Shown: positions 1 to 64,000 of the stretch, piece after piece
Layout: the number at the start of each line of letters is the position of its first letter
Numbering within the stretch: the first letter of the stretch is position 1
NCBI RefSeq assembly: GCF_000296695.1
Contig: NZ_BAFK01000008.1
Coordinates: 62,001 to 126,000, forward strand
DNA: 64,000 nucleotides
Direction: 5' to 3'
Source: Rheinheimera nanhaiensis E407-8
GTDB taxonomy: Bacteria; Pseudomonadota; Gammaproteobacteria; Enterobacterales; Alteromonadaceae
Made by a program: the position numbers and the translations under genes
Notes under the pieces: model-generated
Databases searched by the model: none
What the model was told of the DNA's origin: nothing
What the model saw: only the letters and a program-made list of their open reading frames with translations

Positions 1-2126
1 ACCAGCGGATAGCTGGTGACGATGACGTCGTAATCGGCCAGTTGGTTAAACAGCCCCTGACGTTTATTGCCATGCACCTGCAGCACGCGCAGCTGTGGCG
101 TAAAGCGGGCGGCCTCGGCCAGCCAGTTACCGAGTAAACTGGTGGGGCAAACGATTAACGCCGGCTGGCGTAGCTCGCCGCGTTGTTTGAGTGTCAGCAG
201 TAAACTCAAGGTTTGCAGCGTTTTGCCCAGCCCCATGTCGTCGGCCAGAATGCCGCCTAAGCCAAATTCGCGCAAAAAGCTCAGCCAGCTTAAGCCCTGC
301 AGCTGATAATCGCGTAGCTGCGCCTGTAAGCCGTCCGGCACCGGGCAGGGGCTAATGCCGTTAAAGTTGTGCAACAAGCGGCTGAGCCGGGTAACCCGCT
401 GGGCATTTAAAAAGCGGATATCTTTACTGCCCTCGGCCGGCAGCAGCGCCGCTTTAAACGCGGGCAACTCCAGGCTGAATTGCGGCTTGTTCGGGTTTAA
501 CAGCTCAATAATGGTATCGATAAAGGGCTGGATCAGCGCCGGTGACAGCGCCAGCTTGCCCTGCGGCAGTGATAACCAAATCGGTTTGCCGGCATCAGGC
601 AGGCCATACTGGCGCAGCCACTGGCTTATCAGCGGCAGCAGTGGCACCTGGGTGCCGTCGATATCCACCTGAATGGCCAGCGCAAAGCCACCGGCGCTCT
701 GATCCTGCACCTGCAGATACGGGTCGCCGGTTAAAATATCCAGTTTAAAGTCGTCGTCGCGGGCAATGTGCCAGCCTTGCTGCGCCAGCATCGGCAGGGC
801 ATCCAGCAGCGGTTGCCATAAAAGTGGATTATCCGGGCCTTCGCCGACGCCAAAGGCGCTGTGTTCGGTATAGGGAGCCGGTAACGCCGGCAATTGCACC
901 AGCTCCAGCGCCAGCAGTTGTTCCAGCGCGGCGGTTTCGGCCGGGCGGTCGCGCTTAATAAACACGCTTTGGTTGTTGTCGTTAAGCTCGGCCTGTGCCT
1001 GCATCAGGTTTAATGGCAGCAGGTAGTTGCCGTACTGAAACTGCAGCAGGGCGGTGGGCTCGCTGCGGCCGCGGGCTTTATGCGGCAGCATTTTTAACTG
1101 CAGCACCGGTTTGGCGGCGGTGTTAACTTGCTTCAGGCCAGCCACTTTAGGCACCGGCAGGCTGGCCTGGCTAAACAGTTGCTGTAGCCGGCTGACGGTA
1201 CCCGCCAGGTTAGACACCGGCACCGGCGGCATCGTATTTAACAGTTTTAACTGGCTGCTGCTCAGGGTAGTGTCCAGCTCGCCCAACTGGTAATAGCTGG
1301 TGTCGAGGTAACAGGGCGGATCGGTGTATACCAGTTCAAATTCGCGCTCGGCGTCATCCAGTTGCCAGCATAGTTGCTGGCCGGCGGCGCCGTCTTGCCA
1401 GTAAAACTGCAGTGACCGTTTCGGGCCCATAGACAGCGGGTGGCGGGCTTCGGAAAAAAAGCAGCGGCCGCTTTGCAGCAGCTGTTGTAATAACTGATAA
1501 CCCCAGTCGCCTTCCAGCAGCGGCAAATCGCGCAGGCTTTGCGCGCGGAAATAACTTAAAAGCCGGTAATCCTGCTCATCAATCCAGTGCGGCATTACCG
1601 GGCTGACTAAATCATACTTACCAATAGCCACACCTTTGGTATAACCGCCTTTTTTACTGGCTTTCACCCGGCGCGGGCTAAGCTGCAGGCCGGCCTGGCC
1701 GTAAGACAGCAGATATAGCACGACGTCTTTTTCTTCCGGCTGGGGGCTTAAGGCTTGCTCGGCCTGGCTAAACCATTGGTTTAACTGGCGCAGCGGCTGC
1801 TGTTCTAATTGCAGTTTTTGTTGCTGATAATCACGCTGCAGCCGCAGCAACACCGCCAGCACGTGCTTACAGTTGGCGCCCACCGGGCAGGTACAGCGGT
1901 TTTGCAGCTGCACGCCGTCGCCAGAGCGCTTTAACTGAATAAACTGGCGGTACGGTGTAAAGGCGGCGCCCCACACCTGGGCGCTGATTTCGGATAAATC
2001 GCTGTTGTATTCCAGTTTCACCACTTTACCGGCCTGCAGGTAGGCCTGGGCGCGATGAAAAGTCACCGTATCAAACCAACGCTCCAGCTGTGGCTGGCTT
2101 AACACAAATGCAGGATCAGTAACCAT
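1..2126 (-). CDS. SWIM zinc-finger SNF2-family helicase, C-terminus cut by window edge
   Basis: An open frame runs from an ATG at 2126 to the left edge without a stop (about 708 residues seen). Near the N-terminus is a SWIM zinc finger, CxCPxxxxCKH with C78, C80, C86 and H88, which binds DNA or protein partners. Around residue 634 is the SNF2 Walker A motif DDMGLGKTLQT, followed by CPTSLLGNW and a VIVTSYPL segment, which are SNF2 motifs Ia to II. The helicase C-terminal half lies outside the window. Proteins of this build are ATP-driven DNA translocases of the RapA/HepA-like group; the specific role is unknown. It is transcribed away from the following gene, with a 190-bp divergent intergenic region. 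Family call is firm, function is not. Confidence 0.9.
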   Translation of the reverse strand, partial: MVTDPAFVLSQPQLERWFDTVTFHRAQAYLQAGKVVKLEYNSDLSEISAQVWGAAFTPYRQFIQLKRSGDGVQLQNRCTCPVGANCKHVLAVLLRLQRDYQQQKLQLEQQPLRQLNQWFSQAEQALSPQPEEKDVVLYLLSYGQAGLQLSPRRVKASKKGGYTKGVAIGKYDLVSPVMPHWIDEQDYRLLSYFRAQSLRDLPLLEGDWGYQLLQQLLQSGRCFFSEARHPLSMGPKRSLQFYWQDGAAGQQLCWQLDDAEREFELVYTDPPCYLDTSYYQLGELDTTLSSSQLKLLNTMPPVPVSNLAGTVSRLQQLFSQASLPVPKVAGLKQVNTAAKPVLQLKMLPHKARGRSEPTALLQFQYGNYLLPLNLMQAQAELNDNNQSVFIKRDRPAETAALEQLLALELVQLPALPAPYTEHSAFGVGEGPDNPLLWQPLLDALPMLAQQGWHIARDDDFKLDILTGDPYLQVQDQSAGGFALAIQVDIDGTQVPLLPLISQWLRQYGLPDAGKPIWLSLPQGKLALSPALIQPFIDTIIELLNPNKPQFSLELPAFKAALLPAEGSKDIRFLNAQRVTRLSRLLHNFNGISPCPVPDGLQAQLRDYQLQGLSWLSFLREFGLGGILADDMGLGKTLQTLSLLLTLKQRGELRQPALIVCPTSLLGNWLAEAARFTPQLRVLQVHGNKRQGLFNQLADYDVIVTSYPL

Positions 2127-2318
2127 AACGCCTAAGCAATAAACACAAAGGCGTAATGCTACCGCAGTTTTGGCCGAAGCCAAATGCGCTGGCGAAAATT
2201 TAGCGTGTTTTGCTGTGGTTAACCGCCTGAAGTAGCGCAGCAGGCCACTGGAGTGTTAACAAAAACCGGCTATGGTTAAAAGCAGTTGTGCCGTTCAGGC
2301 TTAATCAGGAAATGCCTT

Positions 2319-2870
2319 ATGCTAAAAAAACTTATCATTACGCTAGCGCTGCTGCTGGCGATACCGCTGCTGGTGGCTTTGCTGGTCAAGCAGCAGTATC
2401 AGGTGCAGGCCGAGGTGGTAATCAACCAGCCCCAGCTGCTGGTGTTTGACTATATTCGCTTTGTCAGTAATCAGGACAACTTTAGTGTGTGGGCGGCACT
2501 GGACCCCAATATGCAAAAATCCAGTGACGGGATAGATGGCACTGTTGGCTACATTAGCCGCTGGCACAGTGAAAACCCGGATGTTGGCAGTGGCGAGCAG
2601 CAAATTACTGCCATTGCTGAAGGCGAGCGTATCGATCTGCAACTGACCTTTCATCAACCCTTTGCGTCAGTCTCCCATGCTTATATGACCACAGAAGCAC
2701 TCAGCGCCGGGCAAACCCGGGTGCGCTGGAGCTTTACCAGCCAGCTGCCGTACCCGGTTAATCTGATGCTGCTGTTTGTTGATGTCGAGGGCATGATTGC
2801 CGAAGATTTACAGCAAGGGCTGGAAAACCTGAAGCTGATCCTGGAAACGCCACCGTCCGGGCCAGATTGA
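2319..2870 (+). CDS. SRPBCC-fold (polyketide cyclase-like) membrane-anchored protein
   Basis: 183 residues. The N-terminus is one hydrophobic helix (residues 3-23, LIITLALLLAIPLLVALLV), then a periplasmic-looking domain with the SRPBCC pattern: an initial strand ending in VVINQP, the helix FDYIRFVSNQDNFSVWA, and a final long helix. SRPBCC domains bind hydrophobic ligands; no ligand can be deduced here. I chose the ATG at 2319 because AGGA lies at 2307-2310 and the residues after it form the membrane anchor; an in-frame TTG at 2286 has no such support. The gene stands alone between the divergent helicase and yifB. Confidence 0.75.
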   Translation: MLKKLIITLALLLAIPLLVALLVKQQYQVQAEVVINQPQLLVFDYIRFVSNQDNFSVWAALDPNMQKSSDGIDGTVGYISRWHSENPDVGSGEQQITAIAEGERIDLQLTFHQPFASVSHAYMTTEALSAGQTRVRWSFTSQLPYPVNLMLLFVDVEGMIAEDLQQGLENLKLILETPPSGPD

Positions 2871-2960
2871 AATGTAAACAAAAGTTAAGCTAATTTCTTG
2901 CTTAAATTTAACAATTAGGCAAGTATTAATTATCTTTCGTTTTGCGTACAGGAGACAGGG

Positions 2961-4463
2961 ATGTCACTGGCCGTTGTGTTCAGCCGTGCCCGGCATGGCT
3001 TAGATGCCCCCTTGGTAACCGTTGAAGTGCATATCAGCAATGGCTTGCCGGCGTTTCAGCTGGTGGGCTTACCGGAAACTTCGGTAAAAGAGTCACGCGA
3101 CCGGGTACGCAGTGCCATGGTCAATAGTGGCTTTGCCTTTCCCGATCGCAAGATCACCGTCAACTTAGCCCCGGCCGATTTACCCAAAGAGGGCGGCCGC
3201 TTTGATTTGCCGATAGCGCTCGGCATTATCGTCGCTTCAGGCCAGCTGAGTGAAAAAAGCCTGCACGGCTATGAGTTTTGTGGCGAGCTGGCGTTATCGG
3301 GCGAGATCAGAAGCATAGTGGGCGAAATCCCGGTGGCGATAGCTTGTCGTGATGCCGGCCGTGAAGTCGTGCTGCCGATGCACAATGCCCAGCAGGCGCA
3401 GCAGGTGCCAAAGGTGACTGTGCATGGAGCTGAGCACTTGCTACAGGTACACAGCTTTTTACTGGCACAGCAGCCGTTGCCGGCAATACCCGCTTTACCC
3501 GCGCGTGAGGCGCAGCACCTGCCCGATTTAGCCGATGTAAAAGGCCAGGCACATGCTAAACGGGTGTTGGAGATCTGCGCTGCCGGCGAGCATAACCTGT
3601 TGATGCTGGGCCCGGCCGGCACCGGTAAGTCGATGCTGGCACAGCGTCTGCCGGGCATTATGCCGCCGCTGACCGAAAACGAAGCCTTAGCCACCGCAGC
3701 TATTTATTCCATTGCCGGGCTAAAGCGTAATTTAACCGACTGGCAACAGCGGCCGTTTCGCAGCCCGCACCACACCAGTTCAGCGGTGGCGCTGGTGGGC
3801 GGTGGCTCGGTGCCCCGGCCGGGCGAGATTTCGCTGTCGCATCATGGCATTTTGTTTTTAGATGAGCTGCCGGAGTTTCCGCGCAAGGTGCTGGATGTAC
3901 TGCGCGAACCGCTGGAAACCGGCGTGGTGCACATTAGCCGCGCCGCACGCCAGGCCGAGTTTCCGGCGCAGTTTCAGCTGGTGGCGGCATTAAACCCCAG
4001 CCCGACCGGCCATCATCAGGATGGCCGTGCGACACCCGAGCAGGTAATGCGCTATTTAAACCGCTTGTCCGGCCCCTTTATCGACCGTATTGAGCTGCAA
4101 ATAGAAGTGCCGCTGCTGCCCAAGGGCATGCTAAGCCAGCAGACACAGGAAGAAAGCAGCGCCAGTGTGCGCGAGCGGGTATTGGCGGCCAGGCAGTTGC
4201 AACTGGCACGCCAGGGTAAGGCGAATGCCCGGCTAACGGGCAGCGAAATTGCCGATTTTTGCCCGCTGCAGCGCGCTGATGCGCAGTTTCTGGAAGATAC
4301 CATTCACCGCTTTAAGCTGTCGGCGCGCACTTACCATAAAATTATTAAGGTGGCGCGCAGCATTGCCGATTTGCAGCAGCAAGCCCACATTAGCCGTGCC
4401 CATTTAATGGAAGCACTTAGCTACCGCGCTTTAGAGCGCTTACTCAGTTATCTGAAGAACTAG
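2961..4463 (+). CDS. comM: YifB/ComM family Mg-chelatase-like AAA+ ATPase
   Basis: 500 residues, the usual length of the family. The N-terminal ChlI-like domain (FSRARHGLDAPLVTVEVHI, then SVKESRDRVRSA) is followed by the AAA+ core with Walker A GPAGTGKS near residue 215 and Walker B ILFLDELPEF, and a C-terminal Mg-chelatase subdomain (SARTYHKIIKVARSIADL). In Vibrio and Haemophilus, ComM is a hexameric helicase that drives branch migration when single-stranded DNA integrates during natural transformation; the family is also found in non-competent bacteria. GGAGA at 2951-2955 precedes the ATG. Monocistronic as far as can be seen. Confidence 0.93.
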   Translation: MSLAVVFSRARHGLDAPLVTVEVHISNGLPAFQLVGLPETSVKESRDRVRSAMVNSGFAFPDRKITVNLAPADLPKEGGRFDLPIALGIIVASGQLSEKSLHGYEFCGELALSGEIRSIVGEIPVAIACRDAGREVVLPMHNAQQAQQVPKVTVHGAEHLLQVHSFLLAQQPLPAIPALPAREAQHLPDLADVKGQAHAKRVLEICAAGEHNLLMLGPAGTGKSMLAQRLPGIMPPLTENEALATAAIYSIAGLKRNLTDWQQRPFRSPHHTSSAVALVGGGSVPRPGEISLSHHGILFLDELPEFPRKVLDVLREPLETGVVHISRAARQAEFPAQFQLVAALNPSPTGHHQDGRATPEQVMRYLNRLSGPFIDRIELQIEVPLLPKGMLSQQTQEESSASVRERVLAARQLQLARQGKANARLTGSEIADFCPLQRADAQFLEDTIHRFKLSARTYHKIIKVARSIADLQQQAHISRAHLMEALSYRALERLLSYLKN

Positions 4464-4598
4464 TTGCACGCGCTTTGTAGATTACGGTGCAGGAAAATCC
4501 GTCAATTAATTACGTATTTTAAACTAGTTGTTTACAATGTGGCGTTAATAGGTAAAATGCCGGTTGTGGGAACTAAAACGGATTTTAAGGACACCGCA

Positions 4599-4793
4599 AT
4601 GTGGATTCGTGATGAAGGATTATTACGTGATACCAGAACCGAGCGCACGGTATCACCGAAGAGTTATGGCCAGCCAATCTATTTTGAGAACCTGGGTGAA
4701 CTGTATTTTACCGGAGCAGATGTAGTGCTGAAAATGTCGGTGAAAGAATTTGACCAGTTTTGTCAGGAATACGAAAGCGCTCAGCAGCACTAA
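4599..4793 (+). CDS. small conserved-looking protein of unknown function
   Basis: 64 residues (MWIRDEGLLRD...). Not recognised. The ATG at 4599 follows AAGGA (4587-4591) with normal spacing; a longer frame back to 4464 begins immediately after the yifB stop and has no ribosome site, so I reject it. The protein is acidic at its C-terminus, has no signal peptide or membrane helix and no cysteines apart from one (FCQEY). It ends 21 bases from the convergent pyrC stop. Codon use resembles the neighbouring core genes, which supports it being real. Confidence 0.6.
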   Translation: MWIRDEGLLRDTRTERTVSPKSYGQPIYFENLGELYFTGADVVLKMSVKEFDQFCQEYESAQQH

Positions 4794-4814
4794 ACCGCCG
4801 CTGAGCATGTATGA

Positions 4815-5846
4815 TTACACCAGCTTCCAGTTTAAGGTTTCACCGGCGTAGAACGGTACTATCGGGTTGCCGTTGGGCAGAATGATTTCTGCCGGCACCT
4901 GCCATTGCTGCTTCACTAAGGTTACCGTGCCGCTGTTGCGTGGCAGGCCGTAGAAGTCGGCGCCATAATGGCTGGCAAAGCCTTCCAGTTTCTCCAGGCA
5001 ACCTAAGTCATCGAAGATTTGTGCATATAGCTCTATGGCGCTGTGGGCGCTGTAACAGCCGGCGCAGCCACAGGCTGACTCTTTACGGTGTTTTTCATGC
5101 GGTGCTGAGTCGGTGCCCAAAAAGAACTTGGCTGAGCCGGTGGCCACTGCCGCGCGCAGCGCTTCCTGATGGGTGCGACGCTTTAATACCGGTAAGCAGT
5201 AGTTGTGCGGCCGCACACCACCCACCAGCAAATCGTTACGGTTTAACAATAAATGCTGTGGCGTAATAGTCGCTGCGACATTGTTTGACGCCTCTGCAAC
5301 AAAGCTGGCGGCATCAGCCGTGGTGATATGCTCAAACACCACCTTTAAGCTGGGGATACGGGCGACGATATGCTGCAAATAGCGGTCGATAAACACTTTT
5401 TCCCGGTCAAAAATGTCAATGTCGTGGTCGGTGACTTCGCCGTGAATCAGCAGCAGCATGCCTTGCTCGGCCATCACTTCAAATACCGGGTACAGCGCAT
5501 CTAACGCGCCGACACCGTGGCTGGAGTTGGTGGTGGCACCGGCCGGGTATAGCTTCGCGGCCACCACACCGGCGGCTTTGGCGTCAATAATATCCTGGGT
5601 GCGGGTTTTATCGGTCAGGTATAGGGTAACCAAAGGCTCAAAGGTACTGCCTGCCGGGCGCGCGGCTAAAATGCGCTCACGATAAGCCACGGCCATGGCG
5701 GCAGTGGTAACCGGCGGCACCAGGTTAGGCATGACAATAGCGCGGGCAAACTGGCGCGCTGTGGCCGGTACAGTTTCGCGCAGCATATCGCCGTCACGAA
5801 AATGCAAATGCCAGTCATCCGGGGTTTGAATAGTGAGGGTTGTCAT
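4815..5846 (-). CDS. pyrC: dihydroorotase
   Basis: 343 residues, the length of class II (E. coli PyrC-type) dihydroorotases. It interconverts N-carbamoyl-L-aspartate and L-dihydroorotate, third step of de novo pyrimidine synthesis, in the cytoplasm. The binuclear zinc site is visible: [10 protein letters not shown] (H13, H15), the lysine expected to be carboxylated in [16 protein letters not shown] (K98), [14 protein letters not shown], and the catalytic aspartate in LGTDSAPH. Alone in its transcription unit, convergent with the small gene at 4599. Confidence 0.97.
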
Positions 5847-5996
5847 GCAAGGCTCCTGCGGCTTAGGCGAAAACTGCCGGCTATTCTAGCAATTTCACCG
5901 CCCAACCGCACCGGCTAAATTTGCCGGCGTTTTTACTTCAGGCTGGCGCAGCGCTTTGCTACACTGCCAACTGTTAACCGATGCGGAGAGACGATA

Positions 5997-6149
5997 ATGT
6001 CAGATTTAGACTTTGACCTGGACCACCTGGATTTTGCTCAGGCCGAGCAAAACATTGAACAGCAACAACAAGCTGAGCTGCAGCGCGCAGCCGAGCCACA
6101 ATTTGGCGATGATGACGACGAATGTAGCGGCGGCGCCTGCAAAATTTAA
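5997..6149 (+). CDS. 50-residue acidic protein ending in a CSGGACK motif
   Basis: A short frame with a clear ribosome site (GGAGAG at 5984-5989) and ATG at 5997. The protein starts MSDLDFDLDHLDFAQ, has a glutamine/alanine-rich middle that should be a single amphipathic helix, an acidic run GDDDDE, and ends ECSGGACKI. The CxxxxC tail could hold a metal or a disulfide. I do not recognise a named family. The stop TAA at 6147-6149 overlaps the convergent stop of the MFS gene by four bases. Composition (strong D/E bias, in-frame C pair at the very end) argues for a translated gene rather than noise. Confidence 0.6.
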   Translation: MSDLDFDLDHLDFAQAEQNIEQQQQAELQRAAEPQFGDDDDECSGGACKI

Positions 6150-7330
6150 TCGGGCTGCGCCGCTGCAGCCGCCGGGGTGTGCCACAGCTGGCTGATGGCA
6201 ATACATAGCACCCCCAGTAACATCAGCAGCGAAAACGGCAGCGGTGTACCGTTATAAAACCAGGCCAGTAAGGGCCCGGCCAGGCCACCAATACCAAAAC
6301 GCAGCGTGCCAATAACGGCAGTGGCGGTGCCGCTGTTATCGGGAAATTTCATTAAAATCATCGCATCGGCGTTGGTGGCTATCAGGCTAAGGCTGGCCAT
6401 TAGCGGCGCTATGCTCAGCACAGTGTACAGCAAACCAAACTGCCAGAAATTAAACAACGCCAGCAGGCTGGCGCTGACAATAGCCAGTGCCAGGCCGGCT
6501 CGCAGCATACGCTGTGGCCCTTGCCGGGTAACCAAACGGCTGTTAATAAAATTGGCCAGCATCAGCATAAGTACATTAAAGCCAAACAGCAGGCTGAACT
6601 CTTGCTCGTCAACACCAAAATACTGAATGTAGACAAAGGGCACGGCAGTTAAAAAGCAGAAAAACGAGAACGAGGCAAACATCGAAGTGGCAATATCAGC
6701 GCGGGCAGAGCGCTGGGCAAACACCACCTTGTAGCCACTGAAAAAGTGCAATGGCTGCGAGACCGCCGGGCGGCTGATTTCCGGCAGCGCCCGCCAGCAT
6801 AGCAGCAACACCACCGCAGCATAGCCGGCCAGGGTGATAAAAATCATCTGCCAGTTGGCCAGCCACAGCACACCGCTGCCAATGGCCGGCGCTAACAGCG
6901 GCGCCAGCATCATTATCATCGACACATAAGACATGCCCTTAGCGGTATGTTCCTGGTACAGGTGCCGCACTATCCCAGGCACCACCACAGTGGCGGCTGC
7001 GCCGCACAGCGCCTGCAGCGCGCGCCAAAACAAAAACCACTCGATACTGCTGACCAAACTTAACGCTATGCTGGCCATCACAAAGCCGCTTAAACCAAGC
7101 AGCGCCAGCGGGCGGCGGCCGAAGTGGTCTGCCAGCGGGCCGCAGATCAGCATACTGATGCCAAAAAAGGCCAGAAAGATACTTAACGACTGCTGCACCA
7201 TACCAATAGAGGTATCCAGCTGCTGCGCCATAATCGGCATCGCCGGTAGATACATATCGATAGCCAGCGGTGTGGTGGCCACCACAGCGGCCAGCAACAG
7301 AATGATCCAGCCTGCGGGTTTAACAGACAT
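6146..7330 (-). CDS. Bcr/CflA family drug efflux MFS transporter
   Basis: 394 residues and about 12 membrane helices. The N-terminal block (LAAVVATTPLAIDMYLPAMPIMAQQL) and motif A variant GPLADHFGRRPLALLG are diagnostic for the Bcr/CflA drug:H+ antiporter group (bicyclomycin, chloramphenicol type substrates). I place the start at 7330 (MSVKPAGW), which gives a family-typical N-terminus; upstream in-frame codons to 7486 encode no expected sequence. It overlaps the end of the convergent 50-residue gene. Substrate cannot be predicted. Confidence 0.88.
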   Translation of the reverse strand: MSVKPAGWIILLLAAVVATTPLAIDMYLPAMPIMAQQLDTSIGMVQQSLSIFLAFFGISMLICGPLADHFGRRPLALLGLSGFVMASIALSLVSSIEWFLFWRALQALCGAAATVVVPGIVRHLYQEHTAKGMSYVSMIMMLAPLLAPAIGSGVLWLANWQMIFITLAGYAAVVLLLCWRALPEISRPAVSQPLHFFSGYKVVFAQRSARADIATSMFASFSFFCFLTAVPFVYIQYFGVDEQEFSLLFGFNVLMLMLANFINSRLVTRQGPQRMLRAGLALAIVSASLLALFNFWQFGLLYTVLSIAPLMASLSLIATNADAMILMKFPDNSGTATAVIGTLRFGIGGLAGPLLAWFYNGTPLPFSLLMLLGVLCIAISQLWHTPAAAAAQPD

Positions 7331-7497
7331 AACCTGACGCTCTTGCAAGAATAGCCGGCTATGATACGTGGTTTCGCGCCCGGCAGCTAATGGCCTGGTG
7401 TAAAAATACGTTAGCAAATATGTCGGTGACAGACATCGCATTGCTTTTGTGGCAAGAAAGCTTTGTAATGACGCTATTGCCGTCAAAGCGTAACTTT

Positions 7498-8265
7498 ATG
7501 TCAAACCTGGTTCGATCGTGTTTAGTGTTGTTAAGCCTGATGCTGTATTTGCCAGTGCAGGCTGATCATGCGGTGACCACTGCACAGGCTCAGCCGCTGC
7601 GTATTGGACTGCATTTGTCGGCCCCCTGGTCGTTTTACAATGCCGATGGCGAGCTGGATGGTATTGAGTATCAGCTGCTGTCGAGGATTTTCCGCCGCGC
7701 CGGGCTGAGTGTAGAATACGAACTACATAGCTACAGCCGGCTGTTAAAGCAGTTTAGTGATAAAAAACTTGATTGCGCTTCGCCGGTCGCCATTGACGTG
7801 GCCGGTGCCAGTTACAGCCAGGATTATTTGCCGTTTCAGGATGTTGCCGTTAGCCTGCAGCACCGGCAGCTGCAACTGGATGGCCTGGCGGCGCTGAGCG
7901 ATAAACGTATTGTTGCCTATCAGCAGGCACAGCAAGTGCTGGGGCCAGAGTTTAGCCGTGCTATCAGCAACGCCAGTTACCTTGAGCTGGCCGAGCGTGA
8001 GTTGCAGCTGGAGCTGTTGTTCAGTGACCGGGTTGATCTGGTGATTGGCGAGCGGCGGGTGTTGTGGTATCTGGCAGCGATGCTGGCGCCACAGTATCAG
8101 CTGACTACCCACTATTTATTTGCCGAGCGAGCCTACCCGGCGGCCTGCTGGCAGCCAGCGCTGCGCGATATGATTAACCAGGGGTTGCTGCAACTGCAGC
8201 AAAGCGGCGAATACCAGCAAATTATACAGCGTTTTAATGCACCACCGGACAACAACCCAACATAG
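7498..8265 (+). CDS. periplasmic amino-acid-type substrate-binding protein (SBP_bac_3)
   Basis: 255 residues from this start. A signal peptide (MSNLVRSCLVLLSLMLYLPVQA) is followed by a type 2 periplasmic binding fold: PLRIGLHLSAPWSFYNADGELDGIEYQLL is the family's first lobe, and residues around VIGERR line the second. There are no neighbouring permease or ATPase genes, so it may be an orphan receptor or sensor-like protein rather than part of a complete ABC importer. The start is uncertain: an ATG at 7468 would add ten residues before the signal peptide, and neither has a strong ribosome site. Confidence 0.75.
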   Translation: MSNLVRSCLVLLSLMLYLPVQADHAVTTAQAQPLRIGLHLSAPWSFYNADGELDGIEYQLLSRIFRRAGLSVEYELHSYSRLLKQFSDKKLDCASPVAIDVAGASYSQDYLPFQDVAVSLQHRQLQLDGLAALSDKRIVAYQQAQQVLGPEFSRAISNASYLELAERELQLELLFSDRVDLVIGERRVLWYLAAMLAPQYQLTTHYLFAERAYPAACWQPALRDMINQGLLQLQQSGEYQQIIQRFNAPPDNNPT

Positions 8266-8321
8266 CCTTAATGGCTGGCTTAGGCTTATACTGACTTAAC
8301 CTGACCGCTTGGATAACACTG

Positions 8322-8996
8322 ATGAAAAAGACCAAAATAATTACCACTGATGAGATTTTACTGACGCTATGCCAGTCGGTCACTAAGGTATTGGCCGGCG
8401 CCGGTAACCATAATGTTGCCTACTCGCCGATGGTACAAAAAATTCAGAAAACCTGTCTGCGGCCCGATTTAGGCTGTTTTGTGCTGTTCGACGGCGGCTT
8501 TTCCGGCCTGGTGATCATTAACTTTACTGCCCAGGCAGCGATGGAAATATACAAAAAATACCTGATGAGCATGGGCATGCCGGAAGAAGAGCTGGCGCAG
8601 TTTCATACCTCAGATGAGGTGGGTAATGTGATGGGCGAGCTGATGAACCAGATCGTCGGTGATTTTACCAATACGGTGCGCTACGACCTGCATACCTCGA
8701 TTAATCAAAGCCAGCCGAAGATGATGGCGATAAACAAACAGGTACAAATTTTAATTAACACCCAACTGGACCAGCCGCAAGCGCGCCGGGTAACCTTTAG
8801 CACGCCAGAGCACAATATTTTTTATCTGGAACTGGCGATGGATAAAACCGAATTTATTCAGCTGCACGAGTTTGATAAAGCCGAGCAAGAGCACCCTGAC
8901 GATATTCTGGCCAATGCTCAGCAATACACGCCGGAAAACACCGTCAGTGCCGAGGTTGAAGTAGACGACGACTTTTTGAAAAACCTCGGGCTGTAA
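8322..8996 (+). CDS. DUF3334 family protein (CheX/CheC-like fold)
   Basis: 224 residues. The opening MKKTKIITTDEILLTLCQSVTKVL, the block CLRPDLGCFVLFDGGFSGLVIINF, and HTSDEVGNVMGELMNQIVGDF are characteristic of DUF3334, which occurs in Shewanella, Vibrio and relatives. The ExxNxxxGxxxN-like helix (E626-type pattern EVGNVMGELMNQ) recalls CheX/CheC/FliN phosphatases of chemotaxis, so a role linked to signalling is possible but unproven. The acidic C-terminal tail (VEVDDDFLKNLGL) looks like a docking peptide. Monocistronic, convergent with the sensor kinase gene. Confidence 0.82.
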   Translation: MKKTKIITTDEILLTLCQSVTKVLAGAGNHNVAYSPMVQKIQKTCLRPDLGCFVLFDGGFSGLVIINFTAQAAMEIYKKYLMSMGMPEEELAQFHTSDEVGNVMGELMNQIVGDFTNTVRYDLHTSINQSQPKMMAINKQVQILINTQLDQPQARRVTFSTPEHNIFYLELAMDKTEFIQLHEFDKAEQEHPDDILANAQQYTPENTVSAEVEVDDDFLKNLGL

Positions 8997-9002
8997 ACCG
9001 TA

Positions 9003-10211
9003 TCAGCCCTGACGCAGCGGCAGGCGCAGCTCAAAGCAGGCGCCGCCCAGCGTCGAGGCGCCAACACTGATGCTGCCCTGATGCCAGTGTGCCACGCGCT
9101 GCACGATCGCCAGGCCTAAGCCAAAGCCACCGGAGTCTTTATTGCGGCTGGCTTCTACCCGGAAAAAGGGCTTCATAATATCTTCACGCAGCGCAGGTGC
9201 CACACCCGGGCCATCGTCTTCTACTTTAAGCTGCCAATACTGCTGTTGTTGCGTTATGCTGACGATAATGTGCTGTTTAGCATACTTTTTTGCGTTAACC
9301 AGCAGGTTTTGCAGTGCCCGCTCCAGATAATGGCCATCGCCGTACAGCTGGACAGTTGGCGGCAGTTGCAGTTGTATCGGCGCGCCGGGCAGCGGCGATA
9401 ATTTTTCCTGCAGGCTCAGCAGCAGTTCAGCTAAATCTACCTGTTGCCATTGCAGTGGCAGCTGGCCGGCTTCCAGCCTGGCGTAGTCGAGTATTTCATC
9501 GACCAGTTGTTGCAGTTCGCGCACATCCTGTAGCATCAGCTGCTTTTCCTGCTCGGGCAACTGGCTGGCCATTTCCAGCGCAAAACTTAAGCGTGCTATC
9601 GGCGTGCGCAGTTCATGTGACACGGCGTGCGTCATTTCCCGCTGCAGGTTCAGCAAACTGCGGATCTGCTGGCTCATCTGTAAAAAGCGCTCGGCAATAG
9701 GGGCAATAAAAGAATGCGCCGGCAGTGCGGTTGTGGTCAGCGGCTGCTGCAGGCTGCGCTCCAGCGTGCGGATATCGCGGGTAACCGGGTATAGCCACAG
9801 CGCCACCGCGACGGCCAGCAACACAAAAAACAGCAGGCTAAACCAGGCTGCGCCGTCCTGCTGTTGCAGCGGTAAGGGGCCTAACTGCCATAGTTGGCCT
9901 TCACGCAGTGCATAAAAGTACACTTTGGCATCATCAAATAAACTGACTAACTGGCCTTGCTCCAATTGGGCTTGCTCAGTCGCTAACCAACTGATGCTAT
10001 TGGCGTTAAGTGCGGTGACCTCAAGCTGACTGAGCGCCGGCCAGCCAGACGGTGGCCCTTGTAACTGTTGTTGCAATAAGGTCTGATAACTGGCCAGCCA
10101 GGGTGGCTCAGCGGCCGGTTGCCACTGTTGCCATAGCTGTTCTACCGTCCAGCCCAGTGCCAACAGCACCAGAAAGATAAACAGATAAAAATGCCAGAAC
10201 AGGCGCTGCAT
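9003..10211 (-). CDS. sensor histidine kinase (RstB-like)
   Basis: 402 residues. Two membrane helices (residues 5-20 and about 124-142) flank a roughly 100-residue periplasmic sensor domain. Then comes a HAMP-like linker, the H-box AVSHELRTPIARLSF with phospho-acceptor H199, N-box LLVNAKKYAK, and G-boxes DDGPGV and GGFGLGLAIV. It phosphorylates the response regulator encoded 14 bases upstream. It is the last gene of a four-gene operon (mipA-like, DUF3019, regulator, kinase). The ligand is unknown; association with a MipA/OmpV outer-membrane protein suggests an envelope signal. Confidence 0.92.
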   Translation of the reverse strand: MQRLFWHFYLFIFLVLLALGWTVEQLWQQWQPAAEPPWLASYQTLLQQQLQGPPSGWPALSQLEVTALNANSISWLATEQAQLEQGQLVSLFDDAKVYFYALREGQLWQLGPLPLQQQDGAAWFSLLFFVLLAVAVALWLYPVTRDIRTLERSLQQPLTTTALPAHSFIAPIAERFLQMSQQIRSLLNLQREMTHAVSHELRTPIARLSFALEMASQLPEQEKQLMLQDVRELQQLVDEILDYARLEAGQLPLQWQQVDLAELLLSLQEKLSPLPGAPIQLQLPPTVQLYGDGHYLERALQNLLVNAKKYAKQHIIVSITQQQQYWQLKVEDDGPGVAPALREDIMKPFFRVEASRNKDSGGFGLGLAIVQRVAHWHQGSISVGASTLGGACFELRLPLRQG

Positions 10212-10225
10212 CGGGGGTTAAACCG

Positions 10226-10918
10226 TTAATGCCAGGCATCGGCGACAAACAGATAACCTTTGCCCCACACCGTTTTTATTTTAAACGGCGTTTCAGCATT
10301 GTCGCCCAGCTTGCGGCGCAAGTGCGAAATACGTACGTCTACCGTACGGTCCAGGCCATCGTATTCGCGGCCGATAATTTGCTGATGAATGGCTTCGCGT
10401 TTTACCGTTTGGCCGGCGTGTTTGGCCAGCATCCACAGCAGGTCAAATTCATAGCTGGTCAGTTCAACCCGCTCGTTGTGGTACCAGGCTTCGCGGGCCC
10501 GCTGCTTTAATTGCAAATGGCCGAATTGCAGCTCCTGCTGCTCTTGCTTCTGGTTGCTTTGGCTGCGGCGCAGTAAGGCGTTAATGCGGGCCACTAACAC
10601 CCGTGGCTCGACCGGTTTAATCACATAATCGTCGGCGCCCAGCTCCAGCCCCAGTACCTGGTCAATGTCGCTTTGTTTGGCGGTAAGCATTAATACCGGG
10701 CCCTTGTACCAGGGGCGGATCTGGCGGCAAACGCCAAAACCATCCAGGCCGGGCAGCATTAAATCCAGTACGATCAGATCGGGTTGAAACTGGCGGCAAT
10801 GCTCGGCAACCGCATCACCCTGGCTTTGTAGCTCTACCACAAAGCCGTGTTGCACTAAAAAGCTCTGCACCAAAGTGGCCAGACGCAGATCGTCTTCTAC
10901 CAATAAAATTTTTGCCAT
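10226..10918 (-). CDS. OmpR-family response regulator (RstA-like)
   Basis: 230 residues from the ATG at 10918. The receiver domain shows the acidic pocket LVEDD, phospho-acceptor D52 (PDLIVLDLMLPG) and the conserved lysine of IKP; the C-terminal winged helix ends in RTVDVRISHLRRKLG...KTVWGKGYLF. I use 10918 (MAKILLVEDD) rather than an ATG 15 bases upstream, because it overlaps the DUF3019 stop as ATGA, a common coupling arrangement. Works with the kinase at 9003; probably controls its own operon including the MipA-type gene. Confidence 0.93.
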   Translation of the reverse strand: MAKILLVEDDLRLATLVQSFLVQHGFVVELQSQGDAVAEHCRQFQPDLIVLDLMLPGLDGFGVCRQIRPWYKGPVLMLTAKQSDIDQVLGLELGADDYVIKPVEPRVLVARINALLRRSQSNQKQEQQELQFGHLQLKQRAREAWYHNERVELTSYEFDLLWMLAKHAGQTVKREAIHQQIIGREYDGLDRTVDVRISHLRRKLGDNAETPFKIKTVWGKGYLFVADAWH

Positions 10919-11298
10919 CAGAATAGGCTCCACGGGCTGTTTAAACGGCGGCGCGCCGGTTTACGGCTTTGTACCTGCAACGGGGTTTGCAACAGCACAC
11001 TGTCATCGGCGCTGCGTAAGCTGAGATTAGCATTTTGCCAGCTAAGCTGCTGTTGCCATTGGCCACCATAGCTATTTTCCCAGCAGTACAACTTTTGCTC
11101 TGCCAGGTACAGGCAGGGGCTGATCAGCGTTTGGCTTTGCCAGTTAAGCTGTAACGCTGCCTGACAAAGCTGGCCTGGCTGTTCGGTGACACAAATTTGC
11201 GGGCTAACCTGCCAACACAGGCTGGCCGCACAGTCTGCCGGCGCTGTGCTGGCGGGGCTGAGTCCGTTCAGTACCAGTAACAACCAGGCTCCCTGCAT
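10918..11298 (-). CDS. DUF3019 domain protein, exported
   Basis: 126 residues with a short hydrophobic N-terminus (MQGAWLLLVLNGLSPASTA) compatible with a signal peptide. The core LCWQVSPQICVTEQPGQLC and the CLYLAEQKLYCW segment with paired cysteines match DUF3019, a small beta-sandwich-like family that accompanies MipA and RstA/B-type genes in Alteromonadales. The start ATG overlaps the mipA stop (TAATG) and its own TGA overlaps the regulator ATG, so translation of the operon is coupled. Function unknown; probably periplasmic. Confidence 0.78.
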   Translation of the reverse strand: MQGAWLLLVLNGLSPASTAPADCAASLCWQVSPQICVTEQPGQLCQAALQLNWQSQTLISPCLYLAEQKLYCWENSYGGQWQQQLSWQNANLSLRSADDSVLLQTPLQVQSRKPARRRLNSPWSLF

Positions 11299-12152
11299 TA
11301 ATACATCCGGTAGCTAATGCCCAAGAACCAGGTCGTTACGTTATCGGTCCGCACCAGCGGGCTGTCAGTCATGGCATCATCCAGATGTAGGTAACGTACA
11401 AAGGCCAGCAGCGACACGCGCTCAGACACCGGCCGCTGCCAACTGAGGCTTAGCTGTGGCTGCCAGCTGGGCTTGCCGTTATAGCGCGGTAAATAAAACG
11501 GCTCATTATTGTCAATGCCGTAGTAAGTATCAATTAATTTAGCGCTTTTCCAATACAGGCGCCCACTTAACTGCCACTGGTTGCTGTCTTGCTGCCAGGG
11601 CAGGCTTACACCAACACTGGCATGCTGGCCCTGATAGGTATTGCTGACATCCTGCCACAACACTGCCTGCACCAGCCACTGACCCACTAAACCATCCAGC
11701 TGCAGGCCGGCATCAAAGGCGGTAGGTCTTTTGCGGATTTCCCGTACCGAAGCTTGTAGTGGGCCTACTCTGTCAATGCTGATCGACGGGCTGGAAAAGT
11801 TGGTACTGCTAAACTGAAAGGCATTGCCACCAAACCACTTTTGAAAATGGCCTTTTTCCTGATTAAACTGCGCCACCAGGCTAAGTTGCCACTGCTCGTT
11901 CAGGGCCCAGCTGCTGCCCAGTTTGCCGTTATCAAAAAACCAGTGCTCGGCGTAGTAATAAATGTCCGGCAGGATCACCAGCGGCAGTTCTTCGCCGCCA
12001 TACAGCGGGTTACTGCGCTGGCCATAGCCCAGCGCCCAGCTCAGGTGCAGTGTTTGCTCGGTGGCACAGCTTTGCGCCGGCTCACAGGCAGCCGTTGTTT
12101 CAGCCCTGGCGCTGCTAAATAACAGCGCCAGCAGTAATATGCAATAACGCAA
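11298..12152 (-). CDS. MipA/OmpV family outer-membrane protein
   Basis: 284 residues. The signal peptide ends at SSARA, followed by a cysteine pair loop (CEPAQSC) and a beta-barrel pattern (alternating strands, LGYGQRSNPLYGGEELPLVILPDIYYY) ending in YRMY, an aromatic C-terminus as expected for BAM-assembled barrels. The family includes the MltA-interacting protein MipA and OmpV. The start codon is TTG at 12150-12152 preceded by AGGTGA; no in-frame ATG exists near it. First gene of the operon with DUF3019 and the two-component pair. Confidence 0.82.
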   Translation of the reverse strand: MRYCILLLALLFSSARAETTAACEPAQSCATEQTLHLSWALGYGQRSNPLYGGEELPLVILPDIYYYAEHWFFDNGKLGSSWALNEQWQLSLVAQFNQEKGHFQKWFGGNAFQFSSTNFSSPSISIDRVGPLQASVREIRKRPTAFDAGLQLDGLVGQWLVQAVLWQDVSNTYQGQHASVGVSLPWQQDSNQWQLSGRLYWKSAKLIDTYYGIDNNEPFYLPRYNGKPSWQPQLSLSWQRPVSERVSLLAFVRYLHLDDAMTDSPLVRTDNVTTWFLGISYRMY

Positions 12153-12293
12153 ATGTCACCTACATAAAAAAACATCTTTAACCTTGCCAGTGTAGCAAGA
12201 TGTGCCGTGGGGCATAAGATGGTATAACAATGTTTCACAAATTGCCGCTGGCGGGCGGCGGGCAGCGCGCGGCCGGGGTGGCACAGAACTAAA

Positions 12294-12322
12294 TTGAAAC
12301 CCCTGTTAAATCCCTCTATGAT
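12294..12322 (+). promoter_or_regulatory. sigma70-type promoter for the LacI-type gene
   Basis: TTGAAA at 12294-12299, a 17-bp spacer, and TATGAT at 12317-12322: five of six matches to both consensus hexamers with ideal spacing. It lies 89 bases upstream of the LacI-type gene. No TACGTA-type operator is visible here, so autoregulation by that motif is not indicated. Confidence 0.5.
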
Positions 12323-12410
12323 AAGCGCACTATAACAATAAGTTCCCGTCGTACTTTAGCGACAGGTAGCAAACAACGCAGTTATTTCGCTGCCACAGCA
12401 GAGCGCTCAG

Positions 12411-13439
12411 ATGAAAGACAAAGCAACTTCATTCGATATTGCTTACATGGCCGGTGTGTCACAGTCTACTGTGTCGCGGGCATTGCGTAACAGCCCGCAG
12501 GTAAATAAAGCCACGCGGGAGAAAGTGCAGGCCATTGCGCGGCAGCTAAATTACAAGGTGGATAAAAACGCCAGCAATCTGCGCCAGCAGCGCAGCAGCA
12601 CGCTGGCCTTGCTGCTGTTTGAAGACCCCACCACGGATGAGTCGCTGATTAACCCGTTTTTCCTGTCGATGCTCGGCAGCATTACCCGTGCCTGTGCCAA
12701 ACGCGGCCAGGACTTGCTGGTGTCGTTTCAGCAGCTAAGTGATGACTGGCACGCCGATTACGAAGACAGCAATAAAGCCGATGGCATTATTCTGCTGGGC
12801 TATGGCGATTACAAAGACTACGAAGAAAAGCTGGCCAAACTACTGGCACAGGAAACCCATTTTGTTTGCTGGGGCGCTGAAGTGCTGGGCCATCCTGAAT
12901 TTACCCTGCGCAGTAACAATTTTGAAGGTGGCCGCTTAGCCGGCGAGCATTTACTGGCTACCGGCCATAAAAAATTCGCCTTTGTTGGTAATGCTTCTGA
13001 GGGCAGCCCGGAGTTTAGCGCCCGTTACCGCGGTTTTATTGAGGCACTGTCAAAAGCCGGTATCGGTGAGAACCAGGTGCCGCATTTTGATGCCATCTCT
13101 ACCGAGAGCGCCGGTGACGCCGCCACCGAGCAGTTACTGGCTGCCGGCCATCAGGTTGATGCCATTTTCTGTGCCAGTGATTTAATTGCCATTGGTGTCA
13201 TGCGCTGTCTGAAACGCCACAACCTGCGCGTGCCGGAAGACATTGCCGTTATGGGTTTTGATGATATTCCGGTAGCGTCCTTTGCCACGCCGGCACTCAG
13301 TACCATTCAGCAAGATACCACCCAGGCCGGTGAGTTGCTGGTGAATAACCTGCTGCAGCTGATTAATAACCAGCCTATTAGCATCAGCCAGATTGAGCCC
13401 AAGCTGATTATCCGTCAGTCTTGTGGCGCGCGCGGATAA
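12411..13439 (+). CDS. LacI-family transcriptional regulator, candidate maltodextrin repressor
   Basis: 342 residues. The N-terminal LacI helix-turn-helix reads FDIAYMAGVSQSTVSRALRNSPQV, followed by the hinge helix and a periplasmic-binding-type effector domain (RYRGFIEALSKAG, AIFCASDLIAIGVMRCLKRH, VMGFDDIPVASFATPALSTIQQD). It is the only LacI-type gene in the window, about 4 kb from the amylase/MFS pair. By position and family it is the best candidate to bind the three TACGTA-centred palindromes at 18240, 43891 and 51912; that link is inferred. The last 25 bases overlap the convergent SulP gene. Confidence 0.9.
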   Translation: MKDKATSFDIAYMAGVSQSTVSRALRNSPQVNKATREKVQAIARQLNYKVDKNASNLRQQRSSTLALLLFEDPTTDESLINPFFLSMLGSITRACAKRGQDLLVSFQQLSDDWHADYEDSNKADGIILLGYGDYKDYEEKLAKLLAQETHFVCWGAEVLGHPEFTLRSNNFEGGRLAGEHLLATGHKKFAFVGNASEGSPEFSARYRGFIEALSKAGIGENQVPHFDAISTESAGDAATEQLLAAGHQVDAIFCASDLIAIGVMRCLKRHNLRVPEDIAVMGFDDIPVASFATPALSTIQQDTTQAGELLVNNLLQLINNQPISISQIEPKLIIRQSCGARG

Positions 13440-15151
13440 AGCTGCTCTAACGCCTCACGCAGCGTGGGGTAAAAACTCAGCACGCCGGTTATCGGCTTAA
13501 CACCGGCGCGGGCCAGCGTTTTTAGCGGCTGAAACTGCAAATCGGCAATCATCAGCTCAGTGTTATTTTTCTGGCATTTGCTGATCAGCTTATTCAGCGC
13601 CGCCAGGCCGCCGGCATCCAGTAGCGGTACGCCATCCATATACAACACTATGCCTTTGCTGTGGTCGGTTAGCCGGGCAATATCGGCAAAAATCCGATCG
13701 GCAGCGGCAAAAAACAGCGGCCCGCTGATTTTCAACACCTGCCAGCCGTCGGGCACCGGCTGTTCTACCTGTTTGCGGTTGCTGCTGATATCGGTCACTT
13801 TGCTCATCTCAGCAATTTCTTTGACAAACAGCAGTGCCGCCAGCAAGATGCCGGCGGTAATGGCAATCACCATATCAAACAGCACGGTAAGGCTAAAACA
13901 GGTGATAAACACCCAGATATCGCTGCGCGGTGCTGTTTTGAGCAAGTGCAGTGCTTTATGCGCTTCACTCATATTCCAGGCCACCATCAGCAGCAAGGCG
14001 GCCAGCGCTGCCATCGGTACATAAGACAGCAGCTGTGCTAACAAGACTAAGCCCAGCAGTACCACCACGGCGTGCACCATGGCTGCCAGCGGCGACTGTG
14101 CACCGGCTTTAAAGTTAGCCGACGAGCGCGCCAGCGCGGCGGTGGCGGTAATGCCACCAAAAAACGGCGTAATAAGGTTACCCAAGCCCTGGCCGAATAA
14201 CTCGCTGTTGGCGCTGTGGCGCCGGCCGGACATACCGTCCAGCACCACCGCACACAATAGGGATTCAATAGCGCCTAACATGGCCATGGCAAAGGCGGCG
14301 GCCAGTAAATCTTTCGCCAGTTGCCAGCTAAAGCTCAGCATTTCACCGTCTGGCCCGGGCCTGAGCCAGGGCCAGTCAAAATAGGGTAAATAGGGTGGAA
14401 TGCCGCTGCCACTGCTGCCATCAGCAGCAGTGTAACTAAAGCGCGAGCCGATGGTATCGAGCTCAAAGCCAAAGCTGAGTAACAGCAATGCCAGCAGAGT
14501 GCCCACCAGCAGTGCCGGCAAATACGCCGGTATCACAGTTTTTAATTTGGGCCACAGTAACATCACCGCCAGCGTGCTGGCGGCGACAACCAGGCTGGGC
14601 CAGGACAACTGCGGTAAATGCTGCAGCAGCACGGTGATTTTTTCGGCAAAGTGCTCTGGCATGTCGCTTATACTCAAGCCGAAAAAGTCTTTAATTTGCA
14701 AGGTAGCGATTACAACGGCAATGCCAGCGGTAAAGCCTAAGGTCACCGACTCGGGGATATACTCAATCAGGCGTCCCAGCCGAAGCATGGCCATTAGCAG
14801 CAGCAAAAAGCCGGACAGCACCGTAGCGATAAGCAAGCCGCTTAAACCGTATTTTAGCGCCACCGGATACAGAATAACGACAAAGGCGGCAGTGGGGCCG
14901 CTGATGCTAAAACGTGAGCCACCGGTGAGGGCAATCACAAAGCCGGCGATAATGGCAGTGTATAAGCCGTATTGCGGCGCTACGCCCGAAGCAATCGCCA
15001 GCGCCATCGCCAGCGGTATCGCGATAATGCCGACGGTAATACCGGCCAGCAGATCTTTGCCCAGTTTATTAAGATTGTAGCCTTCGGCCAGCACTTCACG
15101 CAGCGCATGGCCTATACGTAGGGAAAACAGATGGGAACGGTCAGACACCAC
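13415..15151 (-). CDS. SulP family inorganic anion transporter with STAS domain
   Basis: 578 residues. About 11-12 membrane segments carry the SulP signatures (LAGITVGIIAIPLAMALAIASGVAPQYGLYTAIIAGF, GGSRFSISGPTAAFVVIL). The C-terminal cytoplasmic STAS domain covers roughly residues 455-570 (VLKISGPLFFAAADRIFADI, VLYMDGVPLLDAGGLAAL). Family members carry sulfate, bicarbonate, fumarate or similar anions; the substrate is not readable. No carbonic anhydrase gene is adjacent. The 3' end overlaps the LacI-type gene on the other strand. Confidence 0.92.
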   Translation of the reverse strand: MVSDRSHLFSLRIGHALREVLAEGYNLNKLGKDLLAGITVGIIAIPLAMALAIASGVAPQYGLYTAIIAGFVIALTGGSRFSISGPTAAFVVILYPVALKYGLSGLLIATVLSGFLLLLMAMLRLGRLIEYIPESVTLGFTAGIAVVIATLQIKDFFGLSISDMPEHFAEKITVLLQHLPQLSWPSLVVAASTLAVMLLWPKLKTVIPAYLPALLVGTLLALLLLSFGFELDTIGSRFSYTAADGSSGSGIPPYLPYFDWPWLRPGPDGEMLSFSWQLAKDLLAAAFAMAMLGAIESLLCAVVLDGMSGRRHSANSELFGQGLGNLITPFFGGITATAALARSSANFKAGAQSPLAAMVHAVVVLLGLVLLAQLLSYVPMAALAALLLMVAWNMSEAHKALHLLKTAPRSDIWVFITCFSLTVLFDMVIAITAGILLAALLFVKEIAEMSKVTDISSNRKQVEQPVPDGWQVLKISGPLFFAAADRIFADIARLTDHSKGIVLYMDGVPLLDAGGLAALNKLISKCQKNNTELMIADLQFQPLKTLARAGVKPITGVLSFYPTLREALEQLYPRAPQD

Positions 15152-15277
15152 AACTCCGCTACAGCAGAACAGGTGGTGTTAGTTTAGCAAAAGGTTAAAC
15201 AGGCAGGTATAAGCTATTAGTCTGACAAATAACTGTTTTTGTGCTGCTGCAGGTTAGCGCTGCAGCAGCATGACAGG

Positions 15278-16318
15278 CTATAGGTATTGTTTTAACCAGG
15301 CTGCGGTTTCGGCATCGGCCTCAGCGCGGTTGGGGTTCAAGCCATGATCGGCACCCGGATATACCACTAATTTATGCGGCTGGCCCTTTTCAGCCAGTGC
15401 TTTGGCCAGATTTTGTGACTGGCTTACATCGACCCGCCAATCTTTATCGCCATGCAGCAGCAATATCGGTAGCTGAGGCGGTAATTCGTCCAGCCAGTGC
15501 AGCACCGAGCGGGCTTGTAACTGCGTGGCTTTTTCCGTGGCATAACTTGGGATAAAACGGCTGTAAATGTTTTCCATTGCTTGGCGCACTGCCAGACTAG
15601 CCTCCAAGTCGGCCACGCCGGCTTCAACAATCAGCGCTTTAAGTTGCGGCATATCACGAGCGGCCAGATAGCTCATCATACCGCCGCGACTGGCGCCTAA
15701 CATCGCAATACGTGCGCTGTCAGCGTCGGCCATGCCGTTGATAATTGGCAGCAGGTTTTTAATATCGTTAACGTCATTACCACCAAATTGGTCAAGCCGG
15801 ATGTCGCCGGTTACCGATGTTGGAAAGGCTTTAGCCCCGCGGTATTGGCTGGCAATCACGATATAGCCGAGCTCCGCCAGTGGCATCAAACTATGTTGTA
15901 TTGCGCCATACACTAAAGTGCCGCCTTTAGCATTACCGCCTCTGTTGTATATCACGACGGGTAGCTTACTTACGCCATTAACCGCATGTTTGGGTTGTAA
16001 CATTACCCCTTCAACCAAAACGCCATCAGATTCATAAACAAATATCCGACAGTCAATCTGTCGCTGGCGTCGTTCAATGTCTGCTCTGGGGAATTTAGCT
16101 TCAAATGCAGCGGCATTAAATTTGGGTTTCTTGCTAAGCAAGGCTAACCAGCTGTCATAGTTCGCAAACGGGCCACCATAGCAACTGAAATTTTCTTTTA
16201 GTGAACTGGCGGTAGAAAACGCCGGTAATAATTCCGGGCCGGTTTTGGCTTTTGCCGGCTCAGCCTGCACAGCCGTGATGAGTAGTAAACTGCTAAGTAA
16301 CATCAGAAAAGGTTTCAT
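15278..16318 (-). CDS. secreted S9-like alpha/beta hydrolase
   Basis: 346 residues with a signal peptide (MKPFLMLLSSLLLITAVQA). The C-terminal catalytic domain has the nucleophile elbow GASRGGMMSY (G-x-S-x-G), the acid in LHGDKDWRVDVSQS and the histidine in GADHGLNP, the triad order of prolyl-oligopeptidase and dienelactone-hydrolase-like families. There is no beta-propeller, so it is closer to small S9C/DLH-type hydrolases. Substrate unknown; export suggests peptides or esters in the periplasm. Own transcription unit. Confidence 0.8.
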   Translation of the reverse strand: MKPFLMLLSSLLLITAVQAEPAKAKTGPELLPAFSTASSLKENFSCYGGPFANYDSWLALLSKKPKFNAAAFEAKFPRADIERRQRQIDCRIFVYESDGVLVEGVMLQPKHAVNGVSKLPVVIYNRGGNAKGGTLVYGAIQHSLMPLAELGYIVIASQYRGAKAFPTSVTGDIRLDQFGGNDVNDIKNLLPIINGMADADSARIAMLGASRGGMMSYLAARDMPQLKALIVEAGVADLEASLAVRQAMENIYSRFIPSYATEKATQLQARSVLHWLDELPPQLPILLLHGDKDWRVDVSQSQNLAKALAEKGQPHKLVVYPGADHGLNPNRAEADAETAAWLKQYL

Positions 16319-16372
16319 ATACGCTCCTTGTTAAATTAATAGGCACAATAAATTAACAAGCAGGTGTAAGCA

Positions 16373-16405
16373 AGAAAAAACCGCCGCTAAGCCAGCCGGC
16401 GGTTT
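16373..16405 (-). terminator. intrinsic terminator of the lipoprotein amylase gene
   Basis: Read on the minus strand, AAACCGCCG pairs with CGGCGGTTT across a ten-base loop (arms at 16397-16405 and 16378-16386), followed by a T tract (complement of the A run at 16374-16380). It sits 20 bases beyond the amylase stop at 16425. Confidence 0.75.
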
Positions 16406-16424
16406 CAGGGAGAACGTTTAAATC

Positions 16425-18137
16425 TCAGTGAGCGCTGTGCAGTAATAACAGGCCGTATGGTGCCAGCATATTGCCATCCAGATCAAAGGCCCAGCTGCTG
16501 CTTAAGCCGTCGGTCTTAATCGCGCTGATATCCTGTGCGCTGTCGCTAAGGTTCAGTACAAACAGCGTTTTACTGCCGTTTAGCTCGCGGGTTATTTGTA
16601 CTACGCCATTCTCCAGCTGTGTCACGCTATAGCTGCCGGCAGTACCCAGCTCGGGCCGCTGTTTTTTCTGTGCGATAAGTAGCTTATACAGCTGCCAGAT
16701 AGAATCTGGCTGGGCTTGCTGCGCCGCCACACTCCGATCGGCTGCATTTAGCTGTGCACTGAGAAAATCCGGATACCAGTTGGGGAAGTTAGCGCCAAAC
16801 AGTTCCAGCTGTTCTACCCAACTGGTCGCACTTTGGCTAAAGCCGGCCTGCGGGCTGTTATCCCACAACATAGGGGCGCGCTTGTACACATCGTGGCCGG
16901 TGCCACCCTGGGTTAAGCCAATTTCTTCGCCATAGTAAATGTACGGTGTGCCGGGTGAGCTAAATAGCATGGCAGCGGCCAGTTTGGCTTTGGCATCATG
17001 CTCTGCCAGTTGATAAGCGATACGCTCCTGATCGTGGTTAGTTAAAAAGGGCGCAAAAAAGCTTAGCGGCGCCACCGAATCGGCGCGCTGGCGCACGTTT
17101 TGTTGTAGCACAGCGGCATCCGCCACCTTATTGGCGTTGGACTGCATAGTGCCAAACTGGGCTTCGCCACTGGCATCGGGCTTTAACAGGCCCAGAATGT
17201 TATAGCCCACTTCAAAGTCAAAGCCCTGGTCCAGGCCTTTACCCTCGCCGAAATAGCGCGCCGCAATAGGAATATCTACCCAGGCTTCGCCGACTAAATA
17301 GGCCTCCGGGTTAACGCTTTTCACGTACTGGTTAAAGTCTTGCCAGTAGGCGATGGTTTCCTCAGTGTCTGCCTGGCCTTGCGGGCCATCTTCCATGGCA
17401 AAGCGCACCGCATCTAAACGAAAACCGGCCACGCCTTTATCCAGCCAGAATTTGGCCATCTTTTTCATTTCGGCCACCACATCGGGGTGGCGCAGGTTAA
17501 CGTCTGGCTGGCTGGCACCAAAGGCGGCATAGTAATAAGCATTGCGGGTTTCATTGTAATGCCACACGGCATCGGGTTTATCGTTATCGCTCCAGGCATG
17601 GCCCCAGCCGCTGCCGGCCTCTGGCATATCGTCACGCCAGATAAAGTAATCTTTGTACGGCGCCTCACCGGCGGCGGAGCGTTTAAACCAGTCGTGCTCA
17701 CTGGAGATATGGTTAATCACCAAATCCAGGATCACTTTCATGCCTTTGGCCTCAGCGGCTTTAATAAAGGCTTCAAACTCGGCCATGCTGCCGTAATCGC
17801 TTTCTACCTGATAAAACTCGGTAAAGTCATAGCCGTGGTAAGACGGTGCTTCAAACATTGGCGTTAGCCACAGTGCCGTGACACCAAGCTCCTGCAAATA
17901 GGGCAGTTTGGCGGTCATGCCGTTAAAGTCGCCATGGCCATCGGCGTTGGTGTCGTAAAAACTGCGTGGCCAAATCTGGTAGAACACCGCATCCTGCCAC
18001 CAGGGGGTTGCAGCTTGTGCCACGCTTAGGGCTGGCGCTTCTTCTACTGTGGTGCTTGTTTGCGGCTGACTGGTTTGTGGTTGACAGCCGGCTAATAAAA
18101 CTGACAGCGCCAGTGCGCTTAGGCTAAAGCGTTTCAT
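16425..18137 (-). CDS. GH13 alpha-amylase/alpha-glucosidase-type lipoprotein
   Basis: 570 residues. The lipobox LLAGC (C18) marks it as a lipoprotein after a short signal peptide. The GH13 barrel begins WWQDAVFYQIWPRSFYD; conserved regions are DLVINHIS, GFRLDAVRF with nucleophile D242, VGEAW with acid/base E284, and FLTNHDQER with H368 and D369. The QIWPRSF start and short B domain point to the oligo-1,6-glucosidase / alpha-glucosidase side of GH13 rather than endo-amylase, acting on maltodextrins in the periplasm or at the surface. Divergent from the MFS sugar transporter with a TACGTA operator between them. Exact specificity is uncertain. Confidence 0.88.
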   Translation of the reverse strand: MKRFSLSALALSVLLAGCQPQTSQPQTSTTVEEAPALSVAQAATPWWQDAVFYQIWPRSFYDTNADGHGDFNGMTAKLPYLQELGVTALWLTPMFEAPSYHGYDFTEFYQVESDYGSMAEFEAFIKAAEAKGMKVILDLVINHISSEHDWFKRSAAGEAPYKDYFIWRDDMPEAGSGWGHAWSDNDKPDAVWHYNETRNAYYYAAFGASQPDVNLRHPDVVAEMKKMAKFWLDKGVAGFRLDAVRFAMEDGPQGQADTEETIAYWQDFNQYVKSVNPEAYLVGEAWVDIPIAARYFGEGKGLDQGFDFEVGYNILGLLKPDASGEAQFGTMQSNANKVADAAVLQQNVRQRADSVAPLSFFAPFLTNHDQERIAYQLAEHDAKAKLAAAMLFSSPGTPYIYYGEEIGLTQGGTGHDVYKRAPMLWDNSPQAGFSQSATSWVEQLELFGANFPNWYPDFLSAQLNAADRSVAAQQAQPDSIWQLYKLLIAQKKQRPELGTAGSYSVTQLENGVVQITRELNGSKTLFVLNLSDSAQDISAIKTDGLSSSWAFDLDGNMLAPYGLLLLHSAH

Positions 18138-18239
18138 GGTATCCCCGTACGTTTTTTCTGTTGCACCAGCTTAAAGCGCCGATGCACTGCTATGCTGAAT
18201 AAGCCTTGGTAATAACGCCAAAATAGTGCAACAACAAGA

Positions 18240-18253
18240 TGAATACGTATGCA
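18240..18253. promoter_or_regulatory. LacI-type operator TGAATACGTATGCA
   Basis: Near-perfect palindrome centred on TACGTA in the divergent region of the amylase (start 18137) and MFS transporter (start 18340). Its reverse complement is identical to the site at 43891-43904, and it differs at one position from the site at 51912-51925. Position suits repression of both genes. Confidence 0.7.
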
Positions 18254-18339
18254 CAATTTTGCGCAAAATGGCTGGCTTCGTGTAGCTTAGACCGATCTGT
18301 TGCGCTTACACAGAATAATAAAACATCCGGGGAGCGGGT

Positions 18340-19806
18340 ATGAAACAACCTAAGTTATCTTTCTGGCAGATTTGGAACCTCAGCTTTGGCTTTTTAGGGG
18401 TACAAATTGGCTTTGCCTTACAAAACGGCAACGTCAGCCGTATTTTGTCAGATTTGGGCGCTGACTTATCATCACTGTCGTTGTTCTGGCTGGCGGCGCC
18501 TATTATGGGCCTGTTAGTACAGCCGATTGTCGGCGCGGCATCAGACCGTACCTGGAATAAACTGGGCCGCCGCTTACCCTTTATGCTCGGCGGTGCCATT
18601 GTTGCCGCTGCGGCTATGGTGCTGCTGCCCAACTCGTCGATGGTGGTGGCCATTATCCCGCCCATGCTGTTTGGCTTATTAATTTTCGCCATTAAAGATG
18701 CCGCCTTTAACGTTACTTTTCAGCCGTTTCGCTCCTTAGTGTCGGACATGGTACCGCCCGAGCAGCGTAACCTGGGCTATTCGGTACAAACCCTGCTGAT
18801 CAATATTGGTGCAGTGTTTGGCTCTATACTGCCATTCGTGCTGACCAACGTCGTTGGGCTGGATAACGCTTCTAAAGCCGGTGAAGTGGCGCCATCTGTA
18901 GTGTGGGCGTTTTATATCGGCGCTACCGTATTGCTGGGCAGCGTGCTGTGGACAGTGTTTCGCACCAAGGAATATGCACCAGAGCAATACTATGCCTACA
19001 AAGGCCTGGATAGCGAAGCGCAGACACTGGCCGAGCAGGTGCGCAAATCGCGTAGCCTGGCTGAGAAGCTAAGCGACTTCTGGCAAACCATGCTGGGTAT
19101 GCCAAAGATTATGAAACAGCTGGCACTGGTGCAGTTTTTTAGCTGGTTCGCGCTGTTTATTATGTGGACTTATTTTCCAGCCGCCATTGCGCAAAACACC
19201 TGGGGGGTCGGCGTAGAATGGTATAACGGCAGCTACATTGCCCAAATGGGCGGCGTACCGGCACATATTGCTGCCGCTAAGGGCGCCGCGGGTGACTGGG
19301 TCGGTATTCTCTATGCCGGCTACTCGCTGTTTGCGGTGCTGTTCTCGCTGGTAATGGCGAAGCTGGCTAACCTGTTTGGCCGCAAGTTGGTATATTCGTT
19401 CTCGCTACTGGCTGGCGGTTTGGGTTATTTAAGCTTTGTGCTGTTTACTGATCCCACCATGACGCACGTTAATTTGCTAATTACCCAGGTGGAAATTCCT
19501 CAAGGGGCACTGGGGCTGATGATCCCGATGATAGGTGTCGGTATCGCCTGGGCAGCGATCTTGGCCATGCCTTATGCCATACTGGCGGGGGCTTTGCCGC
19601 CGGAGAAAACCGGTGTCTATATGGGTATTTTTAACTTTACCATCGCCGCACCGCAGATTATCTCCGGTTTAATTGCCGGCTGGATTTTAGGCAGCGTGTT
19701 TGACAATCAGGCGGTGTATATCGTGATGCTGGCCGGCGGCGCCATGGTGCTGGGCGCACTGTCGGTATGGCTGGTAAAAGAGCAGGAAGTCACCGCTACT
19801 GAGTAA
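18340..19806 (+). CDS. MFS sugar (maltodextrin-type) transporter, SLC45/GPH-like
   Basis: 488 residues, about 12 membrane helices. The start MKQPKLSFWQIWNLSFGFLG and the block PIVGAASDRTWNKLGRRLPFMLGG are typical of the bacterial maltose/sucrose:cation symporters related to SLC45, which replace the MalFGK ABC importer in many marine gammaproteobacteria. Strong ribosome site GGGGAGCGGGT precedes the ATG. Divergent from the GH13 lipoprotein and followed by a perfect hairpin terminator. Linkage to four glycosidases under a shared operator supports maltose or maltodextrin as substrate, though that is inferred. Confidence 0.88.
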   Translation: MKQPKLSFWQIWNLSFGFLGVQIGFALQNGNVSRILSDLGADLSSLSLFWLAAPIMGLLVQPIVGAASDRTWNKLGRRLPFMLGGAIVAAAAMVLLPNSSMVVAIIPPMLFGLLIFAIKDAAFNVTFQPFRSLVSDMVPPEQRNLGYSVQTLLINIGAVFGSILPFVLTNVVGLDNASKAGEVAPSVVWAFYIGATVLLGSVLWTVFRTKEYAPEQYYAYKGLDSEAQTLAEQVRKSRSLAEKLSDFWQTMLGMPKIMKQLALVQFFSWFALFIMWTYFPAAIAQNTWGVGVEWYNGSYIAQMGGVPAHIAAAKGAAGDWVGILYAGYSLFAVLFSLVMAKLANLFGRKLVYSFSLLAGGLGYLSFVLFTDPTMTHVNLLITQVEIPQGALGLMIPMIGVGIAWAAILAMPYAILAGALPPEKTGVYMGIFNFTIAAPQIISGLIAGWILGSVFDNQAVYIVMLAGGAMVLGALSVWLVKEQEVTATE

Positions 19807-19821
19807 ACCAACGGCTACAAG

Positions 19822-19852
19822 ACAAAGGCGCCATAGGGCGCCTTTGTTGTTT
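19822..19852 (+). terminator. intrinsic terminator after the MFS sugar transporter
   Basis: An 11-bp perfect stem, ACAAAGGCGCC (19822-19832) with GGCGCCTTTGT (19837-19847), loop ATAG, then TGTTT. It begins 16 bases past the stop codon. Confidence 0.8.
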
Positions 19853-20011
19853 CTGATGCATTGTTGTTACTGCCAAAACCGCTGCGTCTTATTTTGTCGC
19901 AGTGTGGGTTAAGCTGACAGCATCTTTAGTGGAGGTGTTAAGTCAGACCCGATTGTAGCGTTAAGTTGCATTGTGTATAACAAAACCATTGGCATAAAAA
20001 CAGGATCAATA

Positions 20012-20759
20012 ATGGCCGCCGCGTCCAGCCAAAACACTATCGCCCGTCAGTGGCAATTGCTAAAACTTATCCCGACACGTCCGCCGGGCTCAGAGGCAAA
20101 GCTATTAACCCAGCAATACCTTGCAGTCACTACAAAGCAGTAATGCCAGTGCGCGCTGGCCAGACAAAGTGGCCAGTGTAACGGCTGATATGCACCTGCT
20201 GGCACCGAAAATAGACAGCGAAATACTGCAGCAGGTTCAACAAGCCCTGCTGGACGATAAGCAGCTTGAGGTGAGTTACCACGCCTTACATCAAGATGCC
20301 GTGAAACAATACCGCTTAAATCCGTTAGCGCTGGTGCAGCGCGGCCAGATAAGTTATCTGATTGCCAGTGCCGAGCCTTACACCGACCCACTACGCTTTG
20401 CCATTCACCGCTTTGTGCAAGTAGAGATAACCGACAGCGCCGTAGTGACGCCGCCCGGTTTTAACCTGCAGCGTTACTTAGCCAGTGGCGCGATGGAGTT
20501 TAGCGAAGGCGACACAATCAAGCTGGAGTTTCTTGCCAAGCCGGTGTTAGCCAACCTGCTGCTGGAAACGCCGTTATCGGTTGATATGACCTGCGATAAA
20601 TTAGATAACGGCGACTATCACATCAGCGCCACTGTGCATAAAGGCTGGCAGCTGAATTTATGGCTGATGTCGCAAAGTAGTTATTTAACCGTACTGGCAC
20701 CGCAAGAGATGCGGGAAAGTATCAAGCAGCGGTTGGCAGACGCGTTGGCGAAGTACTAA
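20012..20759 (+). pseudogene. WYL-domain transcriptional regulator with internal deletion and frameshift
   Basis: Two pieces in different frames. The first, from ATG 20012 (AGGA at 20002-20005), encodes MAASSQNTIARQWQLLKLIP and the start of the DeoR-like helix-turn-helix, then runs to a stop near 20143. The second, from about 20119 to 20759, encodes the linker QSLQSSNASARWPDKVASV and the full WYL ligand-binding domain (SYHALHQDAVKQYRLNPLALVQRGQISYLIA, FAIHRFVQVEI) and C-terminal extension. About 90 residues usually present between them, containing most of the HTH and its first linker, are absent. The WYL half alone (from a TTG at 20121) could be translated but would lack DNA binding. Intact relatives are about 320 residues. 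Confidence 0.75.
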
Positions 20760-20788
20760 ATCTTACTTATTAAAAAAGGAAGAAAATT

Positions 20789-21385
20789 ATGAAGTCATCA
20801 AAGAAAAACAGATTGAACGTCATTGAGCAAGCTATAAAGGACGCGCATGCATACGCTTTAGAGCATTGTGGAGTGCCGCTAAACAAAATGCCGGAATATT
20901 TCCTTGGCGTAGAAATTGGCAAACGCATGATTCAGGAGTTTGACAATTTTAGTGTTCGCTTTGAGATGAGTGTTAAACAGCTGATGGCGCAAGCGGGGAT
21001 TGAATCCGCTGGCGATAAATCTGATAGGGAAAATGGTCGTTTTGACTTAGTGTTGCTGACTAAGCGTTATGGGAAGCCGGCGCATGTGATTGAAATTAAG
21101 AGAGGCGTTAAGACTGATAGTATGCTCTCAGATATCAAACGATTAGCCAATATTTGCCGTTACTCAAAGGTTGGTGCTCGACTAGAAACCAATTATTTTG
21201 TTGCGATTACAAGACGCAGCTCAACTGTAGTTGCAGAACGAGGTAAAGTGCTATTTGCCAAGAGCTCTGAAACTGGATGTTTAGACAATATTACCGTTGA
21301 TAAATCCAGAGTGTTCAATTTAGATACTCCTGATGGTAAGTCGGTAACAGCGGCAATTTACGAGGTAACTTACCAATATAATTGA
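20789..21385 (+). CDS. unknown protein with nuclease-like D...ExK pattern
   Basis: 198 residues, lower GC than the surrounding core genes, which suggests transfer. An excellent ribosome site (AAAAAAGGAAG) precedes the ATG. I do not recognise the family. The segment GRFDLVLLTKRYGKPAHVIEIKRG has the spacing of a PD-(D/E)xK nuclease core (D86, E102, K104, strands on both sides), and LGVEIGKRM upstream could supply the helix glutamate. No signal peptide or membrane segment. It follows the broken WYL regulator by 29 bases and faces the Fic gene convergently. The nuclease reading is an inference from pattern only. Confidence 0.6.
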   Translation: MKSSKKNRLNVIEQAIKDAHAYALEHCGVPLNKMPEYFLGVEIGKRMIQEFDNFSVRFEMSVKQLMAQAGIESAGDKSDRENGRFDLVLLTKRYGKPAHVIEIKRGVKTDSMLSDIKRLANICRYSKVGARLETNYFVAITRRSSTVVAERGKVLFAKSSETGCLDNITVDKSRVFNLDTPDGKSVTAAIYEVTYQYN

Positions 21386-21399
21386 AATGGGTGATAAAG

Positions 21400-22380
21400 T
21401 TACAGCACCTGCCAATGGCCGCCTTTGCGCGGGCCGATAAATTTAAGCTTGCCCTCGCGTTGCAGTTTTGCGGCAGCGCGCTCTACCGCACTGACAGACT
21501 TACCAATATGGATGGCAATTTCCGCCAGCGTTAGCTCAGGCTGTGCTGAGAGAAGCTCTAGTATTTTTACCGGCGTTTTTGCCTGCGTTTTTACCAGCGT
21601 TTTGCTAAGGGTACTTTGTTCTGTTTGAATCGCCTGTAACAGCGCGGTTTTGATGCTTTCCAGCAAAAACACAATAAATTCAGAGCAATCTGCGGTCTTA
21701 TCTGCCTGGTTTAGCAAACGGTAATAATCGGCCTGCTGATGTTTAATTAAGCTTTCTACCGGCAAATAGGCCAGTGCGGGTTGCCATTTACTTAAGATCA
21801 GCGTTTGCCATAAGCGGCCCATGCGGCCGTTGCCATCGCTAAAGGGGTGAATAAACTCAAACTCATAATGGAATGCACAAGAGGCGATAAGCGGATGGGC
21901 ATCGCTGTTTTTCAGCCAATCGAGTAATTGTGTGAGCAGTAGCGGTACTCTGCCGGCAGGTGGCGCCATATGCACCAGACGTTTACCCTGATAAACACCT
22001 ACATCCGAAGAGCGAATACGACCAGCATCGTCTGCCAAACCGTGCAGCAGTATATTATGCGCTGCGAGTAAATCGGCCTGCTTATGTGGCTGCCAGCCTG
22101 GCATCGCATCATAAGCAGCAAAGGCGTTTTTAACTTCCTGCACGTCTTTGGGTGGGCCAAGTACGGTTTTGCCGTCCAGCACTGCCGTTACCTGTTCCAG
22201 AGTCAGGGTATTTTGCTCTATGGCTAATGATGCCTGTATGGTTTTAATCCGGTTACCACGGCGTAATTGCGGCACCAGCTCACCACCCTGCGCAGTGTTC
22301 CAAATGCCGATAAGCTCAGCAATATCGGCAACCAGCGATAGCATAGGGTGGGTGAGGTTAAACGGCGGCTGGTAGGGCAT
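21400..22380 (-). CDS. Fic domain protein (AMP-transferase type) with C-terminal winged helix
   Basis: 326 residues. The Fic active motif HPFSDGNGRMGR spans H178 to R189, complete for AMP transfer to target hydroxyls. An N-terminal inhibitory-helix motif SLAIEQNTLT (S51, E55) is present, as in class II Fic proteins, so the protein is probably self-inhibited. The C-terminus (about 275-326, ELTLAEIAIHIGKSVSAVERAAAKLQREGKL) is a winged helix-turn-helix. This architecture (Fic_N, Fic, wHTH) is widespread and usually chromosomal. Its start lies one base from the stop of the caspase-like gene upstream, so they are cotranscribed. Confidence 0.92.
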   Translation of the reverse strand: MPYQPPFNLTHPMLSLVADIAELIGIWNTAQGGELVPQLRRGNRIKTIQASLAIEQNTLTLEQVTAVLDGKTVLGPPKDVQEVKNAFAAYDAMPGWQPHKQADLLAAHNILLHGLADDAGRIRSSDVGVYQGKRLVHMAPPAGRVPLLLTQLLDWLKNSDAHPLIASCAFHYEFEFIHPFSDGNGRMGRLWQTLILSKWQPALAYLPVESLIKHQQADYYRLLNQADKTADCSEFIVFLLESIKTALLQAIQTEQSTLSKTLVKTQAKTPVKILELLSAQPELTLAEIAIHIGKSVSAVERAAAKLQREGKLKFIGPRKGGHWQVL

Positions 22381-22381
22381 G

Positions 22382-22963
22382 TTAAAACATCAACATGGGG
22401 TGCTTTTTAACATGACTCTCATTCATGTTCTTCATGAACATGGTATTTTCCTTGAATGCTTCAAAGTCGCTTTCTGTAAAGTTATCTTTTTTATACAGAG
22501 CTTTTTCTATTGAACTCAAAAGTATGGATTCGTATAAGAAGCAGTATCTGTCGGCCATCAGATGTTGATAAGAAAATAAACGTTTTGCCTGAAAATAATC
22601 TTTGAGTTGGTCACTGGTTTTTGAAGCTTTTCCAATCAAACAGCTTGAGAAAATAATGTATTTACTATGGTTCTTGGGATGTATTTCGTTTAAACCATCT
22701 CCACATATGCCGTCAAGGCAGTCACCGTTAGAAAGAAAAAAGCCGCTTTCGTTGCCATGCCCAGAAAAAATAATGACATCCTCCTTAATTTTTCTGGACA
22801 TTAAGAAGTTAAGATCTGCATAAGAGTGAATCCGTTCATGAGAAAACGGCCAACCTGCCGATTTGCAAAATGGTTTCCAAAAGTCTGCGGAGTTCCGGGA
22901 TACAGTATCTTTTAGTTTTCTATCGTCGAGAATAGTGTCAAACACCCTAACACTGATAGTCAT
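22382..22963 (-). CDS. small caspase-like (CHAT/C14-type) cysteine protease candidate
   Basis: 193 residues, low GC, not assigned to a named family. A hydrophobic strand ends in a His-Gly (VIIFSGHGNESG, H69) and about 40 residues on a second strand ends in a Cys (YIIFSSCLIG, C108). That His/Cys pair with these strands is the catalytic signature of the caspase/gingipain/CHAT fold. A short N-terminal region (VRVFDTILDDRKL) could be strand 1. There is no fused effector or sensor domain, and no signal peptide. It is upstream of, and cotranscribed with, the Fic gene. The protease assignment is inferred from motif spacing; the partner or substrate is unknown. Confidence 0.55.
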   Translation of the reverse strand: MTISVRVFDTILDDRKLKDTVSRNSADFWKPFCKSAGWPFSHERIHSYADLNFLMSRKIKEDVIIFSGHGNESGFFLSNGDCLDGICGDGLNEIHPKNHSKYIIFSSCLIGKASKTSDQLKDYFQAKRLFSYQHLMADRYCFLYESILLSSIEKALYKKDNFTESDFEAFKENTMFMKNMNESHVKKHPMLMF

Positions 22964-23082
22964 ATCTTTATCCTTTTTTATTTTTGAACGTCACGCTAAA
23001 AATGCAGTAGTTGTGTAACTCCAAGCGTCGATAAAACTCTATCTCAGTAGTCTGACTTAAGCAATTTTCATTATTGGGTAAT

Positions 23083-24024
23083 TCAACAACTGGCTTCTGA
23101 GCCAGCTGCGTCCTCAAACCCAAATTCCACCGCCAAACTCAGCATGGTTAATGCGGCGATACAATCTTTGCGGGTCATAAAATAATCCAGGCCGGCATAT
23201 TCATCTTCCAGCTTGATCTGTAATTCGGTGATCTCGCCGGGCTCCAGGCGGCTGCGGGCGGCGAGGTAGAAGATATGTTGCAGTTCCAGCTGGTGCAGAT
23301 GCTGCCACAGCCAGTCTTTACCGTAGTGGCAGACGCAGTGGTATTGCAGCTGGCGGCGCAGTGCCAGTTCCAGGGCTGGCATCAGGGTGAAGCTGGCATT
23401 TGGCTTCAGGGCAATTTGCTGTAATGCCGGGTGTTGTGGCTGTAATTGCTGTATTAATAGCACTGCCAACAAGATTTGCCTGAACTGGCTATATAGCGTT
23501 TTGGCCAGAGTACGGCTTTCGGTAAGCATGTGCTGATGCTGGGCTTCGTCCCATGCCGCATTGTCATCAGTGTCACTGTCTGCCGATGCTGGGTATATAT
23601 GCTCTGCTGTCCATAGCAGTGCTTGCTCTAGCTGCTGGTAAAATTCGGCTGGCAGGGCATTGATATCATGGTAAGGCAAGCAGCCATGCAAATAGATATG
23701 CTGCAGGGCGTTGTCCAGCCAGTGCCACTGGCTTGGCTCTGGGGTTAAGTTTTGCTCTGTTGTCAGCTGGTTGAGCATGGCCTGACACAGTTGCTGCGCA
23801 GTGCTATCTAGCGGCTGCGTCAGGGTATAGCAGGCTAATCTGATTAGCACTATGTCTGCGGCCAGCGGCTGCTGATTTTGCTGCATAGCAAGCAGTTGGT
23901 TAAAGCCGGGGCATTCCAGACTGATGCTATAAACAGAGCTGGGCTCTGCTTCAGCCTGAGGGGCAAAACGGCCATGTTGCCACAGGGTAAAGATGTCAAT
24001 GCGCTCGGTGCAGTAGCCACACAT
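23083..24024 (-). CDS. unknown cytoplasmic protein with N-terminal CxxC
   Basis: 313 residues, not recognised. It opens MCGYCTERIDIFTLW with a CxxC pair, then is largely helical and rich in glutamine and leucine (QQLQPQHPALQQIALKP, LWQHLHQLELQHIFYLAARSRLEPGE). A late segment ITELQIKLEDEYAGLDYFMTRKDCIAAL may form an amphipathic helix pair. No signal peptide or membrane helix. GC and codon use match the chromosome. It stands alone between the caspase-like gene and a divergent small gene. It may be a substrate-recognition or regulatory protein, but nothing in the sequence decides this. Confidence 0.6.
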   Translation of the reverse strand: MCGYCTERIDIFTLWQHGRFAPQAEAEPSSVYSISLECPGFNQLLAMQQNQQPLAADIVLIRLACYTLTQPLDSTAQQLCQAMLNQLTTEQNLTPEPSQWHWLDNALQHIYLHGCLPYHDINALPAEFYQQLEQALLWTAEHIYPASADSDTDDNAAWDEAQHQHMLTESRTLAKTLYSQFRQILLAVLLIQQLQPQHPALQQIALKPNASFTLMPALELALRRQLQYHCVCHYGKDWLWQHLHQLELQHIFYLAARSRLEPGEITELQIKLEDEYAGLDYFMTRKDCIAALTMLSLAVEFGFEDAAGSEASC

Positions 24025-24131
24025 AGTGCTGTCTCAATTTCGCGGGTGTATAGCCACACTCTAGTAGCGCTGTGCGACATATTGCGTCGTAGCTGCGGTT
24101 ATAGTGGAAAAAAGCGGATTAAGGCGGAAAT

Positions 24132-24440
24132 ATGGTGGCGTTAAAGTGTGAAAATCAGCAGCTTTATTGCTGCGAGGCGATGTTAAAGCACGATGTGTTT
24201 GTCCTGACACCTGATATCGATGCTAAGCACTGGCGTTTGTATAGCGCGGCTAAATATCTGGCGCTGCAGCAAAAGCTGCTGGTAGCAGATGCGCAGTTGG
24301 GGGCAGAGAACAGTGCCAGACTAGCACATATTATGCGTGGTAGCTGTCTTGAGCTGCAGCGGCAGGGCAATGTTATCCCCTTGTCTGATAACTTTACTGA
24401 ATATCATGCCGAACTTCAGGTTGTCTGGCTGCCAGACTAA
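24132..24440 (+). CDS. unknown small protein
   Basis: 102 residues, not recognised. It has a CC pair (LYCCEAML) and another cysteine in MRGSCLELQRQGN; no signal peptide or membrane segment. The ATG follows AGGCGGAAAT. It ends 13 bases from the convergent VOC gene. Divergent from the 313-residue gene. Could be a small regulator; the support is ribosome site and ordinary codon use only. Confidence 0.45.
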   Translation: MVALKCENQQLYCCEAMLKHDVFVLTPDIDAKHWRLYSAAKYLALQQKLLVADAQLGAENSARLAHIMRGSCLELQRQGNVIPLSDNFTEYHAELQVVWLPD

Positions 24441-24453
24441 ACCGAGTAAGCGC

Positions 24454-24825
24454 TCAGCGATGCTGATCCAGCATAATCTGATTGCCGTCCGGGTCTTGCA
24501 GTACAATATGTGCCGGCCCGGTGGAGCTTGCATCGGCGCTTTGTAGCAGGGTAATGCCCTGCGCCAGTAAATGCTGCTGAATCGCGCGGACATCGGTAAA
24601 TTCGGCCAGGTTTTGCGCGTTTTGATCCCAGCCCGGATTAAAGGTCAGGATATTCTTCTCGAACATGCCTTGAAACAAGCCAATTACGGTGTCGCCGTTT
24701 TTTAACATCAGCCAGCCCTGGCTTTGCTCGCCACCCATGGTAGTAAAGCCAAGTTTTTCATAAAAGGCTTTTGAGGCGGCAATATCTTTTACCGCCAAAC
24801 TGACCGAAAAAGCGCCTAGTTGCAT
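24454..24825 (-). CDS. VOC (glyoxalase/bleomycin-resistance fold) protein
   Basis: 123 residues. Two beta-alpha-beta-beta-beta units are recognisable: GAFSVSLAVKDIAASKAFYEKLGFTTMGG and, in the second half, STGPAHIVLQDPDGNQIMLDQH. The final DPDGN-x-I block is the usual metal-site strand of the family. Members include dioxygenases, glyoxalase I and antibiotic-binding proteins; substrate is not predictable. Monocistronic. Confidence 0.85.
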   Translation of the reverse strand: MQLGAFSVSLAVKDIAASKAFYEKLGFTTMGGEQSQGWLMLKNGDTVIGLFQGMFEKNILTFNPGWDQNAQNLAEFTDVRAIQQHLLAQGITLLQSADASSTGPAHIVLQDPDGNQIMLDQHR

Positions 24826-24856
24826 AACCGTATCCTTAGTGATTTTTTAGCCAAGT

Positions 24857-24893
24857 CTAGCCGCGGTTATAAGCTTCTGCCAGATAGTGTTTT
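24857..24893 (-). repeat. left direct repeat: 3' end of a DUF5655-type gene
   Basis: Minus-strand reading gives AKHYLAEAYNRG and a TAG stop, the same C-terminus as the complete DUF4287/DUF5655 gene at 27100. 29 consecutive bases (24861-24889) are identical to 27104-27132. Nothing else of the gene remains on this side. With the copy at 27100 it brackets the 699-residue gene. Confidence 0.8.
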
Positions 24894-24900
24894 GCCTTTA

Positions 24901-24929
24901 GCCAGCAAATAATCTGATTATCTGCTGGC
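24901..24929. terminator. hairpin downstream of the 699-residue gene
   Basis: GCCAGCAAATAATC (24901-24914) pairs with GATTATCTGCTGGC (24916-24929) with one mismatch and almost no loop. It lies 33 bases beyond the stop of the gene at 24962. No good T tract follows on the minus strand, so it may be a cruciform or recombination site instead of a terminator. Confidence 0.4.
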
Positions 24930-24961
24930 AGACCTGCTCTGGTTACATAGGCAGAAGCTTC

Positions 24962-27061
24962 CTAATGTAAAAAACGAATTTTGTTTATTTTTGCCCCTGG
25001 GGGAGGTATCAGCCTTTGATCGAGAGATATCAGTTGCTGATAAACCTGCGGCCGGAACTTCTGCAATCTCACGATACGGCTAAAGTGATTAGGTTCGAGA
25101 GTAGTTACCATAGGCAGAATATCCTTTATTCTGGGGTGTAACCGCTTATGCTGATAACTGTCGTCTAAAAGCAAGTCAAGCACATCAAGCCCCAATTTTT
25201 CTGTCTCTGTGGTGTAGCCATTTGCCAGTAAAAATTTAACTGCGTCATCTGAATGGCGTACCGCAGCTGTAAACATATCATTGCCAAACCGGTCTTGTAC
25301 TGAAAAGTCAAATGTAGCACTGTAAAGTTGTTGCCATTTTTCCAGACTGAGATAAGTAAACATCATCAGGCTTGAAGGCGGCAAGGGTGATAGCCGGGCT
25401 TGCCACAAAGGTAATAACTCTTCAGTAAATTCTGGCAAATGTGTGAAAAGAAAATCTGTTTCGGCCTGACTAAGTGGGGTTGATATAACGAAATCAATAG
25501 CTTGTTGATATTCGTCGTTTTGTAACAGCTCAATAAAAGCGCTGCCCACATCTGCAGTGCTTGCGGTTAATGCCAGCTCGTACTCCTGCCAAATATTCAC
25601 TAATGCCGGATCAATCTGATGTAACTGCTGAGGTATATCGCCACCTCTCTGTTTGACCTCATCTATCAGCTGACGAATATTCTGCTGGTTTAAGAAACTC
25701 TCTTCAGCCAGTTTCTGCGCTTTTTGTTGCTGACAATTTGCCGATCTGTTCTCAAGCTCTTCTTTTCTGTTTTGAACCAGGTTGAGTGCTTCGGCCATCA
25801 CTACGTTTTCAGGCGGCGCAATTCGTTCATAGTGCCTACTATTGAGTAGTTCAATATTATGCAGGAAGGTTTTCAGCTGTGGCAGGGCAACTTGGGCAGA
25901 GGCAAAATACCTGCGGTTAGGAGCGTTAAATATCAAATCACCGTCGTCAGAATGAGGATCACTGATACCGTGAGCTTTGTAGCCTTTGGCTTTTAAATAT
26001 TGCAGGGTGTTTAAGTACTTCTGCGGAAACTTATCTGCCACCTGATAACTTTCAGCATCTCTTGGCAGGTGCATAATCGCTATGTCCAAGCCTGTAAGAA
26101 TGCCGGGTTCATTTGTTGGCCTGACACCATATTTTTCAAGCATATCAAGCGCAGCGACGTTGTGTTTAGCCACAGCAACATCAGCCAGGTTAGCGTATGC
26201 ATCGTGCCGGTCAAACGCAAATACCGGCATATCGCCGGGGGCAGTTGTATGTTGCAACAGTAATTGCAGATATTCCGGCGGCAGGTCATTGCTAATCGCC
26301 ACTGCAACGTCATTAACAGTAAAAGACTGTCTGGATACAGCCTGAGCAAACTCTTCAATGTTCAAATTTTTTGCTGTCAATACAAACAAAATAGACGGCG
26401 AAATAACAGGACTGCCTGCTATGGATAAAGGAGATTGAAAGTAAGTATTAAAGGTTTCATCATTGTCGAGTAGCTGATATACCTGAGCTTTATCAATGTG
26501 TTTGCTGAGGCTTAGCTCCATATTCAGCCCTGACAGCTGCCCTTCAATATTTGTCAGGCTTTCAACCAGGATAGGCAGTACTGCCTCAGACAACCCTTCA
26601 ATAACAGACACGCCTTGCCATTGCATTAATATAGCGGCAGAGCTGGTTATCTTATATTTAACCATCTCATTGTTGATTTGTGCCTGCCACAATAAGTCCT
26701 CATAGCTGCTGTAAAAGGTTTTGTACTGAGCTGAGTATGACAGCAGTTCCCGTGTAGTTTTACCCTGTTTTAACTCCTGCTGAAGTGCGGAGATCAGTAT
26801 CTGGTGAATATCATTTACTTCCCGGCTGAAAGATTGCAGATTGTCACTACATTGATTTTCATCAGCCTGCTGCTCAGTAGATGGTTTCTGTGATGTTTTT
26901 TTCTGCAAAATTGCTTGTGAAGAGTCAGCGGTGTGCGGGCTTTCCTCTGCTGTTTCTGACGGCGGTTGTACGCCAGTTTTGTTATTATTTTTTACAGAAA
27001 CTACCAACAGCAACAGACCCGCTATAACCAAAACGGCTAGCAACAGAATTTTCTTCGTCAC
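24962..27061 (-). CDS. large membrane-anchored protein with ankyrin-like repeats
   Basis: 699 residues. A single N-terminal helix (ILLLAVLVIAGLLLLVVSV, residues 5-23) anchors it, followed by a polar Ser/Thr/Gln-rich linker to about residue 70, then a long helical body. Several segments look like divergent ankyrin repeats, for example DVAVAKHNVAALDMLEKYGV and MFTAAVRHSDDAVKFLLANGY. There are no catalytic motifs I recognise. GC is lower than in neighbours. The gene is bracketed by direct repeats of the 3' end of the DUF5655-type gene, suggesting it arrived as an insert. Likely a periplasm-facing binding or scaffold protein; function unknown. Confidence 0.7.
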   Translation of the reverse strand: MTKKILLLAVLVIAGLLLLVVSVKNNNKTGVQPPSETAEESPHTADSSQAILQKKTSQKPSTEQQADENQCSDNLQSFSREVNDIHQILISALQQELKQGKTTRELLSYSAQYKTFYSSYEDLLWQAQINNEMVKYKITSSAAILMQWQGVSVIEGLSEAVLPILVESLTNIEGQLSGLNMELSLSKHIDKAQVYQLLDNDETFNTYFQSPLSIAGSPVISPSILFVLTAKNLNIEEFAQAVSRQSFTVNDVAVAISNDLPPEYLQLLLQHTTAPGDMPVFAFDRHDAYANLADVAVAKHNVAALDMLEKYGVRPTNEPGILTGLDIAIMHLPRDAESYQVADKFPQKYLNTLQYLKAKGYKAHGISDPHSDDGDLIFNAPNRRYFASAQVALPQLKTFLHNIELLNSRHYERIAPPENVVMAEALNLVQNRKEELENRSANCQQQKAQKLAEESFLNQQNIRQLIDEVKQRGGDIPQQLHQIDPALVNIWQEYELALTASTADVGSAFIELLQNDEYQQAIDFVISTPLSQAETDFLFTHLPEFTEELLPLWQARLSPLPPSSLMMFTYLSLEKWQQLYSATFDFSVQDRFGNDMFTAAVRHSDDAVKFLLANGYTTETEKLGLDVLDLLLDDSYQHKRLHPRIKDILPMVTTLEPNHFSRIVRLQKFRPQVYQQLISLDQRLIPPPGAKINKIRFLH

Positions 27062-27099
27062 TCAATTTTCCTTGTCGTTTTAAATGCTTTTGTGCTGTT

Positions 27100-27136
27100 C
27101 TAACCGCGGTTATAAGCTTCTGCCAGATAGTGCTTT
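27100..27136 (-). repeat. right direct repeat, within the intact DUF5655-type gene end
   Basis: The last 37 bases of the complete gene, including the stop TAG; 29 consecutive bases are identical to the copy at 24861-24889 and the flanking bases differ at only a few positions. The arrangement of gene end, insert, duplicated gene end resembles an attachment-site duplication. Confidence 0.75.
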
Positions 27137-27663
27137 ACGCTGTCATCGATATCAGCGGCGCTGGTAATGCGGATACGATGGCTGCACATGGCGTTAAAGC
27201 TGCCGGAGGCTTCCAGTTTTCCTGTTGGCTCTACGCCTTTTAAATTCAGACCAAGATCCAAGCGCGTTGCAGTTGACGGCTGCAACAGCGCAAATTGCTT
27301 ATTACGCCGCACACTGACATAAGCTTTTTTCGGGCTCAGTTCTATGTCGCTGCCAAGGCTTTGGATATAGCTTATCAGCACGTCGTACAACGGCTTTAAC
27401 CCAGCTTTCGCGCCGCTATATTGCGCGCTGACTAAATCTTCCGCTGTCGGCTCGCCGCCGGCGGCGACCTGTTTGGCGCGGTGGGCAATCAGGTTGGCAT
27501 TGCCGTGGCCAAGCCCGAAGTCGCTTTTTAGCCAGTTTACCAGCTCACTGTGTTTGGCAAAGTTTTGCTTCGCCGCCAGTTCCAGCCACTCTGCCTGGCT
27601 TTTGCCACTGCTTTGTTCCAGATTACGCCATTGGCTTTGTTCCGCGGCAGTTATCTCTGTCAT
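27100..27663 (-). CDS. DUF4287 plus DUF5655 protein
   Basis: 187 residues from the ATG at 27663, chosen because AAGGAG lies seven bases upstream. The N-terminal DUF4287 domain (SQAEWLELAAKQNFAKHSELVNWLKSDFGLGHGNANLIAH) is followed by DUF5655 (PLYDVLISYIQSLGSDIELSPKKAYVSVRRNKQFALLQPS...). These two small domains often occur together as stand-alone cytoplasmic proteins; DUF5655 resembles DUF1801-like beta folds. Biochemical role unknown. The neighbour at 27776 is a second DUF4287 protein and the pseudogene at 29791 a further DUF5655, so the cluster collects this family. Confidence 0.85.
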   Translation of the reverse strand: MTEITAAEQSQWRNLEQSSGKSQAEWLELAAKQNFAKHSELVNWLKSDFGLGHGNANLIAHRAKQVAAGGEPTAEDLVSAQYSGAKAGLKPLYDVLISYIQSLGSDIELSPKKAYVSVRRNKQFALLQPSTATRLDLGLNLKGVEPTGKLEASGSFNAMCSHRIRITSAADIDDSVKHYLAEAYNRG

Positions 27664-27775
27664 GGTTTTCTCCTTCACTTACAGTGGCCTGAGTTCGGCA
27701 CATGTGTATCTGGATAATACTAAACACAACGCGCTGCTCACAGGCCTGATATGGAGAATAAGTATAACAAGGGCG

Positions 27776-27985
27776 TCAGGACTTAGCCCTGTAGTAAGCC
27801 ACCAGCGCATTGGCGTGGCCATGGCCGATGCCATGTTGCGTTTTTAAAAACGCCACCTGAGCCATATGTGGCTGCTCCTGCACGTTATCCAGCAAGGTTA
27901 GCCAGTGTTGTATGCTCTGGCCGTATTTCTGTTCAATTGACGGGAAATAAGACGCCGGGCCTGTAACGGTTGGTGCTGTGCTCAT
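27776..27985 (-). CDS. single-domain DUF4287 protein
   Basis: 69 residues: a polar N-terminus and the DUF4287 helices (SIQHWLTLLDN, HMAQVAFLKTQHGIGHGHANALVAYYRA). The GHGHANA block corresponds to GHGNANL in the two-domain protein at 27100. AGGAGA precedes the ATG. Probably a paralogous half of that protein, possibly forming a complex with it. Function unknown. Confidence 0.8.
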   Translation of the reverse strand: MSTAPTVTGPASYFPSIEQKYGQSIQHWLTLLDNVQEQPHMAQVAFLKTQHGIGHGHANALVAYYRAKS

Positions 27986-28093
27986 AAGTATCTCCTGTTA
28001 GCTGAGTGTTAGCTTAGTCATATCACAGTTTAGTCGTATCACAGTTCAAGTATTCGACATAGCAATACAACATTGGCAGTAAATAGTGCCGAC

Positions 28094-28127
28094 ACCAAAT
28101 ATGCAACCATATGGTTGCATATTTGGT
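28094..28127. promoter_or_regulatory. 34-bp perfect palindrome, likely ArsR-type operator
   Basis: ACCAAATATGCAACCAT followed immediately by its exact reverse complement, with no mismatch and no spacer. It lies 55 bases upstream of the SRPBCC-ArsR operon start. It contains nested inverted repeats (GCAACC/GGTTGC and CCAAATATG/CATATTTGG), enough for two winged-helix dimers. Confidence 0.65.
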
Positions 28128-28182
28128 TGTGCTGTGCTTTTATTAAACTGTGGTGAAGATAAACTCAAGCACGGAGCAACTT

Positions 28183-28626
28183 ATGCAAAATATTATTCAG
28201 CGCGAACTGACGATTAATGCCAGCGCAGAGCGCATATACAATGCCATCGCCGCGCCGGAGCAGGTGGTAAAGTGGTTTCCTGATACCGTCAGCGGCGACT
28301 ATCGCCAGGGCGCGCAAGCGCTATTCAGCTTTGGTAGCGAACATCAAAGCAGTGTCTATATTGAAGCCGCCAGGCCGCACCATTATTTTGCCTACCGCTG
28401 GGTGCCGGGCGGCAATAATTTCACCGGCGACGTGCTAAGTGTGCCTAACACTCTGGTGGAATTTCGTATTACCGAGCTTGAGCCTGGCCGGTGTCGGGTC
28501 AGCTTAACCGAGACCGGCTTTGCTGACTTACCGGCGGAAATTGCCGCCAGCAGCTTGCAACAAAACAGCAACGGCTGGGATTTTATGCTGGGCCGGCTGC
28601 AGCAATATTTTAATGCGGAGGCCTGA
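28183..28626 (+). CDS. SRPBCC/AHSA1-type protein of an ArsR-linked operon
   Basis: 147 residues. The AHSA1-like SRPBCC pattern is clear: RELTINASAERIYNAIAAPEQVVKWF, PHHYFAYRWVPGG, LVEFRITELEPGRCRVSLTETGF and a C-terminal helix GWDFMLGRLQQYF. Such proteins bind hydrophobic small molecules. I start at ATG 28183, which has GGAGC ten bases upstream. The stop TGA shares an A with the ATG of the ArsR-type gene (28626), so translation is coupled. Pairs of this kind are common and the regulator normally controls the operon. Confidence 0.85.
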   Translation: MQNIIQRELTINASAERIYNAIAAPEQVVKWFPDTVSGDYRQGAQALFSFGSEHQSSVYIEAARPHHYFAYRWVPGGNNFTGDVLSVPNTLVEFRITELEPGRCRVSLTETGFADLPAEIAASSLQQNSNGWDFMLGRLQQYFNAEA

Positions 28627-28943
28627 TGAACCAGACTGCTGCAGCACAGCTGTTTAAAGCACTGGGCGATCCGCTGCGGCTGCAGATCGTGCAGCGTTTA
28701 TCGCATGGTGCGGCGCTCTGTCTTGGCGAGCTGTCTAAAGATCTGGGCATCAGCCGCCAGGGCGCGCGTAAGCAAATTCAGGCACTGGTGTCGGCTAACA
28801 TAGTACAGCTGCACCCGGCCGGGCGTGAAGTAAAAGTGCAGCTTGATGCTACTGCGCTGGCGCAGGGCCGGGCTTTTATCGCCCGTCTTGAAGCGCAGTG
28901 GGACCAGCGGCTACAGGCATTAAAGCAATTTACCGAGCAGTGA
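28626..28943 (+). CDS. ArsR-family winged-helix regulator
   Basis: 105 residues. The winged helix reads LFKALGDPLRLQIVQRLSHG, LGELSKDLGISRQGARKQIQALVSANIVQLHPAGREVKVQLD. The recognition helix is SRQGARKQIQAL. No metal-binding ELCVCDL-type cysteines occur at the usual position; a single cysteine (ALCLGEL) is present. It therefore is likely a ligand- or partner-responsive regulator for the SRPBCC gene it overlaps, using the palindrome at 28094. Confidence 0.88.
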   Translation: MNQTAAAQLFKALGDPLRLQIVQRLSHGAALCLGELSKDLGISRQGARKQIQALVSANIVQLHPAGREVKVQLDATALAQGRAFIARLEAQWDQRLQALKQFTEQ

Positions 28944-28980
28944 CTACCGGGCTTAAACCGCGCTGACAAACAGTGTGCTG

Positions 28981-29331
28981 TTACTGCCGCAGTATCTTTG
29001 CCAGCGCTTTGCCTTTAGCCAGCTCGTCTATCAGCTTGTCTAAATAGCGTATTTTTTGCATTAGCGGGTCGGTAACGTTTTCTACCCGCACACCGCAAAC
29101 GACGCCTTTAATTAGCACACAGTTCGGGTGCATGGCCGGGGCCTGCGAAAAAAAGGTAGCAAAGTCATGTTGTTGCTCAATTTGTTGCTGCAGTTCCGCC
29201 TGGCTGTAACCGGTAAGCCAGCAGATAATCTGATCCACTTCGTCTTTAGTGCGGTTTTTGCGCTCAGCCTTTTGCAGATACAGCGGGTAAACTTTGGCAA
29301 AAGGCATGCTGAAAATGCGGTGTTCGGTCAT
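28981..29331 (-). CDS. DUF2200 domain protein
   Basis: 116 residues matching DUF2200 along its whole length: [44 protein letters not shown], and the C-terminal [36 protein letters not shown]. Cytoplasmic, compact helical protein, function unknown. AGGACAACCTCC-type sequence precedes the ATG. It is part of the cluster of small accessory domains between 27 and 32 kb. Confidence 0.85.
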
Positions 29332-29391
29332 GGAGGTTGTCCTTCCAGGGTAGTTGTGACCAGGATAGTTGCGACGGTTATTCAGCCATTT

Positions 29392-29784
29392 CTACACTAG
29401 AGTAGCGTACAACAACGTAACACTCAGCGGCAGTGCCAGCACTGCAAACAGCCACACCCGTTTGGTAAGTGGCGGCAGCACTGCTTGCGCAAAGCGCTGG
29501 TGCCAACGCCACGGCACTAGCAGCAAAATGATACTGGTGGCAACAATCAGCCAACCAAACAGTATAAACAGGTTTGAAAACCGCATATCTGGCGCAGCTA
29601 TTACCATAGCCGTGCCAACAATAAGCCGCAGGCTTATCTCGCTATAGTGGGCCAGGGCAGAGCTGGCAAAGCCATTTAAAAAGCGCACCGCCAGCCGTGG
29701 CCTGAAGGCAGCCATACCGGCAAGGCCAAGCAGAAATAGCGCTGCTAAAAACACAATCGCCAGGGCGGTTTGTTCTGGTTGCAT
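29392..29784 (-). CDS. small four-helix membrane protein
   Basis: 130 residues with four hydrophobic stretches (IVFLAALFLLGLAGMAAF, LRLIVGTAMVIAAP, LFILFGWLIVATSIILLLV, LFAVLALPLSVTLLYATLV). No catalytic or binding motif. Not assigned to a named family. It lies seven bases downstream of the DUF5655 remnant on the same strand and may have been its operon partner. Confidence 0.65.
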   Translation of the reverse strand: MQPEQTALAIVFLAALFLLGLAGMAAFRPRLAVRFLNGFASSALAHYSEISLRLIVGTAMVIAAPDMRFSNLFILFGWLIVATSIILLLVPWRWHQRFAQAVLPPLTKRVWLFAVLALPLSVTLLYATLV

Positions 29785-29790
29785 AGGCGA

Positions 29791-30204
29791 CTACCCCAGC
29801 GAAAATGTATAGGCTTCTGTCAGCAGCGGTTCAAATTGTTTAACTTCAGCCAGGCTGGTAATTTTCACCACATGGCTAACCTGCTTGCTGTCGGCAACAA
29901 TTTTAATAAACGCCGGGTTATCCACTCTGCGGCCAAGATGTATCACCAGCCGCACCGCGTCTTGCATAATAGACAAATCAACAAAAATGCGGCGGCTGCG
30001 AAACAGCACATAGCGGTCGCGGGCTACGGTTTCTACCTTGCCAAGGTTATTAATAAAGCTTTCGATAGCGCGGTAAACCTCAATAACCGCTGGCGGCCTG
30101 TCGCGCAGCACATCGGCACTATTACCCGTGCCACAAGCATGGCGCTGATTTTTGCGGCTAAACTAGCGCTGGCACTTCGGGCATTGCCACAGTGTTGGGT
30201 TCAT
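29791..30204 (-). pseudogene. DUF5655 protein with in-frame amber stop in its zinc-knuckle N-terminus
   Basis: From ATG 30204 the frame reads MNPTLWQCPKCQR, then TAG at 30163-30165, then FSRKNQRHACGTGNSADV and the full DUF5655 domain to 29791. The CPxC...HxC zinc knuckle and spacing match intact DUF5655 proteins only if the TAG is read through, where relatives normally carry Q or another polar residue. A single C-to-T change (CAG to TAG) would explain it. A GTG at 30111 could restart translation and give a 106-residue domain without the knuckle. Either the gene is newly broken or it now makes a shorter protein. Confidence 0.75.
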
Positions 30205-30302
30205 TTGAGACTCACATGCAAAGTTTTGGCTGGTTCGAGTGTAGCGTAATAAATTAATTAGCTACGACCTCTTTTTCCGCTGCTATCAGGTGGGAGAGTT
30301 AC

Positions 30303-31067
30303 TTAGAAAAACTTCGACCAGGCTAAAAAGGCGGAAACGCCGCTGTCACGGTCAGTCAGCGGGCTGTTGGCAATACTGGTGTCATACCAATGATACTCAA
30401 TACCCAGCCGGGTCAAGCCACCAAAAAATACCGGTGTGCTAAGCGCTACGCCGGTGTGGTAGTTCACCGCAGCACCGGCGCGATAAGCCGGTCTGTCAGC
30501 CGTAGCCTCGCTCTGGCGCACGCCGTAATAATAATCTACCAGCTTGCTGGATGAGTAACTTACGCCCACTTCCGGGCTAACCTGCAAGGGGCCAAAGCGC
30601 AGGCCGTAGCTGAATTTAAGCTTGGCCTCCTGGCCGTTAGAGTTACCCAGCACATCGCTTAGCACTTCGGTATCCAGTGTCCAGTTATCGATGCGGTATT
30701 GCAGGCCAAGGCCGGCATCCAGCGAGCTTTTGCGCTTCATACCGACAAACACATCACTGTCGCCGTCGTCATAACCGGCAAAACGCGGGGCTAATTTGGC
30801 GCTTAGGCTAACGTCATTCGCTTTGGCCAGCTCGTAGCTAACAAAAGGGCCGTATACCGACAGCTTGTCGCCGCGATACCCTACCAGTGGCAGCGGGATC
30901 ACCCGGCGTTTATAGCCGCGGTAAATCTCCTGGTTTACCCCAACGCCAATGCCATATAAAAAGCCTTGCGATGGCTGGTGACTGCGGTTTTGTTCAGCAT
31001 TCGCCGCGGTGCTTATCAGCGGCAGGCTACAAACAGCGACAAGTGCAAGTGGGCGTAACACAGACAT
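30303..31067 (-). CDS. MipA/OmpV family outer-membrane protein (second copy)
   Basis: 254 residues. Signal peptide to about ANA, then a beta-barrel pattern (QGFLYGIGVGVNQEIYRGYKRRVIPLPLVGYRG, DVFVGMKRKSSLDAGLGLQYRI) ending AWSKFF, with the C-terminal phenylalanine of BAM substrates. Same family as the protein at 11298 but only distantly similar and here without two-component partners. Possible roles are peptidoglycan-hydrolase scaffold or small-molecule passage. Confidence 0.82.
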   Translation of the reverse strand: MSVLRPLALVAVCSLPLISTAANAEQNRSHQPSQGFLYGIGVGVNQEIYRGYKRRVIPLPLVGYRGDKLSVYGPFVSYELAKANDVSLSAKLAPRFAGYDDGDSDVFVGMKRKSSLDAGLGLQYRIDNWTLDTEVLSDVLGNSNGQEAKLKFSYGLRFGPLQVSPEVGVSYSSSKLVDYYYGVRQSEATADRPAYRAGAAVNYHTGVALSTPVFFGGLTRLGIEYHWYDTSIANSPLTDRDSGVSAFLAWSKFF

Positions 31068-31148
31068 AAGTTCCCCTTTATTTAGTCAGGTCCAGGCTGC
31101 AAGTGTGCCATGGCAGTAGCCTGTTTACTGTGACAAAGGGTAAACCGA

Positions 31149-31520
31149 TCAATTAAGCGCGTGCTGCGAGATATGCCTGGAAATCTCCACAATGGCGGTT
31201 TTACCGCTGAACTCAAAGCGCACTTTGCCCAGTGATGAAAAGTACAGCTCCAGCTCTGAGTCGAGATCAAAGGTGCCGGAGGTTTCTACCGAGTAAGCGA
31301 CAATGTTTTTATACGGCATAGAGGTGAAGTCTTTTTTGCTGCCGGTCAGCCCTTGCACGTTCAGTGCAATAATGCGCTTACTGGTAAACACCACGCCATC
31401 ACGTAGCGAGCTGTAACTGTCGATAACCTGCTCGTTTGGCAGTAACAGCGCCGCCACTTTGTCGGCATAGTCTGGGTTTTGTTTTAGCTTAAACACGGTC
31501 TTGTTATCAAAGTCGATCAT
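31149..31520 (-). CDS. bacterial PH domain protein
   Basis: 123 residues. The pattern NEQVIDSYSSLRDGVVFTSKRIIALNVQGLTGSKKDFTSMPYKNIVAYSVETSGTFDLDSELEL is that of bacterial pleckstrin-homology proteins (YdbS/bPH type), which form oligomeric rings and bind protein partners. No membrane helix. The ATG follows AAAGGAACAG. Monocistronic. Function not established for the family. Confidence 0.85.
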   Translation of the reverse strand: MIDFDNKTVFKLKQNPDYADKVAALLLPNEQVIDSYSSLRDGVVFTSKRIIALNVQGLTGSKKDFTSMPYKNIVAYSVETSGTFDLDSELELYFSSLGKVRFEFSGKTAIVEISRHISQHALN

Positions 31521-31553
31521 GGCTGTTCCTTTATCTTTTCATTCGGTAGGTTG

Positions 31554-31856
31554 CTAGCGGTTTTCCAGCATGAAGCTACGAAGCTGGCGCTCCTCCCGCA
31601 TAACAAATAGCACAAACACCTGCTGGGCTTCCTGACGATAAAAAATGCGACAGGGCGGCACCACTACTTCCCGATATACTGAATCAGGCAGCTCGGGCGG
31701 TATGCGGCCCGAGGCAGGGAAAGATTCCAAACGCTCTATCTTGTTGAAAACGTCTTGCACCAGATCACGTGCGGCAGCGGCATTATCCAAAGCAATGTAT
31801 TCCGCAATGGCGTCCAGTTGTTGCAGCGCCGGCTCCGTCCAGATTACTTCAGCCAT
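31554..31856 (-). CDS. RelE/ParE superfamily toxin
   Basis: 100 residues with the RelE/ParE fold pattern: VIWTEPALQQLDAIAEYIALDNAAAARDLVQDVFNKIERL, then PASGRIPPELPDSVYREVVVPPCRIFYRQ and VFVLFVMREERQL. PCRIFYR suits a ParE-like (gyrase-directed) or RelE-like toxin; the target cannot be told. The start lies inside the end of the antitoxin gene (13-base overlap), the usual order antitoxin then toxin. Confidence 0.9.
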   Translation of the reverse strand: MAEVIWTEPALQQLDAIAEYIALDNAAAARDLVQDVFNKIERLESFPASGRIPPELPDSVYREVVVPPCRIFYRQEAQQVFVLFVMREERQLRSFMLENR

Positions 31857-32101
31857 TTACGCATTTTCTCTTGCGCTTCAGTTTGGCTGTAGGTTTTGGC
31901 TTCAAGTACCGCACGCTCGCCACGGGCAAGCCCTTCAAGCAGCACCAGGCGACGCTGCATAAATTCATAGTCCTGCACGTCAACCAGGTAGGCCGACGGC
32001 TGGCCATGCTCTGTAATAAGCACCGGCTCTTTTGACACGTGCAAATCGGCCAGAATTTTGGTCGCCTGACGTTTTAGGTTAGTCACTAGCTCAACTTTCA
32101 T
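31844..32101 (-). CDS. Phd/YefM-type antitoxin
   Basis: 85 residues. LKRQATKILADLHVSKEPVLITEHGQPSAYLVDVQDYEFMQRRL is the Phd/YefM DNA-binding half; the C-terminal part should wrap the toxin. It binds and neutralises the toxin at 31554 and represses the pair, probably through the palindrome at 32126 just upstream. GGTGAGCC precedes the ATG at 32101. Confidence 0.92.
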   Translation of the reverse strand: MKVELVTNLKRQATKILADLHVSKEPVLITEHGQPSAYLVDVQDYEFMQRRLVLLEGLARGERAVLEAKTYSQTEAQEKMRKWLK

Positions 32102-32125
32102 AGGCTCACCTTAGATTAAACAGTA

Positions 32126-32145
32126 AGTGATACTATAGTGTCACT
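32126..32145. promoter_or_regulatory. palindromic operator of the toxin-antitoxin pair
   Basis: AGTGATACTATAGTGTCACT, two mismatched positions from a perfect 20-bp palindrome, 25 bases upstream of the antitoxin ATG. It overlaps a TATAGT-like -10 on the minus strand (ACTATAGTATC reading). Typical place for Phd/YefM autorepression. Confidence 0.6.
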
Positions 32146-32255
32146 TTGTGGGCAAAGCAATTTAAGCCAGCGCTAGTTTGGGGTATTGAGAATAGCTCGC
32201 TGAAAGGTTCTGGGAAGACAAAGTGTTAGCCGTTCTTCTTAACGGCTTGTTTAGG

Positions 32256-32621
32256 CTAGTTTTTGGCAAGGAGCGCTGTTAATAACTGACGTATCTCGCT
32301 GCGGCCAGCCCAGGCGCGCCAGCATGTCGCCAGCGTTATCGCCGACGCAACAGTGAGCATTGGCCATTCTTTATGCATAAGGTGCGTTGCGACAGCGCCA
32401 AGCATAAGCGCGGTTAGGCATAAAGCCGCGCAGGACGACAAGCGAGGGATAAGTAGCCCGATAGCGCCAAGGCACTCAGCTACGCCAATAAAATACATAA
32501 ATTCAATGGGGTAGCCCCAACGGGCAAAGGCTTCAAGTTCAAATGGCAACGATAGCAATTTCGCCGCGCCGGAGGCGAAGAAAATGAACGCGAGAATGTA
32601 GTTTAAAATACGAGTGGTCAT
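32256..32621 (-). CDS. DoxX-like membrane protein
   Basis: 121 residues with four membrane helices: ILNYILAFIFFASGAAKLLSLPFE, the FMYFIGVAECLGAIGLLIP block, CAALCLTALMLGAVATHL, MLTVASAITLATCW. The FxxSGxxKL and EcLGaigLL blocks place it in the DoxX/DoxD group, sometimes linked to oxidoreductases or carotenoid and quinone metabolism. Role here unknown. It may be a cassette gene but no attC is clear next to it. Confidence 0.82.
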   Translation of the reverse strand: MTTRILNYILAFIFFASGAAKLLSLPFELEAFARWGYPIEFMYFIGVAECLGAIGLLIPRLSSCAALCLTALMLGAVATHLMHKEWPMLTVASAITLATCWRAWAGRSEIRQLLTALLAKN

Positions 32622-32659
32622 TTATACCTCCGGGGCTTTGCGAGAAACTGGCCAAATTA

Positions 32660-33085
32660 CTACGAACCCGAGCTTATTGCCTCGTTAAGGCTGATTTCAC
32701 GTAATGTATTTAAATAATCTTGGGAAAAGTTCGCTTTTGGCAATATAACTTCTGTCCCACCACATACACCCGTTGTCCAATTATCTTTGGTGGTGAAGAT
32801 CACATAGTGATAGCCAAGCATAAAGCTATTACCTTTGCATGTTCCATCATCTAATTGAGAAAAGACCAGAGATGTATTGCTCCCTTTTAATGTTTCTGAA
32901 TTAGCTATTAGTACTTGCTGTAACTCATTGCCTTTGTCATCAACAAGTATTTCTAACCCAATAACCCGGCCATAATTTATGTTAGTAGCTTGAGCAAAGT
33001 ACTCGGAAGGTTCAGCTTTTATACAGCTACATGCTAAAGCGTCATTCGCTACGAAAATTAATATCAAGATAATTAATTTATGCAT
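32660..33085 (-). CDS. secreted NTR/TIMP-like domain protein
   Basis: 141 residues. The signal peptide ends ANDALA, leaving an N-terminal CSC (ACSCIKAEPSEYFAQATNINYGRVIGLE), the hallmark of netrin-like/TIMP-type modules in bacteria. Two further cysteines (GTCKGNS and TGVCGGTEV) would complete disulfides. Exported, small beta-barrel domain with unknown partner. Low GC. Directly downstream of, and 20 bases from, the membrane gene at 33106. Confidence 0.65.
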   Translation of the reverse strand: MHKLIILILIFVANDALACSCIKAEPSEYFAQATNINYGRVIGLEILVDDKGNELQQVLIANSETLKGSNTSLVFSQLDDGTCKGNSFMLGYHYVIFTTKDNWTTGVCGGTEVILPKANFSQDYLNTLREISLNEAISSGS

Positions 33086-33105
33086 CTAAAACACCATAAA
33101 CACAA

Positions 33106-33492
33106 TTAACAAACCAACGTTAAAAACAGAACAAGCAAGTAAGCCCATCCAAAAATGCCAACTATCCTTTGCATACCTGTAGCTGCCAGCCCGGCGTAGT
33201 GCTCAGAATATTCTGCAGCTATTTTGGGAAACAGCGCTACTGCAAAAGCGATCGAGGGGAATACAAAAAAGGAGCCGAATTTTCTATTATCCGCGCCAAA
33301 CTCTTGCAAAGAATACAAATGTTCCCTACCAACTAGCAGAAAAAAACCGATATAAAGAATAAAGAACAAAGCGGCAAGCTTTTCAGGCAGTCCCCATTTG
33401 GCGCTATCAAAAGATTCATACTCACAGTAATGTCTTATACCAAAATAAATTGGCAAAGAAACCAGCACTGCAAGCTGAACTAAAGTTTCCAT
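33106..33492 (-). CDS. small membrane protein in cassette region
   Basis: 128 residues, four hydrophobic segments (LVQLAVLVSLPIYFGIRHY, KLAALFFILYIGFFLLVGR, FFVFPSIAFAVALFPKI, IVGIFGWAYLLVLFLTLVC). Not recognised. Low GC. Its start is 12 bases from the attC-like site at 33505, consistent with a gene at the edge of a cassette. Confidence 0.6.
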   Translation of the reverse strand: METLVQLAVLVSLPIYFGIRHYCEYESFDSAKWGLPEKLAALFFILYIGFFLLVGREHLYSLQEFGADNRKFGSFFVFPSIAFAVALFPKIAAEYSEHYAGLAATGMQRIVGIFGWAYLLVLFLTLVC

Positions 33493-33504
33493 GATACCTG
33501 CTAT

Positions 33505-33555
33505 CGCTTAACGCAGTCGCGAAAGGCGTATCTGCAGCCCGCGTTTGTTAGCTGC
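33505..33555. repeat. attC-like recombination site 1
   Basis: CGCTTAAC (33505-33512) and GTTAGCTGC (33547-33555) bracket a short imperfect hairpin (AACGC...GCGTT). GTTAGCTGC is the exact complement of GCAGCTAAC at 34215-34223, so the two ends define a cassette of about 670 bp holding the gene at 33556. Confidence 0.6.
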
Positions 33556-34188
33556 TTACTTAACACAGTTTTTAATGTGTCTGTAAATAGCAATCGATAT
33601 AGCAACAGCGAATAGATTAACGCCAATTGCCCATGGTTGGTGATATTGAAAAACTACAAAATTAAAAACACTTCCTATAGTAGCAGCATATTCGAAGCCT
33701 GAATTGCTCGAAACCCAGACATTTAGAAATAGACCATTAGCAAATTGGTAGCCTAAAAGCGGCGACATAAAAATAGGAATCTGGATTTGCCAGAAGAGAA
33801 GGTTTTCTCTGAGCGTACCTACTGTTTTATTTTCAAAAAGTCTAACGGAAGTACAAATCCCCCAAATATAAACGCAAATAAAAGCTATATATATGAGATG
33901 GTTAATAATGCCAGATATGGATTGAAAATTTGAAGTGAACAAGGTTATACCAGTAAATGCCCCGCCTATCGTCACTACTGATATAAACCGAACAAACCAC
34001 TTATTTATGGCTGCAACAGTATCGTCTGGAAGATTGTCGATGTCAGCTTCGCTAGGCAGGTTTGATTCTTTAATGTCGATTTCACGACAGATCGCTTCAA
34101 ACCGTTCAGGATAAGCATCCTTATTGACATCATCTCTAACTTGGTACAATTCATTCAATGAATATTTTGAGTAGTCAATGTTTTCCAA
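33556..34188 (-). CDS. membrane protein, single gene of a cassette
   Basis: 210 residues. A cytoplasmic helical N-terminus (SKYSLNELYQVRDDVNKDAYPERFEAICREID) is followed by about five membrane segments. The opening YSLNELYQVRDDVNKDAYPER pattern recurs in bacterial integral proteins that lack an assigned function. Low GC. It fills the interval between complementary cassette ends (GTTAGCTGC and GCAGCTAAC), with essentially no other sequence, which is what a one-gene integron cassette looks like. Confidence 0.65.
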   Translation of the reverse strand: MENIDYSKYSLNELYQVRDDVNKDAYPERFEAICREIDIKESNLPSEADIDNLPDDTVAAINKWFVRFISVVTIGGAFTGITLFTSNFQSISGIINHLIYIAFICVYIWGICTSVRLFENKTVGTLRENLLFWQIQIPIFMSPLLGYQFANGLFLNVWVSSNSGFEYAATIGSVFNFVVFQYHQPWAIGVNLFAVAISIAIYRHIKNCVK

Positions 34189-34214
34189 ACTTAAGGCTCT
34201 CTTGTGTTCATTTA

Positions 34215-34289
34215 GCAGCTAACGCCCCTCGCATGCGCGCGAACTTGTGAGGCCACGCAGTGGCCGATTGTGACTGCGCTTGTTATAGC
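34215..34289. repeat. attC-like recombination site 2
   Basis: GCAGCTAAC (34215-34223) to GTTATAGC (34282-34289), with an inner perfect hairpin GGCCAC-GCA-GTGGCC. GTTATAGC complements GCTATAAC at 34653-34660, which defines the next cassette (the zinc-ribbon gene). Confidence 0.6.
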
Positions 34290-34292
34290 ATA

Positions 34293-34637
34293 TCACCCCG
34301 TAAACAAATCCAGTGCTTTTTGGCCGTCACTGAGATCTCTCTTGTAAAACTCGGTAAATCCACATGACTTACAGCTTATGTAATAAAACCGAGTGTTGTT
34401 GAAGTTAAATAAGGCTGAGAAAAGGCCTCCTTTGCCACGAAACTGACCCACCTCAAAATCATGACAATTACACTTCATGCATTCAAATTTGAATTCTGAT
34501 TTTTCAGACATGCTTAATGCTCTTTCAGCCTGCTGTTTCGCCGATAATCTTTCACCAGCAACACCACATTTCTGACACTCTAACTTATCAGCGGTGTTTG
34601 AGGCACCGCATGCAACACACTTCCAGAACTCACTCAT
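34293..34637 (-). CDS. zinc-ribbon protein, single gene of a cassette
   Basis: 114 residues with two zinc-ribbon-like modules: an N-terminal RanBP2/zinc-ribbon type WKCVACGASNTADKLECQKCG and a C-terminal one using FECMKCNCHDF and YYISCKSCGFTEFYKR. The second resembles the nucleic-acid-binding-like ribbon found in many small bacterial proteins. Cytoplasmic; function unknown. It fills the interval between the cassette ends GTTATAGC and GCTATAAC. Confidence 0.7.
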   Translation of the reverse strand: MSEFWKCVACGASNTADKLECQKCGVAGERLSAKQQAERALSMSEKSEFKFECMKCNCHDFEVGQFRGKGGLFSALFNFNNTRFYYISCKSCGFTEFYKRDLSDGQKALDLFTG

Positions 34638-34652
34638 GCTGATGCCTTATAC

Positions 34653-34943
34653 GCTATAACGAGCCTGTAGAAAAACCTGCTGAGCACACTGCATTTCTAC
34701 CCCGGGCCATTCTGTGTATTATTTGTTATCAACTCTGCAGGTTTCTGCTGGGAATTTCAAGACAGGATTCATTCTGATGTTAATTTGCTTATATAGTCGA
34801 GCTATTAACAAGTTTAACAGGCTCTCCACCTCGCTTTAGCGTACTTGGCCTTACCGGCTTACCTTCTCCAAATTATGCACTAGACAATACAACTGCCATT
34901 GGGTTTGTAGCTTGGTTTTGCTGCGTAAGCTAATATTTCCAGA
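34653..34943 (-). pseudogene. remnant of a transposase C-terminus (IS1182-like) and its tail
   Basis: The 335-bp gap between two genes. On the minus strand, 34943-34851 reads SGNISLRSKTKLQTQWQLYC then LVHNLEKVSR and a stop. QWQLYCLVHNLEK is the very conserved end of IS1182-type DDE transposases. The 160 bases after the stop finish in a TTTTTCTACAGGCTC-like end that abuts GTTATAGC, the end of an attC-like site. No other part of the element remains. The same bases (34653 GCTATAAC to 34725 GTTATCAA) could alternatively be read as a degraded attC. Confidence 0.6.
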
Positions 34944-34972
34944 GCAGCTTTACAGAGGATCTCTTAAGATTT

Positions 34973-35551
34973 TCATGTGTTGGAGTGGCGCATAACATTT
35001 TGGCCGTGAGTCCTGTCAACGTCTTCCAACAGTGGTAAGACACGAGCAACTGATTCCATAAATGAGGACGAGGTATTGTGAGATATCAGCTCTTCATCAG
35101 AATGAGCTATTTTGTTTCTTAAATATGATAGCTCCAAAATAACGTTTGCTATTTCTGACGATATTTTTCCTGATTTAGCAAGTTCTCTTACGATGTGTCC
35201 CGTGCTGAGGTTGCCTCGCTGCCCACTTGACAGTTCTCGCAGCTTTAACTCTAAATCACGCCAAGACCCAAGTATTTCGGCCGATGGGTCTAAGCGTAAA
35301 CGAGTATGAGAGAAGCGTATATCGGTGTCTTCAATTTCAGTCTGCTCTGATTTTATTGGATCAGGCAAATCTCGTTCCGCTGCGGCTAAGATATTCTGCG
35401 CTTCCTTTTCAAATTCTAACTCTAAGTCTTTATATTTGAGCTTTTTCAGCGTGGATATCAGTTCCAGTACAGGAGATCGCAACATAATCACTATAACGAT
35501 GGTTGTGATTGGCCACGCCAGAACTTCAAATATTCGTACTAAATTTTCCAT
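34973..35551 (-). CDS. membrane-anchored unknown protein with C-terminal helical domain
   Basis: 192 residues. One N-terminal membrane helix (IFEVLAWPITTIVIVIML), a charged coiled-coil-like segment (LISTLKKLKYKDLELEFEKEAQNILAAAE), then a helical domain (RDLELKLRELSSGQRG, ILELSYLRNKIAHSDEELIS). LRNKIAH is the RNxxxH-like motif of HEPN/DUF4145-type and related folds, but without an Rx4-6H of the RNase type (here RNKIAH has R and H at spacing four). It could be a HEPN-like RNase; this is a weak inference. Cassette gene, low GC. Confidence 0.6.
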   Translation of the reverse strand: MENLVRIFEVLAWPITTIVIVIMLRSPVLELISTLKKLKYKDLELEFEKEAQNILAAAERDLPDPIKSEQTEIEDTDIRFSHTRLRLDPSAEILGSWRDLELKLRELSSGQRGNLSTGHIVRELAKSGKISSEIANVILELSYLRNKIAHSDEELISHNTSSSFMESVARVLPLLEDVDRTHGQNVMRHSNT

Positions 35552-35623
35552 AGTTACTCAGTCGCCAGCGTGCTTATACATGTGTTAAGCGGTTAATCTA
35601 GTTCATTAAATCTATTCCGGCAA

Positions 35624-35677
35624 TCGATAACTCCGCATTGCTGATGAATGCTCAGCTCCGATGCAACGGGTTATATA
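35624..35677. repeat. attC-like recombination site 3
   Basis: TCGATAAC (35624-35631) to GTTATAT (35670-35676). The centre folds as GCTGA-TGAATGC-TCAGC, extended by GCAT/ATGC and CCG/CGG with unpaired bases between, the build of an attC bottom-strand hairpin. TCGATAAC has a seven-of-eight complement GTTATCAA at 34725. Confidence 0.5.
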
Positions 35678-35768
35678 AGTTGCCAGCCTTAAAGCTTAGC
35701 ATTATTTTGTTTATTTAATGTTTAAAATAAGTGTATTATTTGGTGCTTTAAACGACAGGAAAGTCCTT

Positions 35769-35915
35769 ATGAGCACAAAATCCGCAAAACAAAAGCCTGC
35801 TGCAAGCCGCAAATTTATTCCCAGTCCGGTGTCTGAAAAGAGAGTTAAAGACAGCTTCGAGCGTGTTAAACAGACTCCGAATGACAAAGCACCGGTTTTT
35901 GTTGAAGTTAAGTAG
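35769..35915 (+). CDS. 48-residue antitoxin candidate for the YafO-type toxin
   Basis: From ATG 35769 (AGGAAAG upstream) it encodes MSTKSAKQKPAASRKFIPSP followed by VSEKRVKDSFERVKQTPNDKAPVFVEVK. The basic disordered N-terminus and short C-terminal helix-strand are typical of a small antitoxin. It precedes the YafO-family toxin by 11 bases in the same direction. It is not a YafN/Phd-type protein, so the pairing is inferred from position. Confidence 0.65.
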   Translation: MSTKSAKQKPAASRKFIPSPVSEKRVKDSFERVKQTPNDKAPVFVEVK

Positions 35916-35926
35916 GGGGCTGCTCA

Positions 35927-36325
35927 GTGATTACTCCGAAGAAAGTGCGCGTCTTTGTACGTGATGTACTGAATAATGAGCGAAAGCACAATCAGGATCT
36001 TGACCTACTGATCCGGGATTTTAAACGCTACAAAGAGGGTGAGCGGGTAAATTATTTTGGTAAAGATGTGCCGTATCATGAGCCCAGGCCCTATGCTGAA
36101 AATGCCGGTTTACGGCATGTTCATATTTTGGACCGGGTGAAAGTAGTAAGGTTTGGTGCTGGCAACACCAGTGATGCTGCGTTGATATACACCGAAGGTG
36201 CTACCAGCATCAATACCTATTATCTGATAGACTTTATCCCGTCCGGTGCCCATGCCGAAGCCAACAAGGCAGAGTACATGAGCTGGCTTATCAATACCGC
36301 CGAAGCTTTCAGGAATAAGATGTGA
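35927..36325 (+). CDS. YafO-family type II toxin (ribosome-dependent mRNA interferase)
   Basis: 132 residues, starting with GTG after AGGGGG. Shared blocks with E. coli YafO are evident: DFKRYKEGERVNYFGKDVPY, LRHVHILD, TSDAALIYTEGA, YYLIDFIPSGAH and the end AEAFRNKM. YafO cleaves mRNA in the ribosome when not held by its antitoxin. Here it follows a 48-residue gene rather than a YafN-like one, and its TGA overlaps the ATG of the next gene. Lies in a presumed integron cassette, where toxin-antitoxin pairs commonly stabilise the array. Confidence 0.85.
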   Translation: MITPKKVRVFVRDVLNNERKHNQDLDLLIRDFKRYKEGERVNYFGKDVPYHEPRPYAENAGLRHVHILDRVKVVRFGAGNTSDAALIYTEGATSINTYYLIDFIPSGAHAEANKAEYMSWLINTAEAFRNKM

Positions 36326-36630
36326 TGCAAAAAACTAAACTTGCCGTTAATTGGATTGAAGATAAACAGCCTGTACAGCAAGGCACGTATTTCGCTGCTG
36401 TGCGCTATCAAACCGGCTTTGGCGCTTATGAAGTTATCGCATGGGATGGCGAGCAGTGGCAGTTAGATGCGTCAGTCCGCGTGGTTGGCTGGATAGCGTT
36501 TGATGATTTTCTGAAAAATCTGGATATCAACTGGCCGGTATCAGATCAAAAAGCAGATGCGGCTTTTAAAGCTCAGTACGAAGCCAACAAAGATAACTTT
36601 AAGCCAGATGAATTTGTTGAGGTGGAGTAA
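36325..36630 (+). CDS. unknown small protein cotranslated with the YafO-type toxin
   Basis: 101 residues from the ATG that overlaps the toxin stop (TGATG). Aromatic beta-rich N-terminal half (KLAVNWIEDKQPVQQGTYFAAVRYQTGFGAYEVIAWDGEQWQLDASVRVVGWIAF) and an acidic helical tail. Not recognised. The TGTYFA...WDG.QW pattern resembles small proteins of phage and cassette origin. Overlap with the toxin suggests it belongs to the same module, but no function can be given. Confidence 0.6.
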   Translation: MQKTKLAVNWIEDKQPVQQGTYFAAVRYQTGFGAYEVIAWDGEQWQLDASVRVVGWIAFDDFLKNLDINWPVSDQKADAAFKAQYEANKDNFKPDEFVEVE

Positions 36631-37207
36631 CACTGGTTGGACTAAGCAACTGCGATTGCTTTCGTTGTTTACCCTGTCTGCCTGTAATTCACACGCGCAG
36701 CCAACAGTTACAGCCTGGCCTGCATTTAACTGCAACAGTAATGCTGTGGTTATCACTTTTGTGGAGCTGCGTATTTGTACCAGCGCCGCAACTTACAGCA
36801 AGGTTGAAGTGCTGGCGGGCGCAACCCCAACCATCGTGTTTGAACAAGGCGATAAGCGCTTTGATGCGCTAAGTTATGAGTCAGCGGAAAAAGCATTGTC
36901 TGGTTTGCCAGCGCGCTTAGAAGCCGAAAATGCCCGCCAGGCATTAGATGCTTTGTTTTACTGGCGTGACAGTTCAAATCTGACGCCTCAACAGCAAGCC
37001 TTACTGCAGGTGTTTGGTATCGAGACTGAAACCCAGCTAATGCAGTTTACCAATGGCAATGTGACAGCTTATGTGCGGGTAAACGAAGGCGCTGCTGACA
37101 ATACAGTTTTTATTATCATTGATGGTAGCAACAACGTTTACCGCTTAATTGGTAACTTTAACGAAGCTGATGTGCAGCAGTGGCTTAGCTTTATCAACGT
37201 TAATTAG
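36608..37207 (+). CDS. unknown lipoprotein
   Basis: 199 residues from ATG 36608, inside the end of the previous gene (23-base overlap). The N-terminus carries basic residues, then a hydrophobic run and a lipobox-like TLSAC (C26), so it is probably a lipoprotein. The mature part has two further cysteines near the start (FNCNSN, LRICTS) and an alpha/beta domain ending VYRLIGNFNEADVQQWLSFINVN. No known family. The stop coincides with a convergent remnant frame. GC is intermediate. Confidence 0.6.
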   Translation: MNLLRWSNTGWTKQLRLLSLFTLSACNSHAQPTVTAWPAFNCNSNAVVITFVELRICTSAATYSKVEVLAGATPTIVFEQGDKRFDALSYESAEKALSGLPARLEAENARQALDALFYWRDSSNLTPQQQALLQVFGIETETQLMQFTNGNVTAYVRVNEGAADNTVFIIIDGSNNVYRLIGNFNEADVQQWLSFINVN

Positions 37208-37363
37208 CTACGCCCCCTTTTTCTCGACCCCTTTTTCTTGTTAAACACTAGATCACCCGGAATTTTGCTACCTTTAGGTATTACCCACACTTGGCCTTCC
37301 AAAGCCTCTCAAATAGCTGAATTCAGCGTAGACAATATTTGATTCCACGATACCGATCTCGAT

Positions 37364-37438
37364 ACAGTTAACGCTTGCATTTGCGGCGGGTTTGGATCGC
37401 AGCGGAAACCCAGTCCGACAAAATGCGTTTGTTAGGGC
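37364..37438. repeat. attC-like recombination site 4
   Basis: AGTTAAC (37366-37372) to GTTAGGGC (37431-37438). The stem pairs AACGC with GCGTT, TTTGC/GCATTT with AAATGC and GGGTTT (37388-37393) with AAACCC (37406-37411) around a 12-base loop. GTTAGGGC is exactly complementary to GCCCTAAC at 39721-39728, so the restriction-modification pair lies between matching cassette ends. The clearest attC in the window. Confidence 0.7.
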
Positions 37439-37466
37439 TTGACATGTATATATGTACAGCTATCAT
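37439..37466 (+). promoter_or_regulatory. promoter of the methyltransferase gene
   Basis: TTGACA (37439-37444), 16-bp spacer, TATCAT (37461-37466), directly behind the cassette end GTTAGGGC. The spacer contains an inverted repeat TGTA/TACA (37446-37459), a possible site for the methyltransferase's own N-terminal DNA-binding domain. Confidence 0.5.
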
Positions 37467-37501
37467 GGTACGTGTTTAAGGTTTCGCAAAGGAAACTAGT
37501 A

Positions 37502-38923
37502 ATGAGTACCGAAATCACCATCAAAGATGCCGCAAAACAATTAAATATTAGCGTTCAACGAGTTCGCACACTATGCCGAACATCTGAACTAGATGCTCGT
37601 AAAGTGGGAAATTCATGGATTATTGATAAGGATAGCTTAAACTCATATGGCTTGAAAACTGCTCATAAAATTGCCGAGGATCACCCCGCCTATAATGTAA
37701 ACAAGCAGAAGCCTATCGCCCTTAGTTTCTTCTCTGGCGCAATGGGCCTTGATCTTGGCATTGAAAAAGCAGGTTTTGAAATACGCTTAGCATGTGAAAT
37801 TGATAAATATTGTAGACAAACAATCGCACTCAATAAACCAAACGCCGCATTGCTTAGTGATATTAATCACTACGACGCAGGCGACATTCGTCAAGCGGCA
37901 GGTTTAACTGAAAAAGACGATATTGATTTGATCGTTGGAGGTCCTCCCTGTCAGGCTTTCAGTACCGCTGGCAAACGGAAGGGTTTTAATGACGATAGAG
38001 GAAACGTTTTTCTTAAATTTTTAGATCTCTGCTTGCAACTTAAACCTAAATATTTTGTGATAGAAAATGTTCGCGGCCTTCTTTCTTGTCCATTGGAGCA
38101 TAGGCCACATTATAAAAGAGGTGAAGGGTATACTGAACTAGACGAAGATGAGCTGAAGGGTGGTGCTCTAAATTTCATATTAAAGCGACTGGAAAGCTCG
38201 GGATATGGGTTCTCGTTTAATCTATATAACGCTGCTAACTTTGGCACCCCTCAGATTAGGGAGCGTGTGATTATCATATGTTCGCGAGATAGAAAAAGAC
38301 CTCCATATCTTGTTCCTACTCATTCTGAGCATGGTGAGCATGGGTTACCAAAATGGAACACTGTGAAACGCTGTATTTCTAAGCTGGATAAGCATGACCA
38401 TTTGAATTTTCCAGAAAAAAGACTTAAGTACTACAAATTGCTCAAAGCAGGTGAAAATTGGAAAAGTCTACCAATAGATTTGCAAAAGGAGGCTATGGGT
38501 AAATCTTTTTATTCTGGTGGTGGTAAAACAGGTTTTCTTCGTCGATTAGCATGGAATAAGCCATCGCCTACTTTAGTAACTCACCCTGCTATGCCTGCAA
38601 CAGATTTAGCTCACCCTGAAGAAGATAGGCCACTTTCAGTGCAAGAATACAAACGAATTCAAGAATTCCCAGACAAATGGCAACTAGCCGGGCCATTAAT
38701 CCAACAATACAAACAAATTGGTAATGCAGTGCCTGTAGGCCTTGGCTACGCCGTTGGCAGCTTAATATTTCGGCTTTTAAGAGGCATTCAAGTGATACAG
38801 CCAGTAAACTTTAAATACTCACGCTACAAGAATACAGATGATATCGCGTGGAGAGCGGAATTTTCACAAAACCTTTCAAACTCCAGAAAATCTTCGAACT
38901 CAAATAAAAGAAAGGCTTTATAA
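37502..38923 (+). CDS. type II DNA (cytosine-5) methyltransferase with N-terminal HTH
   Basis: 473 residues. Residues 1-60 form an excisionase/MerR-like helix-turn-helix (ITIKDAAKQLNISVQRVRTLCR, then WIIDKDSL). The methyltransferase follows: motif I ALSFFSGAMGLDLGIE, motif IV GGPPCQAFS with catalytic C150, motif VI ENVRGL, motif VIII QIRERVIII and motif X QIGNAVPV. It protects the host from the TdeIII-type endonuclease encoded convergently downstream. The HTH fusion could allow self-repression, as known for some m5C enzymes. AAGGAA precedes the ATG. Specificity is probably GGNCC-like if the partner follows TdeIII, but the target domain was not compared. Confidence 0.93.
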   Translation: MSTEITIKDAAKQLNISVQRVRTLCRTSELDARKVGNSWIIDKDSLNSYGLKTAHKIAEDHPAYNVNKQKPIALSFFSGAMGLDLGIEKAGFEIRLACEIDKYCRQTIALNKPNAALLSDINHYDAGDIRQAAGLTEKDDIDLIVGGPPCQAFSTAGKRKGFNDDRGNVFLKFLDLCLQLKPKYFVIENVRGLLSCPLEHRPHYKRGEGYTELDEDELKGGALNFILKRLESSGYGFSFNLYNAANFGTPQIRERVIIICSRDRKRPPYLVPTHSEHGEHGLPKWNTVKRCISKLDKHDHLNFPEKRLKYYKLLKAGENWKSLPIDLQKEAMGKSFYSGGGKTGFLRRLAWNKPSPTLVTHPAMPATDLAHPEEDRPLSVQEYKRIQEFPDKWQLAGPLIQQYKQIGNAVPVGLGYAVGSLIFRLLRGIQVIQPVNFKYSRYKNTDDIAWRAEFSQNLSNSRKSSNSNKRKAL

Positions 38924-38935
38924 AGCCTTTTTTAA
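38911..38935. terminator. bidirectional terminator overlapping the methyltransferase stop
   Basis: AAAGGCTTTA and TAAAGCCTTT form a 10-bp perfect stem with no loop spare, followed by a T run on the plus side and A run upstream for the other direction. The stop codon TAA at 38921-38923 lies in the stem; the endonuclease stop lies at 38932. It separates the two convergent genes. Confidence 0.65.
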
Positions 38936-39684
38936 AAATTTAGAAGCGTTTTTTTTGTTTGCTCTCCAACCTCTGAAAAAATGTCTAGCAGATCTTCATA
39001 AGCACCTTCTCCACCGATGAAGTTCCAATAATCTTCGCCAATAAGCACACACTCATCTTGGTGCATATCAAACATCTTCATGGGGAAGGAATGATTATAG
39101 TCTGCTCTATTTTTTCCGTTGGGATTATAGTAAAGCGCAAAAAAGGTATTGTAGTTAGTATTCTCAGCTTTAAGAAGTAGCATATCTTTTTTGGCTATTT
39201 CTGACTGATCCAAATTAGGTGTAACGGTTTTAATAGAAAAGAAGTACTCTTTATCTCCTTTCTTTAGCCAAAGATCAGAAATTACTCTTCTAATAACCGT
39301 ATCACCTTTGTTAAAGGCCGACAAGGTTTGAATTTCCTTTGACCAATTTGGCCTCTGGTTGCCAGCCCGTAGCGCAGATGAAATTCTTTCCACCTCATCT
39401 ACAGCGCCTTTGTATAAATTAAGAAGCGTTTCTTTTTGCCTTTTCGCCTCAAACCCATTTTCAATAGCAACCAATTCGGAAATTTTCTCAATTGGCCCTT
39501 GACCAAAGGATGTAGAAAATGATCTCTCGAACGAAGAAATACGAACAATATCCTCCGTCAAAAGGGCTTGGTGAAACGGTTTATGTGACTTTTCAGCCTC
39601 AATTTTCTTTTTGGTTCTATCAATTGCGCCTTTAACACATTGAGACAATATCTCTTTAATCTGCTCTCTTTTTTCTTGAATCAA
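38932..39684 (-). CDS. TdeIII-family type II restriction endonuclease
   Basis: 250 residues. The central block VIRRVISDLWLKKGDKEYFFSIKTVTPNLDQSEIAKKDML is characteristic of the TdeIII family; D137 and K152 in the D...SIK pattern are the PD-(D/E)xK-type catalytic residues. TdeIII is known to recognise GGNCC. Low GC (like the methyltransferase), opposite strand, convergent, sharing one terminator. Together they form a complete restriction-modification pair inside matching cassette ends. Confidence 0.85.
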   Translation of the reverse strand: MIQEKREQIKEILSQCVKGAIDRTKKKIEAEKSHKPFHQALLTEDIVRISSFERSFSTSFGQGPIEKISELVAIENGFEAKRQKETLLNLYKGAVDEVERISSALRAGNQRPNWSKEIQTLSAFNKGDTVIRRVISDLWLKKGDKEYFFSIKTVTPNLDQSEIAKKDMLLLKAENTNYNTFFALYYNPNGKNRADYNHSFPMKMFDMHQDECVLIGEDYWNFIGGEGAYEDLLDIFSEVGEQTKKTLLNF

Positions 39685-39720
39685 ACTACTCTCCAGCTTG
39701 TTTAGTTTTTAATACTCGGG

Positions 39721-39770
39721 GCCCTAACGCTTAGTAGTTTGGGACGTGCACGCTTTCATGCTGCGTGCGA
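39721..39770. repeat. right cassette end of the restriction-modification pair, partial attC
   Basis: GCCCTAAC (39721-39728), complement of GTTAGGGC at 37431, followed by a hairpin GCACGC (39748-39753)/GCGTGC (39763-39768). A matching right-hand GTTRRRY end is not clear downstream, so this attC may be decayed and may be the last of the array. Confidence 0.5.
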
Positions 39771-39877
39771 TCCTTTCTATCTAGCATTTACATTCCGCTA
39801 AACTAGCCAACATTTAGCCCTAAATCAACTACATGTTCTGTGCTGGGCCAGCGTGCGTGGGTGAAAGGGGGGCGAGT

Positions 39878-39906
39878 AAAAAAAACACCAGCGGCTTGCG
39901 CCGCTG
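39878..39906 (-). terminator. intrinsic terminator of the GH97-GH13 operon
   Basis: On the minus strand, CAGCGGC-GCAA-GCCGCTG (39906-39889) followed by a run of eight T (complement of 39878-39885). It lies 14 bases beyond the GH13 stop. Confidence 0.8.
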
Positions 39907-39919
39907 CGTTTCGTGGGGG

Positions 39920-41788
39920 CTAACGAATATCCAGCACTAAGGTGCCGCGGGCTGGTACGGTAAGCTGCTTATCCAGCTTTATTGTTTTACCGCTAATCAC
40001 CTCAGTGGCGGTTTTACCTTGTGGTAGCACCTCGTTAAAACGCGCCAAATTCAGCGTTACCGGCTGGGGTTGTTTATTCATTACCACCATCACCGTTTGC
40101 TGGTTATTGTAACGAAAGTAGGTGTAGGTGCCGTTATCGGGGGCGAAGTGCATTAGCTTACCGCTGTGAATGGCGCTGGCGCTTTTGCGCCAGTTCAGCA
40201 GGGTTTTTACCAGTTGCTGGGCGCTTTGCTGGGTGGCGTTTAAGCCCTGGCCGGTAAAGGCGTTTACCTTATCGCCAGCCCAGCCGCCGGGGAAATCGGC
40301 GCGTACTTTGCCGTCGTCGCGCACTTTGGGGCTTTGCATGGCAATTTCAGTGCCGTAAAACAGCTGTGGTATACCGCGCATGGTGGCCAGGTAGCTGATG
40401 GCCATGCGGTATAAATCCATATCTTCATTTAATAAGGAGAAAATGCGCGCGGTGTCGTGGTTACCTTCAAAAATCACCAGGTTAAACGGGTCGGCATAGA
40501 CATGGTCGTTGCTGAGCATCTCATATAAGCCAATCCAGCCGCCGTTCCAGCTCTCCTCTGTAGTTAAGGCTTTTAGCAGGGCGTCGTACAGCGGAAAATC
40601 CAGCATGCTGGGCGTGTGCGACACATAGCCATCTTTATTTTGCTTGCCGCGCTGCCAGTACGATACGATAAGCGGGTTGGGGCTCCACTCTTCGCCGACA
40701 ATATTAAAATTGGGGTACTCCAGCATCAGCCGGCGAGCCCACTCGGTTAAAAAGGCTTTGTCGGCATAGCTGTAGGTATCTTCGCGGATGCCGGATAAAT
40801 TAGCGTACTCCACCCACCAGATACTGTTTTGAATCAGATAGGTTGCCAAAAGCGGATGGCGCTGGTTTAAATCCGGCATGGTGTCGACAAACCAGCCATC
40901 GGTAAACTGCGCGGTATCGACTTTACTGGCGTATGGATCCTGAATAGTACTGCGGTTATGGTTAGTGCCGACAAAGGCGCCGCCGGTTAAAAAGGCTTGG
41001 TTATTCAGCCAGTTGGTGTCTGGCAGGTCGCTTAGCCACCAGTGCTGATGGCCAATATGGTTCACAATAATATCCTGGATCACCTTAATACCCAGCTGAT
41101 TGGCGCTGGCCACCAGCTCGCGGTACTGCGCATTGCTGCCAAAGCGCGCATCTACTTTGTATAAGTCGGTCGCGGCATAGCCGTGGTAGGAATAGGCACT
41201 TTGGTTGTTTTCGGTCAGCGGTGTGGGCCACATAGCAGTAAAACCCATCTCCGCCAAATAGGGCAGCGCCTGTGCCATACCGGCTAAATCGCCGCCGTGG
41301 CGGCCGCTGTCATCAGCACGATTAGCGCGCTCCAGCATCCCGGGCAGGGTGTCGTTTGTCGGGTCGCCGTTGGCAAAGCGGTCAGGTGTTAGCAGGTAAA
41401 TCACATCAGAGGGTTGAAAGCCTTGGCGCTGCGCTGAGCCGGGGCGCCGTGCTAACAGCGGATACGCCAGGGTTTGCGTGTCAGCGCCGCATGTCAGTGT
41501 AATAGGCAGTTCGCCGGGGGCAATATCCGCAGCCAGCGTCAGGTTGATAAACAGGTAATTCGGGTTAGCGGTGGTGTTGGTGCCGCTAAGCACCGCGCCG
41601 GGATAGTTAAGGCTAACGCGGCAATCGGCCAGCTTATCGCCGTATAGCATCAATTGCAGCTGCGGGTGCTGCATGCCGGCCCACCAGTTAGCCGGCTCTA
41701 ACCGTTCTATTTGGAAACTTTGTGCCACAGCATTGCTGCTGAGCAGGGCGCCGGCGGCGCCAAGCGCCAGTAAGGTTTTAGCGTACAT
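39920..41788 (-). CDS. GH13 cyclomaltodextrinase/neopullulanase-type amylase
   Basis: 622 residues. Signal peptide to NAVAQ, an N-terminal beta-sandwich of about 100 residues (FQIERLEPANWWAGMQHPQLQLMLYG) as in cyclomaltodextrinases and neopullulanases, then the GH13 barrel: LLTPDRFANGDPTND, DIIVNHIG, GIREDTY with nucleophile D337, VGEEW with acid/base E366, and EGNHDTAR (H444, D445). It should hydrolyse maltodextrins or cyclodextrins in the periplasm. It is four bases behind the GH97 gene, hence cotranscribed, and ends in a strong terminator. Equivalent to SusA in the Bacteroides starch system. Confidence 0.92.
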   Translation of the reverse strand: MYAKTLLALGAAGALLSSNAVAQSFQIERLEPANWWAGMQHPQLQLMLYGDKLADCRVSLNYPGAVLSGTNTTANPNYLFINLTLAADIAPGELPITLTCGADTQTLAYPLLARRPGSAQRQGFQPSDVIYLLTPDRFANGDPTNDTLPGMLERANRADDSGRHGGDLAGMAQALPYLAEMGFTAMWPTPLTENNQSAYSYHGYAATDLYKVDARFGSNAQYRELVASANQLGIKVIQDIIVNHIGHQHWWLSDLPDTNWLNNQAFLTGGAFVGTNHNRSTIQDPYASKVDTAQFTDGWFVDTMPDLNQRHPLLATYLIQNSIWWVEYANLSGIREDTYSYADKAFLTEWARRLMLEYPNFNIVGEEWSPNPLIVSYWQRGKQNKDGYVSHTPSMLDFPLYDALLKALTTEESWNGGWIGLYEMLSNDHVYADPFNLVIFEGNHDTARIFSLLNEDMDLYRMAISYLATMRGIPQLFYGTEIAMQSPKVRDDGKVRADFPGGWAGDKVNAFTGQGLNATQQSAQQLVKTLLNWRKSASAIHSGKLMHFAPDNGTYTYFRYNNQQTVMVVMNKQPQPVTLNLARFNEVLPQGKTATEVISGKTIKLDKQLTVPARGTLVLDIR

Positions 41789-41791
41789 AGT

Positions 41792-43816
41792 TTATAGTGC
41801 CTTAAAACGAATGGCGGTACCGCCACTGCTGGCCAGCGGCAACGTTAAGCTGTCATTGGCGGTGACGCTTTGCTGTTCAATGATGATGTCATACGGCTGA
41901 GTGCGCCAGTCGGCGTTTTTACCATCGCGATAAATTTGTGCAGTAAAGCGTTTACCGGCCGGCAAAAAGTCCAGTTTCACCGTTAGCGTGCGCGCTTGCT
42001 CGTCGGTTAGCGCGCCTAAGTACCAGTCATTGCTGTGCTTATCCTGGCGGGCAAACACGACAAAATCGCCGACTTCGCCTTGCAGCGCCTGGCTTTGTGC
42101 CCAGTCGGTCGGTACATCTTTAATAAACTGAAAGGCTTTGGGGTGGGCGTCGTAATGCTCGGGTAAATCGGCCACCATCTGGATTGGGCTGTACAGCACC
42201 ACATATAACGCCAGCTCTTTGGCCAGGGTGGTTTGCACGCGGTTTTCCGCATCCAGCCCGTTATAGGCCAGATTAAAGATGCCGGGGGTATAGTCCATCG
42301 GGCCGGATAACATGCGGGTAAACGGCAGCATCGCCGTATGCTCCGGCGGGTTGGGTGGCGAGCCCCAGGCGTTGTATTCCTGGCCACGGGCACCTTCGCG
42401 GCTGATCCAGTTCGGGTAAGTACGGCGCAGGCCGGTGTCTTTAATTGGCTCATGGGTATTAATGCTGATCTGCCGTTTCGCCGCTTCTGTTACCGAATAC
42501 AGATAGTGGTTTACCATCAGCTGGCCGTCGTGCCACTCTTTGCGTTCTATACCGTTTTCATCAATGCGGGTAGCCTGGCCGCCGTCGGCGACATAACCGG
42601 TTTTAATCTGGCTGACGCCATGTTTGGCATATAAATCGTACGCAGCGGCCATTTGCGCTTCGTAATTGCTAATATGGCCGGAGGTTTCATGGTGGCCGAC
42701 GAGTTTGACGCCTTTGGTGGCACCGTAAGCGGTAACGGCAGCTAAATCAAAGTCCGGGTAGGGTGTGGTAAAGTTAAATACTTCGCCATTTAAAAACCAT
42801 TCACCGTCCCAGCCGGTATTCCAGCCTTCTACCAAGACGCCATCAAAGCCATTTTGGGCGGCAAAGTCGATATAGGCTTTGGTATTTGCCGTAGTGGCGC
42901 CGTGCTTAGGCCCGCTGCCCCAGGTTTGGCTGCCCAGATGCATGCCCCACCAGATACCGGCGTATTTGCCCGGCTTTACCCAGGACACATCGCCAAGTTT
43001 ATTGGGCTCGTTCAGGTTTAAAATTAAATCGGAATTTAACAGGCCAACCGCACTGTCGGCAATTTGGATAGTGCGCCATGGCGTGGTAAAGCTGCCGTTG
43101 GTTTTCACCCTAATGCCGTCTGACCAGGGCGTTAAGTCACTTTTTAATACGCCATCGCGCTGCTGATCCAGCACCATAGCGGCGAAATCGACCAGTGCCG
43201 CTTCATGAATACTTAAATGCACGCCGCTTGGCAGTTTAAAGGTAAAAGGCGTATGGGCGCGGTCAACTTCGTTTAATGCTGTAGTGCGGTACAGCATTTC
43301 ATAGCGGTTCCAGCCGCGGCCCGGGATCCACCAGGCGGTAGTTTGCTTGCTGTCGCTGAGGCGAAACTCAGTCAGCTCGTCAATAATATCCAGCTTCGCC
43401 ACGCCCTGCTGTGGTACTTCGTAACGAAAGCCGAGGCCGTCATTAAATAGCTTAAAGCGCAGCGTAAAAGGCGCTTTGCGCTGTGGGTGTTTAAGCGTTA
43501 CGGTGAGCTCGTTATGCTGATCGACCACGGTTTCGCGCTCGCCCCACGGCTGCTGCCAGCTTTGGTTTACGCTGCTGCGGCTATGCTGAGTAATTTTATA
43601 GCCGCTGGCTATTGCAGGTAGCTGCAGAAAACGAAAGCCGAGTTTTGAAGGCGCAATAACCGGCTGGCCATGAAACTGCACCTGATAGGTTAGGTTGCTG
43701 TCATCCAGGGTTAGCGCAATATTACCATCGGGTGATGTCACGCTAAGCGTGGCAGCCGACAGTGATAACGAGGTGATAACGGCGAACAATGGGCACAGAG
43801 TATAAAACAGGCGCAT
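41792..43816 (-). CDS. GH97 alpha-glucosidase (SusB-like)
   Basis: 674 residues, family-typical. Signal peptide (MRLFYTLCPLFAVITSLSLSA), N-terminal beta-sandwich, then a TIM barrel with the GH97 motifs: ISINTHEPIKDTG (catalytic base and calcium ligand glutamates region), REGARGQEYNAWG and NPPEHTAMLPF. Presence of the HEPIK, REG..GQE and PPEH glutamates fits the inverting SusB type. It releases glucose from maltooligosaccharide ends in the periplasm. First gene of an operon with the GH13 enzyme. A TACGTA operator lies 75 bases upstream. Confidence 0.93.
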   Translation of the reverse strand: MRLFYTLCPLFAVITSLSLSAATLSVTSPDGNIALTLDDSNLTYQVQFHGQPVIAPSKLGFRFLQLPAIASGYKITQHSRSSVNQSWQQPWGERETVVDQHNELTVTLKHPQRKAPFTLRFKLFNDGLGFRYEVPQQGVAKLDIIDELTEFRLSDSKQTTAWWIPGRGWNRYEMLYRTTALNEVDRAHTPFTFKLPSGVHLSIHEAALVDFAAMVLDQQRDGVLKSDLTPWSDGIRVKTNGSFTTPWRTIQIADSAVGLLNSDLILNLNEPNKLGDVSWVKPGKYAGIWWGMHLGSQTWGSGPKHGATTANTKAYIDFAAQNGFDGVLVEGWNTGWDGEWFLNGEVFNFTTPYPDFDLAAVTAYGATKGVKLVGHHETSGHISNYEAQMAAAYDLYAKHGVSQIKTGYVADGGQATRIDENGIERKEWHDGQLMVNHYLYSVTEAAKRQISINTHEPIKDTGLRRTYPNWISREGARGQEYNAWGSPPNPPEHTAMLPFTRMLSGPMDYTPGIFNLAYNGLDAENRVQTTLAKELALYVVLYSPIQMVADLPEHYDAHPKAFQFIKDVPTDWAQSQALQGEVGDFVVFARQDKHSNDWYLGALTDEQARTLTVKLDFLPAGKRFTAQIYRDGKNADWRTQPYDIIIEQQSVTANDSLTLPLASSGGTAIRFKAL

Positions 43817-43890
43817 TAGTATTTCCGGTACAATGACAAAGCTTTACCCTAGAGCATTGCAGCAGTTTGCAGCAAGGTATAGGCGGTTAT

Positions 43891-43904
43891 TGCATACGTA
43901 TTCA
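43891..43904. promoter_or_regulatory. LacI-type operator TGCATACGTATTCA
   Basis: Upstream of the GH97 start (43816). Exact reverse complement of the operator at 18240. Only the outer A/G differs from perfect symmetry. Confidence 0.7.
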
Positions 43905-43938
43905 GCCACTGACCTGACCAGTGCAGTGCCGGCCTGAA

Positions 43939-45186
43939 TCAGCTTTGCAGCGCGGCAATTTGCTGCTGTAAAAAGCGCTGTTCCGGCGCCTGTTTGCACA
44001 GGCTTAGTGCATATTGATAAGCTTGAAGCGCCTCGCTGTTACGGCCAAGCTGGCGCAGTAAATCCGCTTTGACGGCGTACAGAAAATGATATTGGCTCAA
44101 CTCGCCTTGTTGTTCCAGCTCACGAATCAGCGCCAAACCGGCGGCCGGGCCGTCACGCATGGCTATGGCTACCGCGCGATTTAGCGCCACCACCGGCGAC
44201 GGGGCTGCCTGCTGCAATAAAGTGTATAAGCCGCTGATTTCATGCCAGTCGGTGTCGTCTGCCGACACCGCTTCACTATGGATGGCCGCTATCGCAGCCT
44301 GCAAGGTATAAGGGCCGATACGGCGGGTGCGTAGCGCCCATTGCACTAATGCACTGCCTTCGCGGATTTCATCCTGCTGCCATAAGCTGCGATCCTGTTG
44401 TGGCAGCAATACCAGCTCGCCTTGGGCGGAAATGCGGGCGGCGCGGCGGGCATGCTGCAGCAACATCAGCGCCAGCAAGCCGGCCGTTTCCGCATCGGGC
44501 AGCAGTTGCAGCATTAGCCGGCCCAGCCGTATTGCTTCATCACTGAGGCTGATATCCAGCAGCTGCTCGCCCGTCGATGCCGAATAACCTTCATTAAACA
44601 GCAGATAGATCACCTGTAACACGTTATCCAGCCGCTGCGGCAGCTCGCCAAGCGGCGGTACTTCGTACGGAATGCGCGCGTCGCGGATTTTACCTTTGGC
44701 GCGCACTATGCGCTGCGCTACTGTAGTCGGGCTGGTTAAAAAGGCACTGGCAATTTGCTCGGTAGTCAGGCCGCACACCTCGCGCAGGGTTAATGCCAGC
44801 TGCGCATCGGCGGCTAACCCGGGGTGACAGCAGGTAAAGATTAGTCTTAGCTGGTCATCGCTTATCGGCTCAGTGTCCGGCGCCTGCTCCGCGCTTAGCT
44901 GCGCTAACAGCTCATCCGGCAATTGGCGTAAACGGGCGGTTTTACGCAGCTGATCGATGGCTTTAAAGCGCCCGGCCGACACCAGCCAGGCAGTTGGGTT
45001 GGCCGGCATGCCATCTTTTGGCCATTGTTGCAGCGCGGCATGAAAGGCCTCATGCAGCGCTTCTTCGGCTAAATCAAAATCACCCAGCAGGCGGATCAGC
45101 GTGGCCAATACCTTACGCGACTCTTGCTTATATAAGCTGCTAAGCCGGGCCTGTAACTGGCTGTGGTGGGCGGGATTAACCGGCAT
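43939..45186 (-). CDS. ECF sigma factor with C-terminal extension (SigJ/ECF41-like group)
   Basis: 415 residues. Region 2 ([43 protein letters not shown]) and region 4 ([35 protein letters not shown]) are plain; a long C-terminal domain (residues about 170-415, TPR-like and DUF6596 type) follows, as in the ECF sigmas that control YciI and SnoaL-like neighbours. No anti-sigma gene is adjacent, consistent with regulation by the C-terminal domain. Probably controls the two genes just upstream in the same direction, perhaps under oxidative or envelope stress. Confidence 0.88.
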
Positions 45187-45205
45187 TGGTGTTTAAACGC
45201 CTGGC

Positions 45206-45550
45206 TCAAACAGCCAACTGACGTACCGGCCGCACTTCAACCGAGCCCACCCGCGCTGCTGGTATGCCGCTGGCAATTTGGATGGCTTCATTTAAGTCGT
45301 GTGCTTCTACCAGATAAAAGCCGGCCAGTTGCTCTTTGGTTTCAGCAAAAGGGCCATCGGTAATGCTGACTTTGCCGCTGCGCACCCGGATAGTAGTGGC
45401 GGTGCTCACCGGCTGCAGCGCTTCGGCCGCCAGCATCCGGCCACTGCCCTGTACTTTTTCGGCATAGGCCTGGCACTCGCTGTCATGCGGGCTGTCGGGC
45501 AGGTTATGCAGGCTGTTTTCGTCGCTGTACACCAGACACAGATATTTCAT
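45206..45550 (-). CDS. YciI/DGPF-domain protein
   Basis: 114 residues. [14 protein letters not shown] start, [36 protein letters not shown] block are the DGPF/YciI signatures; these dimeric ferredoxin-like proteins often sit next to ECF sigma genes of the type at 43939. ATG follows AAGGAGC. Likely cotranscribed with the sigma factor gene (19-base gap) and the SnoaL-like gene upstream. Confidence 0.9.
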   Translation of the reverse strand: [114 protein letters not shown]

Positions 45551-45561
45551 GCTGCGGCTCC

Positions 45562-45999
45562 TTAAGGTTGCAGGTTAAACATCGCCTGATTGCTTTCTAT
45601 ATCGAACGGCGCAGAAAAATGCTCATGCACAATTTTCCAGCCATCGGTATCGCGGCGCCAACATTGGGTTGACCGCATCCAGCTGCTTTGCTGTTTGCCG
45701 TGGTCATCGGTGCAGCCGCACAGGTTCACACTGTGGCTAAAGGCTAACTGCTCAGTGGCTTCAACTTGCAACTGATGCACCTCAAAGTGCATATCGCCGG
45801 GGGCAAATTGCATGCAGTGTTGCCAATGCGCCATATAAGCGGCTTTGCCGTTAAACTGCAGTGCCAGAATAGCATCAAAAGCGCGCACATCTTCGCTGTA
45901 CAGCGACGCAATCCGCGTCAGATCTTTTTTGCGGACGGCGCTGACATATTGGTTTATCAGATCATGAATTTGTTGTCCGGCTTTGCTGTTATTGCTCAT
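45562..45999 (-). CDS. SnoaL/NTF2-like protein
   Basis: 145 residues from the ATG at 45999, supported by AGGAG eight bases upstream. NTF2-like fold pattern: INQYVSAVRKKDLTRIASLYSEDVRAFDAILALQFNGKAAYMAHWQ, then FSHSVNLCGCTDDHGKQ and WKIVHEHFSAPFD. Small-molecule-binding or steroid-isomerase-like fold, activity unknown. First gene of the SnoaL-YciI-sigma unit, twelve bases from YciI. Confidence 0.85.
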   Translation of the reverse strand: MSNNSKAGQQIHDLINQYVSAVRKKDLTRIASLYSEDVRAFDAILALQFNGKAAYMAHWQHCMQFAPGDMHFEVHQLQVEATEQLAFSHSVNLCGCTDDHGKQQSSWMRSTQCWRRDTDGWKIVHEHFSAPFDIESNQAMFNLQP

Positions 46000-46076
46000 C
46001 ACTATGCTCCTGTTGGTTGAATAAGCATAGTTAGTCGCATCAGCAGCAGCCAATTCGACAGGCCGCAGTATTTTTT

Positions 46077-47303
46077 TTACAAACTCTTTTTCGGCGGTAA
46101 GGCCACATTGGCAAAAATAAGCCCCGCCACTAATGCCATTAAAATTAAAAAGGTTTGCTGGCCCACCCGGTCTGACACGACAAAATCCTGACCGGAGATC
46201 AGCGAGTTTAGCCCGATATAGGTTTTGCTGCCCGGTACCAGCACGATCAGGCCGTGCATGGCGACGATAACGGCCGGCGCGTTAGCCAGCCGGGTAAACA
46301 GGTTGCTGTACAGGCCAACGGCAAAGGCGCCTAAAAAGGCGCCGATAGTGGCATCAAATAAGGTGGCGCCGCTAAAGCTGACGCCGTAGGCAATAAAGCC
46401 GGCGGCCAGCGACCATAGCGTGTATTTACCGCGGCTTTTAAACAGCACAATCAGCGCACTAACCAGTATACCGACGGCCAGCCAGGCAAAGTGGTGGGAA
46501 ATAGGTGGCGGTTTGACAAAGTCGACCACGCCAAACAGGGCAAAGCCGATTTCAATGCCTAACAGCGCACCAAAGTACAGCTTAAACAGCAGCATTAACG
46601 CATCCATAATGCGGGCATTGCCTGACACCAGGTGCCGGGCCGCCAGCTCGGCAAAGCCGATGGTCAGTGCTAAACCGGGAATAAAGGCAATAATGGCCGA
46701 CAGCACCGCTAAACGGATATTAATGCCAGGGTCAATGTAAGCACTGATGGCACAAGCAACAATGCCGGCGGCCAGTGCCACTAACGGCTCGAGCATATTG
46801 GCGATACGCGGCGAGTAAGCGGCCCATAGCATAAACAGGTATACCACTAACGAGAGCAGCGATGACCACAGCACATCGTTCCAGCTGGTGGCCATTAGCA
46901 TGGCAAAAGCGCCGCCCGAGGCCATCATAGCAACAGCGGTCGCCAGTTTGCCGTAAGAGCTGGGGCGGGTATCTATGGCGTCCAGCAGCGCATCGGCTTC
47001 GTTAATGCTAACCTTGCCCTGCAATACCTGATCAACCAGTTCGTCGGTGCGTGACAGCGCGCCTAAATCCAGATCGCCGGGGTTTACCCGCGAGGCATGG
47101 GTATATTCCTGCTCGTGGCCTTCAGTCCACAGCACAAAGGTCATTGAGGTAGGCGAGATAATAAAGGAGCCTTTTAAGCCCAAATGGGTGGTCAGCTCGG
47201 CTAAGTGCGCTTCCAGCCGGTACGCTGGTGTGCCGTACTTGTGCAGCATCTTGCCCAGCTTGACGATAAATTTGCGCTTATGGTTAAAATCGGCTGTGTA
47301 CAC
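46077..47303 (-). CDS. ThrE-family threonine/serine exporter
   Basis: 408 residues, the fused one-polypeptide form: N-terminal soluble part (MLHKYGTPAYRLEAHL, GSFIISPTSMTFVLWTEGHEQEYTH) of the ThrE_N domain and about ten membrane helices of ThrE_C. Members export threonine and serine or other small amino acids. Alone in its unit; its 5' side faces the 3' end of the GH31 gene. Confidence 0.88.
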   Translation of the reverse strand: MYTADFNHKRKFIVKLGKMLHKYGTPAYRLEAHLAELTTHLGLKGSFIISPTSMTFVLWTEGHEQEYTHASRVNPGDLDLGALSRTDELVDQVLQGKVSINEADALLDAIDTRPSSYGKLATAVAMMASGGAFAMLMATSWNDVLWSSLLSLVVYLFMLWAAYSPRIANMLEPLVALAAGIVACAISAYIDPGINIRLAVLSAIIAFIPGLALTIGFAELAARHLVSGNARIMDALMLLFKLYFGALLGIEIGFALFGVVDFVKPPPISHHFAWLAVGILVSALIVLFKSRGKYTLWSLAAGFIAYGVSFSGATLFDATIGAFLGAFAVGLYSNLFTRLANAPAVIVAMHGLIVLVPGSKTYIGLNSLISGQDFVVSDRVGQQTFLILMALVAGLIFANVALPPKKSL

Positions 47304-47424
47304 TTATGGCATCCTTGGTCAGATAACTTAGTCATTGTAATAGAAAAACTACGCTTAAGAAATTGCAGCAAAGGAACGGCAACAGGTGCAGATTGGTTTA
47401 CTCTAAGCCAACCGTTGCAGGCCA

Positions 47425-47480
47425 GGATGGCCGAATCGAGCCTACAAGGACGTATTTACGGCGTGTTGGCGTGGGTAAAC
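47425..47480. repeat. possible dispersed intergenic repeat
   Basis: In the 226-bp gap between ThrE and the GH31 gene. GGCCAGGATGGCC hairpin, then CGAGCCTACAAGGACGTAT and TTACGGCG. I recall similar text repeated in intergenic regions of related Alteromonadales genomes, but only one copy occurs in this window, so this is a weak call. Confidence 0.3.
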
Positions 47481-47529
47481 CGGTCGGCACCTAACATCGG
47501 ATGTCCAATTTACCCACGACAATTTTTAT

Positions 47530-49932
47530 CTATTTAATCGTTAGCTGTGTCTTATCCGCCTGCCAATCCAGCTTCACCTTTAGCTGACGGCTGGCTTTAT
47601 CGTACCAGGCGACATTTTGCATGCGGTTAAACCGCGCTTGCTGCGGCACCAGCTGGATATAACGGCCATCGACGCTGATATGTGAACGTTTAGCGTTCTG
47701 GTTATGTACCACCAGGGTCAGCTCACGGCTGGCCGGCATACCTTGATAACTGCCGCTGCGGCGCAGTTCAAATTTCTGCTGGTTATCCTGATTTAAATAG
47801 TAGAAATTCAACAGTTCAAACTGGCCTTTAGCGATGGTGTCCGGTGTTTTACCATCGTCCTCAAACATTTCACCTTTGGCGCAGTCTACACTGCTGTCGG
47901 CATAGAAATGCAGTGTCAGCTCACGGCTGCTGTAATCGCGGGTATTGGCCATCGGCGCCACCATTGGCACAAAGCTGCCGGCTTTTACCAGCACCGGTAT
48001 GGTATCAAGGGTTACCGGCACCTCGACTTTGCCGCTGCCGGCATAACGTTTGCCGCTGAAATAATCAAACCAGACGCCGCCCGGCAGCTGCACCGGCCAG
48101 CTCTTAACACCTGGCTCGGTAACCGGTGCTACCAAAAAGGCGTCGCCCCACAGGTAGCTGTTGTTTTCATCCATCAGGGCCGGGTTTTGCTGATCCAGCA
48201 GAAACAGCGGTCGCATTAACGGCAGGCCGCTTTGGCTGTGCTGATAGGCCAGGCTGTAATTGTATGGCAGTAGCTGATAGCGCAGGTTTAGCCAGGGGCG
48301 CAGGGTGTCAATGGTGTCATGATCGTGAAACACCACTTCCGGTGCGATATGCTCCTGCGCATGAGGCCGGTATACCGGCTGAAACACGCCATATTGTAGC
48401 CAGCGGATATACAGCTCTTTATCAAACTTTTCACCGCCGGCAAAGCCGCCCAGATCAGAGTGAATATAGCCAAAACCAAACAGGCCCATACTGAGTGCCA
48501 GTTCAACCTGTGGTTTCAGGCCGCCCCAGCTGCGGTCAACATCACCGGTCCAGGGCACCATACCAAAGCGCTGGCTACCGGGGGCGCCTGCCCGCATCAT
48601 AATAAAGGGCCGCTGCTCAGGAAAATCGCGCCGCATACCGCTGTACACCATGTCGGCCCACTGATGGCCAAAGGCATTATGCACTTCGTTGGCCATACCT
48701 ATAGCATGCACGGTATCGTCCGGGTGTACTTCCGGCTCGCCTAAATCGCCCCAGACACCAGCCACGCCCTGCTCGGCTAAGCCTTTATAGATTTGCCAGA
48801 ACCAGTCGCGCGCCTTAAGGTTAAATACGTCAATCAGGCCGGTATTACCAAAATAAAAATCGAAGGTTTTTGGCTTACCGTCCAGCCCTGGCGCGATGGC
48901 GCCGGCCTCTACCGCTTCCTGCCAGCGTTTGGAGCTGGTCAGTACAAAGGGCTCGGTGACTAAAATGGTATTGATGCCATCGGCTTTAAGATCGGCCAGC
49001 ATTTTCTCTGGCTGCGGGAAGGCGTTGCTGTCCCAGGCCAGGTTGCCCATATGGCCCTGAATGTCCGGGCCAAACCAGTACAGATCGATCACTAAAGCAT
49101 CCAGCGGCAGCTGCAAGTCGGCAAAGCGTTTTACCACATCACGCACTTGTGCCTCATTGCGATAGCCAAAGCGCGAGGCGTAGTTACCCAACGTCCAGCG
49201 CGCCGGTAGCGGCGGTTTGCCGGTTAAGCTGGTGTAGTTGTCGATAATGGCCGGGTAGTTGTTGCCGGCTACCAGCACATAGCTGCTGCGGCCGCCTTCG
49301 GCGCTAAATTGCATCACATCGGCGTTGGTCGCGCCTAAATCGGCTTCACCCTTGGCGCTGTTATCAAACAGCAGTAAATAGTTATTGCTCGACAGCACGG
49401 CCGGCAGGCTAAAGTACATCTGGCTCGATGCTGTGCTGTAGCCATAGTGCGCTTTGTTATACAGCGGGAATTTATGGCCGCGCCTGTCCATACCCAGCAC
49501 GCGCTGGCCACCGCCCAGCAGCTTTTCGCCAGCGGTTAGCGCAAAGCGAAAGCCGTGGTTGCCGTCTTGATTAAAGTAGCCTGGCTGTTCGGCCAGCAGC
49601 AGTTTATCGCCGCGATAATAGCTGAGCTGCAACGGCGACTTATTAATGGCCACGCTCAGGCTGGCGCTGCTAATACGTAAGCTATCGTTGTTTTCAGCGA
49701 CTTGCAGTGTCAGCGGTTGCGGCTGCTGGCTAATGCTAAAAGACGGCAGCTGCTTTACACCGGTGGGCTGATAAAAGGCTTCGACCACATCGTTGCGGTA
49801 AAACGTCAGGCTGACTTGGCCGGCATCGGTGTCAATATGCAGCGTATTGCCATCCAGCTGATGCGCCTGGTATTGCGCCGCCGCACTGAAAAAGGCACAG
49901 CAGAGGGTAACGAAAGCAAACACTAACTTCAT
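47530..49932 (-). CDS. GH31 enzyme, oligosaccharide 4-alpha-glucosyltransferase type
   Basis: 800 residues. Signal peptide (MKLVFAFVTLCCAFFSAAA), N-terminal beta-sandwich, GH31 barrel with GVWGDLGEPE carrying nucleophile D396, acid/base region TGDVDRSWGG, and the distinctive FFGNTGLID-type insert. The WGDLGEPE sequence is that of the Cellvibrio Agd31B group, which transfers glucose between maltooligosaccharides instead of hydrolysing them; most GH31 hydrolases have WxDMNE. It would remodel maltodextrins for uptake. Its ATG overlaps the stop of the GH13 gene at 49929 (ATGA), so translation is coupled. Confidence 0.88.
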   Translation of the reverse strand: MKLVFAFVTLCCAFFSAAAQYQAHQLDGNTLHIDTDAGQVSLTFYRNDVVEAFYQPTGVKQLPSFSISQQPQPLTLQVAENNDSLRISSASLSVAINKSPLQLSYYRGDKLLLAEQPGYFNQDGNHGFRFALTAGEKLLGGGQRVLGMDRRGHKFPLYNKAHYGYSTASSQMYFSLPAVLSSNNYLLLFDNSAKGEADLGATNADVMQFSAEGGRSSYVLVAGNNYPAIIDNYTSLTGKPPLPARWTLGNYASRFGYRNEAQVRDVVKRFADLQLPLDALVIDLYWFGPDIQGHMGNLAWDSNAFPQPEKMLADLKADGINTILVTEPFVLTSSKRWQEAVEAGAIAPGLDGKPKTFDFYFGNTGLIDVFNLKARDWFWQIYKGLAEQGVAGVWGDLGEPEVHPDDTVHAIGMANEVHNAFGHQWADMVYSGMRRDFPEQRPFIMMRAGAPGSQRFGMVPWTGDVDRSWGGLKPQVELALSMGLFGFGYIHSDLGGFAGGEKFDKELYIRWLQYGVFQPVYRPHAQEHIAPEVVFHDHDTIDTLRPWLNLRYQLLPYNYSLAYQHSQSGLPLMRPLFLLDQQNPALMDENNSYLWGDAFLVAPVTEPGVKSWPVQLPGGVWFDYFSGKRYAGSGKVEVPVTLDTIPVLVKAGSFVPMVAPMANTRDYSSRELTLHFYADSSVDCAKGEMFEDDGKTPDTIAKGQFELLNFYYLNQDNQQKFELRRSGSYQGMPASRELTLVVHNQNAKRSHISVDGRYIQLVPQQARFNRMQNVAWYDKASRQLKVKLDWQADKTQLTIK

Positions 49933-51842
49933 GGTTGCAGCTCCAGAATCACCGAGGCCAGCGGCGCCAGTGTCAGCGCCACGCTACCTTCACCTTTGGT
50001 TACCGTTAAGGTATTTTCACCGCCGTTTAGTTTGTCGCTTAGCCGGTATTGGCCATCAGCCAGCTGCCATTGGCTGATAAGGGTGGCGGGTACGGTGAGG
50101 TTAAAACTGACCGCGGTTTCGCTATTAAAGTGGCTGACAATCAGCAGCTTTTGCGCATCGTTGTAGCGGGCAAACGCCAGCTGCTGCTCGCTGTAGGCCG
50201 TGCCGGCTGCCAGATTAGCGCTGTGCAGCTCAGTGTAAGCACCGAGCAGCGCCGGCGCGCTGGCGCTAAAGCTGAGCAGCTTTTGGTAATAAGCGTGCAG
50301 CGCTTTGGCCTCAGCGCTTAGCGCGCCGCCATCAAACTTGCCGCCGTTCATCCATTTTTGATGCTCTGGCACCCCCCAGTAATCAAAGATAGTGGTGCGG
50401 CTGGCTTTACCAAAGCCGGCATCCCCTGCGCCTGGCTCACCAACATGCTGGCCAAAATACAGCATGGTAGGCGAGGTGCTGATGGTGGTCGACACTACCA
50501 TGGCCGGCAGGCCTTTTTTCGCCGCGCCGGCAAACTGTGGCGCAGCAATGCGCTGCTCGTCATGGTTTTCTAAAAAGTGCAGCATATGGTGTTCAATATC
50601 GGCCATCCGCTGCTGGGTTTCTACCAGCGCTGAGGTTGGCCCCTTGCCCTGCATCACCAGTTTTAAGCTGTCGTAAAACTCTACCTTGTCGTACAGGTAG
50701 TCCATTTTGCCAAGCTTAAGATAGTCGCGGTACAACTGCGGCTGATACACCTCGGCCAGTAAAAAGGCATTGGGGTTAGTGTGTTTAATATGTGAGTTTA
50801 AGTAGCTCCAAAACTCGACCGGCACCATCTCGGCCATATCGTAACGAAAGCCATCCACACCTTTGGCCAGCCAGTACTGGGTAATATCGCGGAATTTTAG
50901 CCAGGAGTCCGGCACGTCCTTGCCTTGCCAGAAGGCATAATGCGCCGGCCAGTCTTTTTCGGCATAGTCACCGGGCAGGCGGTCAAAATCATAACTGCCG
51001 TCTGGCCGCACGCCGTAATTTATTTTTACCGTTTCATACCAGTCATCAAAGGCGGGCTGGGCAGCGCGTGAACCATTACCGGTCCACTTGGCCGGCTTTT
51101 CCAAAAACTTACCATCGGCGGCCGGGTGGGCCTCACCACCTAACACCTGATAATCAGCCGGCCACTGCGGCACGCTAAAGGCCTGGCCCGGTACATAGTA
51201 AAAGTTGTTATCGCGCGCATATTCGACGCTGGTGTCGTCGTTGGCACCAAAGTCACTGACGCCCGGCGGGTTTGACAGCGACTGATACTGGCGCGCCACA
51301 TGGTTTGGCACTATGTCGATCAGTACTTTCATGCCGTGTTGGTGCGTACGCGCAATTAAGGCTTCAAATTCGGCCAGCCGGTTGGCCGGGTCCAGCGCTA
51401 AATCGGGGTTAACGTTGTAGTAGTCTTTAACTGCATAAGGCGAGCCGGCGCGGCCTTTAATCACATCCGGGTCGTCATGGCTGATGCCGTAGGCGCTGTA
51501 ATCGCGCACCAGGGCATGGTGCGGTACACCGGTATACCAGATATGGCTGACGCCCATCGCTTTAATGGCGCTAAGGGCTTGTGGCGTAAAGTCAGCAAAT
51601 TTACCCACCCCGTTTTCTTCTAAGCTGCCCCAGGGTGTATTGGTCGTATTAGTGTTACCAAACAGCCGGGTAAATACCTGGTACACCACCACTTTGCCGT
51701 CAGTGGTGGAGGTAGCGGCGCTGCTTGCTGCCGGCTTGGCTGGTGTGGCCGGGGCGGTGTCTTGTGGCTCAGGCGCTTTGCTGCATGCCAGCAGTAAGCT
51801 GCCGGCCAGGCTCAGGCTGAATAACGTAATGGCTTTTTGCAT
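49929..51842 (-). CDS. secreted GH13 alpha-amylase lipoprotein
   Basis: 637 residues. Lipobox SLLLAC (C20) then an Ala/Pro/Thr linker to about residue 45. GH13 barrel from VYQVFTRLFGNTN; conserved IDIVPNHV, GFRYDMAEMVP with nucleophile aspartate, FLLAEVY with acid/base glutamate, and FLENHDEQR. Endo-type amylase that probably degrades starch at the cell surface. First gene of the pair with the GH31 enzyme. A perfect TACGTA palindrome lies 70 bases upstream. Confidence 0.9.
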   Translation of the reverse strand: MQKAITLFSLSLAGSLLLACSKAPEPQDTAPATPAKPAASSAATSTTDGKVVVYQVFTRLFGNTNTTNTPWGSLEENGVGKFADFTPQALSAIKAMGVSHIWYTGVPHHALVRDYSAYGISHDDPDVIKGRAGSPYAVKDYYNVNPDLALDPANRLAEFEALIARTHQHGMKVLIDIVPNHVARQYQSLSNPPGVSDFGANDDTSVEYARDNNFYYVPGQAFSVPQWPADYQVLGGEAHPAADGKFLEKPAKWTGNGSRAAQPAFDDWYETVKINYGVRPDGSYDFDRLPGDYAEKDWPAHYAFWQGKDVPDSWLKFRDITQYWLAKGVDGFRYDMAEMVPVEFWSYLNSHIKHTNPNAFLLAEVYQPQLYRDYLKLGKMDYLYDKVEFYDSLKLVMQGKGPTSALVETQQRMADIEHHMLHFLENHDEQRIAAPQFAGAAKKGLPAMVVSTTISTSPTMLYFGQHVGEPGAGDAGFGKASRTTIFDYWGVPEHQKWMNGGKFDGGALSAEAKALHAYYQKLLSFSASAPALLGAYTELHSANLAAGTAYSEQQLAFARYNDAQKLLIVSHFNSETAVSFNLTVPATLISQWQLADGQYRLSDKLNGGENTLTVTKGEGSVALTLAPLASVILELQP

Positions 51843-51911
51843 GGTCTACCCTGTGATGTTATCGCTTTTATCAGAACCCGAGTGTATTACAGCTGGGCGC
51901 AATTGTTTTGC

Positions 51912-51925
51912 TGCATACGTATGCA
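51912..51925. promoter_or_regulatory. LacI-type operator TGCATACGTATGCA
   Basis: Perfect 14-bp palindrome upstream of the secreted amylase (start 51842) and divergent from the chemoreceptor gene (52028). Symmetric version of the sites at 18240 and 43891. Confidence 0.75.
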
Positions 51926-52027
51926 ATTGCCGGGCACGACTATGGTCGTATCGGGCTTTCTTTTACCGTTAGTTACACTATGCTGTAACGGATCAATACC
52001 TTATATCGCCACGCCGGAGTGTACTTT

Positions 52028-53707
52028 ATGCTTAATGTTACGCTGAAAAACAAAATGCTGCTGCTTGCCGTGCTGCCGATGCTTACCGTGGTACTGGCAC
52101 TGATGCTGCTGGTGTACAGCCAGATGCGCGCCATGGGCGAGGCAGAAATTCAGCAATTTCGCAGTGATATGATGCAGGAAAAACGCACCGCGCTGCAGCA
52201 CCATGTTGCCATTGCAGTAACGGCGGTTGCGCCATATTTTCAAAGCGCTAACCCTACCGAGCAGCAACTTACTGATGCCAAAGCCGTGATGCGGGCGATG
52301 AAGTTCAGCGATGATGGCTATATGTTTGTTTATGACTTACAAGGCGTCAATATAGTGCACGGCTCTAATCAGGCGCTGGAAGGGCGTAACCTCATTGACC
52401 TTAAAGATCCCAACGGCGTGCTGCTGATCCGTGAGCTGATTGAGGCCGGTAAAAAAGGCGGCGGCTTTGTCGAATATATGTGGGATGAGAAAACCCGTGG
52501 TGGCTTAACGCCCAAGCTGGGTTATGCCACAGCGATGTACAACAACCGCTGGATTTTAGGCTCAGGCTTTTATATCGACGATATAGACCGGCGCGTGGCC
52601 GAGCAGCAAACCGAGATTGATGCGCGCATCCGTGACACCCTGCTGATGATTGTTGGCAGTGCGGTGCTGCTGCTGGGGCTGGTGATCGTGCTGGCGCTGT
52701 TTGTCGCCGGCTTAGTGATCAAACCGCTGCATAATGCCTCCGCTGCGCTGATTAATATTGGCCAGGGCGAGGGCGATTTAACCCAGCGCTTACAGGTAGA
52801 TACTGCGGATGAAGTGGGCGAGGTGGCCCGCGGTTTTAATGCCTTTGCACAGAAAATTCAGCAGCTTATCAGCGAAGTAAAACAGGTGGTGACGGCGCTG
52901 AGCCATGCCGCCAGCACCATGCAGCAAATTGTGCAGCTAACCGATAATGATGCCAGCACGCAAAAAGCCGAAACCACTCAGGTGGCGGCGGCGGTGTATC
53001 AGATGTCGACCGCAGTACAGGAAGTGGCCACCAGTGCCGGTTTAGCCGCCAGCGCGGCGCAGGAAGCCGATAAAGAAGCCGCCGGCGGCCAGCATAGCGT
53101 AGCGCAAACCATCAGCTCGATTAATAAACTGGCAGATGAAGTAAATAAAGCCGGTGATACCATTGAGAAACTGGGGGCTAATGCTGATCAGATTGGCTCG
53201 GTAGTGAATGTCATCCGCGGCATTGCGGAGCAAACTAACCTGCTGGCGCTAAATGCGGCAATCGAGGCGGCTCGCGCCGGTGAGCAGGGCCGCGGTTTTG
53301 CCGTGGTGGCCGATGAAGTGCGCACCCTGGCCACCCGCACCCAGCAAAGTACCAATGAAATTCAGCAGATGATTAACGTGTTTCAGCAAGGCACCCAAGA
53401 GGCAGTGCAGGTGATGCAGCGTGGCCGCGAGCAGTCATTGCAAACGGTAGCGCAAGCCGATCAGGCCAGTGAGTCATTGCAAACCATTACCAAATCGGTC
53501 AGTACCATTACCCAGATGAATATTCAGATTGCCACAGCGGCCGAGCAGCAAACAGCAGTGGCAGCCGATATCAGCCGCAGTATTCACGAAATTGCCCAGC
53601 TGGCCGATCAGGCGGCCAATAATGCCTCTGAGCTGGCCAAATCAACCGGTGAGCTGACCGAGCTGGAGCGGCGGCTTAGTGGGCTGGTATCGCGCTTTCG
53701 GGTGTAA
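52028..53707 (+). CDS. methyl-accepting chemotaxis protein with single Cache sensor
   Basis: 559 residues from ATG 52028 (GGAG at 52016-52019). Helix 1 (residues 10-30), a periplasmic single-Cache (sCache_2-type) domain ([46 protein letters not shown]), helix 2 ([27 protein letters not shown]), HAMP, and the signalling domain with hairpin tip [34 protein letters not shown]. It directs swimming toward or away from a ligand, often a carboxylate. It shares a divergent region and operator with the starch amylase, which hints at a link to sugar use. Confidence 0.93.
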
Positions 53708-54560
53708 GCGGGATAGGCCGCAGTACAAACCAGCGGCCTGCTTGCCACAGCAGATACAACGACAGCAGCGGAAAAATCAGCGTTTGCAGTGCGTATACCA
53801 CGATAAGCTGAATCAGCTTCTCGACCATGTTGTCAGAGAAGCTTTTCATCGCGGCAAATAAATCATTGGCCTGCGCCGCCATTTGCTTTAGCCAGCTGAG
53901 TGAGCCTTGCTCGGTGCTAAGCGCCGGTTGCTCTGTGCGCTGCAATGCCGCAGTTTCCAGCTGTAATGCCGCTTCTGCTGCCTCACGCTGCGGTGTCAGT
54001 ACCCAGTCAGACAAGCCTGCTACGCCATAGGCCGCCAGCGGTATACCAATACGGATAATCAACAACAGCGCAATAAAGCCGCGCAGCAGATAGCGGCAAC
54101 TGCGGCGCCAGGATGGCGGGCCAAGTAGCAGCAAGGTTGCTGAGGCTAACATTCCACCGCCAAACAACGGCAACGCCGCCAGTTTGCCAAATTCGAGCAA
54201 AAACAACTGTAGGCCAATTGAGGTCATCGCGACCACCATCACATCAGAGTAGCGTACGGCCATATCCTGCAGCGGTTTTAATAACTGGCCGGGTTTAACG
54301 CTGGCCACGCCAACCCCCACTTCGGCTTCGGAGACAAAAGCAATGCCGCGGTCGATTAAACGGGCGGTAGCAAAAGAGGCGCTGCTGAGCATTAAGCTGT
54401 GTTTTAGTGCGCTGTTGGCCTGCTGATCCAGCGGTGCCAGTAGCGGATTCACGATCCGCTGCTGCACTATTCCGCTATAAATGCCGGCTGCCAGTGTCAG
54501 CAGGCACAGCAGCAGGCTGAGCCGGCGCTGGTGGTTACTCAGGTTGGATAAAAACTGCAT
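53676..54560 (-). CDS. membrane protein of unknown function
   Basis: 294 residues from ATG 54560 (GGAGG upstream). About five membrane helices: [19 protein letters not shown], two central ones near [19 protein letters not shown] and [38 protein letters not shown] and [25 protein letters not shown] predicted coiled segment of about 75 residues lies between the last two. Not recognised. Its end overlaps the chemoreceptor gene on the other strand by 32 bases. Confidence 0.7.
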
Positions 54561-54625
54561 GCCTGCCTCCGCTTGCGTTATGGCAATCACGTCTTAGGCC
54601 AGTATCCGGCAAAAATGTTGCAATG

Positions 54626-55540
54626 TCAGTTTTTTAGCAAAATCAGTATGGTACCCAGCACAGTAAGGGCAGCGCCCAGCCAGGCGCCCAATGCCGGGCT
54701 GCGCTTGTACACCAGCCACAGCAGCGGTAACACCAACACCGGGCTGACAGAGGATAACACCGCCACCATGCCGGCATCGCCGTGTTTAAGCGCCTGCAGG
54801 ATTAACGTCATGCCCAGCACCATCGACAGCGCGGCGTTGGCAAGCACCAGCAAAAACACTTTCTTGTTCATCGGCAAATAGGCGCGGGCGACTTTAAAAC
54901 CGAGCATAAAAATCAGCTGATGCAGCACAAAGGCGGTGCTCATCCGCACCGCTGAGGCGGCCACCGCATCAATATCGGTTTCCATTAGCGGCTTGAGCAT
55001 TAAGGTGGCCAGCGCCTGACACAAAGCGGCTAATAAGCCCAGCGCGACGCCCGATTTAAGCTGGCTCTGGTTGGCTTCCCAGGCGTGCAGTTCGGTTTTG
55101 CGCTTGCCAAAAAAGATGGCAATCATTACGCCGCTGATCAGTAAACTGCTGCCGGCCAGTGTCCAGCCCCATTGGGTTTCGCCGAGAAAAAAGTAAGCCA
55201 AAACAACGGAAAACACACTGTGGGTGGCAAAGAGTACACCGGCGCGGCGTGGGCCGAGGCGGTTCATGGCGGCAAACAGCGCCGTGTCGCCGATAAAAAT
55301 ACCGATAATACCGGATAGCACCAGCACACCCAGGCTATCGACGGCCAGCGTTGCCCAGCCGCCGCTAACGGCAGCGATTAGCCACAGCATCAGAGCAGCA
55401 CACAGCATACGCCAGCGGGTAAAGGCAAAGGCCCCCAAATGGGTAGAGGCGGTGGCTGACATCAGACTGCCGCAGGCCCAGCAGGCGGCGGCTAATAAGG
55501 CGAGGTATTCGTAAGACAAGGCAAGACAGCAACTGAGCAC
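54626..55540 (-). CDS. EamA/DMT superfamily exporter
   Basis: 304 residues, ten membrane helices in two EamA halves (FIGDTALFAAMNRLGPRRAGVLFATHSVFSVVLAYFFLGETQWGW; GMTLILQALKHGDAGMVAVLSSVSPVLVLPLLWL). Drug/metabolite transporter superfamily; substrate unknown. The annotated start is GTG; a TTG at 55519 giving SYEYLALLAA would fit the membrane topology as well. Confidence 0.88.
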   Translation of the reverse strand: MLSCCLALSYEYLALLAAACWACGSLMSATASTHLGAFAFTRWRMLCAALMLWLIAAVSGGWATLAVDSLGVLVLSGIIGIFIGDTALFAAMNRLGPRRAGVLFATHSVFSVVLAYFFLGETQWGWTLAGSSLLISGVMIAIFFGKRKTELHAWEANQSQLKSGVALGLLAALCQALATLMLKPLMETDIDAVAASAVRMSTAFVLHQLIFMLGFKVARAYLPMNKKVFLLVLANAALSMVLGMTLILQALKHGDAGMVAVLSSVSPVLVLPLLWLVYKRSPALGAWLGAALTVLGTILILLKN

Positions 55541-55597
55541 AAGATGGCGGCATTATACGTCAGCCGCCGGCGGTGCAAGAGATTATTCTGTTCTAAG

Positions 55598-56095
55598 TTA
55601 GCGCTTTTTGGGTATCCAGGCCCAGGTCATTTTAGCGTTTACCGGTTCGATACCGGCGCTGTCGCTAATGCTGACCGCTACCGTGACTTCGCCTTTGTCC
55701 TCGTGGTGCATCGCCGCAATTTGCTCGTCGGTGAGTGTGGCTATTGCTGTTAAATCACCGGTTGAGCGTTTTGTATAATCAATCTGCATTTGTTTTAGCA
55801 GTGGCAGCTTGTTATCGGGCAGGTGGATGCCGACTAAAAAGCCGGTGGCCGACTCGGCCAGCAAGCCGGTAGCGGCAGCATGCACCGAGCCGATATGGTT
55901 TTGCGCCTTTTTACGGTTTTTCAGCCGCAGCACCGAGCGGGTGCCTTTTAATTCCAGCACTTCCACACCGGCGGTACCGGCGAATTTAATCACCCGGCCA
56001 AATACTGTACTTAAGGCGAAGGCCTGCAAAAAGCGCGGCAGCTGATAACACTTGTTGACAATACGCTGCAGTTTATTCGGTTTGTGATTTGTCAT
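55598..56095 (-). CDS. DUF4442 hotdog-fold thioesterase-like protein
   Basis: 165 residues. The DUF4442 pattern RKKAQNHIGSVHAAATGLLAESATGFLVG is a hotdog-fold thioesterase-type helix-plus-strand segment, followed by MQIDYTKRSTGDLTAIATLTDEQ. Probable acyl-CoA-type binding protein; activity not demonstrated for the family. Alone in its unit. Confidence 0.85.
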   Translation of the reverse strand: MTNHKPNKLQRIVNKCYQLPRFLQAFALSTVFGRVIKFAGTAGVEVLELKGTRSVLRLKNRKKAQNHIGSVHAAATGLLAESATGFLVGIHLPDNKLPLLKQMQIDYTKRSTGDLTAIATLTDEQIAAMHHEDKGEVTVAVSISDSAGIEPVNAKMTWAWIPKKR

Positions 56096-56166
56096 TGTGG
56101 TCTGACCTGTATGGGATTTTGCGCACTATGCCAAGCCAAAGGCATAAAAGCAAGTGGCCGCCGGGT

Positions 56167-56913
56167 TTAACACCATAGCTGGCTTAGCGGCGTGTCAGCG
56201 CAGTAATGCCGGCTTAGCTGAGCGTGTAACAGCTCGGCACAGGCTAAGGCGTCGGTGACGGCATGGTGCGGCCGGTAAGGCGGCAAACCATAGCGCAGGC
56301 GACTGTCTGCCAGGCGGATTGACACCGGTTGTTGTCCACGCAATTTTTGCCAGAAACTTAAAGGTTTTCGTCGGTGCATGCGTGCTTCCAGTTGCATGGT
56401 GTCTATCAGCGGGAACAACAAGCCGGCACCTAAGCGGGTTTTAACCGCCGCATGCAAAAATGGCCGTTCAATACCATGGTAATGCACTACAGCTACCTTA
56501 CCGGCCATCTGTTGCAATAACTGCGGTAAAATGTCGGTTAAATCCGGCGCAGCGGCGATATCTGAGTGCGTAATGCGATGCAGCGTGACGGATGCGTCGC
56601 TTAAGGCAAAACGTGGTTTTACTAACCATTGCCGCGCCTGAGAGCTGTAAATGGTATGCAGGTTAAACGGCACAGTACCAATACTGACAATACCATTGCT
56701 GGCCGGGTCCAGGCCGGTGGTTTCTATATCCAACGCTAAAAGTGGTACGTCTTGTATTGCTGTAGCACTGCTGACCATACCGGCCTGATAAAAATGCTGT
56801 AACAACGGCGGCTGGCTGGCGTTTGCCTGCTGCTGATAGTAGCGCTGCCAATCTATCTCTCCAGCAGTTTGCTGCGCCGGCGGTGTTAATGTTGAAGCGC
56901 CCAGATACAACAT
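56167..56913 (-). CDS. DnaQ-like 3'-5' exonuclease
   Basis: 248 residues. DEDDh motifs: LALDIETTGLDP (motif I), HRITHSDI and HYHGIERPFLHAA (motif II), and HHAVTDALACAEL (motif III). It is two bases downstream of the DUF294/CBS protein, a pairing seen in many gammaproteobacteria, usually beside an acetate or other solute transporter gene. The substrate in these operons is not known; it is not the polymerase III epsilon subunit. Confidence 0.88.
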   Translation of the reverse strand: MLYLGASTLTPPAQQTAGEIDWQRYYQQQANASQPPLLQHFYQAGMVSSATAIQDVPLLALDIETTGLDPASNGIVSIGTVPFNLHTIYSSQARQWLVKPRFALSDASVTLHRITHSDIAAAPDLTDILPQLLQQMAGKVAVVHYHGIERPFLHAAVKTRLGAGLLFPLIDTMQLEARMHRRKPLSFWQKLRGQQPVSIRLADSRLRYGLPPYRPHHAVTDALACAELLHAQLSRHYCADTPLSQLWC

Positions 56914-56915
56914 GC

Positions 56916-58775
56916 TTAGGCCCTGAAGTGAAACTTGGCAAATTTTTGCGCATTGCTCAGCACGGAAAATGCTTCTTTTAAATGCTTGCGCTCAAATTCT
57001 GACAAACGCTCCGGTACCAGGTTATTGTCCGGCGTCTCACCGGCGCTAAGCGCCAATGCTTGTTGGCGGATACGGCTCATGGCGATCACTTCAAAGGCAT
57101 CGCGTAAGTCTTCGCCGCGCCCGGTCGGCAATACTTTCGCGGCAATAATATCGCGCAGTCGCTCGAACGAATTGGTTGCGCCAGAGCCAATCGCCAGTGC
57201 GTGTACCCGTATTAAATCGGTCATCGGCGCCGTACCACGGCGTTTAATATTCAGGCTGTTGTTATGGCGGCCATCGTTTTCCATCACAAAGTCTTTAAAA
57301 AAGCCAAGGGGCGGCGTGCGTTGCAGTGCATTACGTGTCATACACGCCAGAAACTGAGATTGCTTGCGTGTTGCGCTGATAATTAGTTGATTTAGCTCGT
57401 CGGCCCATTGCGTCTGGCCCCAGACGCCGTCCAAATCGAAAAAGATATTGGCGTGTAGCAGGCGCTCAGCACTGGGCTGTGCTATCCAATCGCTAAAATA
57501 TTGCCGCCATACCTTTAGTGGTTGGCGCCATTTAGGGTTGGTGGCCATTATATCGCCGCTACAATAGCTATAACCGCAGGCGGCCAGCCCATCGCAGACA
57601 AAAGCAGCCAGTTGCTGAAAATAGGCATCGTGCAGCGCCGGGTCGAAGTGGTTGTCCAGCACCAAGGCGTTGTCCTGATCGGTAACGATCAGTTGCTCGT
57701 CACGCGCCATCGAGCCCAGCGCTAAAAAGCAATACGGCACCGGTGGCGGGCCAAGTTGCTGCTCGGCCAGCTCCAGCAAGCGTTGCTTAAAGCTGCGGCC
57801 AATGGCGGCCATAGCGCTGCCTATCATCTGTGAGTTGGCATCTTCGTTCACCATCCGCACAAAGCAGGCTTTAACATCTTTGCTAAGGGCACTGAGCTCT
57901 GCTACCGACTGCTGGCGGAAAATACTGCTCACGACAAACAGACTGTTTTGCGATTCATAACGGATAATATCGGACAGCGCCAGCACGCCGACCGGCGTTG
58001 CCTGTTGCACTACCGGCAAATGATGCACATTGTGGCGTAGCATCAGCATCATGGCTTCAAACAGATATTGTTGGGCATTAATGGTTACCGGGTTGGCCGT
58101 CATAATAGTGCTGACACAGGTTTCTGATTTTAACCCAGGCGCCACCAGCCGTGAGCGGATATCTCGGTCGGTAATAATGCCAGCCAGCTTACCCTGCTCT
58201 GTGTCATCGTCATGCAGAATAAGCAGGCAGGATACGCCGTGCTCTGTCATGATTTGTGCCGCCTGCCACACAGTAGCACTGGCGGGTAGACACACCGGCT
58301 GGCGCTGCAGCAGGCTGCTGATTTGTGCGCTGTGCAAATCCGTTTCGGTTTGTCTGGCGGCTTTGGTGGATTTGCGCCGCTCGCTGTCGCCCACTTCGAC
58401 GTAATCGGCAAAAAATTCATTGCCGTCAAATAGCTGCTGAAAATCCGCCGCCGGGATCAGGTAAATTAGCGTGTCTTCCAGCGCACAGGCCGGGAAGCGT
58501 ACCTTGCCGCCGCGCAGCAGGCCTTGTTCGCCAAAAATGCCGCCTTCGCTTAAGCGGTTATATAAGTCACCGTTACGGCGAAAGGTTTCCACAGCGCCAC
58601 TGCGGATCAAATATAAGCTATTGAGCGGCTCGTTAAAGCGCAGGATGTCACTGCCTGCTTTAAAGTAAGCCACATCAATACATCGCGCCAGCCTGAGCTG
58701 TTCGGGTTCTTCCAGCTGCGCAAACGGTGGGTGCCGCTTTAAGAACTCGAGAATTTCAATTTGCTCAATTTCCAT
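56916..58775 (-). CDS. cyclic-nucleotide-binding, CBS, DUF294 nucleotidyltransferase-like protein
   Basis: 619 residues. Domain order: N-terminal cNMP-binding fold (FKAGSDILRFNEPLNSLYLIRSGAVETFRR, GGIFGEQGLLRGGKVRFPACA), two CBS motifs (about 165-285), the DUF294 nucleotidyltransferase-like core (CFLALGSMARDEQLIVTDQDNALV) and a C-terminal DUF294_C helix bundle. GSMARxE-D-x-D resembles an active nucleotidyltransferase with two aspartates. Likely transfers a nucleotide in response to cyclic nucleotide or adenylate levels. Operon with the exonuclease and the BCCT transporter. Confidence 0.9.
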   Translation of the reverse strand: MEIEQIEILEFLKRHPPFAQLEEPEQLRLARCIDVAYFKAGSDILRFNEPLNSLYLIRSGAVETFRRNGDLYNRLSEGGIFGEQGLLRGGKVRFPACALEDTLIYLIPAADFQQLFDGNEFFADYVEVGDSERRKSTKAARQTETDLHSAQISSLLQRQPVCLPASATVWQAAQIMTEHGVSCLLILHDDDTEQGKLAGIITDRDIRSRLVAPGLKSETCVSTIMTANPVTINAQQYLFEAMMLMLRHNVHHLPVVQQATPVGVLALSDIIRYESQNSLFVVSSIFRQQSVAELSALSKDVKACFVRMVNEDANSQMIGSAMAAIGRSFKQRLLELAEQQLGPPPVPYCFLALGSMARDEQLIVTDQDNALVLDNHFDPALHDAYFQQLAAFVCDGLAACGYSYCSGDIMATNPKWRQPLKVWRQYFSDWIAQPSAERLLHANIFFDLDGVWGQTQWADELNQLIISATRKQSQFLACMTRNALQRTPPLGFFKDFVMENDGRHNNSLNIKRRGTAPMTDLIRVHALAIGSGATNSFERLRDIIAAKVLPTGRGEDLRDAFEVIAMSRIRQQALALSAGETPDNNLVPERLSEFERKHLKEAFSVLSNAQKFAKFHFRA

Positions 58776-58788
58776 TATTGCATTCCGC

Positions 58789-60420
58789 TTATACCGCGCG
58801 CGGTTCAGTCATCAGGCCTTTAACTACCGCGATACAAGAAGCTAGCAGCACCAGACTAAACGGAAAACCGGTAGACACCGCCATGGCTTGCAACGCCACC
58901 AGGCCGCCACCGAGAATAAGCGCAATGGCGACCAGACCTTCGAAGGTACACCAGAATACCCGTTGCGGTGTCGGAGCATTCACTTTACCACCGGCGGCAA
59001 TGGTATCAATCACCAGTGAACCGGAGTCAGAGGAGGTAACAAAAAACACCACTACCAGGATGATAGCGATAAATGAGGTCAGTTGCGCCCAGGGCAGAGC
59101 ATCAAGCATACTAAACAGCTGCAGTGGCAAAGCAGCATTGGTGGCAGCCTCATAGCCTTGCTGTACTAGCTGGCTGATGGCGGTGCCGCCAAATACTGTC
59201 ATCCACAGCACACAGGCCAGTGATGGGATCAGCAATACCGAGATTAAAAATTCACGTACCGTGCGCCCGCGTGATACCCGTGCGATAAACATACCGACAA
59301 AAGGTGACCAGCTAATCCACCAGGCCCAATAAAACGCGGTCCAGCCCTGAGCAAAATTAGCATCTTCCCGCCCCAATGGGTTGGCCAGCGCTGGCAGATG
59401 TTGCAGATAAGCGGCCAGATTGGCGGCAAAGCCAGTAGCAATGGCCAGTGTAGGCCCGACAATAATGACAAACAACAACAGCAAGGCAGCCAGCAGCATA
59501 TTAATTTCGGACAAACGTTTTACCCCAGCTTCCAGCCCGGCAACCACAGACACCAGCGCGATTAGGGTAATGCCAATCACCAGTAAGATTTGGGTTGTTA
59601 GCCCTTCGGGCAGGTCAAACAGGTAGTGCAAGCCAGCCGCGGCCTGCGAGGCACCCAGGCCTAAAGATGTCGCCAGACCGAACAACGTGGCAAAGACGGC
59701 AAGGATATCGATAATATGGCCAGGCCAGCCCCAGACCTGCTCACCGAGCAGCGGATAAAACACTGAGCGGATGGTCAGCGGTAAGCCTTTGTTAAAGGAA
59801 AACAGCGCCAAACCCAGCGCCAGAATGGCGTAAATCGCCCATGGATGCAGCGCCCAGTGATAAATGGTCGCGGCCATTGCCAGCCGCTCAGCTGCTGCGG
59901 CATCACCGGCGGCGCCGGCCAGTGGCGCCCAGTCGGTGCGTACACCGTCAGCAAGCGAGGTGCCGCCAAAGGCGCTGGCAAAATGCGATAACGGCTCAGA
60001 TACACCATAAAACATCAGGCCAATGCCCATGCCGGCGGCAAACAACATTGAAAACCAGCCAGCATAGCTAAAATCGGGGGTGGCTTCGGTACCGCCCAGT
60101 CGTACTCTGCCCAGTGGCGATATAATCAGCGCCAGGCACAAGATTACAAACACATTGGCAGCTGAGATAAAGTACCAGTCGAGTTTTGAGGTAAGCCAGG
60201 CACGCATACTGCTAAATACCGGTTCTGCCTGCTGCTGGAAGCTGACGGTAAGTGCCACAAACAGAATGACGACTATGGCGGAGATTAAAAACACCCGGTT
60301 ATGAATATCCAAACCAAAGGGGCCGACCTTAACTAAAATATTGTCCTGACCAATCTGATAATCGGTGTCTATTGGGTTAACTTTGCCATCTGGGATCATT
60401 GGATCTTTATCCGCGCTCAT
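58789..60420 (-). CDS. BCCT family transporter (betaine/choline/carnitine type)
   Basis: 543 residues, twelve membrane helices. The family block FAAGMGIGLMFYGVSEPLSHF and the tryptophan-rich segment FYWAWWISWSPFVGMFIARVSRGRTVREF are present. Carries quaternary amines such as glycine betaine or choline with sodium or protons. It sits between the porin and DUF294 genes in a four-gene operon; a comparable position in other species is held by the acetate permease ActP. Confidence 0.92.
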   Translation of the reverse strand: MSADKDPMIPDGKVNPIDTDYQIGQDNILVKVGPFGLDIHNRVFLISAIVVILFVALTVSFQQQAEPVFSSMRAWLTSKLDWYFISAANVFVILCLALIISPLGRVRLGGTEATPDFSYAGWFSMLFAAGMGIGLMFYGVSEPLSHFASAFGGTSLADGVRTDWAPLAGAAGDAAAAERLAMAATIYHWALHPWAIYAILALGLALFSFNKGLPLTIRSVFYPLLGEQVWGWPGHIIDILAVFATLFGLATSLGLGASQAAAGLHYLFDLPEGLTTQILLVIGITLIALVSVVAGLEAGVKRLSEINMLLAALLLLFVIIVGPTLAIATGFAANLAAYLQHLPALANPLGREDANFAQGWTAFYWAWWISWSPFVGMFIARVSRGRTVREFLISVLLIPSLACVLWMTVFGGTAISQLVQQGYEAATNAALPLQLFSMLDALPWAQLTSFIAIILVVVFFVTSSDSGSLVIDTIAAGGKVNAPTPQRVFWCTFEGLVAIALILGGGLVALQAMAVSTGFPFSLVLLASCIAVVKGLMTEPRAV

Positions 60421-60453
60421 CTTGTTATCCTTATTTTGTTGGCCAAGCCGGCG

Positions 60454-61743
60454 TTAGAAGTAGTAACCAATGTTAATGTTGAAGCGACGCTCTGTATCGT
60501 CGCTGTCCCCAACCGCGCTGCCGCCGACGAAAGGCTGGTTTTTCGCATGCACTAGATCAAAATAGGTAAAGAGGCCGCCGGCGGCCACGGAAAAGCCGGT
60601 CACGTTCATCATGGTATCGCGGCTATTATCAGACTTGTTGTATATCAAACCATAGTTGTTATAAAACTGCAGGCCGCTTACTGGCCCCCAACTCAGCGGC
60701 AGGCTATAGGCCAGGTTCACCGTACTGGTTTTCGCTTTAGCGGCAATAGAATCGTAAAAGGCATAGGCGCCCACTGCCATGCGGTCAACATCATCAATAT
60801 CGTAATGGTATTCACCATGCTGCAGCTGTAGGTTCCAGCGCTGATAATGGCTGTTTACGTGCAGTGCCCAGGCGTGGTAACTGCCGGCCCGGTGCTGGCC
60901 ATCATGCAGGCCACCGGCCAGCGCGGAGAGCCCAAGCTCAGTGGTAAAATCCTTGCTGTGTTCAAGCTGATAAGCAAAGCGGCCGGCAAAGGTATTGTAT
61001 TCGCCCAGCGGTTGGGCCGGCTCATCGTAAATGCCGTCATCGCCCTGGCGGTAGCCGACTATATCGTACGAGTAGCGATCGGCGCGGCTGCTGACATAAC
61101 CATCTACACCACCCAGTTCATCGTTTTTAAAAAAGCCTAAGTCTAGTTGCCAGTTGTCGGCCAGTTGGCGTTTGAACAGCAGGCCTAAGTCATGATCATC
61201 TTCCAGGCCGAGGTAATAGTTGGTACTGAAGAAGTAGTTATGTGAATTGTACGGCCAGTTACCAAAGGGCACCTGAGTAATGCCGGCCTGTACCTGCCAG
61301 TCTTCTGTTAGCTGATAGCCAACGTAGGCGTATTTTACCGCGGTCATATAATCAAAAAAGCGGATCTCGGCATTTAGCAGTACATCACCGATACTGCCGT
61401 TTAAATTCAAGCGGAAAATATCAAAGGCAAAGTCGCCGCCACGGTTTTTATTGCCGTCGCTGTACGACGTATGGCTGTAATTAGTGCGGATAGCGCCGCC
61501 TAAGCGGATACCATCTTCAGTTTTGTCAGCCTTATCGGCGCTGCCTGCCTCACTGTAAGGCTTTGCTGCAGGCGCTTGTTTGGCGACTACTGTTTCCTGC
61601 TCAGCCAGCCGTTGCTCCAGCGCCGCAATTTGCGCTTTCAGCGCCGCCAATTGTTGTTTAATGTCGTCGGTTTCAGTGGCATGGGCAGAAAGATGGCATA
61701 GCCCAACGGCAGCGATCAGACTGATACTGCGAAGTGAGAGCAT
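60454..61743 (-). CDS. outer-membrane porin with N-terminal coiled coil
   Basis: 429 residues. Signal peptide to HATE, a coiled coil (DIKQQLAALKAQIAALEQRLAEQE) for trimer assembly, then a barrel (GIRLGGAIRTNYSHTSYSDG ... FNINIGYYF) ending in an aromatic residue. General OprP/DcaP-like porin shape, perhaps for the solute of the BCCT transporter whose gene is 33 bases downstream in the same operon. Confidence 0.85.
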   Translation of the reverse strand: MLSLRSISLIAAVGLCHLSAHATETDDIKQQLAALKAQIAALEQRLAEQETVVAKQAPAAKPYSEAGSADKADKTEDGIRLGGAIRTNYSHTSYSDGNKNRGGDFAFDIFRLNLNGSIGDVLLNAEIRFFDYMTAVKYAYVGYQLTEDWQVQAGITQVPFGNWPYNSHNYFFSTNYYLGLEDDHDLGLLFKRQLADNWQLDLGFFKNDELGGVDGYVSSRADRYSYDIVGYRQGDDGIYDEPAQPLGEYNTFAGRFAYQLEHSKDFTTELGLSALAGGLHDGQHRAGSYHAWALHVNSHYQRWNLQLQHGEYHYDIDDVDRMAVGAYAFYDSIAAKAKTSTVNLAYSLPLSWGPVSGLQFYNNYGLIYNKSDNSRDTMMNVTGFSVAAGGLFTYFDLVHAKNQPFVGGSAVGDSDDTERRFNINIGYYF

Positions 61744-61838
61744 AGTAAATCCTTATTTTGTATCAGATTTAAAGCAGAAGGGCTATAAAGGATAGCGCAA
61801 TCTGGCGCTAAGGCCAAATTACGCAGGCAAGCAGAGGT

Positions 61839-62723
61839 TTAATAAATACCGGAGGACAGGTAACGATCGCCACGGTCACAGATGATCGCCACAATGACGG
61901 CGTTATCATGCTGCTCAGCCAGTTTTATTGCTGCATGCACGGCACCGCCGGAGCTGACACCGGCAAAAATGCCTTCTTCCCGGGCTAAACGGCGCATAGC
62001 CGTTAGGGCGTCATCCTGCGTAATATCCATGATCTGATCAACCCGGCTTTTATCAAAGAAGCCTGGCAGGTAAGCTTCGGGCCAGCGACGGATGCCGGGA
62101 ATGCTGGCACCTTCAGCCGGTTGCAGGCCAATAATCTGGATCGCCGGGTTTTGCTCTTTCAGGTAACGCGACACGCCCATAATGGTGCCGGTGGTGCCCA
62201 TGCTGCTAACAAAATGGGTAACCTGCTGCTGGCTTTGCTGCCAGATCTCCGGCCCGGTGCTGGCATAATGCGCCGCCGGGTTATCCGGGTTGTTAAACTG
62301 GTCCAGCACTATGCCTTTGCCGTCGGCTTGCATGGCAAGCGCCAAATCACGCGCACCTTCCATACCTTGCTCTTTGCTGACCAGTATCAGCTCAGCGCCA
62401 TAAGCGCGCATGCCGCTTTTACGCTCTTCGGTAGCGTTATCCGGCATAATCAGTGTCATTTTGTAGCCTTTAATCGCCGCCGCCATCGCCAGCGCAATGC
62501 CGGTATTGCCGCTGGTGGCTTCAATTATGCGATCGCCGGGCTTAATGGTGCCGCGCCACTCGGCCTGCACTATCATATTCAGCGCCGGCCGGTCTTTTAC
62601 TGAACCCGCCGGGTTATCGCCTTCCAGCTTTAACAGCACAGTACTGTTGGTATGGGCGGCCATGCGCTGCAGCTTAACGAGGCGTGTCTGGCCGATGAGT
62701 TGATCAATAGAGCAAAATGACAT
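61839..62723 (-). CDS. cysM: cysteine synthase B (O-acetylserine sulfhydrylase, CysM type)
   Basis: 294 residues from the ATG at 62723, close to the usual length; an upstream GTG would add 13 unlikely residues. PLP lysine in NPAGSVKDRPALNM, the TSGNTG phosphate loop, FVSSMGTTGTIMG and GVSSGGAVHAA are family-specific. Makes L-cysteine from O-acetylserine (or thiosulfate to S-sulfocysteine). 14 bases downstream of the binding protein gene. Confidence 0.9.
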   Translation of the reverse strand: MSFCSIDQLIGQTRLVKLQRMAAHTNSTVLLKLEGDNPAGSVKDRPALNMIVQAEWRGTIKPGDRIIEATSGNTGIALAMAAAIKGYKMTLIMPDNATEERKSGMRAYGAELILVSKEQGMEGARDLALAMQADGKGIVLDQFNNPDNPAAHYASTGPEIWQQSQQQVTHFVSSMGTTGTIMGVSRYLKEQNPAIQIIGLQPAEGASIPGIRRWPEAYLPGFFDKSRVDQIMDITQDDALTAMRRLAREEGIFAGVSSGGAVHAAIKLAEQHDNAVIVAIICDRGDRYLSSGIY

Positions 62724-62737
62724 CTGAGTTTCCGTGG

Positions 62738-63544
62738 TTAGTGCTTTAATCCGGGTTGGCATAAATCCAGTGGTTGTTTTGGTAACTCAGGGTTAACCTG
62801 GCTTTGTAATGCCAACTGGCTAAGATGGCGATCAAATTCGGTTAGCAGGCTGGCATCTGGGTGATTAATATTCACAGCCAAATGCAAGGTTTTTAGCTCA
62901 TATTCTGCCGTGTTAAAGTTGAGTTGATGCTTAAACGGCTTTAATTCGTCTTCTGTCGTTAACAGGTGTTGCATCACATCATAGTCAATAACGGCAGCAT
63001 CAAGCCGCTGGTGTGCCAGCCGTAACAAATTTTGCTTATCAGTTAAGCTGGTTTCGACATTCAGCCGACGGTCTCTTATCATCTGGTCTATCGTCGTAGT
63101 GTTAACATAGTCTTGCACTACACCCAGCCGGTAATGTTGTAAATCTGCACTGGAGTTTATCTGCAGCGGCGCTGCGGTGTGCTCCGCCAGGCCAACATGG
63201 CTGTAGCCAATACATCCTGATAGTTTTACCTCATCGTGCTGTAACGGGTACTCAGGAAAATAGGCCAGATATTGCGGAGCGCGGCCAGTTGTTTGTTTTA
63301 CTGCACGTGACCATGGCAAAAAATCTATGACCACCTGGTACCCCATCTGATGAAAGATTCGTTTTACCAATACAGCAGTACGGCCACCGTCAAGCAGCTC
63401 TTGCCCGGTAAAAGGTGGCCATTCCAGCGATGCCAGATAGATGACACCTGGTTCTTTTACCGGCAAAGGCGCAGCCTTTGCTGTTACCAGGAACGATAAT
63501 GTTAACCATGCCAGGCTTAAGGTCAGAACAGCATTATTAGACAT
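62738..63544 (-). CDS. periplasmic substrate-binding protein (SBP_bac_3 type)
   Basis: 268 residues. Signal peptide MSNNAVLTLSLAWLTLSFLV TAKA region, then a type 2 binding fold (IYLASLEWPPFTGQELLDGG, VKRIFHQMGYQVVIDFLPWSRAV, SADLQHYRLGVVQDYV, RLDAAVIDYDVMQHLL). No ABC partner adjacent; an orphan receptor or sensor component like the one at 7498. Located directly upstream of cysM, which may or may not be linked by function. Confidence 0.82.
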   Translation of the reverse strand: MSNNAVLTLSLAWLTLSFLVTAKAAPLPVKEPGVIYLASLEWPPFTGQELLDGGRTAVLVKRIFHQMGYQVVIDFLPWSRAVKQTTGRAPQYLAYFPEYPLQHDEVKLSGCIGYSHVGLAEHTAAPLQINSSADLQHYRLGVVQDYVNTTTIDQMIRDRRLNVETSLTDKQNLLRLAHQRLDAAVIDYDVMQHLLTTEDELKPFKHQLNFNTAEYELKTLHLAVNINHPDASLLTEFDRHLSQLALQSQVNPELPKQPLDLCQPGLKH

Positions 63545-63655
63545 TACAGCTTCTCAATTCTGTTCGCAGCCGTATACTGCACTTTAACACTTGCTAATAC
63601 TAAGCATGGTTAACAAATGCAATAATGCAAACTATTTCCCAATAGTACACCAAAC

Positions 63656-64000
63656 TCAGCTTGCCGCACTTAGCCGCTGCAGGTTGTCGCAGATCACAGC
63701 CGCCGCGATGCCGACATTGAGTGATTCCGCTTCGCCAAAAGCAGGAATGGTAATTTTGCGGCTTATTACGCTTTCTAACTCTGCACTAATGCCATTGGCT
63801 TCATTACCCAGCACAATAAAGCCGCCTTGCTGGTGCAATGTCAGACTGTGCACCGACTCACCCCCCAGATAAGCACCGTATACCGGCAGTGCGGCTTGTG
63901 CCAGCAGCGGCTGTAGCGGCTGATAATGCAGCTGCACCCGCAAAAACGAGCCTTTGGCGGCGGCAATCACCTTGGGGTTGTAGCAGTCGGCGGTATCCGG
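63656..64000 (-). CDS. SPOUT (TrmH-type) RNA 2'-O-methyltransferase, N-terminus cut by window edge
   Basis: At least 115 residues, open to the right edge. The knotted SPOUT C-terminal motifs are present: DCYNPKVIAAAKGSFLRV, GFIVLGNEANGIS (motif 2) and IPAFGEAESLNVGIAAAVICDNL (motif 3). It methylates the ribose of a tRNA or rRNA nucleotide using S-adenosylmethionine. The specific substrate cannot be told from this part. Confidence 0.88.
   Translation of the reverse strand, partial: PDTADCYNPKVIAAAKGSFLRVQLHYQPLQPLLAQAALPVYGAYLGGESVHSLTLHQQGGFIVLGNEANGISAELESVISRKITIPAFGEAESLNVGIAAAVICDNLQRLSAAS

Follow-up and report, generated by a model that had tools for sequence, protein, structure and literature searches.

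A gene-end direct repeat around an accessory gene in Rheinheimera nanhaiensis looks like a scar of gene replacement

Introduction

Integrative and mobilizable elements and cis-mobilizable elements that insert at the 3' ends of genes leave the displaced gene end beyond their cargo. Gain of DNA can also be coupled to loss of the resident sequence. In the part of PMC3240628 that deals with homology-facilitated illegitimate recombination, by which linear DNA is joined at one end through homology and at the other illegitimately, the illegitimate junction is described as containing 3-10 bp of micro-homology, insertion with loss is reported, and the process is given as 100 to a million times rarer than homologous recombination in the species named. 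For T6SS/Rhs loci, the relevant part of PMC5361080 proposes displacement that leaves the 3' parts of resident genes behind as orphan 3' regions, and describes arrays of immunity genes along with these.

Here we analyze a locus of Rheinheimera nanhaiensis E407-8 in which the end of one gene is present twice, on both sides of a single large gene. Throughout, the window denotes the entire stretch of 64,000 nucleotides that was analyzed, and the positions are counted from its first base; the features are listed in Table 1.

Results

A duplicated gene end flanking one large gene

The 3' end of a gene coding for a protein with DUF4287 and DUF5655 domains is found at two places in the window, as a direct repeat of 38 nucleotides in which 36/38 bases are identical, with a spacing of 2243. 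The mismatches are confined to the edges of an exact core of 29 bases (24861-24889 and 27104-27132), and, read on the minus strand, each of the two specifies the C-terminal residues KHYLAEAYNRG and then a TAG stop codon. The original prediction, which started from 29 identical bases that flank 2.2 kb and encode the same C-terminus and stop, is accurate in this respect. There is no other exact direct repeat of at least 20 bases in the 64-kb window, and the 29-mer, with up to three mismatches allowed, occurs twice in the whole 3.99-Mb genome.

The right copy is the end of an intact DUF5655 gene and continues into the leader of a gene for a 699-aa protein. The left copy is joined to downstream DNA that is similar to that of relatives (TAGACTTGG...AAGGATACGGTTATG), and its continuation resembles the DNA of the genome G021 (..CGCGGCTAGACT..AAGGA..GGTTATGCAACT); because of this resemblance, we regard the left copy as the native end of the gene and assign the new downstream sequence to the right one. 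No decayed DUF5655 gene body was found before the left copy. The left repeat also pairs with positions 24950-24960 to form an 11-bp outer inverted repeat (GGCAGAAGCTT). Both window copies contain TAT at a spot where 10/10 relatives have TGG; this implies either homogenisation of the copies or a change that came first, and this shared TAT is explained for free by none of the models considered below.

Table 1. Coordinates of the repeat copies, the genes and the border features in the window
Feature	Position	Strand	Basis
Left repeat copy: remnant 3' end of a DUF5655 gene, attached to native-like DNA and then VOC	24856..24893	-	sequence comparison
Right repeat copy: 3'-terminal part of the intact DUF5655 gene, followed by the 699-aa gene's leader	27099..27136	-	sequence comparison
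DUF4287 + DUF5655 gene, 192 aa, intact	27100..27678	-	Pfam PF18899 9.1e-22, PF14117 4.5e-17
699-aa protein gene, GTG start	24962..27061	-	sole large ORF in the insert
VOC (glyoxalase-like) gene, 3' neighbour of the DUF5655 gene in relatives	24454..24825	-	Pfam PF00903 1.3e-8
Border from the 699-aa stop codon to the left repeat, 68 nt	24894..24961	.	31-genome search
Hairpin, 13-bp stem, 3-nt loop	24901..24929	.	folding

The 699-aa gene

The insert was originally described as holding a single large gene of lower GC, and this description stands: there is one ORF of 699 codons, and the GC content of 24894-27098 is about 43.5%, compared to 53.0% in the DUF5655 gene, 50.8% in the VOC gene and 51.5% in the window. 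The 699-aa protein contains an N-terminal hydrophobic stretch, as judged by eye, and produced no noteworthy match in Pfam (none above the cut-off), NCBIfam or PHROGs; a weak PADLOC match to Drt5 (0.0036) was not trusted. Sub-threshold ankyrin matches to Pfam were detected in 3/9 homologues and not in the window protein itself. The structure predicted from four sequences is poor (mean pLDDT 57.2, pTM 0.39); searching with this poor model, Foldseek returned nothing at E 0.001 or better (best 0.0073), and among the 50 matches listed many were ankyrin-repeat proteins. Judging from these features, the product is likely to be a membrane-anchored protein with ankyrin-like helical repeats.

The gene is an accessory passenger. 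The distribution of the family is patchy: homologues were found in 8/60 genomes and in 19/295 family genomes, in both cases counting the window, and most of the others are distant. The homologues include those of a gammaproteobacterial MAG (66% identity), Colwellia polaris (45%) and Thalassotalea litorea (47%), as well as those in three Pseudoalteromonas plasmid records (34-37%); searches of phages and viral contigs recovered none. The homologue in G020 (L043 4916-7823) is missing its N-terminal part and adjoins what by eye is an IS3-like transposase pair.

The uninterrupted arrangement in relatives

Orthologous DUF4287/DUF5655 genes, with 77-87% identity, were compared in seven relatives (G021, G012, G030, G026, G001, G008 and G004); a distant homologue (45%) in G018 was left out of the seven. 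The VOC gene lies about 30 bases past the DUF5655 stop in G021, G026 and G008, whereas in G012, G030 and G001 it is preceded by a small ORF that, by eye, probably encodes a lipoprotein. G004 also contains this small ORF after the DUF5655 gene, with no match for VOC. The VOC orthologues are 95% identical in G012 and 92% in G021. The 699-aa gene does not follow the DUF5655 gene in any of the seven relatives, and the arrangement in the window is, by this comparison, therefore the derived one. Thus, the DUF5655 gene followed by VOC, which the original prediction proposed to look for, exists in 3/7 relatives directly and in 3/7 via the small ORF, and the opposite outcome that it considered, retention of the 699-aa gene in place in all relatives, is seen in 0/7.

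Bare DUF5655 ends in other genomes

A VOC orthologue was identified at E 1e-20 or better in 13 of the 31 genus genomes, the window genome included. Three of these genomes (G002, G028 and G015) contain no intact DUF5655 gene, yet its 3' end remains before VOC; in G007, G018 and G019, no clear DUF5655 end was seen by eye. In G015, 58 DUF5655 codons are left, with other genes in front; in G028, about 31 bases remain behind a 96-aa ORF; and in G002 (L099 10070-10180), an end of about 34 bases is fused to the C-terminal fragment of an AHSA1-like gene. By reading, this fusion is in frame, at CAYTGGC. In G012, which was used as a stand-in for the ancestor when judging the microhomology, the corresponding AHSA1-like gene directly precedes DUF5655, and CAYTGGC is common to both genes at the fusion point. 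At least one of the tail reductions, then, probably occurred by short-homology deletion.

Plasticity of the locus

In six relatives (G021, G001, G008, G002, G015 and G028), the distance between an MFS-type gene and VOC is about 50-290 bases, and amylase-like genes follow beyond the former (both identified by eye). The same interval measures 4.6 kb in the window (19807-24453) and is occupied by other genes, and on the opposite side of the locus, the gene sets vary between genomes. By gene content, this is a plastic, unstable accessory region.

Several other features of the neighbourhood were recorded. The accessory DNA at 19807-24453 includes a Fic-domain gene (PADLOC SoFic 2.6e-43) and a low-GC ORF of 193 aa with SGHG and SSC motifs that, by eye, resembles caspase-type peptidases. 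A match to the PADLOC defence candidate PDC-S18 (1.4e-8) covers the C-terminal part of the DUF4287/DUF5655 protein; the literature searched yielded no mention of DUF5655. A perfect palindrome of 17+17 bases at 28094-28127, between DUF4287 and an AHSA1/ArsR-like pair (by eye), may serve as the operator of the regulator at 28626.

The border outside the left repeat

Outside the repeat, the border produced no match better than E 0.003 in the 31 genus genomes, the window itself aside. The near-perfect hairpin reported at the outset is present here, and a stretch of 136 nt around it folds with a z of -2.83. The hairpin was found once in the genome with up to three mismatches allowed, and it was rejected as a member of a repeat family on this count; it was also rejected as a terminator, being absent from the consensus list of terminator-like sites. 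A search of 24400-28400 against Rfam was without a match at E values up to 1. The boxes of the attC consensus are RYYYAAC and GTTRRRY, and no such pair 40-130 bases apart occurs in 24780-25010 or 27040-27200 on either strand, so that an integron cassette was rejected as well.

Part of the left border (ATCAGATTATTTGCTGGCT) matches the DUF2200 gene (28981-29331) at 18/19 positions, and a 16-base stretch reaching into the repeat edge matches this gene exactly. The likeness was equalled in 0/4000 cases under one control, in 23/3000 (partly self-matches) under another, in 13/399 within 5 kb, in 53/300 when the best score anywhere in the window was taken, and in 2/300 for paired matches within 5 kb, which are not independent (palindrome). 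Scraps of DUF2200 in the left border are not upheld by all the controls and are not used as evidence.

An end-like stretch beside the homologue in G012

In G012, the 699-aa homologue (L035 11769-13946) has the same orientation as the DUF5655 gene, at a distance of 5.6 kb. A 31-base stretch just upstream of its start resembles the repeat, with 21/31 bases identical to the right copy and 22/31 to the left copy, and the adjoining leader is identical in 24/38 bases; like both window copies, the stretch contains CACTAT. A match of this quality was obtained with 16/40001 random 31-mers anywhere and with 3/40001 in register; the local score was equalled by 99/2000 shuffles, and of 110 ORF ends compared, an unrelated one tied the likeness. 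No DUF5655 body was found upstream of the stretch, where the scores of 13 and 11 do not exceed the null median of 13.5. The resemblance is suggestive of a DUF5655 end and the 699-aa gene having been neighbours earlier. In part, it also speaks for a travelling unit, though the homologue sits elsewhere.

Displacement and the alternatives

On balance, we lean towards an origin of the repeat as a rearrangement scar, left by displacement of a resident gene or by a tandem duplication that later collapsed, and not as the two termini of an element that integrated here. We infer the sequence of steps, the nature of the donor DNA and the way in which the junctions formed as follows. A resident DUF4287/DUF5655 gene would once have stood directly before VOC, and the left copy would be its leftover 3' end. 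The incoming segment would have carried another DUF5655 copy, already followed by the 699-aa gene, and would have been placed beside the resident gene or have replaced most of it, with one junction in homologous DNA upstream and the other, illegitimate one within the 38 bases that end the resident gene, as in homology-facilitated illegitimate recombination. The DUF5655 copy brought in would turn the leftover tail into a direct repeat. In a variant of this scenario, a tandem duplication would have been followed by collapse through deletion.

Displacement predicts bare tails before VOC, and three are seen, at the same place and from the same gene (G002, G028 and G015), one of them a short-homology fusion; a remnant attached to its native flank is what the left copy presents, next to relatives in which the region is uninterrupted. 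The duplication followed by decay of one copy that the original prediction had offered as its second choice comes near to this result of the comparison, in which three other genomes carry bare tails. The instability of the locus and the end-like stretch in G012 also count in favour of displacement. Against it, no decayed DUF5655 body was found before the left copy or upstream of the G012 stretch, the resemblance of that stretch is weaker in some of the tests, both window copies share TAT, homology-facilitated illegitimate recombination is rare, and a plain insertion of 2.2 kb needs fewer events.

The origin of the DUF5655 gene body was examined by divergence, tree and sliding comparison, which together gave no clear sign in either direction. 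There is a weak hint that the body could be foreign because its third-position identity to G012 is 58%, compared to 72% for VOC. However, when G021 is the reference, the value is 61%, close to the range of 63-77% that six neighbouring genes show, and in AU tests, pairing with G012 or with G021 was not rejected (p 0.084 and 0.122), both of which count against a foreign body.

The explanation that survives next best, although we consider it unlikely, is the insertion by single crossover of a circular or tandem fragment that contained the 699-aa gene with a gene-end-like leader, which would generate hybrid repeats on both sides. In its favour, the mismatches between the copies all lie at the borders of the 29-base core, and the related leader stretch of the G012 homologue has the CACTAT found in both window copies. 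A reciprocal event, however, should give one copy with TAT and one with TGG, whereas both copies have TAT, and no other doubled end was detected among the strong matches in the 31 genomes (E below 1e-3, a threshold at which weaker diverged copies could be missed).

Still less probable is that a recombinase acting in trans integrated the segment site-specifically at a protein gene's 3' end, which would make the 699-aa gene a one-gene passenger with att sites. This was the preferred reading of the original prediction, and the geometry fits it: a gene-end repeat flanks the cargo, the intact end stands on one side and the displaced end on the other, and the insert is of lower GC. The genome also contains nine PF00589 (tyrosine recombinase) matches over the cut-off elsewhere, some of which may be housekeeping recombinases. 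However, 0/9 of these are on this contig, and no integrase was found by the PF00589 search in or next to the insert, where the one large ORF is without a Pfam match above the cut-off. Among the strong matches, the doubled end is present in 1/31 genus genomes, that of the window, and the search for the same 3' end doubled around other cargo thus returned the window genome alone. The gene-end pattern is without a match in viral contigs, and the 38 bases are without one in plasmids and phages. Finally, 0/8 distinct other loci of the family contain an exact direct repeat of more than 10 bases between their 500-base flanks; in this comparison of nine rows, one sequence was represented twice, the copy in G020 and weaker homologues were left out, the flanks at L052 and L055 were counted from a match that starts inside the gene, and diverged or more distant repeats would escape it. 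The integrase-type reading accordingly gained no support from these searches.

An old duplication (DUF5655a - 699-aa gene - DUF5655b - VOC) followed by reciprocal loss, such that the window kept a and the tail of b and G012 kept b and the tail of a, appears improbable. The faint end-like stretch before the 699-aa gene in G012 agrees with it, as does the intact DUF5655 gene of G012 before the small ORF and VOC, all on one strand, but 36/38 identical ends are unexpected from an old duplication without gene conversion, and a decayed gene body was not detected in G012. Equally doubtful, in our judgement, is a reading in which the 699-aa gene travels as a unit by itself and has a leader that mimics the 3' end of DUF4287/DUF5655, so that it could settle harmlessly behind the DUF5655 gene by means of a trans recombinase or a short-homology crossover; the end-like stretch in G012 would then mark a second, displaced copy.

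Discussion

Altogether, the locus looks like an ordinary gene-replacement scar in an often reshuffled stretch of the chromosome, and not like a new kind of mobile element. By itself, the finding alters little. It suggests that a gene-end direct repeat around cargo, which is usually read as site-specific integration, can also mark displacement, and, with the bare tails in three relatives, the locus is a small natural record of such losses.

With integrative and mobilizable elements and cis-mobilizable elements, the locus shares a displaced gene end beyond the cargo. Unlike these, the insert is without a recognised recombinase or transfer gene, and a second example was not found at the site. The T6SS/Rhs loci, as far as they are treated in the relevant part of PMC5361080, differ in that no effector or immunity genes are recognised here and only 38 bases are left, too short for a working gene; the likeness is that a module displaces the resident gene, and its 3' part is left downstream. 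In comparison with homology-facilitated illegitimate recombination as set out in the pertinent part of PMC3240628, the incoming DNA at this locus would itself have contained a copy of the gene that it displaced. The other traits would be alike: insertion accompanied by loss, junctions of short homology, as seen here at the G002 fusion, and partial replacement of the resident sequence.
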